The position numbers and the translations under genes were made by a program. DNA of 32,747 nucleotides from Gammaproteobacteria bacterium (lineage in GTDB: Bacteria > Pseudomonadota > Gammaproteobacteria > Pseudomonadales > Cellvibrionaceae). The stretch is taken from assembly GCA_005801205.1 (NCBI GenBank), contig SYDJ01000251.1:1-32747 (forward strand). The letters run 5' to 3'. The notes under the pieces were generated by a model. The model was not told the origin of the DNA. It did no database searches and worked only from the letters and a program-made list of their open reading frames with translations. Within the stretch, counting starts at the first letter, position 1, and each line of letters begins with the position of its first letter. This document shows, one piece after another, positions 1 to 32,747 of the stretch.

Positions 1-1199
1 ACAGATACGGCGTGCCGCAGAGCCTCTCGGCGAGCCAAGAGCGCGCGCGTCTCTCGTTCGCGGGAGCGCGACGGGCTCGTCGCCTGAGCGGTGGCCCGCA
101 AAAGTTTTGTGGCGTAGGAATCAACTAATTCATCTACGCGCACGCTGGCGGGAACCCAGCCACTTTGCACATGCAGCTCAGCCACTTGGCGATAATCGCG
201 GCGAAACATAGCGAGCAAGTTGCGCGCTAAATAATATTGGTCTTCACGGGTCAGTGAGCCTACGATTGCCATATCTACCGCAATATATTGCGGCCCACTT
301 TTTTGAAGCGCTTGGGGGTTTTCTCTTGAAACAAAAATATTACCGGGGTGCATATCCGCATGGAAAAAGTTGTGGTCAAACACCTGCGTGAAAAAAATCT
401 CCACGCCGCGTTCGGCCAGCTTTTTCATATCGGTATGTTGCGCTTTAAGTTCGTCGAGATTGGTAACGGGTATGCCATAGATGCGCTCCATAACCATTAC
501 ATTGTTGCGCGTGTAATCCCAATAGATTTCGGGCACATAAAGTAGATTGGAATTAGCAAAGTTGCGGCGTAACTGTGAAGCATTGGCAGCTTCTTTTTGT
601 AAGTTGAGCTCGTCAAAAATCGTGTTGCGATAATCTTGCACGATTTCCACGGGGCGCAAGCGGCGGCCATCCTCACTGTATTTTTCTAGCAGGTGCGCAA
701 GCTTTAAGAGCAGGGCGACATCTTGCGCGATAATCTTTTCAATATTCGGGCGAATCGCTTTAATCACCACGGCTTTGCCATTTTTTAAAGTGGCGGCGTG
801 TACTTGTGCAACTGATGCTGATGCCAGCGGCTCGTGCTCGTAATGGCTAAAAATGGATTCGACCGAGGCTCCTAAAGCGCTTTCTATAATGCGGCGAAAT
901 TCATCGTTAGGGAAAGGGGCAACGCGGTCTTGTAAATAATTTAATTCGGCAACTATATCGTCAGGTACTAAATCTGGGCGGGTGGAAAGCAACTGGCCGA
1001 ACTTTACAAAAATCGGCCCGAGTTCTTCGCAGGCGCGGCGCAGGCGTTCGCCACGGCTGAGTTTGGATGAACCAAATAATCTGCAAGGCAAGAGCAAGAA
1101 TTTTGCACGCATGGGCAAATGCTCGTGGGGGATAAGTTCGTCTAAGCGGTAACGCAAAAAAACGCGAAGTATAGTGATAAAACGAAAAAAAACAGTCAC
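1..1199 (-). CDS. ubiB: UbiB, ubiquinone biosynthesis atypical kinase/ATPase (3'-truncated by window edge)
   Basis: UbiB is an ABC1/ADCK-family (atypical protein kinase-like) membrane protein that supports the aerobic ubiquinone pathway. I translated it from a GTG at 1199, six bases after the ubiJ stop, with AGGAA upstream. The family's KxGQ motif is KFGQ at residues 66-69. An Ala-rich loop and lysine VVIK lie near 147, DELNLQKEA is at 196-204, HADMHPGN at 280-287 and the metal-binding Asp at 309 ([10 protein letters not shown]). The match with UbiB is clean to about residue 358 (position ~126). Beyond that the frame stays open to the edge but becomes Arg/Ala-rich and GC-rich and no longer resembles UbiB, which should run to roughly 540 residues and end in two membrane helices. 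The gene is therefore partial, and 1-125 is probably not native to it. It is the last gene of the ubiE-ubiJ-ubiB order. Confidence 0.93.
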
Positions 1200-1205
1200 G
1201 AGTTA

Positions 1206-1853
1206 TTATTCCTGTTGTGCAGCTTGCTGCTGTGCATTTTGGCGCTCTATGCGAGCTAGAATCTGTTCTATGCGCGCGGTTACACGATCTGCGCCCAGTT
1301 TTAATTCATCTACCTGCGCATTAAAAAAGTTAAGCTCGGGCGCGCTGGGTAACACGCGTAATTCTTCGGTAAGAAATTCGCTGGTGAGGCGTTGAATATT
1401 GCTCACGCGATCTTTCGTCCACGACATTTTGCTGCGAATCAATTCTGCACCTTGGTGGCCGATAACATCGCCAAATACTTGGCTGAGCATTTCTTCCCAA
1501 TCGATATCCAGATTCTTTAATATCTTTTGCAGCTCTGCTAAAAAGCTGGTGCTGCCGAACAATTGCACACCGCTGTCTTTTAAATTTAAGCGCTCACTTT
1601 TAATTAAGCTTAGGAGCGCGGGCAGAGTGCCTTCTAATTGCGTAGTAATGTCGCCTTCATAATGGCTGTGCAACTCAATGCCATCCACGCTGGGCATAAC
1701 AAAAATTTTAACATCCGGCGAGCTAATGTGTACGGCTAATACCTGTGGGCTCAGTTCTGCTAAAGCAATGCGCGAAGCGGGATCATAGGCCAGCGCGGTA
1801 TTAATAATTTTCTCTGCGCTAGCGAGCGCGGCGGTGCTAAGCATAGGATCCAT
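1206..1853 (-). CDS. ubiJ: UbiJ, SCP2-domain accessory factor of ubiquinone biosynthesis
   Basis: A 215-residue protein lying between ubiE and ubiB, the conserved position of ubiJ (formerly yigP). UbiJ binds hydrophobic ubiquinone intermediates through an SCP2 sterol-carrier-like domain and helps hold the soluble Ubi complex together. The N-terminal ~110 residues have the SCP2 pattern (ALAELSPQVLAVHISSP, followed by SVDGIELHSHYEGD and GTLPALLSLIKS). The C-terminal ~60 residues are charged and helical, probably a coiled coil, ending Gln-rich (QNAQQQAAQQE). The frame is open back to a TTG at 1895, but I chose the ATG at 1853 because the family starts near MDPMLSTAALASAEKIINTAL; the ATG at 1844 is also possible. 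No strong ribosome binding site decides between them. ubiB starts six bases downstream, so the two are surely cotranscribed. Confidence 0.88.
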   Translation of the reverse strand: MDPMLSTAALASAEKIINTALAYDPASRIALAELSPQVLAVHISSPDVKIFVMPSVDGIELHSHYEGDITTQLEGTLPALLSLIKSERLNLKDSGVQLFGSTSFLAELQKILKNLDIDWEEMLSQVFGDVIGHQGAELIRSKMSWTKDRVSNIQRLTSEFLTEELRVLPSAPELNFFNAQVDELKLGADRVTARIEQILARIERQNAQQQAAQQE

Positions 1854-1948
1854 GGCGCAGTTCTCAGCATGAAAATAGAAAATATTCGAATGCAATTGTT
1901 TTAGTGAGGCTTCTGAACGAATTACTTATCACATCGCAAGCGCCGCTC

Positions 1949-2022
1949 TATGATTCGAAAACGCATAAATACATCCTTGTAGCTCCCTGTCGGCATCCAT
2001 GCCTCTAGGGTTTCGAATCATA
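1949..2022. repeat. 74-base inverted-repeat element between ubiE and ubiJ
   Basis: Perfect 12-base arms, TATGATTCGAAA (1949-1960) and TTTCGAATCATA (2011-2022), enclose 50 bases. The interior holds a second small palindrome, GGCAT-CC-ATGCC, at 1992-2003. It lies inside a presumed operon and carries no reading frame. It has the look of a dispersed REP/MITE-like palindromic unit, but I see only one copy in this window. It could also act as an RNA hairpin between the two cistrons. Confidence 0.6.
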
Positions 2023-2076
2023 AACCGGCACTGACTTGGGTAAATTATCTTTCGTGCAAAGATCTCTTGATATAGT

Positions 2077-2826
2077 TTAAGACTTAAAGCCTTTATGCAG
2101 CGCCACATTGCCGCCGGTCATATTGGTGAATTCAGTGTTTACAAAACCCGCGCTTTTCATCATGTCTTTCAAGGTTTCTTGATCGGGGTGCATGCGAATC
2201 GATTCAGCTAAATAGCGGTAGCTATCGGCATCGTTAGTCACGAGTTTGCCAATCAGCGGCAGCAACTTAAACGAATAGGTGTCGTACACTTTTTCAAGCG
2301 CAGTGTGTTGCGGTTTGGAGAATTCCAATACCAATAAACGGCCGCCCGGTTTAAGTACACGCAGCATTGAGCGCAGCGCTAAATCTTTATCGGTCACATT
2401 GCGCAAGCCAAAGGCGATGGTGATGCAATCAAAGGTGTTATCGGGGAAGGGTAGGTATTGTGCATCGGTCTGTGCGAATTGAATATTGCCGGCAACGCCA
2501 CGATCAATTAAGCGGTCGCGCCCAACATTGAGCATAGAAGAGTTGATATCCGCAAGAATGACTTGGCCATCTTTGCCAACAAGCTTGGCGAATTGATAGC
2601 TGAGGTCGCCAGTGCCGCCTGCAATATCTAAGACTTTGTGACCAGCACGCACGCCTGAGGCTTCAATGGTAAATCGCTTCCAAAGGCGGTGAATACCTGC
2701 TGACATTAAATCGTTCATCACGTCGTATTTGGCGGCTACTGAGTGAAATACACCGGCCACGCGCTCTGCCTTTTTCTCAACGGCTACTTGTTCAAAGCCG
2801 AAATGTGTTGTTTTTTGTTCGCTCAT
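2077..2826 (-). CDS. ubiE: UbiE, demethylmenaquinone/2-polyprenyl-benzoquinol C-methyltransferase
   Basis: SAM-dependent C-methyltransferase of ubiquinone (and menaquinone) biosynthesis, cytoplasmic. The protein is 249 residues, very close to the 251 of E. coli. It opens with the family signature of [26 protein letters not shown] and HRLWKRF. SAM motif I is [12 protein letters not shown] (residues ~65-76), followed by DINSSML, a [13 protein letters not shown] segment and the conserved [12 protein letters not shown] and [17 protein letters not shown]. The frame is open 97 codons further upstream, but that extension is not UbiE-like and covers a terminator-like hairpin, so I take the ATG at 2826. 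An in-frame ATG seven codons earlier (2847) is the alternative; neither has a convincing Shine-Dalgarno. It heads the ubiE-ubiJ-ubiB order, with an unusually long 223-base gap before ubiJ. Confidence 0.96.
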
Positions 2827-2884
2827 GGGTGCTCGTTCGTTGCTCATAGAGAGGGCTCGCTGCTCATAAAGAGGGCTCGTTTGT
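2823..2884 (-). repeat. imperfect ~20-base tandem repeat over the ubiE start
   Basis: On the minus strand the ubiE leader reads as two near-identical units, CGAGCCCTCTTTATGAGCAG and CGAGCCCTCTCTATGAGCAA, followed by a shortened third unit CGAGCACCCATGAGC that holds the real start. Each unit carries ATGAGC. The first ATG is out of frame with ubiE (20 bases before the second); the second is in frame (21 bases before the third). Confidence 0.65.
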
Positions 2885-2885
2885 G

Positions 2886-2916
2886 ATAAAAAAGCCACCT
2901 GAAAAATCTGGTGGCT
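2886..2916 (-). terminator. intrinsic terminator-like hairpin upstream of ubiE
   Basis: On the minus strand AGCCACC (2916-2910) pairs with GGTGGCT (2899-2893) over a 10-base loop and is followed at once by TTTTTT, the form of a Rho-independent terminator. It points towards ubiE, ~60 bases before its ATG. The nearest upstream minus gene ends at 3489. It may end that transcript or act as an attenuator of ubiE. Confidence 0.5.
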
Positions 2917-2971
2917 ATTGTACAATGCCGCGAGGGTACACCCAATCAAAAAGCTAGGGAGATATGAATTT

Positions 2972-3472
2972 ATGCGAGTTTCATGCTTACTGGCTGGACT
3001 CAGCCTGATGTTGTTGTCGATTTCGGTACAACAGGCTAGCGCGCAGTTGGCTCCGCACGTAAATAAGCTCAAGCCATTTACTACGGATGGCTGCTCGGTG
3101 TGGATTGATGGCACTGTGACCAACCCCTATTTATGGCGACACTGCTGTGTGGCTCATGACATAGCCTATTGGATTGGCGGAACCAATCTGCAGCGCAACC
3201 AGGCCGATGAAGATCTTTTGGCCTGTGTATCAGACGTTGGCGGCAAGGCTATGGGAAATTACATGTACTTTTTTGTCAGTACTGGTGGCGGCCCATTTTT
3301 GATGACGCCCTATCGCTGGGGTTACGGGTGGGATTTTTTAGAGCAGGGTAGGCCGCGAGGCTACAAGGTGCCCACGGCCGCAGAATGGGATCAGATTAAC
3401 GCGCTTTTGCCCTTGGCTGAAAAAACGATTGCGGAGGATGCAATCAAACATCCTGCGCGTGTCAAAAAATAA
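2972..3472 (+). CDS. secreted phospholipase A2-like protein
   Basis: A 166-residue exported protein. The N-terminus [19 protein letters not shown] with QQASA-Q is a clear Sec signal peptide. The mature part has [10 protein letters not shown], then [16 protein letters not shown] (residues ~54-69), then ADEDLLACV. The CCxxHD core is the calcium-binding/catalytic signature of the phospholipase A2 fold (His-Asp pair within a Cys-Cys-x-x-His-Asp helix), and the spaced cysteines could form disulfides in the periplasm. I infer a PLA2-like hydrolase or a catalytically altered relative; the substrate is unknown. The frame is open to a TTG at 2918, but the ATG at 2972 directly precedes the signal peptide and has AGGGAG upstream. 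It stands alone between convergent and divergent neighbours. Confidence 0.7.
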
Positions 3473-3488
3473 GAAAATAATCCGCGCT

Positions 3489-3980
3489 TTAATGCTTGCT
3501 TTGGTCGTGATGCAAGCGAATTCGTGCGCGCCATGCACCCAACGCTGCAAGCGCACCTTGGAATTCGCGCTCAATTAAATCGGCCTCAAGTTCGGTAATG
3601 ACACCATCTTCCAAGGCCTCAGAAACCGCCTCGGCCACATCGCCTATTTGGCTCATGACTTTGCACACGGTTTGCGACAAATCATCGTTGCTGATGCTGG
3701 CGGGTTCAGGCACTAAAAAAGCGGCCATACGGTGACGCGCCAAGAGCGCGTGCAGTGGTAAGGTGGCGTCTTTTACACCTGCGTTTTGGCACAGCGTAAT
3801 GATGCAAGACACTTCTTCAAATGAAGGATAATGCGATGCAATGCCCGGCGCTAATTTATTGCGCAAGACATTGGCCGACATATTCATAGCTTGCGCAAGC
3901 GCTTCTATACCGCCTGGGTAAGCGCGGGCGATTTTATACAGCGCATCGTGCTGGTTCATATCTGAATAGCGGCGAGTCAT
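3489..3980 (-). CDS. phage regulatory CII-like protein (Phage_CP76 family)
   Basis: A 163-residue protein with the layout of the phage regulatory CII/CP76 family common in proteobacterial chromosomes. The N-terminus reads DALYKIARAYPGGIEALAQAM then MSANVLRNKLAP, a helix-turn-helix-like segment (residues ~12-45). Next come HYPSFEEVSCIITLCQNAG and a C-terminal helical half rich in Glu/Ala (GDVAEAVSEALEDG and ITELEADLIEREFQGALAAL). The ATG at 3980 has AGGA nine bases upstream. No other phage genes surround it, so it is either a domesticated regulator or a family fixed in the chromosome. Its tail runs convergent with the PLA2-like gene, 16 bases apart, with no strong terminator between. An imperfect inverted repeat 40-70 bases upstream could be its own operator. 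Confidence 0.75.
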   Translation of the reverse strand: MTRRYSDMNQHDALYKIARAYPGGIEALAQAMNMSANVLRNKLAPGIASHYPSFEEVSCIITLCQNAGVKDATLPLHALLARHRMAAFLVPEPASISNDDLSQTVCKVMSQIGDVAEAVSEALEDGVITELEADLIEREFQGALAALGAWRARIRLHHDQSKH

Positions 3981-4018
3981 GGCAAGAGTTCCTGTGATTT
4001 ATGTGGCAGGGGAAAATG

Positions 4019-4049
4019 ATAGCGCGATTGTAACCAATTCGTGCGCTAT
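4019..4049. promoter_or_regulatory. inverted repeat in the divergent promoter region of the CII-like gene
   Basis: Seven-base arms ATAGCGC (4019-4025) and GCGCTAT (4043-4049) flank a 17-base spacer in the 174-base divergent region between the CII-like gene and the DUF2799 lipoprotein gene. The spacing of about two helical turns would suit a dimeric regulator. No regulator is assigned; this is inferred from symmetry and position alone. Confidence 0.3.
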
Positions 4050-4154
4050 TGAAAGTGGTGATTTTGCAACAGATTTACCCTGAGCTTTTGGTTTACCTAT
4101 TACTCTAGTCGTTTTTTATTTGTATTTATGGTCTTTAATTAGGATTGCTAAAAA

Positions 4155-4784
4155 ATGAAAATAAATAGTGTGGTATTTGTCTTGCTTTCATTATTCATAT
4201 CTAGCTGCGCGACTATGAGCAAAGATGAATGTAAGCAAGCCGATTGGTATTTAAAAGGCGTGGACGATGCCACCCAAGGTTTCGCGTTAGATCGTGTGAT
4301 TGAACACGGCAAAGCCTGTGCGCGAGTTAATATCGTGCCCGATATGAAAGAGTATCGTGAAGGTCACGGCAAGGGTGCGCGTTTATATTGCGTGCCAGAG
4401 AAGGGTTATAGCGAGGGGCGTAAGGGCGCGGCCTACAATGGAATTTGCCCAGCAGACGCAGAAGGAAAATTTTTGCGCGCTTATAACGATGGCCAAGAGC
4501 TGTACAACATCCAACACCGCATAGATACAATGCATAGCCAAATTAGCAGCAACAGTTCGCAAATCAACAATCGTTACAATGACATTGCGCAATTAAGACG
4601 CGATATCGTAAATAGTAACGATGAAAAAGATCGACGTTACAAAACGCGTTTAATCATCGACATGGAAAATGAAATTCGTAATTTGGATTATGATTCACAG
4701 CGTGCCGAGCGTGAGCTGTATTTGTTAAACAATGATTACCGCGTGGTTGAAGATAAGCATCGCCGTATGGGATACATAAACTAA
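4155..4784 (+). CDS. DUF2799 family lipoprotein
   Basis: A 209-residue predicted lipoprotein. The signal peptide MKINSVVFVLLSLFISSC ends in a lipobox with Cys18 (ISSC). The mature part matches the DUF2799 pattern seen in gammaproteobacteria: CKQADWYLKGVDDATQG, a conserved HGKAC, YREGHGKGARLYC then GYSEGRKGAAYNGICP, with paired cysteines. The last ~90 residues are helical and rich in Asn, Gln, Arg and Glu (SSNSSQINNRYNDIAQLRRD), probably a coiled coil. The family's function is unknown to me. The gene lies 22 bases before the symporter gene in the same direction, so the two may be cotranscribed. Confidence 0.8.
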   Translation: MKINSVVFVLLSLFISSCATMSKDECKQADWYLKGVDDATQGFALDRVIEHGKACARVNIVPDMKEYREGHGKGARLYCVPEKGYSEGRKGAAYNGICPADAEGKFLRAYNDGQELYNIQHRIDTMHSQISSNSSQINNRYNDIAQLRRDIVNSNDEKDRRYKTRLIIDMENEIRNLDYDSQRAERELYLLNNDYRVVEDKHRRMGYIN

Positions 4785-4806
4785 TACCAATCAGTCAGAG
4801 AGATTT

Positions 4807-6063
4807 ATGCCTAGCTTGAATCAACAAATATTTATCGGTGCTTTGCTCGGCCTATTGGTTGGCGGTGTGCTAACGCAACTGGGCGATGCATCGCCGGTGC
4901 GCGAATGGAGTTTATATGCCTGTACGTTGACTGCCGGTGTGTTTGTCGATCTGCTAAAAATGATTTTAGTTCCGCTGATTTTCTCCACCATCGTGGTAGG
5001 TGTTGCCAACTTGCAGGCGCATCAACAAATTCATCGCGTTTGGGTTGCGACGCTGCTGTTCTTTATGACGTCTACTGCCTTGGCGATGTTGCTGGGTTTA
5101 ACGGTAATGAATGTGTTTCGCCCCGGCGAAGGTCTGCATTTAGCGATGTTCCAAGATGCGCTAACTAACTTTCACCACAAACAAATGACTGGGTCAGAGT
5201 TTTTCACGCAATTTCTGCATGGCTTATTTCAAAACCCCTTTACTGCATTTGCTAAAGGCGACATCTTAGCGATAGTAATCTTTGCACTTTTCTTAGGCGT
5301 GGCATTAGTGGTTGGCGGTGAACGCTATCGCAATATATTAAATCTGTTTCAAGAGTTTTTAGATTTAATGATGCGTATTGTAGGGTGGATCATGCTGATT
5401 TCCCCGCTGGGTATTTTCGCGCTTTTAACCAAGTTAGTGGCAACGCAAGATATTGCACTCCTATCCACTCTGGCAAAATTTATTGTATTAGTTACAGGCT
5501 CAACCATAGTGCATGGCGTGATTGTATTGCCGCTGTTGCTCTATATCGTTACTAAAAAATCGCCGCTGTGGTTTTTTCGCGGTGCGCGTGAAGCCTTGAT
5601 CACAGCATTTGCAACCAGCTCTAGTAATGCAACTTTGCCGGTGACATTGAAATGCACCACCGAAAACTTAAAGGTGAGCAAAGATATTAGCGGTTTTGTT
5701 GTACCGCTGGGCGCCACCATTAATATGGATGGCACCGCACTTTATGAAGCTGCTGCCGCGTTGTTTGTAGCGAATCTTGCGGGTATCGATTTAAGCCTTT
5801 CGCAACAGATGATTGTATTTGCCACAGCAATGATTGCCTCCATGGGTGCACCCGGAATCCCCAGCGCGGGTATGGTTACCATGATTATGGTATTGCAATC
5901 TGTCGGCTTGCCGATTGAGGCTATAGCAATTCTGCTACCGATTGATAGATTACTGGATACCTTTCGCACTGCGGTTAACGTTGAGGGCGATATGATTGGC
6001 AGTGTGATAGTGCAGAAATTGGTAGAGGGTAAAGAGGAAATTTCGGCTGCTGAAATTCAATAG
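4807..6063 (+). CDS. dicarboxylate/amino acid:cation symporter (DAACS/SDF family)
   Basis: A 418-residue inner-membrane transporter of the GltP/DctA (SLC1-like) family, which couples uptake of glutamate/aspartate or C4-dicarboxylates to H+ or Na+. The diagnostic parts are all present: the hydrophobic N-terminus QQIFIGALLGLLVGG, the VDLLKMILVPLIFSTIVVG helix, the serine-rich re-entrant loop ATSSSNATLPVT (around residue 270), the GATINMDGTALYEAAAALF motif (around 300), the second hairpin MGAPGIPSAGMV, and DRLLDTFRTAVNVEGD near the end. Length fits the family. The sequence alone does not tell glutamate from dicarboxylate specificity, so I give no symbol. The ATG at 4807 has AGAGAG upstream. A strong terminator follows. 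Confidence 0.92.
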   Translation: MPSLNQQIFIGALLGLLVGGVLTQLGDASPVREWSLYACTLTAGVFVDLLKMILVPLIFSTIVVGVANLQAHQQIHRVWVATLLFFMTSTALAMLLGLTVMNVFRPGEGLHLAMFQDALTNFHHKQMTGSEFFTQFLHGLFQNPFTAFAKGDILAIVIFALFLGVALVVGGERYRNILNLFQEFLDLMMRIVGWIMLISPLGIFALLTKLVATQDIALLSTLAKFIVLVTGSTIVHGVIVLPLLLYIVTKKSPLWFFRGAREALITAFATSSSNATLPVTLKCTTENLKVSKDISGFVVPLGATINMDGTALYEAAAALFVANLAGIDLSLSQQMIVFATAMIASMGAPGIPSAGMVTMIMVLQSVGLPIEAIAILLPIDRLLDTFRTAVNVEGDMIGSVIVQKLVEGKEEISAAEIQ

Positions 6064-6073
6064 CTGTATTAAT

Positions 6074-6114
6074 AAAAAGGGGCGGCGTGTATTTAACAAG
6101 CCGCCCCTTTTTTT
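6074..6114. terminator. bidirectional Rho-independent terminator
   Basis: AAAAAGGGGCGGC and GCCGCCCCTTTTTTT form a GC-rich stem with an A-tract on one side and a T-tract on the other. It sits between the convergent symporter and DUF418 genes and can end both transcripts. Confidence 0.92.
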
Positions 6115-6126
6115 ATTCGTCCCTTT

Positions 6127-7347
6127 TTATTTCGCGATTGAACCTTCTCTTTTCACAAAAGGTACATTCACCGTCAAATAAGTCGCTGCTCTCCAGCACC
6201 ATTCTAGTGGGCCGTAGTGGAAACGTTTTAACCACCAGTGCGCAAATAATACTTGCAGGGTGAAAAATACCACACCAATCATTAGCGCTTGTGCTTGGCT
6301 AAGTTTGTCGTACATACCTAAGCCGTAACCGTAGAAAAAGGGTACGCCGCAGAGGCTTTGGCTTACGTAAATGGTAAGGCTCATGCGGCCTACAGGTGCA
6401 AGTACACCAAGAATTTTTTGGCCGATTTGTTTTTGGTAAAAGGCAATAAAAGACAGCACCAAAATTGTTATAAACGCGAGGCAGAAATAACCGCCCACGG
6501 TTTCATTCAAGTACCATTTGGCCATATTGCCTTCGGGCCAAAGCGCTTTAATGTCTGGTGTGGCTAAGTATTTTTGCAGCGCAAAGAAAGTAATCGCTCC
6601 AAAAATTGCGCCCACCAATAATTGTTTGCGTAAGCGGGTGAATGCAACGGGTTTTACCAATAACCCCATGCGGCCTATTACTAAGCCAATAAGAAATAAG
6701 CCGAATAATTGAAAGCCACGGCTGCCATCCAAAAAGAAAAACCATTTGGCGAGCGAACCAGTGGTTAAATTAAACGCGAGGACTTCTGGCAGCGTACCAT
6801 TGATCCACACAGGAGCAGTTTGTTCGTAGAGAATCCAGCTGTAGGGTTTATCGTTTGCGCTGGGTAAATTGTGCATGGCTGCCCAATAGTGGTAAATCAA
6901 ATGCGGCGTTAATAAAAAGGCGATGGCGAGCAGAATTAACCACTTGCTGGGAATGCGATAGGCCAATATCAAGAAGAAACCATAGCCCGCTAAGACTTGT
7001 AAAACCTCTCCGGAGTAAACCATGCTGTTAAGCGTGCCAATGGCAAACAAAATGGCCAATCGCCATGCAAAGCGCAAACGGAAATCCACGCCCTTTTGTG
7101 CTTGCTTATCCATAATAATAAAAAAGCTCACGCCAAACAGCATGGCAAAAATCCCATAGGCTTTGCCGGCGAATAAAAAGAAAATGACATCGTGTACGAG
7201 GCTATCTACAGGGTTTTGCCAGTAGAGTTCAAAGAGTTCAATAGAATGAACCAAAAATAAACCCATAAGCGCAAAGCCGCGTAGGGCATCCACCAGTAAT
7301 ACCCGCTGAGGGGTTTCGGGATGTTGCAGAGGAGTGGTTGTATTCAT
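6127..7347 (-). CDS. DUF418 domain membrane protein (YeiB-like)
   Basis: A 406-residue multi-pass inner-membrane protein. After a short polar N-terminus come RVLLVDALRGFALMGLFLVH (residues ~15-34), the typical opening of YeiB/DUF418 proteins, and about ten hydrophobic helices. The C-terminal DUF418 part has GRMSLTIYVSQSL then a GVVFFTLQVLFAHWWLKRF helix and FHYGPLEWCWRAATY, its signature (HYGPLEWxWR). The family has been linked to transport but no substrate is established. The ATG at 7347 is the natural start. It is divergent from the MATE gene across 227 bases and convergent with the symporter over the shared terminator. Confidence 0.88.
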   Translation of the reverse strand: MNTTTPLQHPETPQRVLLVDALRGFALMGLFLVHSIELFELYWQNPVDSLVHDVIFFLFAGKAYGIFAMLFGVSFFIIMDKQAQKGVDFRLRFAWRLAILFAIGTLNSMVYSGEVLQVLAGYGFFLILAYRIPSKWLILLAIAFLLTPHLIYHYWAAMHNLPSANDKPYSWILYEQTAPVWINGTLPEVLAFNLTTGSLAKWFFFLDGSRGFQLFGLFLIGLVIGRMGLLVKPVAFTRLRKQLLVGAIFGAITFFALQKYLATPDIKALWPEGNMAKWYLNETVGGYFCLAFITILVLSFIAFYQKQIGQKILGVLAPVGRMSLTIYVSQSLCGVPFFYGYGLGMYDKLSQAQALMIGVVFFTLQVLFAHWWLKRFHYGPLEWCWRAATYLTVNVPFVKREGSIAK

Positions 7348-7539
7348 AATTTTTTCTTCTTGGAATTAAATAAAAAACTATCGGTGGCGTATACCTATAT
7401 GGCTTATGGATGCCAGGCGTTATGTTTTAGTGCGCTAGGCGTGGCGAATATTGAGCGAGTTTATTCAATGTGTCCCTTTAAGAATTGTTAAGTTAGGGAT
7501 TACATAGGTATTCAAAGATCATTTTAGTTGCACTCACCC

Positions 7540-7545
7540 TATAAT
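7540..7545 (+). promoter_or_regulatory. candidate -10 box for the MATE gene
   Basis: A perfect TATAAT stands 30 bases before the MATE start codon in the divergent region. No good -35 is visible at 16-18 bases upstream, so this is a partial match only. The rest of 7348-7574 shows nothing else I can name. Confidence 0.4.
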
Positions 7546-7574
7546 GCGATTTTTCGCCTGCACTGGAGTAACTC

Positions 7575-8957
7575 GTGTCGCGTGTTGTAACTGAAGTTCC
7601 CGCCGTTAATTCAAAAACCTTCTTAATTACCTTGCTCATGCTGGCCTTGCCCGTGGCAGGGCAAATGCTATTGCAATCCTTTTTGGGCATGGCCGATGTC
7701 ATGATGGTCGCGCCCTTGGGTGAGCAGGCAATTGCTGCGGTAGGCCTTGCAGCAAAAATTCATTTTTTATTGTTGGTATTGATGAGCGGCTTTGCGACGG
7801 GCGGCAGTGTGTTGATTGCGCAGTATAGCGGCGCTAAAGATTTTGCCAGTTGTCAGCGGATGTTTGCGGTCACCTTAGTGGTCGGTATTTCCATTATTGT
7901 TCCCATTATGTTTGTGTGCGGTTTTGCTGCTCCTATTTGGATTCATTGGATTAACCCTGATCCGGAAGTTGCCAATCTCGCTGCACAATTTTTAGTCATC
8001 ACCGCTCCCGTGTTATTGCTTACGCAGATTATTGTGATTATTGAAGCATCGCTGCGCGCGCTAGGGCAAACCACTATGCCGCTGATCGCGGGCATTATTG
8101 CTGCAATTATTAATGTGACGTTGAACTATGCCTTAATCACGGGTAACTGGGGTTTTCCTGCATTAGGTGTCGCGGGTGCTGCATGGGCGACTTTGATTGC
8201 GCGCTGTGTGCAACTTCTGTTTATGTTGGCCTATGTTTACGCCACAAAGCACGGGTTTGCTTTAAAAATAAAACAATTAGCGCAGGGAATTGACTCTGTA
8301 CAAATTAAACGTTACCTCGCGTTTGCGTTGCCCTTGGTTGCCAACTACGGAATATGGGCGGTGGGCAATGCGACCTATCATGTTGTTACCGGTTATGCCG
8401 GAACTGATGCGCTCGCTGTTATGGGAATGGTAGTACCGGTTGAAAGTATTTTCTTTGCGCTTTTTGTCGGCTTGGCGAATGCGGCGGCGGTATTAGTTGG
8501 CCGCGCCCTCGGTGGTGATAATCAAGAAGAAGCTTGGCGGCTGCAGAAATTTTTTAATGGCTTAACGCTTGGCTTATTAATCTTGATGACGGCGGGATTA
8601 TGGTTCGCGCGGCCTTGGGTGTTAGAAATATTTAAGCCTTTAGCGGAGAATACCGCGCAATTACTCACGCAAACATTAGCTATTTTTTGCGGCCTGGTTT
8701 GGTTAAAAGTGTTCAATATGATTCGCATTATCGGCGTGTTGCGCGCAGGTGGCGATAATAAATTTTGCTTGATTACGGATACAGTGGTGATGTGGGGTGT
8801 GGGTTTACCTATTTATGCCATGGCGGTATTTATTGGCGGATGGTCGTTTACGTTTTTGTATGCGCTCATGTTTTTAGAGGATGGCTTAAAGTTTTTGCCC
8901 GTTCATTTTCGTATCAAGACAAAAGTGTGGATGAAAAATTTAACCCAAGCACATTAA
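7575..8957 (+). CDS. MATE family multidrug/toxic compound efflux transporter
   Basis: A 460-residue inner-membrane exporter with twelve predicted helices in two pseudo-symmetric halves. MATE (NorM/DinF-like) marks are the opening LMLALPVAGQMLLQSFLGMADVMMVAPLG, with the conserved Pro and the MADVMMV stretch, GFATGGSVLIAQYSGA, the second half starting ALPLVANYGIWAVGNATYHVV, and the matching GLANAAAVLVGRALGG. Members use Na+ or H+ gradients to expel drugs, siderophores or metabolites; the substrate here is unknown. The start is GTG at 7575, supported by GGAG seven bases upstream (TGGAGTAACTC-GTG) and by the position of the first helix. It converges on the DUF486 gene, 47 bases away, with no clear terminator between. 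Confidence 0.9.
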   Translation: MSRVVTEVPAVNSKTFLITLLMLALPVAGQMLLQSFLGMADVMMVAPLGEQAIAAVGLAAKIHFLLLVLMSGFATGGSVLIAQYSGAKDFASCQRMFAVTLVVGISIIVPIMFVCGFAAPIWIHWINPDPEVANLAAQFLVITAPVLLLTQIIVIIEASLRALGQTTMPLIAGIIAAIINVTLNYALITGNWGFPALGVAGAAWATLIARCVQLLFMLAYVYATKHGFALKIKQLAQGIDSVQIKRYLAFALPLVANYGIWAVGNATYHVVTGYAGTDALAVMGMVVPVESIFFALFVGLANAAAVLVGRALGGDNQEEAWRLQKFFNGLTLGLLILMTAGLWFARPWVLEIFKPLAENTAQLLTQTLAIFCGLVWLKVFNMIRIIGVLRAGGDNKFCLITDTVVMWGVGLPIYAMAVFIGGWSFTFLYALMFLEDGLKFLPVHFRIKTKVWMKNLTQAH

Positions 8958-9004
8958 TTTATTGAAAGTGACATGCATTGCTTTGAATGGGCGTGGCGCC
9001 TATG

Positions 9005-9358
9005 TTAAGTGCTTAGCTTATCCCTAAACATAAAAAACACCGCGCCTAGCAAACATAAGCCTGCCCATAAATAATCCAGCTTTAGCGGCTCTTTTAAATA
9101 AAAAAATGCGAAGGGGACAAACACGCTGATGGTGATAACTTCTTGTAGGATCTTTAATTGCCCTACATTCATGACTGTGTAGCCAATACGATTGGCGGGT
9201 ACTTGTAGCAGGTATTCAAAGAGTGCAATGCCCCAGCTGATAAGTGCTGCAATCACCCAAGGTTTATTGTTGAGTTCTTTTAAGTGTGCGTACCACGCAA
9301 ATGTCATAAACACATTGCTGCAGATGAGCAAAAGAATTGTAATAATACTTGGGTGCAT
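9005..9358 (-). CDS. DUF486 (DMT-superfamily) small membrane protein
   Basis: A 117-residue protein with four predicted membrane helices. The pattern PSIITILLLICSNVFMTFAWY, then NNKPWVIAALISWGIALFEY, then the very conserved LQVPANRIGY and QLKILQEVITISVFVPFAFFYL with LKEPLKLDYLWAGLCLLGAVFF, is that of the DUF486/DMT_6 family. Proteins of the family resemble one half of a drug/metabolite transporter and may act as dimers; no substrate is known. It lies 11 bases after the stop of the next small membrane protein and may be the last gene of an rlmJ transcript. Confidence 0.88.
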   Translation of the reverse strand: MHPSIITILLLICSNVFMTFAWYAHLKELNNKPWVIAALISWGIALFEYLLQVPANRIGYTVMNVGQLKILQEVITISVFVPFAFFYLKEPLKLDYLWAGLCLLGAVFFMFRDKLST

Positions 9359-9369
9359 AATCAGTTAAC

Positions 9370-9774
9370 TCATGCGTTGGGTTTGGATTTATTTTCTGCT
9401 AAGTCCATTTTCTTTCCAACAAAATAAGAAGAGGCAATACTGCATAGCCAGCAGGCAATAAAAATATATTGAGCGGCATTCAGTTGACTTTGGTGGGCCG
9501 CAACGCCTTGATACATTTCTTGATAGAGTTTGGTGAACATGCTTGAGAAATTTGTAGCATCTACCACTATTAATCCCTCTTCTGCATCGCGCAGCATCTT
9601 GCTATAAATGGGCATAATGGAGTTGTACAGTGTGGTCACAATATAACCGAGTGAGCCTATCGCAGACAGTATGAAAATACTCGCGCGCCCATAATGTTTC
9701 AGCCACCACAGGCCTGCGCCGGGAAATATAATTGCTGAAAAAAGTGCAGCTTTGTTCGCTTTTTTTGTGGTCAT
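9370..9774 (-). CDS. small membrane protein of unknown function
   Basis: A 134-residue protein I do not recognise. It has three hydrophobic segments: ALFSAIIFPGAGLWWL (residues ~9-24), ASIFILSAIGSLGYIVTTLY (~30-49) and, after a ~50-residue polar loop, YIFIACWLCSIASSYFVG (~105-122). The opening FPGAGLWWLKHYGRA recalls the GxGxxYLG-type start of DUF5683/TM2-like proteins, which is only suggestive. The frame extends upstream over the end of rlmJ, but that part mirrors rlmJ in another frame, so I take the ATG at 9774, 11 bases after the rlmJ stop. It is probably cotranslated with rlmJ and followed by the DUF486 gene. Confidence 0.6.
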   Translation of the reverse strand: MTTKKANKAALFSAIIFPGAGLWWLKHYGRASIFILSAIGSLGYIVTTLYNSIMPIYSKMLRDAEEGLIVVDATNFSSMFTKLYQEMYQGVAAHQSQLNAAQYIFIACWLCSIASSYFVGKKMDLAENKSKPNA

Positions 9775-9785
9775 AATGTGCTCAA

Positions 9786-10628
9786 TTATTCTGCAACAAG
9801 TTGTTCTAAACGATAAAAGCCTTGGCCTTCTTCGCTTAAGGTATCGGCAAGATAGGGCAGTGCTTCTTCCATTGCTTTCCATAAAGTCCACGGTGGGTTA
9901 ATCACAAACATGCCGCTGGAATTCATGCCGTATTCAGGGCTATCGGGTGCAATACCTAATTCAAACAATTGAATATTTTTAATGCCGCTTTTTACCAAGG
10001 CTTTTTGCATATCATCAATGCGCTGGCGCAATACCACCGGATACCAAATTACAAAGGTGCCGGTAGAAAAACGTTTGTGTGCACTGACAACTTGTTTTAC
10101 GACGTCGTGATATTCATTTTTTAATTCGTAAGAGGGGTCGATAAAAATCAAACCACGTCTATCGGGCGGAGGTAAGAGCGCTTGCATGCCCGCAAGGCCA
10201 TCGTCATCGATAATTTTGACTTGTTTGTCATTGCCTATGGCTTCTGTGAGTATGCGCCAATCGGTACTGTGCAACTCATGTAGGAATAAGTTGTCTTTAG
10301 GTCTTAGCATGGCCTGCATAAACAGCGGCGAGCCGGGGTAGTAATGCAGTTGTTTGTCGGTATTAAAGGCTTTAATAAAAGCCACATATTCTTGCACTAT
10401 GGGTGGTAAATCATCGCGCGCCCAGAGTTTGCCAATGCCATTGTCGAATTCACGGTTCTTGATGGGCTGATTAGCACCAAATTTATAGGCACCTGCACCT
10501 GCATGAGTATCAATAATCCGCAGGGGCTTTTCTTTTTTCGCCATATAATTGAGCACATGCAGCAGCAGGCTGTGTTTGAGTACATCGGCAAAATTGCCTG
10601 CATGAAAGGCGTGTCGGTAACTAAGCAT
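9786..10628 (-). CDS. rlmJ: RlmJ, 23S rRNA (adenine(2030)-N6)-methyltransferase
   Basis: A 280-residue, full-length SAM-dependent methyltransferase that makes m6A2030 in 23S rRNA. The N-terminus MLSYRHAFHAGNFADVLKH is the family signature. SAM motif I is IIDTHAGAGAY (38-48), and the catalytic N6-methyltransferase tetrad is DPSY (164-167) within LIFIDPSYELK. WYPVVLRQR, SSGMFVINPPW and the end EGQGFYRLEQLV are also typical. The ATG at 10628 fits known starts. It is divergent from tamA across 153 bases and heads a minus-strand group with two small membrane proteins. Confidence 0.95.
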   Translation of the reverse strand: MLSYRHAFHAGNFADVLKHSLLLHVLNYMAKKEKPLRIIDTHAGAGAYKFGANQPIKNREFDNGIGKLWARDDLPPIVQEYVAFIKAFNTDKQLHYYPGSPLFMQAMLRPKDNLFLHELHSTDWRILTEAIGNDKQVKIIDDDGLAGMQALLPPPDRRGLIFIDPSYELKNEYHDVVKQVVSAHKRFSTGTFVIWYPVVLRQRIDDMQKALVKSGIKNIQLFELGIAPDSPEYGMNSSGMFVINPPWTLWKAMEEALPYLADTLSEEGQGFYRLEQLVAE

Positions 10629-10781
10629 CTTGGGATCCTAAAAATGAATGTGCGGATTATAACGGAAATTACTGAACAAGCCTTTGAGTGTTTTGCCCGC
10701 TAGGGTAGAGTGTTGAGTAACTTAATATGAATCGCGCATGGCGTCACCGGCTCGGGTGCCTTTAGAACTTTTAGGAAAACT

Positions 10782-12596
10782 GTGTTGAAATTTGTGATAG
10801 ATCGACCTTTCCGGCAAATCATCTTGCTAACCGCCTTGAGTTTGGCCTTTATTGGCATGCCTGCTCAAGCTGCACCCACCCCAGACATTAAAATAGACGG
10901 TGGTTTAAGGGAGCTGCGTGACAATGTTCGCCAGTATCTGACCATTGTTGAGGAATCTTGTTCCGCACCCTTGTGGCGTTTGAAATCTTTGCTGGTTGAT
11001 GCCGACGATGAAATTGAAAAAGCGGCGCAAGCGCTGGGCTATTACCAGCTTAGGTTCACCACTGATCTCGCGCAAGCCAATGATTGTTGGCAATTGCGTA
11101 TTAACTTGACGCCGGGCGAGCAAGTGAAGGTGGCAGAGTTTAATTTGCTCCTTCGCGGCGATGGTGCGGATGACGAAAATTTTATGCCATTCATAATCGC
11201 CCCCAGCATAAAAGTGGGCGACGGCTTTCATCATGGCGTTTATGAAAATTTGAAAACACAGATTACGACGCTGGCAACTGGGCATGGTTATTTTGATGGC
11301 CGTTTTGATGTTTCTAGAGTGATTGTGAACGCAGCAACTAATACCGCCAATATCGAACTCATTTACAACACAGGTACGCGTTATCGCATTGGCGCAATCC
11401 GTATGACGCACAATATTTTGGATGAGGCCTTTCTACGCCGCTATCTCAATATCAGTACCGGAGATTATTACGATACCGATAAGTTGCTAGAGTTAAAAAG
11501 TTATTACAACGCCAGTAATTATTTTTCGGTCGCAATGGCATCGCCAGATTTGCAACACTTGCATGATAATACTGTGGATATAGATGTGCAGCTAGAAGAG
11601 CGCAAGCGCCATGCTTATTCAATTGGTGTGGGTGCTAGTGCCAGTGAAGGTGGCGATGCCAGCCCGCGTGTGCTCTTAGGTTTTGAAGATCGCTATGTTA
11701 ATGATTCTGGGCACAGCATTAAAGCCGATGCGAGTAAATCGGTACTGACCACGGATGTGCTGATTAGCTACAACATTCCTTTGTCTAAACCTTCTTACGA
11801 GTTTTTAAAAATCTATACCGGTCTTGAAAAAGAAGAAACCGATACCGCCTATAGCGATAAAAATACGCTGGGCGTGAGTTATACCTATTACCAAAAAAAT
11901 CGCTGGTTACACACCTATGCTATTAATATTGAAAATGAAAATTCGCGCGTAGGCAGTGCAGATTTAACTTATAGCCATCTTATTATTCCCTCTGTCACTT
12001 TCTCGCGCATTAAAACCGATGGTAATCCATATCCTCTTATGGGTTGGAGTTTGCTGGCAAAATTATCCGGATCGCCCAATACCTTGGGTTCAGATGTTAG
12101 CTACGAGCAATTTTATGCGCGCGCCAAATACATTCACGCGCTAACTTATGGCCGATTATTAGTGCGTGGTGAAATTGGTTTGACCGATGTTAATGGCGTG
12201 CAGGAGTTGCCAAAGTCTGTGCGTTATTTTGCTGGCGGTGGCAACAGCGTGCGCGGTTATGATTACGAATCGCTAGGGCCAACAGAGCAAGTAAAAGATG
12301 CTACTGGAAATACACTTAAAGATGCCGATGGAAATGATGTGAGAGAAGTTGTTGGCGGTAGAAATTTGTTGACGACCAGCATTGAATACGATTATCAATT
12401 TCGCCCAAGTTGGGCTGCGGCTGTGTTCTTTGATGTGGGCAATGCTGCCCAAGATTTTAATTTTGAACTTAAACGCGGTGCGGGCATAGGTGTGCGTTGG
12501 ATATCGCCGATTGGCCCAGTGCGGATAGATGTAGCGCGCGGGTTAGATGATAAAAAGGCTTGGAACTTACATATAAGTATGGGGCCGGATTTATAA
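10782..12596 (+). CDS. tamA: TamA, outer-membrane Omp85-family assembly factor
   Basis: A 604-residue outer-membrane protein of the Omp85/BamA superfamily, partner of TamB in the translocation and assembly module that helps insert outer-membrane proteins and/or move phospholipids. A signal peptide ends at PAQA (residue ~31). POTRA domains follow up to ~270 (DADDEIEKAAQALGYYQ; ITTLATGHGYFDGRFD; TGTRYRIGAIRMTHNILDE). The C-terminal beta-barrel holds the lid-lock motif GGGNSVRGYDYESLGP around residue 487 and ends GPVRIDVARGLDD with a last strand WNLHISMGPDL. The start is GTG at 10782 with AGGA eight bases upstream; other starts would cut the signal peptide. The stop TAA is directly followed by the ATG of tamB, so the two are translationally linked. 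Confidence 0.93.
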   Translation: MLKFVIDRPFRQIILLTALSLAFIGMPAQAAPTPDIKIDGGLRELRDNVRQYLTIVEESCSAPLWRLKSLLVDADDEIEKAAQALGYYQLRFTTDLAQANDCWQLRINLTPGEQVKVAEFNLLLRGDGADDENFMPFIIAPSIKVGDGFHHGVYENLKTQITTLATGHGYFDGRFDVSRVIVNAATNTANIELIYNTGTRYRIGAIRMTHNILDEAFLRRYLNISTGDYYDTDKLLELKSYYNASNYFSVAMASPDLQHLHDNTVDIDVQLEERKRHAYSIGVGASASEGGDASPRVLLGFEDRYVNDSGHSIKADASKSVLTTDVLISYNIPLSKPSYEFLKIYTGLEKEETDTAYSDKNTLGVSYTYYQKNRWLHTYAINIENENSRVGSADLTYSHLIIPSVTFSRIKTDGNPYPLMGWSLLAKLSGSPNTLGSDVSYEQFYARAKYIHALTYGRLLVRGEIGLTDVNGVQELPKSVRYFAGGGNSVRGYDYESLGPTEQVKDATGNTLKDADGNDVREVVGGRNLLTTSIEYDYQFRPSWAAAVFFDVGNAAQDFNFELKRGAGIGVRWISPIGPVRIDVARGLDDKKAWNLHISMGPDL

Positions 12597-15500
12597 ATGA
12601 AGCTCTTACCTATTAAACCAGTCTGGTTAAAACTGAAAGGACTAAGCCGCCTAAAAAAAATATTACTCAGTATATTTTTGAGTTTTATTTTTGTTGTTAC
12701 GCTCTTAAGCAGTTTGATGGCTACTCAAGTTGGCAGCCATTGGGTGGTGGGTACACTGGCAGATAAGGCAAATATTCAGCTGGGTGCATTGCAAGGCAAT
12801 TTAATTACCGGTTTAGATATTGCGAGTGTGGATTTCAAGCAGGATGAGCTTTCGCTCTACGCTGAAAAAGTATCCTTTCGCTGGCAGCCACTGGGGCTAT
12901 TTTATACCGCAGTTTCTGTGCAATCGCTCTCTGCTGAAAATATAAAAATTCATTTGCCTCCTAGCAAAAATGAGCCCGACCCTGAAAATTACCAATGGCC
13001 GAGTCTAGCGCAACCGGTGCGCGTGCAGTTACAGCGTTTAAATTTGCGCAATATTGACATTCAGCAGGGCGATACACACATACCTATAACAGCACTGCAA
13101 GGCAATTTAAGTTTGGGTACCTTTCATTTGCGCACTAGCGATTTAAAACTGACGAATTCGCAAACCAGTTTACAATTGAATGGCTCGATGGGTTTGCGTT
13201 ACCCCTATGAGCTGGATGTAGATAGCCAGTGGGCGTTTACTAGCGGCGATAAACCTGAACATAAGTATTCCGGAAAATTTATGCTTGGCGGCGACATCAA
13301 AACCTTTAAGTTACACAATCAACTTTCGCAGCCACTACAACTAACAACAACAGCAATAATTTCGCCGGCGTTGCGTCAGCCCAAAGTGCAACCTAACGCT
13401 GATGTGAAAATAGAGTGGGCAGAGCAGGCTTTATTGCCTGAATGGGTAGAGGCATTAAAACTAAATCAAATTAAACAAATACCTAATAGCCAAACTCCCA
13501 ATACTCAACCCCTCAACACTCAATCTCCCAATATTCAAATCCCGAATACTCAAAACCTTACTCAAGGCAGCATTACACTATCTGGCTGGTTAAGTAGTTT
13601 TAAAGTGAATAGCCAAGCTCAGCTTAAAGCTTTAAACAAAATTTTTGATTTAACGGGGGATGCTCAAGGCCAGTATGATCTACAAGAAAAATCCCTTCGT
13701 GCGCAAGTCAATACCTTAACGCTTGCAAATAAATTATTAGGTGTTGCCAATCAAACAGGTGTTACCGATCAAGGTGAAAATACTATTCACGTAAAGGGGG
13801 ATTTGATCGGTGAGTTTGAAACCACAAAAAAATGGCAATGGAATTTAAACCTCAAGACAGAGCATTTCAATCTCAATCATTTTATAGCCGATTGGCCGAG
13901 CGACATACAACTTGCGCTTAATGCGCAGGGAGCATTTCAATCTCCGTCAACTAATAATAAAACGAGCGAATTAAAATTAGCATTTAGCAATATAGAGGGG
14001 CGCGGCGAGTTGCGCGGGCTTTCGGTATCGGCACGCGGCAATCTTAATTATGACGGCGCGAGCTGGAACTCTTCAGATGCCAATCTTGCCATAGGTGCCA
14101 ATCAATTAATGTTGAAGGGCCAGGCTGGCAATGATTTAGCGCTTGAGTGGAAAATTAATGCGCCGCTCTTGGGGCAAATTGATCCAAGTATTAGCGGCAG
14201 TATTATTTCCAGTGGCCTTATATCCGGCGATAAAGCCAATCCCCGTATTAATATTACCGCGCAGGTTGAGCGGTTATTGTGGCGTGACTATGCGGTCGAG
14301 AATTTATCTTTAAATTTAAAGCCACAAACTGCAACGGCAGATTACGATTTGTTGTTGGCCGCTAAACACGTGCAATGGAAGGCGCAAAGTTTCTCGCATA
14401 TCGATATCAAAGGTGCAGGCACACTTGCGCAACACAAAATTGAAGCGAAAATGGATAGCCCCTCACTTGGCTCAGCAAGTTTAACGCTTGATAGTAGTTG
14501 GAAAGATGAAATTTGGCGCGGCCAGTGGCGTGAGTTTGTATTTGGATTGAAAAAAGTTCCGCGCTGGACTCTGGCTTCTGCATCGCCTATGCACATTGAC
14601 GCTCGGCAAATAAATGCTCACGGCGACAAGCTCAATATGGATTTAGGTCGCTTGTGTTTAACCACCGCGAGGTCGCGCTTTGTGCAAAAAGCCTCCGCAT
14701 TAAATGCTAACAACTTGCCCCATAGCGATATAAAAAATACCTTAGCCTCCGCATTGGCCGGCGACGAAAATCAAATGAGTAGTATTGAGGTGCAAGATTA
14801 TCCCGAAGTCTGTATGGAAAGCCGTTGGAATAGTGCGCAAGGTTTTCAATTAGAGGGCACCGTAAAAGCCTTGCCCATAGATCAATTTCAAGCGTGGTTT
14901 AAGCCTGAGGTGATTTTAAAAGGCGTGTTGGACGGTAATATTAACCTGCGCGCACTGCCTGCAAAATCCTTAGTGCTAGACGCACAACTGCAAACGCGCG
15001 ATGCACAGTTTTTATATCAGTTTCAAGGCGGTGATATAAAAATTTACCCACTTCAGAGCGGCAAGCTAAATGCCAATTTGAAGAATGATCAGCTCAGTAG
15101 CACACTCTTATTCGATTGGGCGAAGTACGGAACTATCAATGCCGCTGCAAAATACAATCTTAAAGATGAAAAGATTCAAGGTAAGCTCGGCGCGGCGCTT
15201 AATGACCTAGCACCGCTAGAAAGTTTGCTGCCTTTTTTAAATAAAGTAACGGGTTCTGCCAGTGCAGATATTAATTTTTCTGGCAGTACGAGCAAGCCAG
15301 AAGTAATGGGCAATATTAAATTTAGTCATGGTGGCGCTAATTTACCTAAACTGGGTTTGGTGTTGCGCGATTTTGATTTGCAGTTGAATAGCCAAAGCTC
15401 CGGGAAGTTGCATTTAGATGGCCAGGTGACCTCTGGCGACGGCACGCTCATGGTTAAAGGCGATTTAGAAAATGTTGGTACGCCGCAGTGGACATGGCAG

Positions 15501-16445
15501 AGCAATATTTATGGTGCCAATATTCGCTTTGTGGAACAGCCGCAACTTATCGCAACCCTCAGCCCTAATTTAAAATTATCCGCCAATGCTAACGCCATTA
15601 ATTTAACCGGCAGTACAGAGATTCCGTGGGCGCGCGCTATAGTCAAAACCTTACCGGCCTCTGCCACCCGTGTAAGTGCCGATGTTACTGTCATTGAAAA
15701 TGAGCGCATGGTGCAGAATGATTTTGTGGGTAAAAAATCCATTCCATTTTTCACCAATATTATTTTGTATTTTGGCGATGATGTTCGCTTTAAAGGCTTT
15801 GGGCTGGATACTCAATTGCTTGGTAAAGTGAATGTATTAAAAGAAGAAAATCGCCAAACCTTTGTGACGGGTTTTGTGGCGGTAGGTAAAGGTAATTACA
15901 AAGCCTATGGGCAAGATTTAGTGATTGAGCGCGGCCGTTTAATTTTTCAAGGCCCTTACGATAACCCCGGCTTGGATATTCGCGCATTGCGAGTCATGAA
16001 TGATGCTACTGCAGGCTTAGAAATTGGCGGTACCTTGCAGCATCCCAAAAGCAGTGTGTTTGCAGTTCCTGCGCGCTCAGATAGTGAGGCTATGGCGATG
16101 CTCCTAACCGGCAAGCCACTGTCGCAATCTTCTCAGGCAGATGCCTATTCCTTAATCGGCGCAATTGGCAGTTTGGGAATGGATCGCGGCCAGATGATGA
16201 CCTCCGATATTGCGAGTATGTTTCGCATCGATGAAATCGCCATTAAATCCGATAAAGGGTTTGAGCAAAGCGAATTGTGGATGGGTAAATACGTTACCCC
16301 CAAATTATTTATTCGTTATATGGTAGGTTTGTTCGATCAAGCTTTCTCGCTAGGCATGCGCTACGAAATTAATGACAAGCTACGCCTCGAAGCAGAATCG
16401 GGCAAAACTCAAAGTGTGGATGTGATCTATAAAATTGAGCGGTGA
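12597..16445 (+). CDS. tamB: TamB, inner-membrane-anchored translocation and assembly module protein
   Basis: A 1282-residue AsmA/TamB-like protein, anchored by one N-terminal helix (LLSIFLSFIFVVTLLSSLMA, residues ~23-42) and spanning the periplasm as a long beta-taco groove. Early marks are GALQGNLITGLDI and VSFRWQPLGL. The DUF490 C-terminal domain (~950-1282) shows ARAIVKTLPASATRVSADV, FTNIILYFGDDVRFKGFGLD, VTGFVAVGKGNYKAYGQDL, IERGRLIFQGPYDNPGLDI and the end YVTPKLFIRYMVGLFDQAF and VDVIYKIER. The ATG follows the tamA stop with no gap. An unusual low-complexity insert of IPNTQ-type pentapeptides occupies residues ~295-319. Its partner is TamA. Confidence 0.93.
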   Translation: MKLLPIKPVWLKLKGLSRLKKILLSIFLSFIFVVTLLSSLMATQVGSHWVVGTLADKANIQLGALQGNLITGLDIASVDFKQDELSLYAEKVSFRWQPLGLFYTAVSVQSLSAENIKIHLPPSKNEPDPENYQWPSLAQPVRVQLQRLNLRNIDIQQGDTHIPITALQGNLSLGTFHLRTSDLKLTNSQTSLQLNGSMGLRYPYELDVDSQWAFTSGDKPEHKYSGKFMLGGDIKTFKLHNQLSQPLQLTTTAIISPALRQPKVQPNADVKIEWAEQALLPEWVEALKLNQIKQIPNSQTPNTQPLNTQSPNIQIPNTQNLTQGSITLSGWLSSFKVNSQAQLKALNKIFDLTGDAQGQYDLQEKSLRAQVNTLTLANKLLGVANQTGVTDQGENTIHVKGDLIGEFETTKKWQWNLNLKTEHFNLNHFIADWPSDIQLALNAQGAFQSPSTNNKTSELKLAFSNIEGRGELRGLSVSARGNLNYDGASWNSSDANLAIGANQLMLKGQAGNDLALEWKINAPLLGQIDPSISGSIISSGLISGDKANPRINITAQVERLLWRDYAVENLSLNLKPQTATADYDLLLAAKHVQWKAQSFSHIDIKGAGTLAQHKIEAKMDSPSLGSASLTLDSSWKDEIWRGQWREFVFGLKKVPRWTLASASPMHIDARQINAHGDKLNMDLGRLCLTTARSRFVQKASALNANNLPHSDIKNTLASALAGDENQMSSIEVQDYPEVCMESRWNSAQGFQLEGTVKALPIDQFQAWFKPEVILKGVLDGNINLRALPAKSLVLDAQLQTRDAQFLYQFQGGDIKIYPLQSGKLNANLKNDQLSSTLLFDWAKYGTINAAAKYNLKDEKIQGKLGAALNDLAPLESLLPFLNKVTGSASADINFSGSTSKPEVMGNIKFSHGGANLPKLGLVLRDFDLQLNSQSSGKLHLDGQVTSGDGTLMVKGDLENVGTPQWTWQSNIYGANIRFVEQPQLIATLSPNLKLSANANAINLTGSTEIPWARAIVKTLPASATRVSADVTVIENERMVQNDFVGKKSIPFFTNIILYFGDDVRFKGFGLDTQLLGKVNVLKEENRQTFVTGFVAVGKGNYKAYGQDLVIERGRLIFQGPYDNPGLDIRALRVMNDATAGLEIGGTLQHPKSSVFAVPARSDSEAMAMLLTGKPLSQSSQADAYSLIGAIGSLGMDRGQMMTSDIASMFRIDEIAIKSDKGFEQSELWMGKYVTPKLFIRYMVGLFDQAFSLGMRYEINDKLRLEAESGKTQSVDVIYKIER
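13479..13553 (+). repeat. five 15-base tandem repeats inside tamB
   Basis: Five in-frame 15-base units encode IPNSQ, TPNTQ, PLNTQ, SPNIQ and IPNTQ, and a degenerate NLTQ follows. The DNA units share the ending AAT/AAC-Nxx-CAA (e.g. ATCCCGAATACTCAA), so the insert probably grew by slippage or unequal exchange. Confidence 0.8.
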
Positions 16446-16456
16446 TAAAAAGGAGC

Positions 16457-16480
16457 GGCTCCTTATGTAAAAAAGGAGCC
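16457..16480 (-). terminator. hairpin between the convergent tamB and poly-Ser lipoprotein genes
   Basis: GGCTCCTT (16457-16464) pairs with AAGGAGCC (16473-16480). On the minus strand GGCTCC is followed by a T-run within the loop and a second CTCCTTTTT at 16446-16454, giving overlapping hairpins typical of a terminator. It could serve the minus-strand gene ending at 16501 and perhaps tamB. Confidence 0.5.
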
Positions 16481-16500
16481 ACTAGCAGTTTGCTGGTTAT

Positions 16501-18963
16501 TTAAAACGGTTTGAGTGAAAAAGTTGCGTCGCTAATATCGAATTTTGTCTTATCCGTCGCTGAGACAACTAATACCATGTATGCGTTTCCGTTACCGTGA
16601 AAAATAGCTGGGTCAAGATTGTAGGCGCCTGTGTTGCTTACCGCACCAGCAAATTTATACCAATATTTACTGTTGATTGTTGCACCAACCGTTTGGCTGC
16701 TATTGCCCACTAAACCTACGGGGTTATCTTGCAGTATATATAAATCCACCGTTGCGCCAGTAATGTACTGTGTATTCCATGTAATGGTTTGTTGCTCGCC
16801 ATTTTTCCACAGTTCACCGCCATTGGGTGAACTCAATGCCGCGCTATTATTGCCACCTTCGTCCGCCACTATTCTGTTGGCACTTGAGTTGAGGGTAGGT
16901 AAATCTTCCCATTCTTGGGTGGTACTATCGGGAAAAACAAATGTTAGATTGTGATAATTGGCCTGCGTATAATTCACAGTGAACACAGAGTTATTGTTGG
17001 AGACTGGCGTTATTGTCAGTGAGTGCGCACCATTCTGGTAGCTATCACTGAAGTTGCCAAACTCAAGTTCTTCGCCATCAACTCGTAAATAGTGACCGCC
17101 CGGTAAGAAACTGAGCGTGCTACTCCCTCCTGAGCCATTTGGTCTTGTCCACGTACCAATTAAAGTATTCCAGTCGATGAGGCGCGAGTAGTTTGCAAGG
17201 ATATTACCTCCCTCGCTCCATGTTAGGCTCATTAAGCTTTCAGCTTTTAGCGTGGCTCCGTCAAGAATATCATCGCAAGAAGTCGCAAGGCTGCTTGCCT
17301 CTATATGAGTGCTGATAACACCTGTTACAGAATCAATGCTGTAAGTGCCGCGCTCTATGCCATCAGAACAATCAGCGTGGTCTGCCCTAAAGTCCATTGT
17401 GATCATGTATTCATGATTATTACTAAAGCTCAAAACAATATGCGTTTGTAATGGATAGGCTTTCGACGTATCGCTAAAATACCAACTGCCTACCAAATCA
17501 TTCGAGCTGATCACAGCTGGAAATTGATACTCTAGTTGCGATAATGCCGTTAAAATTTCTGTGGTCTTTTTAACAGAGTCATAACTACTGAGTTGTGATT
17601 CATTGGGTTTTGTAACAACGCCTACGAAATCTTCTACAAAGTCCTCGTTAGATGCAGCAATAGTGTGCGTCGTAAAATCGCCTGTTGCAGCATTGTAGTT
17701 GTAGGATAGGTAGCCCCAAGACTCTGGGCTATAAGCGATTAATGTGGTGCTAGAAATATAAGTGTGAATATTGAGGCGCCCCTCGTTATCTACCAGAGTC
17801 CATGAGCCTGCTAAGGGATAATTCCCGCCCACTTTTTTGAGTACGGCATTTCCTAGGCTGAGTTCGTTGCCAGCAATACTAACGGTAAAGGTTTGTGGTT
17901 TATCGATACGGGCTACACCGCAGTCGCCATTGCCATCTTCCGTTGCCTTAAAATTCATTGCGCCTGTGGCTTGATTCCACTCGTAACTGCCAAACTCCAC
18001 ACCGCTTGAACAATTTGAATCATCAGGCTGTTTGCCAATACGCACAAACATGAAGTCGGTGTTGTTGATAAAGCTAATAACGGCGATGGTTTTATTAGGG
18101 TATTGCAAGTTCGCATCATCCATAACCCAGCTGCCTAAAAGTGGGCTGCTCGGTGTTAGTGTTTTATCGTTCAAAATAGTTTTTATGGTGGATTGAATTA
18201 GGCTTGCATCCAGTGTTGCCGCATAGGCATCTGAGGTTGTTTTATTGCTCACAAGCTCTAGCGTGGTATTTACGCCATTGGGTAAATTGTAATCTGGGCT
18301 ATCCACCACAATTTTTATCAGCGCTGCCAGCTTAAGTTTTTCTGCGTCACTGATATTTTTCTTGGCTGTTTCTAATTCTGCATCTGTCGCAGTGCTGAAT
18401 TTGTTTTGCTCAATAAGTGCATATTCTGCTGTTGTCACATTGGTAATATTGACGGCGAAGTTTTCGACGCTATTGAGCATGGCATCATTACCTGCTTGCT
18501 CTATAAGTGTTTTGAAAGAAGGTAGCAGAGACACGAACTCTACCTCTGATTGAGCAGCTCCGCCTTTGGCAACAGCTTTTATTGGCTTGTTGAGATTGGC
18601 ATCATCAACCGTTAGATTGATTGTGTATTTTCCATTGGCATCTGATGTGGTGGTAAAGGTTTGTGATCCTACATAAATCGTCACAGTGGCATTAGGGATT
18701 GTGTTGTCAGTAACTAAGCCGGTAATGGTGACGACATTCGCTTTTTTTGAACTGCTTGACGAGCTACTCAGTGCGAGCGAGCTTACTGAGGAGGAAGAGC
18801 TTATTGAAGAGGAGCTGCTAGGTGCTGAAATGCTACTGGATGAAGTTGTTGCAACAGAGCTTGGGTTAACCGGCGTTTTATCGGCTGATCCACCGCCGCC
18901 GCCACAAGCAGATAAAGTTAGCATTAATGTGATTAATAAACCGTATGGAGAAATAATTTTCAT
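16501..18963 (-). CDS. poly-Ser lipoprotein with four repeated GSW-type domains
   Basis: An 820-residue surface or periplasmic lipoprotein I cannot name. The signal peptide ends in lipobox LSAC (Cys20), followed by Gly5 and a poly-Ser linker (~36-72). An Ig/carboxypeptidase-regulatory-like domain follows (~76-122: TGLVTDNTIPNATVTIYVG with DANGKYTINLTVDD), then a helical stretch (~145-270). Four related beta-rich units begin with LLGSW (276), LAGSW (385), LVGSW (491) and LIGTW (601). Units 1 and 3 share a D-C-S-x-G-I/V-E-x-G-x-Y core with paired cysteines. The C-terminus (~711-800) has SPNGGELWKNGEQQTITWN, the P-x-GG-E-x-W start of the Ser/Thr-rich secreted adhesion-type domain. AAGGA lies upstream of ATG 18963. 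It follows the TraF-like gene after a strong hairpin, so it may be transcribed separately. Role unknown; binding or adhesion is a guess. Confidence 0.75.
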   Translation of the reverse strand: MKIISPYGLLITLMLTLSACGGGGGSADKTPVNPSSVATTSSSSISAPSSSSSISSSSSVSSLALSSSSSSSKKANVVTITGLVTDNTIPNATVTIYVGSQTFTTTSDANGKYTINLTVDDANLNKPIKAVAKGGAAQSEVEFVSLLPSFKTLIEQAGNDAMLNSVENFAVNITNVTTAEYALIEQNKFSTATDAELETAKKNISDAEKLKLAALIKIVVDSPDYNLPNGVNTTLELVSNKTTSDAYAATLDASLIQSTIKTILNDKTLTPSSPLLGSWVMDDANLQYPNKTIAVISFINNTDFMFVRIGKQPDDSNCSSGVEFGSYEWNQATGAMNFKATEDGNGDCGVARIDKPQTFTVSIAGNELSLGNAVLKKVGGNYPLAGSWTLVDNEGRLNIHTYISSTTLIAYSPESWGYLSYNYNAATGDFTTHTIAASNEDFVEDFVGVVTKPNESQLSSYDSVKKTTEILTALSQLEYQFPAVISSNDLVGSWYFSDTSKAYPLQTHIVLSFSNNHEYMITMDFRADHADCSDGIERGTYSIDSVTGVISTHIEASSLATSCDDILDGATLKAESLMSLTWSEGGNILANYSRLIDWNTLIGTWTRPNGSGGSSTLSFLPGGHYLRVDGEELEFGNFSDSYQNGAHSLTITPVSNNNSVFTVNYTQANYHNLTFVFPDSTTQEWEDLPTLNSSANRIVADEGGNNSAALSSPNGGELWKNGEQQTITWNTQYITGATVDLYILQDNPVGLVGNSSQTVGATINSKYWYKFAGAVSNTGAYNLDPAIFHGNGNAYMVLVVSATDKTKFDISDATFSLKPF

Positions 18964-18993
18964 ACATGTTTCCTTTTGCTGAATTATATGAAG

Positions 18994-19034
18994 AGCCTAC
19001 TCTTTCATATTGTTGCTCTTTGAAAGAGTAGGCT
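18994..19034 (-). terminator. long perfect hairpin after the TraF-like gene
   Basis: AGCCTACTCTTTCA (18994-19007) and TGAAAGAGTAGGCT (19021-19034) form a 14-base perfect stem with a 13-base loop, 18 bases after the TraF-like stop. There is no long T-run on either side, so it may be a 3'-end stabiliser or processing hairpin as much as a terminator. Confidence 0.5.
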
Positions 19035-19051
19035 TGTTGACGCCGGATTAT

Positions 19052-20212
19052 TTAGAAGCGAAAGCCACCACTGAGTGCAAAGCCTTGTGTTTTTTCTCCG
19101 CCGCTAATGTAACTTAGGTTCAGCACTGAACCTAAGCCTAGGCCAACAGAGAACGAATCTGCCTGAGTATTTTTGATGTCTTGTTGTAAGCCCGCGCGCA
19201 AGTGCACAAACTTCAATACCGTGTAACTAATACCTGCTCTTAGATATTGCGTGTCACCGAAGCCGCCGAGCGCAGGCACTGCATTCAAATCTAACGCAAC
19301 TTCTGTTGTGAGTGCGCCATTTACATACCCTGCAGAAGCGTTTAGTTGGCGTTTTACTTCAATATTTTCATTAGGAAGAATTGTTTTGTAATCTTGATTT
19401 ATAAGATTTTGTGCCGTCAATCCAACTCGGTATTTATCGCGTACGTAAAGTGCACCAATATCAAGATTCATTGAACTCTTGGAGGTACGATATTGATCGG
19501 CATCCCAACCATCATCTTCGTAGTCTGCAACACTGGTGTTGTAGACAAATGTTTCCACAGAGACTCGCTTGGGCGTTATGCCAAGTTGAAGTCGGCTTAT
19601 GTCATCAATAGCAAAAGATTTTGCCAGCGCAACACCTACTTCACCTATGGCTGCGCCGCGTACATTTACTGTGGATTTAAGCCCTGTGACAGAGTTGGAT
19701 GGATCCCATTGTTTATTAATAAATGAGTCAATTAACGCTAAATCGCTATTAGCAACTTGCGGGGTGAGTGCGGCTTGCGTAAATGCGTTAACCACCAAGG
19801 CTGCCGAGATATTTTCTTTCGATGCAAAGGCTAATACAAAATTTGCGCCCGCATTTATATTGGCTGAGTCGCCATCAATATCTTTTAAGCGAAGCTTTAC
19901 ATCTGACGCTTGTGATGTTGTCATGGAGTTTGCATTACGAATACGATCAGTTAAGTCAGTTAAGTCTTCAGCTTGCGTAGTAAGATCATCTGCATCGCTA
20001 GCCAATGCACCAAAACCCAGTAGTGCCGAGAACCCGCCTTTTGTGGGCGAGCCAGATGCCAATAAGCTTGGGTTTAACAAAACGCCGTCGGAAAAATCAC
20101 CTGTGGCGTAACCTGCACCGGAAACGCCAGAGAGCGCGCCGTGTAATACTTCTGTACTAAATGCCATGGCAGAACATGAACTTAATGCGATACCCATAAA
20201 AACTTTCTTCAT
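19052..20212 (-). CDS. TraF-like outer-membrane protein (conjugal transfer TraF_2 type)
   Basis: A 386-residue exported protein. The signal peptide MKKVFMGIALSSCSAMAFS is followed by EVLHGALSGVSGAGYATGDF and SDGVLLNPSLLASGSP, the pattern seen in proteins annotated as conjugal transfer protein TraF (TraF_2, FadL-like fold). The rest is beta-rich with alternating hydrophobics and ends in a strand with a terminal aromatic (GFALSGGFRF), typical of outer-membrane beta-barrels. No other conjugation genes are present, so a role in plasmid transfer is unlikely and the family name is probably misleading. The ATG at 20212 has AGGAG eight bases upstream; the in-frame TTG at 20218 is less likely. It lies 42 bases after the beta-barrel gene and surely shares its promoter. 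Confidence 0.7.
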   Translation of the reverse strand: MKKVFMGIALSSCSAMAFSTEVLHGALSGVSGAGYATGDFSDGVLLNPSLLASGSPTKGGFSALLGFGALASDADDLTTQAEDLTDLTDRIRNANSMTTSQASDVKLRLKDIDGDSANINAGANFVLAFASKENISAALVVNAFTQAALTPQVANSDLALIDSFINKQWDPSNSVTGLKSTVNVRGAAIGEVGVALAKSFAIDDISRLQLGITPKRVSVETFVYNTSVADYEDDGWDADQYRTSKSSMNLDIGALYVRDKYRVGLTAQNLINQDYKTILPNENIEVKRQLNASAGYVNGALTTEVALDLNAVPALGGFGDTQYLRAGISYTVLKFVHLRAGLQQDIKNTQADSFSVGLGLGSVLNLSYISGGEKTQGFALSGGFRF

Positions 20213-20254
20213 TCCCAAACTCCTAACGATGATTATTTGTCTTCAATATTTTTT

Positions 20255-21139
20255 CTAAAATCCCCAAGAAATACCCAAGCCTGCACCCAGTGTGGTGTAG
20301 CTTATATTGGGAACCCTTATGCGCGTTTCGCCAGACATTTTTTGAATGTGGTTGCGTTCAGAATATTGGCTGTGCAAACCCAGTTTAATAGACACTTTTT
20401 CATTTAACTGATAGCGGGCGCCTACACCACCATTAATCCCCCAGCCATTAAAACTATCGCTTAGGGAATCATTAGGGAGGGAGGTGTTTTGAATAAGAAC
20501 ATAGAGTGGAACGCTGGTACCCAGTTCGGCGTAATAACTCCAGGGCGAATTCTCGGCTAGCGTGCGGGTGTCATATCTCAACAATAAGGTGGCTAGAAAA
20601 GCATATTGATCTTCATTTATCGCACCTGCAAATGTATCAAATGTAGCGGGTGCTATAGCCGCTGCAAAACGTGATGCACCGGGTTCTACTTTTGTAAAGT
20701 TAGAACGTGTAAAGCCAGAGGAGGTAAAATTAGCACCGCCTGCTATCTGCCATGTTTTACTTAGCTGATAAGCGAGCGCCACACCAATTTCGGCTTGCTT
20801 TAACTTGAATTCATTTTCTTGAATCACGCCATGCTTGCCCACTGACCATTGCTCATCGGCAAGGCTGGTCGCAACGGTGGATGATCCACGTACAATCAGC
20901 CCCCAATGATCATTGATGTTTGAATATGAAAGGTTGCGAATAGTGGGGTTGGTGACCGAAACAGATTGTTCCAGTTTGCCGTCATTTCCTATTCGCCCAA
21001 CATCCGATAGTTGTTCTTGATAGGAAATGTGATCGAACCCAAACTCAAGCTCGCTGAATGACTCTGTAGCCACTGCAACTTGGCTTGTTATTGCAAGATA
21101 TAAGATAGATAAAGGTAGAAACCACGGTTTGTTTGCCAT
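20255..21139 (-). CDS. predicted outer-membrane beta-barrel protein
   Basis: A 294-residue exported protein without a family name I can support. The signal peptide MANKPWFLPLSILYLAITSQ with VAVA-T precedes a mature chain of alternating polar and hydrophobic residues, repeated aromatic belts (SPWSYYAELGTSVPLYVLIQ, GWGINGGVGARYQLNE, SIKLGLHSQYSERN) and a final strand YTTLGAGLGISWGF ending in Phe, the BAM recognition form. Length suggests roughly 10-12 strands. It heads a unit with the TraF-like gene and starts from the palindrome-controlled promoter at 21186-21237. The regulator is probably the response regulator encoded at 24194. Confidence 0.65.
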   Translation of the reverse strand: MANKPWFLPLSILYLAITSQVAVATESFSELEFGFDHISYQEQLSDVGRIGNDGKLEQSVSVTNPTIRNLSYSNINDHWGLIVRGSSTVATSLADEQWSVGKHGVIQENEFKLKQAEIGVALAYQLSKTWQIAGGANFTSSGFTRSNFTKVEPGASRFAAAIAPATFDTFAGAINEDQYAFLATLLLRYDTRTLAENSPWSYYAELGTSVPLYVLIQNTSLPNDSLSDSFNGWGINGGVGARYQLNEKVSIKLGLHSQYSERNHIQKMSGETRIRVPNISYTTLGAGLGISWGF

Positions 21140-21185
21140 TACAGATCCTTGGGTTAATGAAAAGAGGGGGTAGTTAATTTTAAAA

Positions 21186-21237
21186 TGTGCGCATTATCAC
21201 AAAAAAGAGGGTTTAGCGGTATCACCTATTTAGGTGA
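21186..21237 (-). promoter_or_regulatory. operator and promoter of the beta-barrel/TraF-like unit
   Basis: On the minus strand the operator TCACCTA-AA-TAGGTGA (21237-21222) is followed by TACCGC, a 17-base spacer and an extended -10, TGTGATAAT (GATAAT at 21198-21193). The predicted start is near 21186, putting the palindrome centre at about -43. The -35 region has no consensus. The whole module is duplicated at 24016-24067 with the same spacing, the strongest evidence that it is functional. Confidence 0.75.
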
Positions 21238-21266
21238 CTGGTGCGACTTAGGTGACGGGTGCGATA
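21231..21266 (+). repeat. 18-base direct repeat adding a third operator half-site
   Basis: TAGGTGACTGGTGCGACT (21231-21248) is repeated as TAGGTGACGGGTGCGATA (21249-21266), 15 of 18 bases identical. The first copy starts with the right arm of the operator; the second provides a further TAGGTGA half-site further upstream of the promoter. The 24 kb promoter lacks it. Confidence 0.65.
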
Positions 21267-21304
21267 TTCTTGTGTCAATAGGCTCACTGGTAGTCGCGTT
21301 ACCT

Positions 21305-21339
21305 AAAAAAATCCCCCAGAAAGGTGGTCTTGCTGGGGG
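21305..21339 (-). terminator. Rho-independent terminator of the PEP-CTERM gene
   Basis: On the minus strand CCCCCAG (21339-21333 read in reverse complement) pairs with CTGGGGG (21319-21313) and is followed by ATTTTTTT. It closes the metalloprotease/PEP-CTERM unit just before the operator of the next unit. Confidence 0.85.
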
Positions 21340-21361
21340 CTTCGTTGTTCATTCTGCGGCT

Positions 21362-22099
21362 CTAAAGAGCATTGCTTCGCAATGCACGGGATTTATAAAA
21401 CCGTAAATTACGAGTCATTAGCCCAACAATACCTATCAGTAGTAAAAATAAAGCCGTTGGTTCCGGCACAGTATTTGTAGCAGTTGCCGGGCGATAGAGC
21501 GCTAGGCCGAGCAAATTGTTGGTTACGCCAGATTGCCCCAAGTTAGTGTTTAGTGACACTTGGGTAACGTTGTGCTGACCGTAAATATTGGTGAAGTCAT
21601 CAACCAGTAATCCGTAGCCAAACATTTCTTGTGTATCGCCAAAAGCCGCCCGGGATTCTCTTAGGCGATCATCTGCAGTGCAACTAGGGTAGCAAAGCCC
21701 AGCTTGTTTAAACGTATCCCCAAACAGATCAATAAAATGGGTAACTGGGCTTGTCTCTGCTGTTGTCCAAGGCAAAATTAATAGATCTTGTTGAATATTG
21801 ATTGCACTATTAAATGTTTTGGTCGCAGAAAATTGAAAGCTATTAAAAAGCTGATTCATTTGCGCATAACCCGCTAGCTGCCAACCTGCGTTGCGCAAAT
21901 CAGCCGCTGCGTTGTCATGTAAAAACCAGTTGACTGTTTTCCCCGTGGTTTCAGTCCACATTAACCATTCTTGGCTATTGCCTGAAACAATATTTGAACT
22001 GCTTTCGCGCGAATAGCCGTTATATTCAATTAGCGCGGCTTGGGTGCAAAGCGAGCTAAAAAATAAAGTGCTGGCTAGTAAAAGTTTTGTGAGGTTCAT
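21362..22099 (-). CDS. PEP-CTERM sorting domain protein
   Basis: A 245-residue exported protein with no recognisable catalytic domain. A signal peptide (MNLTKLLLASTLFFSSLCTQ, ending near QAA) precedes a mature region with NVVSG-like beta strands, WLMWTETTG then KTVNWFLHDN, and a CYPSC pair. The C-terminus is a PEP-CTERM sorting signal: VPEP at 211-214, a hydrophobic helix TALFLLLIGIVGLM, and a basic stop TRNLRFYKSR. Such signals are cut by exosortase and the proteins are sent to the cell surface or matrix. The tail after the helix is longer than usual (about 17 residues). No exosortase gene is in the window. The gene lies 25 bases after the metalloprotease and is followed by a strong terminator, so the two form one unit. 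Confidence 0.85.
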   Translation of the reverse strand: MNLTKLLLASTLFFSSLCTQAALIEYNGYSRESSSNIVSGNSQEWLMWTETTGKTVNWFLHDNAAADLRNAGWQLAGYAQMNQLFNSFQFSATKTFNSAINIQQDLLILPWTTAETSPVTHFIDLFGDTFKQAGLCYPSCTADDRLRESRAAFGDTQEMFGYGLLVDDFTNIYGQHNVTQVSLNTNLGQSGVTNNLLGLALYRPATATNTVPEPTALFLLLIGIVGLMTRNLRFYKSRALRSNAL

Positions 22100-22124
22100 T
22101 CCATTTTTCCTTTGATATGCCTAA

Positions 22125-23987
22125 CTAATTCACGCCATGAAGACCGAGCGTTGCTAATGGTCTTATTGGATCATCATTTTTCCATTCTAGGTATGCGTGA
22201 TACCCATTCCCTAATATAGATGTAAAGCCACCTTGAAATTTCACGTCTACTTGGCAAGTAGCAAGAGGTGATAACTTTTTGGTTGTGCACGTATCATTGA
22301 TAATAACAAATGAGCTTACATCTCTGCCTTTAACAGAGACTTGTTCAATTGAAATTGGCGTTTCACCATTATTGCTCATGGAAACAGTAGTGGTTGCACC
22401 AAGCTTAATTTCTGCAGAAATTTCTTTTGATAAGCTCACAGTAGACCGTTCGATATTAACCCATGTTTTTTTGATTTTGTTTTGAGTGACGTTTTCCGAA
22501 TGCGTTATACGAACACCTCGATACGGATCCCAAAATACGCCTCCTACAGGTAATGTCATGTCATGCGGTTGTAATGGTCTAACGGAATTAAGTTGGCCAA
22601 ATTGTACGTGTGATGTGTCCCAAACGTATTCAGAGTTATTCCAGATCTGAGGTATATCCGCCGATATAAAAACTTTATCGAGAAAATTAGTGCCTAGCTC
22701 TTCTGCCTCTGTTAAAGGTTCTGGGTGTGCGCTGACTCGGTAATCAATGGTGTATAGTGCGGAGGTATTCCCTGTTTTATCGAGTGAAATTGTTAACGCC
22801 TTAGTGCCTGTTGAATGTACATCAAGTGCGTCTATTAATTCTTTGCTACTTCCCTCTATTGATTTTACTTGGTTTTGTAAAAGCCAACCCGCTGCTAGTT
22901 TATTGAGTGGATGCGTGCTCCCACGATATCCCCCCATGGGATCACGCATGCCAGTAACAAAAAAAGTGGCATCACCAGTATTACTGTAGGCTGTACATTT
23001 GTTTCCTTCTGAATAAATTGGATCAGAAAAGCTAGGCGGCATGGAATATGGCCATCCGCTAGACGGCTCCCCTTTAGCATAATCACAATTTAACTTTGAC
23101 GAGTGCATAAATCCCCATAGGTGCCCAATTTCATGCGCCATTACACCTCTGACGCTTTTGATGTCTGCAATATCATTACCAGAAAAGATTGCCACTCGGC
23201 GTTGCAACCCCGATGAACCAATAGTTATTCCTGGGCGTTGATATGCTTTCATACCTGGGTAACCATAGTCTACTGGCGTTAAAACCAAAGCGACCACATC
23301 ATAATCTGCAACATTATAATTCTGGGCTACAAGACTTAAAGCCTCCTCGACAAGGCTATCTCCTAGAGGGTCTTTTGCTTGATGAAATTGTTTACTGTTA
23401 ATTAAGCTCATCCACGGTTTTACATCTGCGGTTATGGTTGCTGCGCCATAAGAGTTGTATTCCCAAGTTCTACGAACTGAGAACGGATTTTCTCCCGTTA
23501 ATGCATTTTTAATTTCATCAATTTCATAAAGTGGCTTGGCTTCTGGGAAATGAAATGGAGCGACTAAAATTTTCATCGTGGAGTAGCCGTCATTTGCAAT
23601 AGGTTTATTTCCACTAGGCGAATAACTACTATCGCAAAGGTCGCCAGCACCATCTAAATCCGCATCTGATTGATATATGTTTTGTATGTCTGGGCAATTA
23701 TCTTGAGAGTCAACAATTCCATCACCGTCTCTATCTGAAAATAGAGTGGAGCTGCTTGATGAGCTACTAAGTCCGAGCGAACTCAGTGAGGATGAACTGC
23801 TTATTCTTGCAGCATTGCTCGATGAGCTTGAAATTGCAGGCGTACTTGATTTGATTGCTGCGCTACTCACTGTAGGTGTTGTAGTGGGTACATCCGAAGA
23901 CCCGCCCCCTCCGCCACACCCTGCAAGGCTCAAGGTCAAAACAAACAAAAATGCCGCTCGCGTAAACTTTAATCGTTGAATGTTCAT
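22125..23987 (-). CDS. poly-Ser lipoprotein metalloprotease (M6/M11-like)
   Basis: A 620-residue lipoprotein zinc protease. The signal ends in LAGC (Cys24) followed by Gly5, then poly-Ser linkers (~53-80). A thrombospondin type-3-like calcium repeat (DRDGDGIVDSQDNCPD, 85-100, and a second DxDxDG-like unit to ~119) precedes the catalytic domain. That domain carries HEIGHLWGFMH at 285-295, a full HExxHxxGxxH zinc site, and a Met-turn-like DPMGG (349-353). HPLNKLAAGWL (~359-369) resembles the NxxxKxxLGWL seen after the active site of M6/M11 (immune inhibitor A/gametolysin) peptidases. The last ~140 residues are beta-rich and include an ASH/choice-of-anchor-like domain (TTTVSMSNNGETPISIEQVS, then LATCQVDVKF). 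It is predicted to act at the cell surface. ATG 23987 has GGAA upstream. It is the first gene of the unit with the PEP-CTERM protein. Confidence 0.85.
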   Translation of the reverse strand: MNIQRLKFTRAAFLFVLTLSLAGCGGGGGSSDVPTTTPTVSSAAIKSSTPAISSSSSNAARISSSSSLSSLGLSSSSSSSTLFSDRDGDGIVDSQDNCPDIQNIYQSDADLDGAGDLCDSSYSPSGNKPIANDGYSTMKILVAPFHFPEAKPLYEIDEIKNALTGENPFSVRRTWEYNSYGAATITADVKPWMSLINSKQFHQAKDPLGDSLVEEALSLVAQNYNVADYDVVALVLTPVDYGYPGMKAYQRPGITIGSSGLQRRVAIFSGNDIADIKSVRGVMAHEIGHLWGFMHSSKLNCDYAKGEPSSGWPYSMPPSFSDPIYSEGNKCTAYSNTGDATFFVTGMRDPMGGYRGSTHPLNKLAAGWLLQNQVKSIEGSSKELIDALDVHSTGTKALTISLDKTGNTSALYTIDYRVSAHPEPLTEAEELGTNFLDKVFISADIPQIWNNSEYVWDTSHVQFGQLNSVRPLQPHDMTLPVGGVFWDPYRGVRITHSENVTQNKIKKTWVNIERSTVSLSKEISAEIKLGATTTVSMSNNGETPISIEQVSVKGRDVSSFVIINDTCTTKKLSPLATCQVDVKFQGGFTSILGNGYHAYLEWKNDDPIRPLATLGLHGVN

Positions 23988-24015
23988 CCGGAAGTTCCAT
24001 ATAAATCATAAAAAG

Positions 24016-24067
24016 TGTGCGGATTATCACAAAAAGCAGGTGCTGGCGGTATCACCTATATAGGTGA
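24016..24067 (-). promoter_or_regulatory. operator and promoter of the metalloprotease/PEP-CTERM unit
   Basis: On the minus strand the perfect palindrome TCACCTATATAGGTGA (24067-24052) is followed by TACCGC, a 17-base spacer and the extended -10 TGTGATAAT (GATAAT at 24028-24023). The start is predicted near 24016. The -35 hexamer is poor, as in activator-dependent class II promoters. A 7-2-7 palindrome is the usual form of a NarL/LuxR-type response regulator site, and such a regulator is encoded 130 bases away in the opposite direction. Confidence 0.78.
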
Positions 24068-24115
24068 CAAAGAGGCTAAAAACGCTCTTTCTGGCAGGTT
24101 TTTCCTTGCATAGGC

Positions 24116-24144
24116 TTTACAACCTTAGGGATTTTTATGATATT
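24116..24144 (+). promoter_or_regulatory. candidate sigma-70 promoter of the two-component genes
   Basis: TTTACA (24116-24121), a 17-base spacer and GATATT (24139-24144) give a moderate sigma-70 match about 50 bases before the response regulator ATG. The 24 kb palindrome lies ~50 bases further upstream, so autoregulation is possible. Confidence 0.35.
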
Positions 24145-24193
24145 GCGGGGCGGGATTTCTTGGGATGCGTTACGAGTTGGAGCTTGGTGGTGT

Positions 24194-24808
24194 ATGACGA
24201 ACACGATTGCGATCATTGAAGATAATGTTGAATTTATGACTTATTTCGCTCAGCTGTTTGAGCGCTATACCGATTTTACAATTAAATACAAAGCCGTAGA
24301 TTTTAAAGAGGGGCTGGCGCTTTTGCCTTTGTCTCCGGTAAACATTGTCTTTGTTGACCTTGGTTTGCCGGATGGCAGCGGTCTTGATCTGATAAAAAAA
24401 ATCACGCGCGCATGGCCAGATTCCACGGTCATTGTGCTGAGTATTTTTGCGGGAACGCAAAGCATTATTAGTGCGATTGAACTTGGTGCGGCAGGTTACT
24501 TACATAAAGATGAACCTGAAAATCGGTTTATGGAGGGCTTAAACGATATCCTCGAAGGTAACCCTAGCATCTCTCCTATGATTGCGCGCTCGTTGCTTAG
24601 CTATTTTCGGCCTAAGAAACAAGTGGCACTTACAGACCGCGAAACAGAAATTTTAACGCTCTCTAAAAAAGGGCTGGAGCGCAAAGAAATCGCAGAGCAG
24701 TTAAATATTTCTATCAATACAGTATCAAGCCACATTAAAAAAATTTTTAAAAAACTTGGCGTTAATTCAATCACGGAAGCGATATATGAAACATCTGGCA
24801 CCGTTTAA
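24194..24808 (+). CDS. NarL/FixJ-family response regulator (receiver plus LuxR HTH)
   Basis: A 204-residue cytoplasmic transcription factor. The receiver domain has acidic residues Glu9-Asp10 (IIEDN), phosphoacceptor Asp55 (IVFVDLGLPDGSG), a Ser in the switch position (VIVLSIFAG) and the conserved Lys in YLHKDEP. The C-terminal LuxR-type helix-turn-helix (~138-200) reads LTDRETEILTLSKKGLERKE, then IAEQLNISINTVSSHIKKIF and KKLGVNSITEAI. The frame is open to an ATG at 24137, but the receiver fold begins at MTNTIAIIEDN, so I take the ATG at 24194, with GGAG 11-14 bases upstream. Its end overlaps the kinase gene by 23 bases. The twin 7-2-7 palindromes at 21222-21237 and 24052-24067 are its likely binding sites. 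Confidence 0.92.
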   Translation: MTNTIAIIEDNVEFMTYFAQLFERYTDFTIKYKAVDFKEGLALLPLSPVNIVFVDLGLPDGSGLDLIKKITRAWPDSTVIVLSIFAGTQSIISAIELGAAGYLHKDEPENRFMEGLNDILEGNPSISPMIARSLLSYFRPKKQVALTDRETEILTLSKKGLERKEIAEQLNISINTVSSHIKKIFKKLGVNSITEAIYETSGTV

Positions 24809-26765
24809 AGCGGCATCCACAGCCGTAGGGAAAGCGGTTACGTTTATTTTTGTGGGCATTTTTTTATTGTTTTTGTTGGCATTGGCCTATCTCGTGTTTA
24901 AGCCAGGTGCTCCTGCTGTTGTTGAAAAAGTTAAACCCATGGTGTGGTTTGAGCCAATAACAACGACAGAATATGGAAATGCCGCTTTTACTAAGTTAGC
25001 GTCACAAATTCCTCGTTTTGATAATGTGCAATGGCAAGCCACTGAATTGCCCATCATGCAAGAATTACCTAGTTATGTGGAGATAGCGCCAGATGCACCC
25101 ATGTCTCGAGTTTGGCTGAGTTTTGATTATAAAATTCCGCCAGATTTTGATTCGTCACACGGTGTTGCGCTTTATGGTGCACGGGTCAAGGCAGGATCAT
25201 ACGCCATTTATATTGATGATCAGTTGGTGTTTGATAATCGTCATAACTGGCGAATGCAGTGGAATCACCCACTGTATTTTCAAATTCCCTATCCCTTACT
25301 GAAAAATAGAGACAGATTGAATATTAAAATTTCGGTGCCCTATAAAGATGCGTTGGGTTATGCGGTGGGTAGTTTATATATTGGCGATGTAGGAAAACTA
25401 AAAAATTGGAGTGAAATGCGTTATTTGTTTTCTATTTCGTTTCCTTGGTGGTGTAGTTTTGTGTTGCTGATATTGGGTTTGATGTCTTTGCATCTTTATT
25501 TTTCTGGTATCGATAAAAAAACCAATTGGTTGTTCTTTTGTACTAGTGTTGCTTATTTTGTTTGCAACCTACAATATGTTTACGATATTCCCGACAATGA
25601 CATCTACTCATTATGGTATGGATCTATTGTGGATTCTGCCACTAGTTGGTTTCTTGTATTATCGACTATGTACATATTAGGGTTAAGTCAGAGGCAATAT
25701 CCCAGTGTAAAGTTTATCGCCTATTCAACAGCAATATTTTTGAGTGTCATTACCTTGCCTGCGTGGAAGTGGAATGCGAGTGCTTTAATTTTGCAGCACT
25801 ATATAAATATGATTTTAATCGCAGGTATTGGTGGGTTGCTTGTCTATCGTTCTGTGGTCGAAAAAAATGCCATGCTTCGCTTGCTCAGTGCTTCTCTCTG
25901 GATCTCGATTTTAGGCTTCATGCATGATCTGACCTATATGACCAGTAATGTCGCACCGGACAGATTTTTTATTTCTAGTTTTGTATCCATTCCTTTTATG
26001 TTTAGCTTTGTTCTTACGTTGCAACGCTCTTACATAAACACCTACAAGCTAACCCTTCAGCACAATAAAATAATCACCGAAAAACTTGCAGAACAAGAGC
26101 TCAGGCTTAACCAACAACAAGAGCAAATTATCAGCCAAGAGAAGGTTATTGCCATCGCTTCTGAGCGCGATAGGTTTATGCGCGATATTCATGATGGTAT
26201 AGGCGGCATATTGATTAGCACGTTGCGCGCCGCTGAAAATGATCAACCTGTTTCTCATATATCCGACATGCTAAAAGACTGTTTGGTTGATCTTGAAAAT
26301 ATTATTCTTTCTTTAGAGCCTAATGAAAAAGATTTAACCGTTTTACTGGGTTCATTGCGGCAAAAACTCCATAAACGATTAGATAAAACGGGCGTAAAGG
26401 TTGAGTGGAATATTGATGATTTGCCCGATGTTGAAGGCTTGGATGCCAGCAAATCCTTGAGTATTTTGCGTATTGTTCAAGAGGCTATTACCAATGCCCT
26501 CAAGCATTCGCGGTGCACTATTATTACAGTCACCGCTAAGGCTGTAGTCTTTCATGGAGCGGAGAGAATTAACATAACCATTGCCGATAATGGTATTGGC
26601 TTTGATGAAACCACCATTGCAACAAGTAGAGGCTTAAAAAATATGCGCTATCGCGCCGATAATAGTGACTGTGAATTGTCTGTAAGCTCTAGCGCAACAG
26701 GAACTACAGTTTTTGTTGGGGTTCCTGTTTGTATAGCTTATGTATTGCCTCAACTAAATGGTTGA
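24786..26765 (+). CDS. membrane histidine kinase with 7TM-DISM-like sensor, HisKA_3 type
   Basis: A 659-residue sensor kinase, cognate to the overlapping response regulator. One helix (17-38) leads to a periplasmic beta-rich domain (~40-205: LYGARVKAGSYAIYIDDQLV and LYFQIPYPLLKNRDRLNIKI). About seven membrane helices follow (~218-413), the layout of 7TMR-DISM sensors that bind small ligands or carbohydrates. A coiled coil (~415-460) leads to the HisKA_3 box RDRFMRDIHDGIGG with phosphoacceptor His469. The HATPase domain has N-box QEAITNALKHS (Asn570), G1 box DNGIGFDE (601-608) and RGLKNMRYRA. The ATG at 24786 has GGAAG eight bases upstream; the in-frame TTG at 24756 is less likely. The ligand is unknown. 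After the stop, 26766-26847 has no clear terminator. Confidence 0.9.
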   Translation: MKHLAPFKAASTAVGKAVTFIFVGIFLLFLLALAYLVFKPGAPAVVEKVKPMVWFEPITTTEYGNAAFTKLASQIPRFDNVQWQATELPIMQELPSYVEIAPDAPMSRVWLSFDYKIPPDFDSSHGVALYGARVKAGSYAIYIDDQLVFDNRHNWRMQWNHPLYFQIPYPLLKNRDRLNIKISVPYKDALGYAVGSLYIGDVGKLKNWSEMRYLFSISFPWWCSFVLLILGLMSLHLYFSGIDKKTNWLFFCTSVAYFVCNLQYVYDIPDNDIYSLWYGSIVDSATSWFLVLSTMYILGLSQRQYPSVKFIAYSTAIFLSVITLPAWKWNASALILQHYINMILIAGIGGLLVYRSVVEKNAMLRLLSASLWISILGFMHDLTYMTSNVAPDRFFISSFVSIPFMFSFVLTLQRSYINTYKLTLQHNKIITEKLAEQELRLNQQQEQIISQEKVIAIASERDRFMRDIHDGIGGILISTLRAAENDQPVSHISDMLKDCLVDLENIILSLEPNEKDLTVLLGSLRQKLHKRLDKTGVKVEWNIDDLPDVEGLDASKSLSILRIVQEAITNALKHSRCTIITVTAKAVVFHGAERINITIADNGIGFDETTIATSRGLKNMRYRADNSDCELSVSSSATGTTVFVGVPVCIAYVLPQLNG

Positions 26766-26847
26766 TTGAGCGGTGCTGTTTTTTTAACGTAAAGGATATA
26801 GGGAGCGCATGAACAACATATTCTTTTATGCAGTTTTAACGGGTGGC

Positions 26848-28089
26848 TTAATTGGCAGGATTCCTGCTCTCACTTAGTAATGTTTCCAAGCAATGTTGCT
26901 CAATTCCATAAAAAGTTTTAATCGCGGCAATCTGCGCTAAGACTTCGCGGTTATCTTGTTCACTTTTGCGCTTCTGCGCCAGAATCATTTTGTTTTTGCT
27001 GGTGTGTTCCAGTGAAATAAATTCAAACACTTGGGTATCGTAGCCATTGGCTTCTAGCAAAAGTGCGCGCAAGCCATCGGTTACCATTTCTGCTTCTTGG
27101 CCTAAATGAATACCGTGGTGCAACACCGGCGCTAATAGTGCAGGGCTTTTCATTTGCGGGCGAATTTGTTTGTGGCAACAGGGCGAGCACATAATAATAT
27201 CCGCACCTGTGCGAATGCCCATATGAATGGCGTAATCGGTGGCGGTATCGCAGGCATGCAGGGCGATCATTACGTTTATATTTTTTGCGGCAAAATGTTT
27301 TACATCGCCTTGTTCAAACTGAATGCCGGTTAAGCAAAGTTTGGATGCAGTTTGATTGCACAAATCCACCAAGCCTTGGCGAAGCTCCACGCCAGTAACG
27401 CGCGTATTAACACCGAGTTGCGCACTTAAATAATCGTGAACGGCAAAGGTTAAATAGGCTTTGCCAGAACCGAAATCAGCGATATGCACTTCATTCCGCT
27501 TGGCAATACCGGTGTTTTCAATCGCTTTAGAAAGCACTTCAATAAATTTATTAATCTGTTTCCACTTGCGCGACATGGTGGGAATAATTTGGCCATTGGC
27601 TTCGGTAATGCCCAGCTCGCGCAAATAGGGGCGGCTTTGCTCTACAAAACGGTGTTTTTCTTTGTTGTGCGCTAAGAGTTTTTCTTTCGGGATTGCATCT
27701 GGTTCGGTGGTTTCCGTTTGCTTAGCTTGAGTTGCAGGTGCGTTTTTGTTGCGGTGTTTATTTACCAGAATTTTACCTTTTTTGCTGTAGCTCAGTTGAA
27801 TTTCCCATTCGTCGCTCAGCATATGGGCATTTTTAAAATCGGTGCCCAGTGAGTGTTCTAGAAAGCGAATGGCATTGGCTAAGGTTAGGTTTTTGGTAAT
27901 ATGATTAGTGCGATATTCATAGAGAAATGACAGTAGCAATTCGTCTTTAATTTTTATGGAGCGAACTGTAATGCGTTCAAGTTCGGCATCATCGCCTTGA
28001 TATTTTGAGAGCACAAGCCGCTGCAGTGATTGCGCGTTAAATGCAGTTTGAATTTGAGTGAAAAATTGTTCGAGTTCTGGCAAAGCCAT
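26848..28089 (-). CDS. SAM-dependent methyltransferase (Methyltransf_32 type)
   Basis: A 413-residue two-part protein. The first ~135 residues are a charged N-terminal domain of unknown role, then a Lys/Thr/Glu-rich linker. The methyltransferase domain starts near 150 (KHRFVEQSRPYLRELGI) and has motif I VHIADFGSGKAYLTFAVHDY (204-209 for ADFGSG), an acidic VTGVELR motif II, ALHACDTATDYAI (277-289) and IIMCSPCCHKQ (298-308). This HACDxATD plus PCCHK pairing is the hallmark of the METTL25/RRNAD1-like Methyltransf_32 group. The substrate is not known to me; RNA is plausible. I chose the ATG at 28089 (AGG seven bases upstream) over the in-frame GTG at 28110. It starts 26 bases after murI and is cotranscribed with it. 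Confidence 0.75.
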   Translation of the reverse strand: MALPELEQFFTQIQTAFNAQSLQRLVLSKYQGDDAELERITVRSIKIKDELLLSFLYEYRTNHITKNLTLANAIRFLEHSLGTDFKNAHMLSDEWEIQLSYSKKGKILVNKHRNKNAPATQAKQTETTEPDAIPKEKLLAHNKEKHRFVEQSRPYLRELGITEANGQIIPTMSRKWKQINKFIEVLSKAIENTGIAKRNEVHIADFGSGKAYLTFAVHDYLSAQLGVNTRVTGVELRQGLVDLCNQTASKLCLTGIQFEQGDVKHFAAKNINVMIALHACDTATDYAIHMGIRTGADIIMCSPCCHKQIRPQMKSPALLAPVLHHGIHLGQEAEMVTDGLRALLLEANGYDTQVFEFISLEHTSKNKMILAQKRKSEQDNREVLAQIAAIKTFYGIEQHCLETLLSESRNPAN

Positions 28090-28115
28090 AGTGATACCTG
28101 CAGGCGACACAGCGT

Positions 28116-28937
28116 TTATTCAACGGGAATGATGTCGGTGTTGTGAATGCCAAATTGAGCGAGTTGGGGTGCGAGCGCGGTTACTGCATCAGACGCTTTG
28201 GTAAAAATCGCCCAGTGTTCTGGTGGCTGCTCATCAAAAGTGTGTTCTGCCAAGAGTGACGCAACGCGACGCGCTATAGCTTCGCCAGAATCGATTAATT
28301 GTACCTTGGGAGAAAACTGCGCGGCCAATTCATCGCGCAACAAAGGGAAGTGAGTACAGGCTAAAACCAGTACGTCCATTTCATCGCTGCGAGGGTGATT
28401 AAAAAACGGTTGTAGAATTTTTTTTAGTTGCACGGGGGTCACTTGGCCGCCGCGCAATTTATGCTCGGCAAGCTGCACTAATTCGCTGGACCCCACTGAA
28501 ATAACCTCTGCCTTGGGGGCGTATTCGCGAATGAGGTTGTGCGTATAAGGGCGTGCGACTGTAGCGGGTGTGGCCAACAAACCAATCACTTGCGATTGGC
28601 TTTGTGCAGCGGCGGGTTTTATCGCCGGGACAACGCCTACCACCGGCTGCGGAAAATGGCTGCGTATATGCGGCAAGGTCAGGGTGCTGGCGGTATTACA
28701 GGCGATCACAATAATATCCACAGGGTGCGCCGCCGTAATTTTGCGAAAAACTGCATCCACCCGCGCAATCAATTCCGCTTCACCCTTGGTGCCATAGGGA
28801 AAGAAGGCATTGTCAGAGGCGTAAATCAGTGGCGCAAAGGGCAGCTTCTTTTGAATCTCATGAACAATACTCAACCCGCCCACGCCAGAATCAAATACAA
28901 GGATGCGGGGGTTGGATGAAATGGGGGCTGAAGGCAT
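28116..28937 (-). CDS. murI: MurI, glutamate racemase
   Basis: A 273-residue cytoplasmic racemase giving D-glutamate for peptidoglycan. It has the Asp of ILVFDSGVGGLS (Asp16), the DNAFFPYGTK segment, and both catalytic cysteines: Cys80 in VIACNTAST and Cys194 in VLACTHFPLL. GVVPAIKPA and GLLATPATV are also conserved. The ATG at 28937 gives a short extra N-terminus (MPSAPISSNPR) before the first strand. It is divergent from rmuC over 93 bases and precedes the methyltransferase gene. Confidence 0.95.
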   Translation of the reverse strand: MPSAPISSNPRILVFDSGVGGLSIVHEIQKKLPFAPLIYASDNAFFPYGTKGEAELIARVDAVFRKITAAHPVDIIVIACNTASTLTLPHIRSHFPQPVVGVVPAIKPAAAQSQSQVIGLLATPATVARPYTHNLIREYAPKAEVISVGSSELVQLAEHKLRGGQVTPVQLKKILQPFFNHPRSDEMDVLVLACTHFPLLRDELAAQFSPKVQLIDSGEAIARRVASLLAEHTFDEQPPEHWAIFTKASDAVTALAPQLAQFGIHNTDIIPVE

Positions 28938-29030
28938 GGAGGCTCGATCTAAAGAATTACGCTAGAATGCTGAAAACCGAATTCTAGGGCAGGGCGATAA
29001 GCCACTCAACTCATTTATTAAGGATCTTCT

Positions 29031-30578
29031 GTGAACAGCGCGTTTATTACTCTAATTATTGTTTTGATAGCTTTACTCGCTGGCTTTTTTTTCGCCTATT
29101 TTTTGCTGGGTGCTTCTGCCCGCAAACGCTTGGAAGATGCGCTGCTGTTGCGCGAAAATGAACTCAAAGCACTCCACATCCAAGAGCAGCATCAAGCACT
29201 GCTATACCAAGCCGGGTTACAACACGATTTGGCCCAAGCCAAACAGCAAGCGCAAGAAACCAAGCAAGAATTAGCGCAATCGAAACTGGCCTATCAACAA
29301 CTGCAAGAGCACGCGAGCTTGCATTTACAAGACTTGGCTGGCGCTAAAGAAAAGCTGCAACAATTCGCCGAGCTGCAACAGCAATTCCAGCAAAAAGATG
29401 CCGCCTTGGTAAAGGTAACTGCTGACGCCACAGAGTTAACAACGCGTTTAGATCAAGAGCGCAAAAATTTCACCGAGCAGTTAGCGCTTTTGCAAAATGC
29501 AAAGATTGAATTATCGAAGGAGTTTGAAAATGTCGCCAATAAGATATTTGATAATAAGCAGCAGCAATTTTCGCTTTCCAGTAAAAGCTTGTTGGAAACT
29601 ACGCTTGATCCTTTCAAATTACAGCTAAATGATTTCCGCAAAAAAGTGGAAGATGTTTACGAGAAAGAAAATGCCGACCGCAATCGACTCTCTGGTCAAG
29701 TATTAGAGCTGCAAAAGCAAGCTCAAAAAATTGGTGAAGATGCGGTCAACCTCGCGCAAGCCCTAAAAGGTAACAACAAAGCGCAAGGTAATTGGGGTGA
29801 GGTGATTCTTGAGCGCTTGCTAGAAGAGTCTGGCTTACAAAAAGGCCGCGAATACGATACTCAAGTGAGCTTTACCGGCGATGATGGCTCGCGCCGTATG
29901 CCCGATGTAATTATTCATTTGCCGGAACAGAAAGATATTATTATCGACTCTAAAGTTTCTTTAATTGATTATGAAAAATTCTGTTCAACGGAAGATGAAC
30001 AAGAGCGTAAAAGTTATCTCACTGCCCATGTGAATTCATTGCGCGGTCATATTAAAGGTTTGAACTTTAAAGATTACGAAAAACTTGAAGGTGTTAAATC
30101 GCTGGATTTCGTGTTTATTTTTATCCCTATTGAAGCGGCTTTTATGTTGGCCATGCAGCATGAACCTAATCTCTACCGCGAAGCCTACGACAAACATATT
30201 ATTTTGGTGAGCCCGACTACGCTCTTGGCGACGCTACGCACAGTAGAGAATATTTGGCGCTATGAAAAGCAGAATAAAAATGCAGAGCGTATCGCGAAAG
30301 AGGCGGGCGCTTTACATGATCAATTTGTCTTGCTGTTGGATGCAATGGATAATATTCAAAACCACTTGAGTAAATCGCAAGAGGCTTACAATACCGCACG
30401 CAGCCGCTTGCAAACAGGGCGGGGCAACTTGGTCAAGCGTGTTGATGATTTGCGTAAACTTGGCGCTAAAACCAAAAAACGTATTGACGGTAATTTGCTG
30501 GAAGATGAAAGTTCATCGGATTCGCTGTTGATTGAATCCATAGATGAAGATATTAACGACTTGGATATTAATGAATGA
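29031..30578 (+). CDS. rmuC: RmuC, DNA recombination protein
   Basis: A 515-residue protein of the RmuC family, a predicted nuclease-fold protein that limits inversions at short inverted repeats. An N-terminal membrane helix (ITLIIVLIALLAGFFFAYFL, ~6-25) is followed by a long Gln/Glu/Lys-rich coiled coil to ~160. The RmuC domain carries GNNKAQGNWGEVILERLLEE, then SGLQKGREYDTQ, RRMPDVIIHLPEQKDIIIDS and KVSLIDYEKFC, DFVFIFIPIEAAFMLAM and VSPTTLLATLRTVENIWRYE. The DVII..IIDSKVSL stretch is the conserved restriction-endonuclease-like core. The Asp/Glu-rich tail (DEDINDLDINE) overlaps the start of the GNAT gene by four bases (ATGA), so the two are translationally coupled. Confidence 0.93.
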   Translation: MNSAFITLIIVLIALLAGFFFAYFLLGASARKRLEDALLLRENELKALHIQEQHQALLYQAGLQHDLAQAKQQAQETKQELAQSKLAYQQLQEHASLHLQDLAGAKEKLQQFAELQQQFQQKDAALVKVTADATELTTRLDQERKNFTEQLALLQNAKIELSKEFENVANKIFDNKQQQFSLSSKSLLETTLDPFKLQLNDFRKKVEDVYEKENADRNRLSGQVLELQKQAQKIGEDAVNLAQALKGNNKAQGNWGEVILERLLEESGLQKGREYDTQVSFTGDDGSRRMPDVIIHLPEQKDIIIDSKVSLIDYEKFCSTEDEQERKSYLTAHVNSLRGHIKGLNFKDYEKLEGVKSLDFVFIFIPIEAAFMLAMQHEPNLYREAYDKHIILVSPTTLLATLRTVENIWRYEKQNKNAERIAKEAGALHDQFVLLLDAMDNIQNHLSKSQEAYNTARSRLQTGRGNLVKRVDDLRKLGAKTKKRIDGNLLEDESSSDSLLIESIDEDINDLDINE

Positions 30579-31084
30579 GTCTGAAGATTCGCCCAATGAT
30601 CGCAAGTGATTTAAAGGCTATTGAAGTAATCCAAGCTGACGCTTATGCCGGCTATTTTTTGGAATCTCCAGATGTTATTGCGCAGCGTTTTACTTTAAGC
30701 CCGACTACGGCTTGGGTTGCGGAACGTGAAGGCGATGTGTGTGCCTATTTGGTGGGTTATTGGTCGATGGTTGGAAAAATAAATCCGCTTAATTCGCCTT
30801 TTTTCCACGTTGAAAATGCCAATTGTTTATACCTTCACGATCTTGCGTTGTTAAAAACTGCGCAGGGTTTGGGTGTGGGGCGGAAGCTGATTGAAGCTGC
30901 GACACAGCATGCATTGCAACAAACAACAGCCGCTATTGCACTTCTATCAGTACAGAATTCAAAAGCTTTTTGGCAGGGGTTTGGGTTTTCTGAGTTTGTG
31001 ACTTTAGATGTGCAGCAACAGCAAAACCTGAAAACGTATCTAGATGGCAGTGAAGACGCATTTTATATGGTGAAGTCTCTTTAA
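30575..31084 (+). CDS. GNAT family N-acetyltransferase
   Basis: A 169-residue cytoplasmic acetyltransferase of unknown substrate. It opens KIRPMIASDLKAIEVIQADA, a standard GNAT start. CLYLHDLALLKTAQGLGVG (~87-105) holds motif A with the acetyl-CoA loop Q-G-L-G-V-G, followed by RKLIEAATQHAL, and the last part has VQNSKAFWQGFGFSEF, motif B with the family's aromatic FWxxxGF. It starts within the rmuC stop region (ATGA overlap). The gap to metH (31085-31129) has no convincing terminator; GGGGCT (31117) and AGCCCC (31139) could pair weakly over the metH stop. Confidence 0.9.
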   Translation: MSLKIRPMIASDLKAIEVIQADAYAGYFLESPDVIAQRFTLSPTTAWVAEREGDVCAYLVGYWSMVGKINPLNSPFFHVENANCLYLHDLALLKTAQGLGVGRKLIEAATQHALQQTTAAIALLSVQNSKAFWQGFGFSEFVTLDVQQQQNLKTYLDGSEDAFYMVKSL

Positions 31085-31129
31085 AGAAGTCCCGCTAAAA
31101 TACGTTTCACTCCTTAGGGGCTACGAAAA

Positions 31130-32747
31130 TTACTCCGCAGCCCCCGGCTCATACGCCAACACCGGGCTCATCCATCTTTCAATCTCTTGCACGCTCACGC
31201 CTTTACGTTGCGCCAAACTCTCTACCTGATCTTTTTCGATTTTTCCGGTATTAAAATACTCAGCTTGTGGGTGCGAGAAATACCAGCCGGATACCGCAGC
31301 AGTTGGCAGCATGGCGAAATGTTCGGTCATAACGATGCCCGTATTATCGGTAGCCTTCAACAAATCAAACAGCTGGGTTTTTTCTGTGTGATCTGGGCAG
31401 GCTGGGTAACCCGGTGCAGGGCGAATGCCTTTGTATTTTTCGCCAATTAAATCTTCATTGGTTAAAGCTTCTTCGCGGTCGTAGCCCCAGAATTCTTTGC
31501 GCACGCGTTGGTGCAAATGTTCTGCAAAGGCTTCGGCTAAGCGGTCGGCGAGGGCTTTAACCATAATGCTGTTGTAATCGTCGCCTGCATTTTGGTATTC
31601 CTTTGCCAGTTCTTCTGCACCTATGCCTGCGGTTACCGCAAAGCCGCCGATATAATCTTGTTTGCCAGTTTCTTTGGGCGCAACAAAATCTGCAAGTGAG
31701 TAGTGCGGCTTAGATTCCATGCCTTGTTTTAAATGTTGCTGGCGAATGTGGTGCAAGGTATTAATTTGTTTGCCATCTGCGTCATAAACCGCGATGTCAT
31801 CATGATTAACGGTATTCGCTGGCCAGAAGCCGATAACACCGTTAGCGCTAATCAGTTTTTCGTCGATTAATTTGCGCAACATTTTTTGTGCATCGGCAAA
31901 TAGATCCCGTGCCGCCGCGCCGACGATTTCATCTTCTAATATGCGCGGGTATTTTCCTGCGAGATCCCAACTGATAAAGAACGGCGTCCAGTCGATATAT
32001 TCAACCAGCGTATTTAAATCATAATTCTCAAGCACTTTAATGCCGGTGAAAGCGGGTGTGGGCGGTGTGTAATTTTCCCAATCCAGTTTTAAACCTTTGG
32101 CGATTGCTTCAGGGTAAGTGCGCACTGTGCCGCGTGGTTTGCGGTTAGCGTTGCGTTCGCGAACGTCGATATATTCTGTTTTTAAGGCTTCAACAAATGG
32201 TGGGCGAAGTTCGTCTGACAAGAGCGTACTTGCAACGCCTACTGCGCGCGATGCGTCTGCCACATAAACCACTTGGTTAAGTTTAAATACGGGATCAATT
32301 TTTACCGCTGTGTGCGCTTTAGATGTTGTAGCACCGCCAATCATTAGCGGTTTGTTAATGCCGCGACGCTCCATTTCGCGCGCAACGAAAACCATTTCGT
32401 CAAGCGATGGGGTAATCAAGCCCGAGAGGCCGATAATGTCGCAGTTCTGTTCAATGGCTGTGTCGATAATTTTATCGCAAGGAACCATTACGCCAAGATC
32501 AACCACTTCAAAGTTATTGCATTGCAACACTACGCCAACAATATTTTTGCCGATGTCATGTACATCACCTTTAACCGTGGCCATTAAAATTTTGCCGTTA
32601 GGTTTTGAAGCTTCCGTTTTTTCCGCTTCAATGAACGGCTGTAAATAAGCGACCGATTGTTTCATTACGCGCGCGGATTTCACCACTTGCGGTAAAAACA
32701 TTTTACCTGCGCCGAACAGTGAAAGCCGTGCTGTTCTCCGAGGGCAA
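31130..32747 (-). CDS. metH: MetH, cobalamin-dependent methionine synthase (C-terminal part)
   Basis: The C-terminal ~530 residues of MetH, which transfers the methyl group of methyl-tetrahydrofolate to homocysteine through cobalamin. From the edge it enters at [20 protein letters not shown], the helix before the B12 domain. The cobalamin-binding DVHDIGKN gives the axial His, then [12 protein letters not shown] and [14 protein letters not shown]. The AdoMet-activation domain follows with [61 protein letters not shown] and [20 protein letters not shown], ending AYEPGAAE. The gene continues beyond the window. In the last ~28 bases (32720-32747) the frame is open but reads [10 protein letters not shown] instead of the expected MetH sequence, so those bases are suspect. 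It converges with the GNAT gene. Confidence 0.95.

Follow-up and report, generated by a model that had tools for sequence, protein, structure and literature searches.

Two copies of a promoter module with a 7-2-7 palindrome precede minus-strand operons beside a NarL/FixJ-family two-component system

Results

Genes and features of the locus

The stretch of DNA analysed here, hereafter the window, is 32,747 nucleotides long. A gene cluster occupies 16501 to 26765, with TamAB on one side and a methyltransferase/glutamate racemase/RmuC block on the other; its genes and regulatory features are collected in Table 1. Two promoter modules lie in this cluster, one ahead of a gene for a lipoprotein with a zincin motif (site 1), the other ahead of a gene for an outer-membrane beta-barrel protein (site 2). 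Site 1 is located between divergent genes, the protease lipoprotein gene on the minus strand and a response regulator gene on the plus strand. The original prediction described the genes behind the two modules as unrelated; their products do belong to different protein families, yet both genes are part of one cluster.

The lipoprotein encoded behind site 1 matches the M6 and reprolysin profiles weakly, in both cases under the curated cut-offs. An inverted repeat with a run of T behind it, recognised by eye, possibly marks the end of a transcript covering the protease and PEP-CTERM genes; it is not among the terminators listed by the terminator scan. The predicted site 2 unit begins with the barrel and TraF_2-family genes and possibly includes the gene of the 820-aa Ser-rich lipoprotein.

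Table 1. Genes and sequence features of the cluster, in window coordinates
Feature	Position	Strand	Remarks
Ser-rich lipoprotein, 820 aa	16501..18963	-	88 bases past TraF_2 gene
TraF_2-family protein	19052..20218	-	36 bases past barrel gene
Outer-membrane beta-barrel protein	20255..21139	-	PF13505; first gene after site 2
Site 2 module	21237 down to 21186	-	TCACCTA AA TAGGTGA / TACCGC / TAAACCCTCTTTTT / TGTGATAAT / G / CGCACA
Site 2 CGCACA	21186..21191	-	discriminator and predicted start (A at 21186)
Site 2 extended -10	21193..21201	-	TGTGATAAT; barrel promoter
Site 2 TACCGC	21216..21221	-	-35 position
Site 2 putative operator	21222..21237	-	perfect 7-2-7 palindrome TCACCTAAATAGGTGA
Extra half-site TCACCTA	21249..21255	-	part of direct repeat; ahead of site 2, near -69 to -63
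Inverted repeat and T run	21310..21342	-	possible protease/PEP-CTERM transcript end; arms 86% complementary, by eye
PEP-CTERM protein	21362..22099	-	25 bases past protease gene; TIGR02595 21.2 bits (cut-off 16)
Lipoprotein, zincin motif HEIGHLWGFMH	22125..23987	-	first gene after site 1
Site 1 module	24067 down to 24016	-	TCACCTA TA TAGGTGA / TACCGC / CAGCACCTGCTTTT / TGTGATAAT / C / CGCACA
Site 1 CGCACA	24016..24021	-	discriminator and predicted start (A at 24016)
Site 1 extended -10	24023..24031	-	TGTGATAAT; protease promoter
Site 1 TACCGC	24046..24051	-	-35 position; 1/6 to TTGACA, same in site 2
Site 1 putative operator	24052..24067	-	perfect 7-2-7 palindrome TCACCTATATAGGTGA
Candidate regulator-operon promoter	24116..24144	+	TTTACA-17-GATATT; consensus match only, 9/12
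NarL/FixJ-family response regulator	24194..24808	+	receiver and LuxR HTH; proposed palindrome reader
Histidine kinase	24786..26765	+	HATPase_c; hydrophobic N-terminal half (by eye); overlaps regulator gene

The regulator and its kinase

A NarL/LuxR-type regulator had been predicted 130 bases from site 1, and the ATG of the regulator gene indeed lies 127 bases from the palindrome. Its product has the receiver domain (PF00072, 63.8 bits, cut-off 30.2), the LuxR-type helix-turn-helix (HTH; PF00196, 63.6 bits, cut-off 23.5) and the adjacent partner kinase gene of a NarL/FixJ-family response regulator, and is the sole DNA-binding protein found among the scanned proteins of the cluster. The best relatives of solved structure are ChrA, NarL, VraR and DevR; the receiver aspartate aligns with those of ChrA and NarL.

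The kinase is recognised by its HATPase_c domain (37.1 bits, cut-off 26.4), and the nearest curated models, MctS, LiaS, UhpB and NarQ, all score under cut-off. Pfam found no sensor domain. When the outer domain (24918–25400) is modelled from its sequence alone, the best structural matches are beta-sandwich domains of glycosidases, sugar-binding ones, with the RetS sensor domain ranking 22nd and 23rd; since the model is poor (mean pLDDT 53.7), these matches are only a hint that the ligand may be of the carbohydrate type.

Sequence and layout of the paired modules

The palindrome module had been predicted at 24016–24067 and again at 21186–21237, and it is present at both places. Read on the minus strand, each copy consists of TCACCTA-N2-TAGGTGA, TACCGC, 14 bases, TGTGATAAT, one base and CGCACA. 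The palindromes, two heptamers inverted around 2 bases, pair at 7/7 positions in both copies. Irrespective of sequence, the window holds six perfect 7-2-7 inverted repeats, these two among them. TACCGC, at the -35 position, agrees with TTGACA at one base in six, and is thus as poor a -35 as had been announced for both sites. The predicted spacer of 17 bases has the right length and the wrong end point: it runs from TACCGC to GATAAT, the distance from TACCGC to TGTGATAAT being 14. Taking GATAAT as -12 to -7, the predicted start is an A at both sites, 29 and 47 bases ahead of the ATG codons at 23987 and 21139, and the palindrome spans -51 to -36, directly abutting the -35 position, with its centre at -43.5, in keeping with the predicted -43. 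At the level of sequence, a good -10 (TGTGATAAT), a poor -35 and a palindrome abutting it are the features expected of an activator-dependent sigma-70 promoter.

The two sites also have features of their own. Site 1 contains a competing consensus promoter, TTGTGA-16-TATGAT (24032–24005, 9/12), that is absent at site 2. At site 2, a 17-base direct repeat at 21230–21264 (TTAGGTGACTGGTGCGA / TTAGGTGACGGGTGCGA, 18-base spacing, 94% identical) overlaps the palindrome and gives rise to the extra half-site.

Conservation between the two modules

Aligned without gaps, the two 53-base modules are identical at 44 of 53 positions; with independent bases, the expected number of pairs this similar in the window is about 4e-9. 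The next best pairs of 53-mers in the window reach 27/53, and identity in the flanks of the modules is at background (14/60 upstream, 8/30 downstream). The palindrome itself, with up to 3 mismatches allowed, matches five times in the window, a number that none of 100 shuffles reached. Of the nine differences between the modules, the first ten spacer bases hold six; the other three are at the palindrome centre, directly behind the -10 and at the final base. The excess in the first 10 spacer bases (6/9; Fisher p = 6e-4) shows that differences are concentrated in the spacer, and therefore that the elements, not the intervening DNA, were kept. The pair of promoters is real and under selection.

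Distribution of the palindrome and of the module

The original prediction extended to a defined regulon. The genome that contains the window is available as 3,513,060 bases in 253 contigs and is 77.54% complete; within it, the perfect palindrome occurs at these two places only. With up to 2 mismatches allowed, the palindrome was found at 8 places and its reversed control at 20; the six two-mismatch places are all inside open frames of at least 320 aa. The half-site combined with the extended -10, at up to 3 mismatches, gave 24 matches (25 in the control): the 2 known perfect ones, 21 with 3 mismatches, and a single one with 2 mismatches, which adjoins the start of an opposite-strand ORF on contig C204. 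Six places matched TCACC-N6-GGTGA (control, 4), the four extra ones lying within open frames of at least 120 aa. TTGTGATAATNCGCACA, again at up to 3 mismatches, was found 33 times (2 perfect, 31 at 3 mismatches) against 39 in the control; 24 of the 30 matches with loci are inside ORFs of at least 100 aa, and the six outside are the two modules and loci L081, L088, L093 and L104. Scans of the 77% complete genome for the palindrome and the -10 thus brought up no convincing site past these two operons. A regulon beyond them is not supported, the looser patterns being near the level of the reversed control in this genome.

The search was widened to other genomes. In a set of 57, own genome included, 24 contain the palindrome with up to 1 mismatch, and the perfect form is present in the own genome only. 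Elsewhere in the set, one-mismatch palindromes were counted from the table at 32 places, compared with 65 for the control; 21 of the 23 places with loci are in stop-to-stop frames of at least 150 aa, and the remaining two (L008, L020) are without the module. The whole module, at up to 3 mismatches in 390 genomes of the order, matched 8 times outside the own genome (control, 13), each time with 3 mismatches, so that order-level matches are overall at chance level. Of the two matches inspected, L107 and L108, the latter (G406:C107:33239-33283), from another family of the order, is intergenic and looks module-like; it precedes a MaoC-like gene that neighbours an acyl-CoA dehydrogenase-like one. 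Neither search pattern matched in viral contigs. In the literature searched, no paper has TAGGTGA in the context of a palindrome, a transcriptional regulator and a promoter, and neither TCACCTA nor TAGGTGA occurs in 15 further papers listed.

Relatives of the cluster genes

Relatives of the cluster genes are scarce. The protease has none in 20 other genomes of the genus (E 1e-15) and the barrel none in 143 other genomes of the family (E 1e-8). For the regulator, the family genomes (143 others, E 1e-33, best 22 candidates per genome) contain one relative, at 39% identity, and the genus, family and order samples together only remote ones, at 35–44% (the order search scored the top 8 candidates of each genome). 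Around six relatives in this range (L029, L031–L035), no copy of the palindrome with fewer than 3 mismatches is present in about 1.5 kb of surrounding sequence; the closest match is a single copy with 3 mismatches, at L033. A search of 84,980 species, in which short exact peptide seeds were used so that close relatives only were detectable, gave no close relative of the regulator and five remote ones, with identities of 34–35% in long alignments and 41% in one of 54 residues. In 1009 plasmid records all relatives of the regulator are under 60%, the best listed at 35%.

Thirteen relatives have the neighbouring methyltransferase, and for ten of them 18–19 kb each were fetched. RmuC, racemase and methyltransferase occur together in 5/10, four of these five also with a GNAT match, and the methyltransferase occurs alone in the other five; no cluster gene matched in any of the ten regions (E 1e-8). 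The stretch from 16501 to 26765 is therefore an accessory cluster, none of its genes being near the methyltransferase in 10/10 relatives fetched. In the sets searched, the protease, barrel and regulator genes are confined to this genome, apart from remote relatives of the regulator.

The own genome holds a paralogue of the barrel, 54% identical (G000:C198:1807-2661; L061, L068). It adjoins a gene for a 777-aa lipoprotein-like protein with short local similarity to the 820-aa lipoprotein of the window. This is a second barrel/lipoprotein pair without the palindrome: contig C198 contains no palindrome within 2 mismatches, and none was seen in the upstream stretches of the paralogue that were read.

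Discussion

A proposed local two-component switch

I propose, with a probability of roughly 0.7, that the palindromes are operators of the adjacent regulator, which would activate both operons from their defective -35 elements upon a signal to the kinase. The product of the overlapping kinase gene would receive the signal, and the regulator, once phosphorylated, would bind the 7-2-7 palindromes as a dimer, beside TACCGC, and recruit sigma-70 RNA polymerase to the extended -10. Operon 1, for the protease lipoprotein and the PEP-CTERM protein, would be switched on, and jointly with it operon 2, for the outer-membrane barrel, the TraF_2-like protein and perhaps the next lipoprotein. The confinement of the sites to the neighbourhood of the regulator gene is as expected of a local regulator. 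Several observations speak against the proposal: the six remote regulator relatives lack near-perfect palindromes nearby, NarL differs in the base-contacting residues and BldM in the inner operator bases, a lone NarL site at -44.5 did not couple expression to nitrate, and site 1 has a competing promoter; the genome, moreover, is only 77% complete. Of the original interpretation, the paired 7-2-7 palindromes, the poor -35, the extended -10 and the NarL/FixJ-family neighbour stand, and the precedent of BldM speaks for it; the wider regulon is not supported by the available genome.

An alternative is that the palindromes are recognised by a different transcription factor, whose gene lies elsewhere, and that the adjacent two-component genes are bystanders. 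Palindromes of 16 bp serve many regulator families, and the adjacent regulator is a putative reader. I nevertheless regard this as unlikely: in the available genome the palindrome is confined to two places no more than about 3 kb from the regulator gene, and BldM provides a footprinted precedent from the LuxR family with the same layout and outer bases (PMC4125116).

Less likely still is joint control by CRP and the regulator, the conserved TGTGATAATNCGCACA being a CRP/Vfr-type site and the 'extended -10' partly or wholly a CRP operator. This would account for the conservation of CGCACA, which at site 1 is also within a CRP-like TGTGA-N6-GCACA; TGTGATAATNCGCACA agrees with TGTGA-N6-TCACA at 9/10 positions at both sites, and no other place in the window comes within 1 mismatch of it. 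Two or more such matches, however, turn up in 18 of 100 shuffles, and CRP bound with its centre at -7.5 would be expected to obstruct the promoter. Moreover, an unrelated RlmJ-family gene has TTATAATCCGCACA, that is the -10 and CGCACA without TGTGA. This copy lies at 10649–10665 on the minus strand, without a palindrome, 21 bases ahead of the first ATG; the RlmJ profile match begins at residue 33, so the true start may be further on. The support from RlmJ is weak because the window has five copies of ATAATNCGC, a count also attained in 8 of 100 shuffles. Reading the element as a -10 with discriminator is preferred over CRP because of the RlmJ-family TTATAATCCGCACA and of the block expected from CRP at -7.5.

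Improbable, too, is repression of both operons by the regulator, or a role chiefly at its own promoter. Site 1 does lie between the divergent genes, its centre about 91 bases ahead of the predicted start of the regulator operon; it would thus sit near -91 if the candidate promoter at 24116 is used, a consensus match of a kind that the promoter scan found 14 times in the window against 18.0 in shuffles, that is, less often than in shuffled sequence. Repression is opposed by the -35, which at 1/6 in both copies is as in activator-dependent promoters, and by the palindromes, which are upstream of the -35 and not over the -10. In addition, no divergent ORF of at least 80 aa starts near site 2. Finally, a recent neutral duplication without function, to which the 44/53 identity within 3 kb might point, is very improbable given that identity ends at the module edges (14/60, 8/30) and that the differences are concentrated in the spacer.

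Activation by the adjacent regulator thus remains the preferred reading. Were it correct, an uncharacterised two-component system would gain both an operator sequence and a set of targets, and a PEP-CTERM protein would be linked to a LuxR-type response regulator. The locus also offers a clean test case of two promoters for relating recognition helices of this large family to heptamer sequences; as general biology it is ordinary. A bolder version is tentative and rather doubtful: the kinase, possibly with a sugar-binding outer domain, and the regulator would form a closed, lineage-private circuit that co-switches the protease, the PEP-CTERM protein and the barrel unit through an operator whose outer half is that of BldM. 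Within it, the notion that two distant regulators of one family share a TCACC-N6-GGTGA code is likewise possible rather than probable.

Comparison with known systems

BldM of Streptomyces carries a LuxR-type HTH. In the BldM study (PMC4125116), Group I promoters are described as controlled by a homodimer of this response regulator, with 16-bp palindromic sites of consensus TCACcCgnncGgGTGA, and binding was footprinted on two promoters. The operator described here has the same 16-bp 7-2-7 layout and the identical outer TCACC...GGTGA, but does not match the Group I consensus as given there, the inner two bases of both arms being TA here and CG in BldM (PMC4125116). BldM is described as an atypical regulator without a partner kinase (an orphan), its developmental regulon extending across the genome, whereas here there are an adjacent kinase gene and two local sites.

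The position of the palindromes recalls NarL of E. coli. There, a single 7-2-7 site just upstream of the -35 suffices at yeaR, sites at ogt are centred at -44.5 and -77.5, and a lone improved site at -44.5 gave expression uncoupled from nitrate (PMC7419079). As at these promoters, the 7-2-7 site abuts the -35, with a centre at -44.5 at ogt and predicted at -43.5 here (PMC7419079). Both the heptamer sequence and the residues of the recognition helix, unlike the position, differ from those of the NarL promoters. The NarL/NarP heptamer consensus is TACYYMT, to which TCACCTA conforms, by eye, at 3/7 positions. In the alignment with NarL, the recognition-helix stretch reads TVSSHIKK in the regulator and TVKVHVKH in NarL; the three positions at which NarL contacts bases are K, V and K in NarL and S, S and K here, so NarL is not predictive of the operator sequence. 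On the sequence, the change in the helix would fit a different operator.

The arrangement of a LuxR-HTH regulator with an adjacent sensor kinase is that of NarX-NarL, UhpB-UhpA and MctS-MctR. Unlike in NarX-NarL and MctS-MctR, the curated full-length models score far under their cut-offs here (regulator, among the 25 of 72 families listed: MctR 99, cut-off 300, and NarL 96, cut-off 250; kinase: MctS 69, cut-off 700). Set beside these systems, the locus looks like an ordinary two-component system whose operator is private, and thus like a modest, local form of a gene switch that is well known in bacteria.
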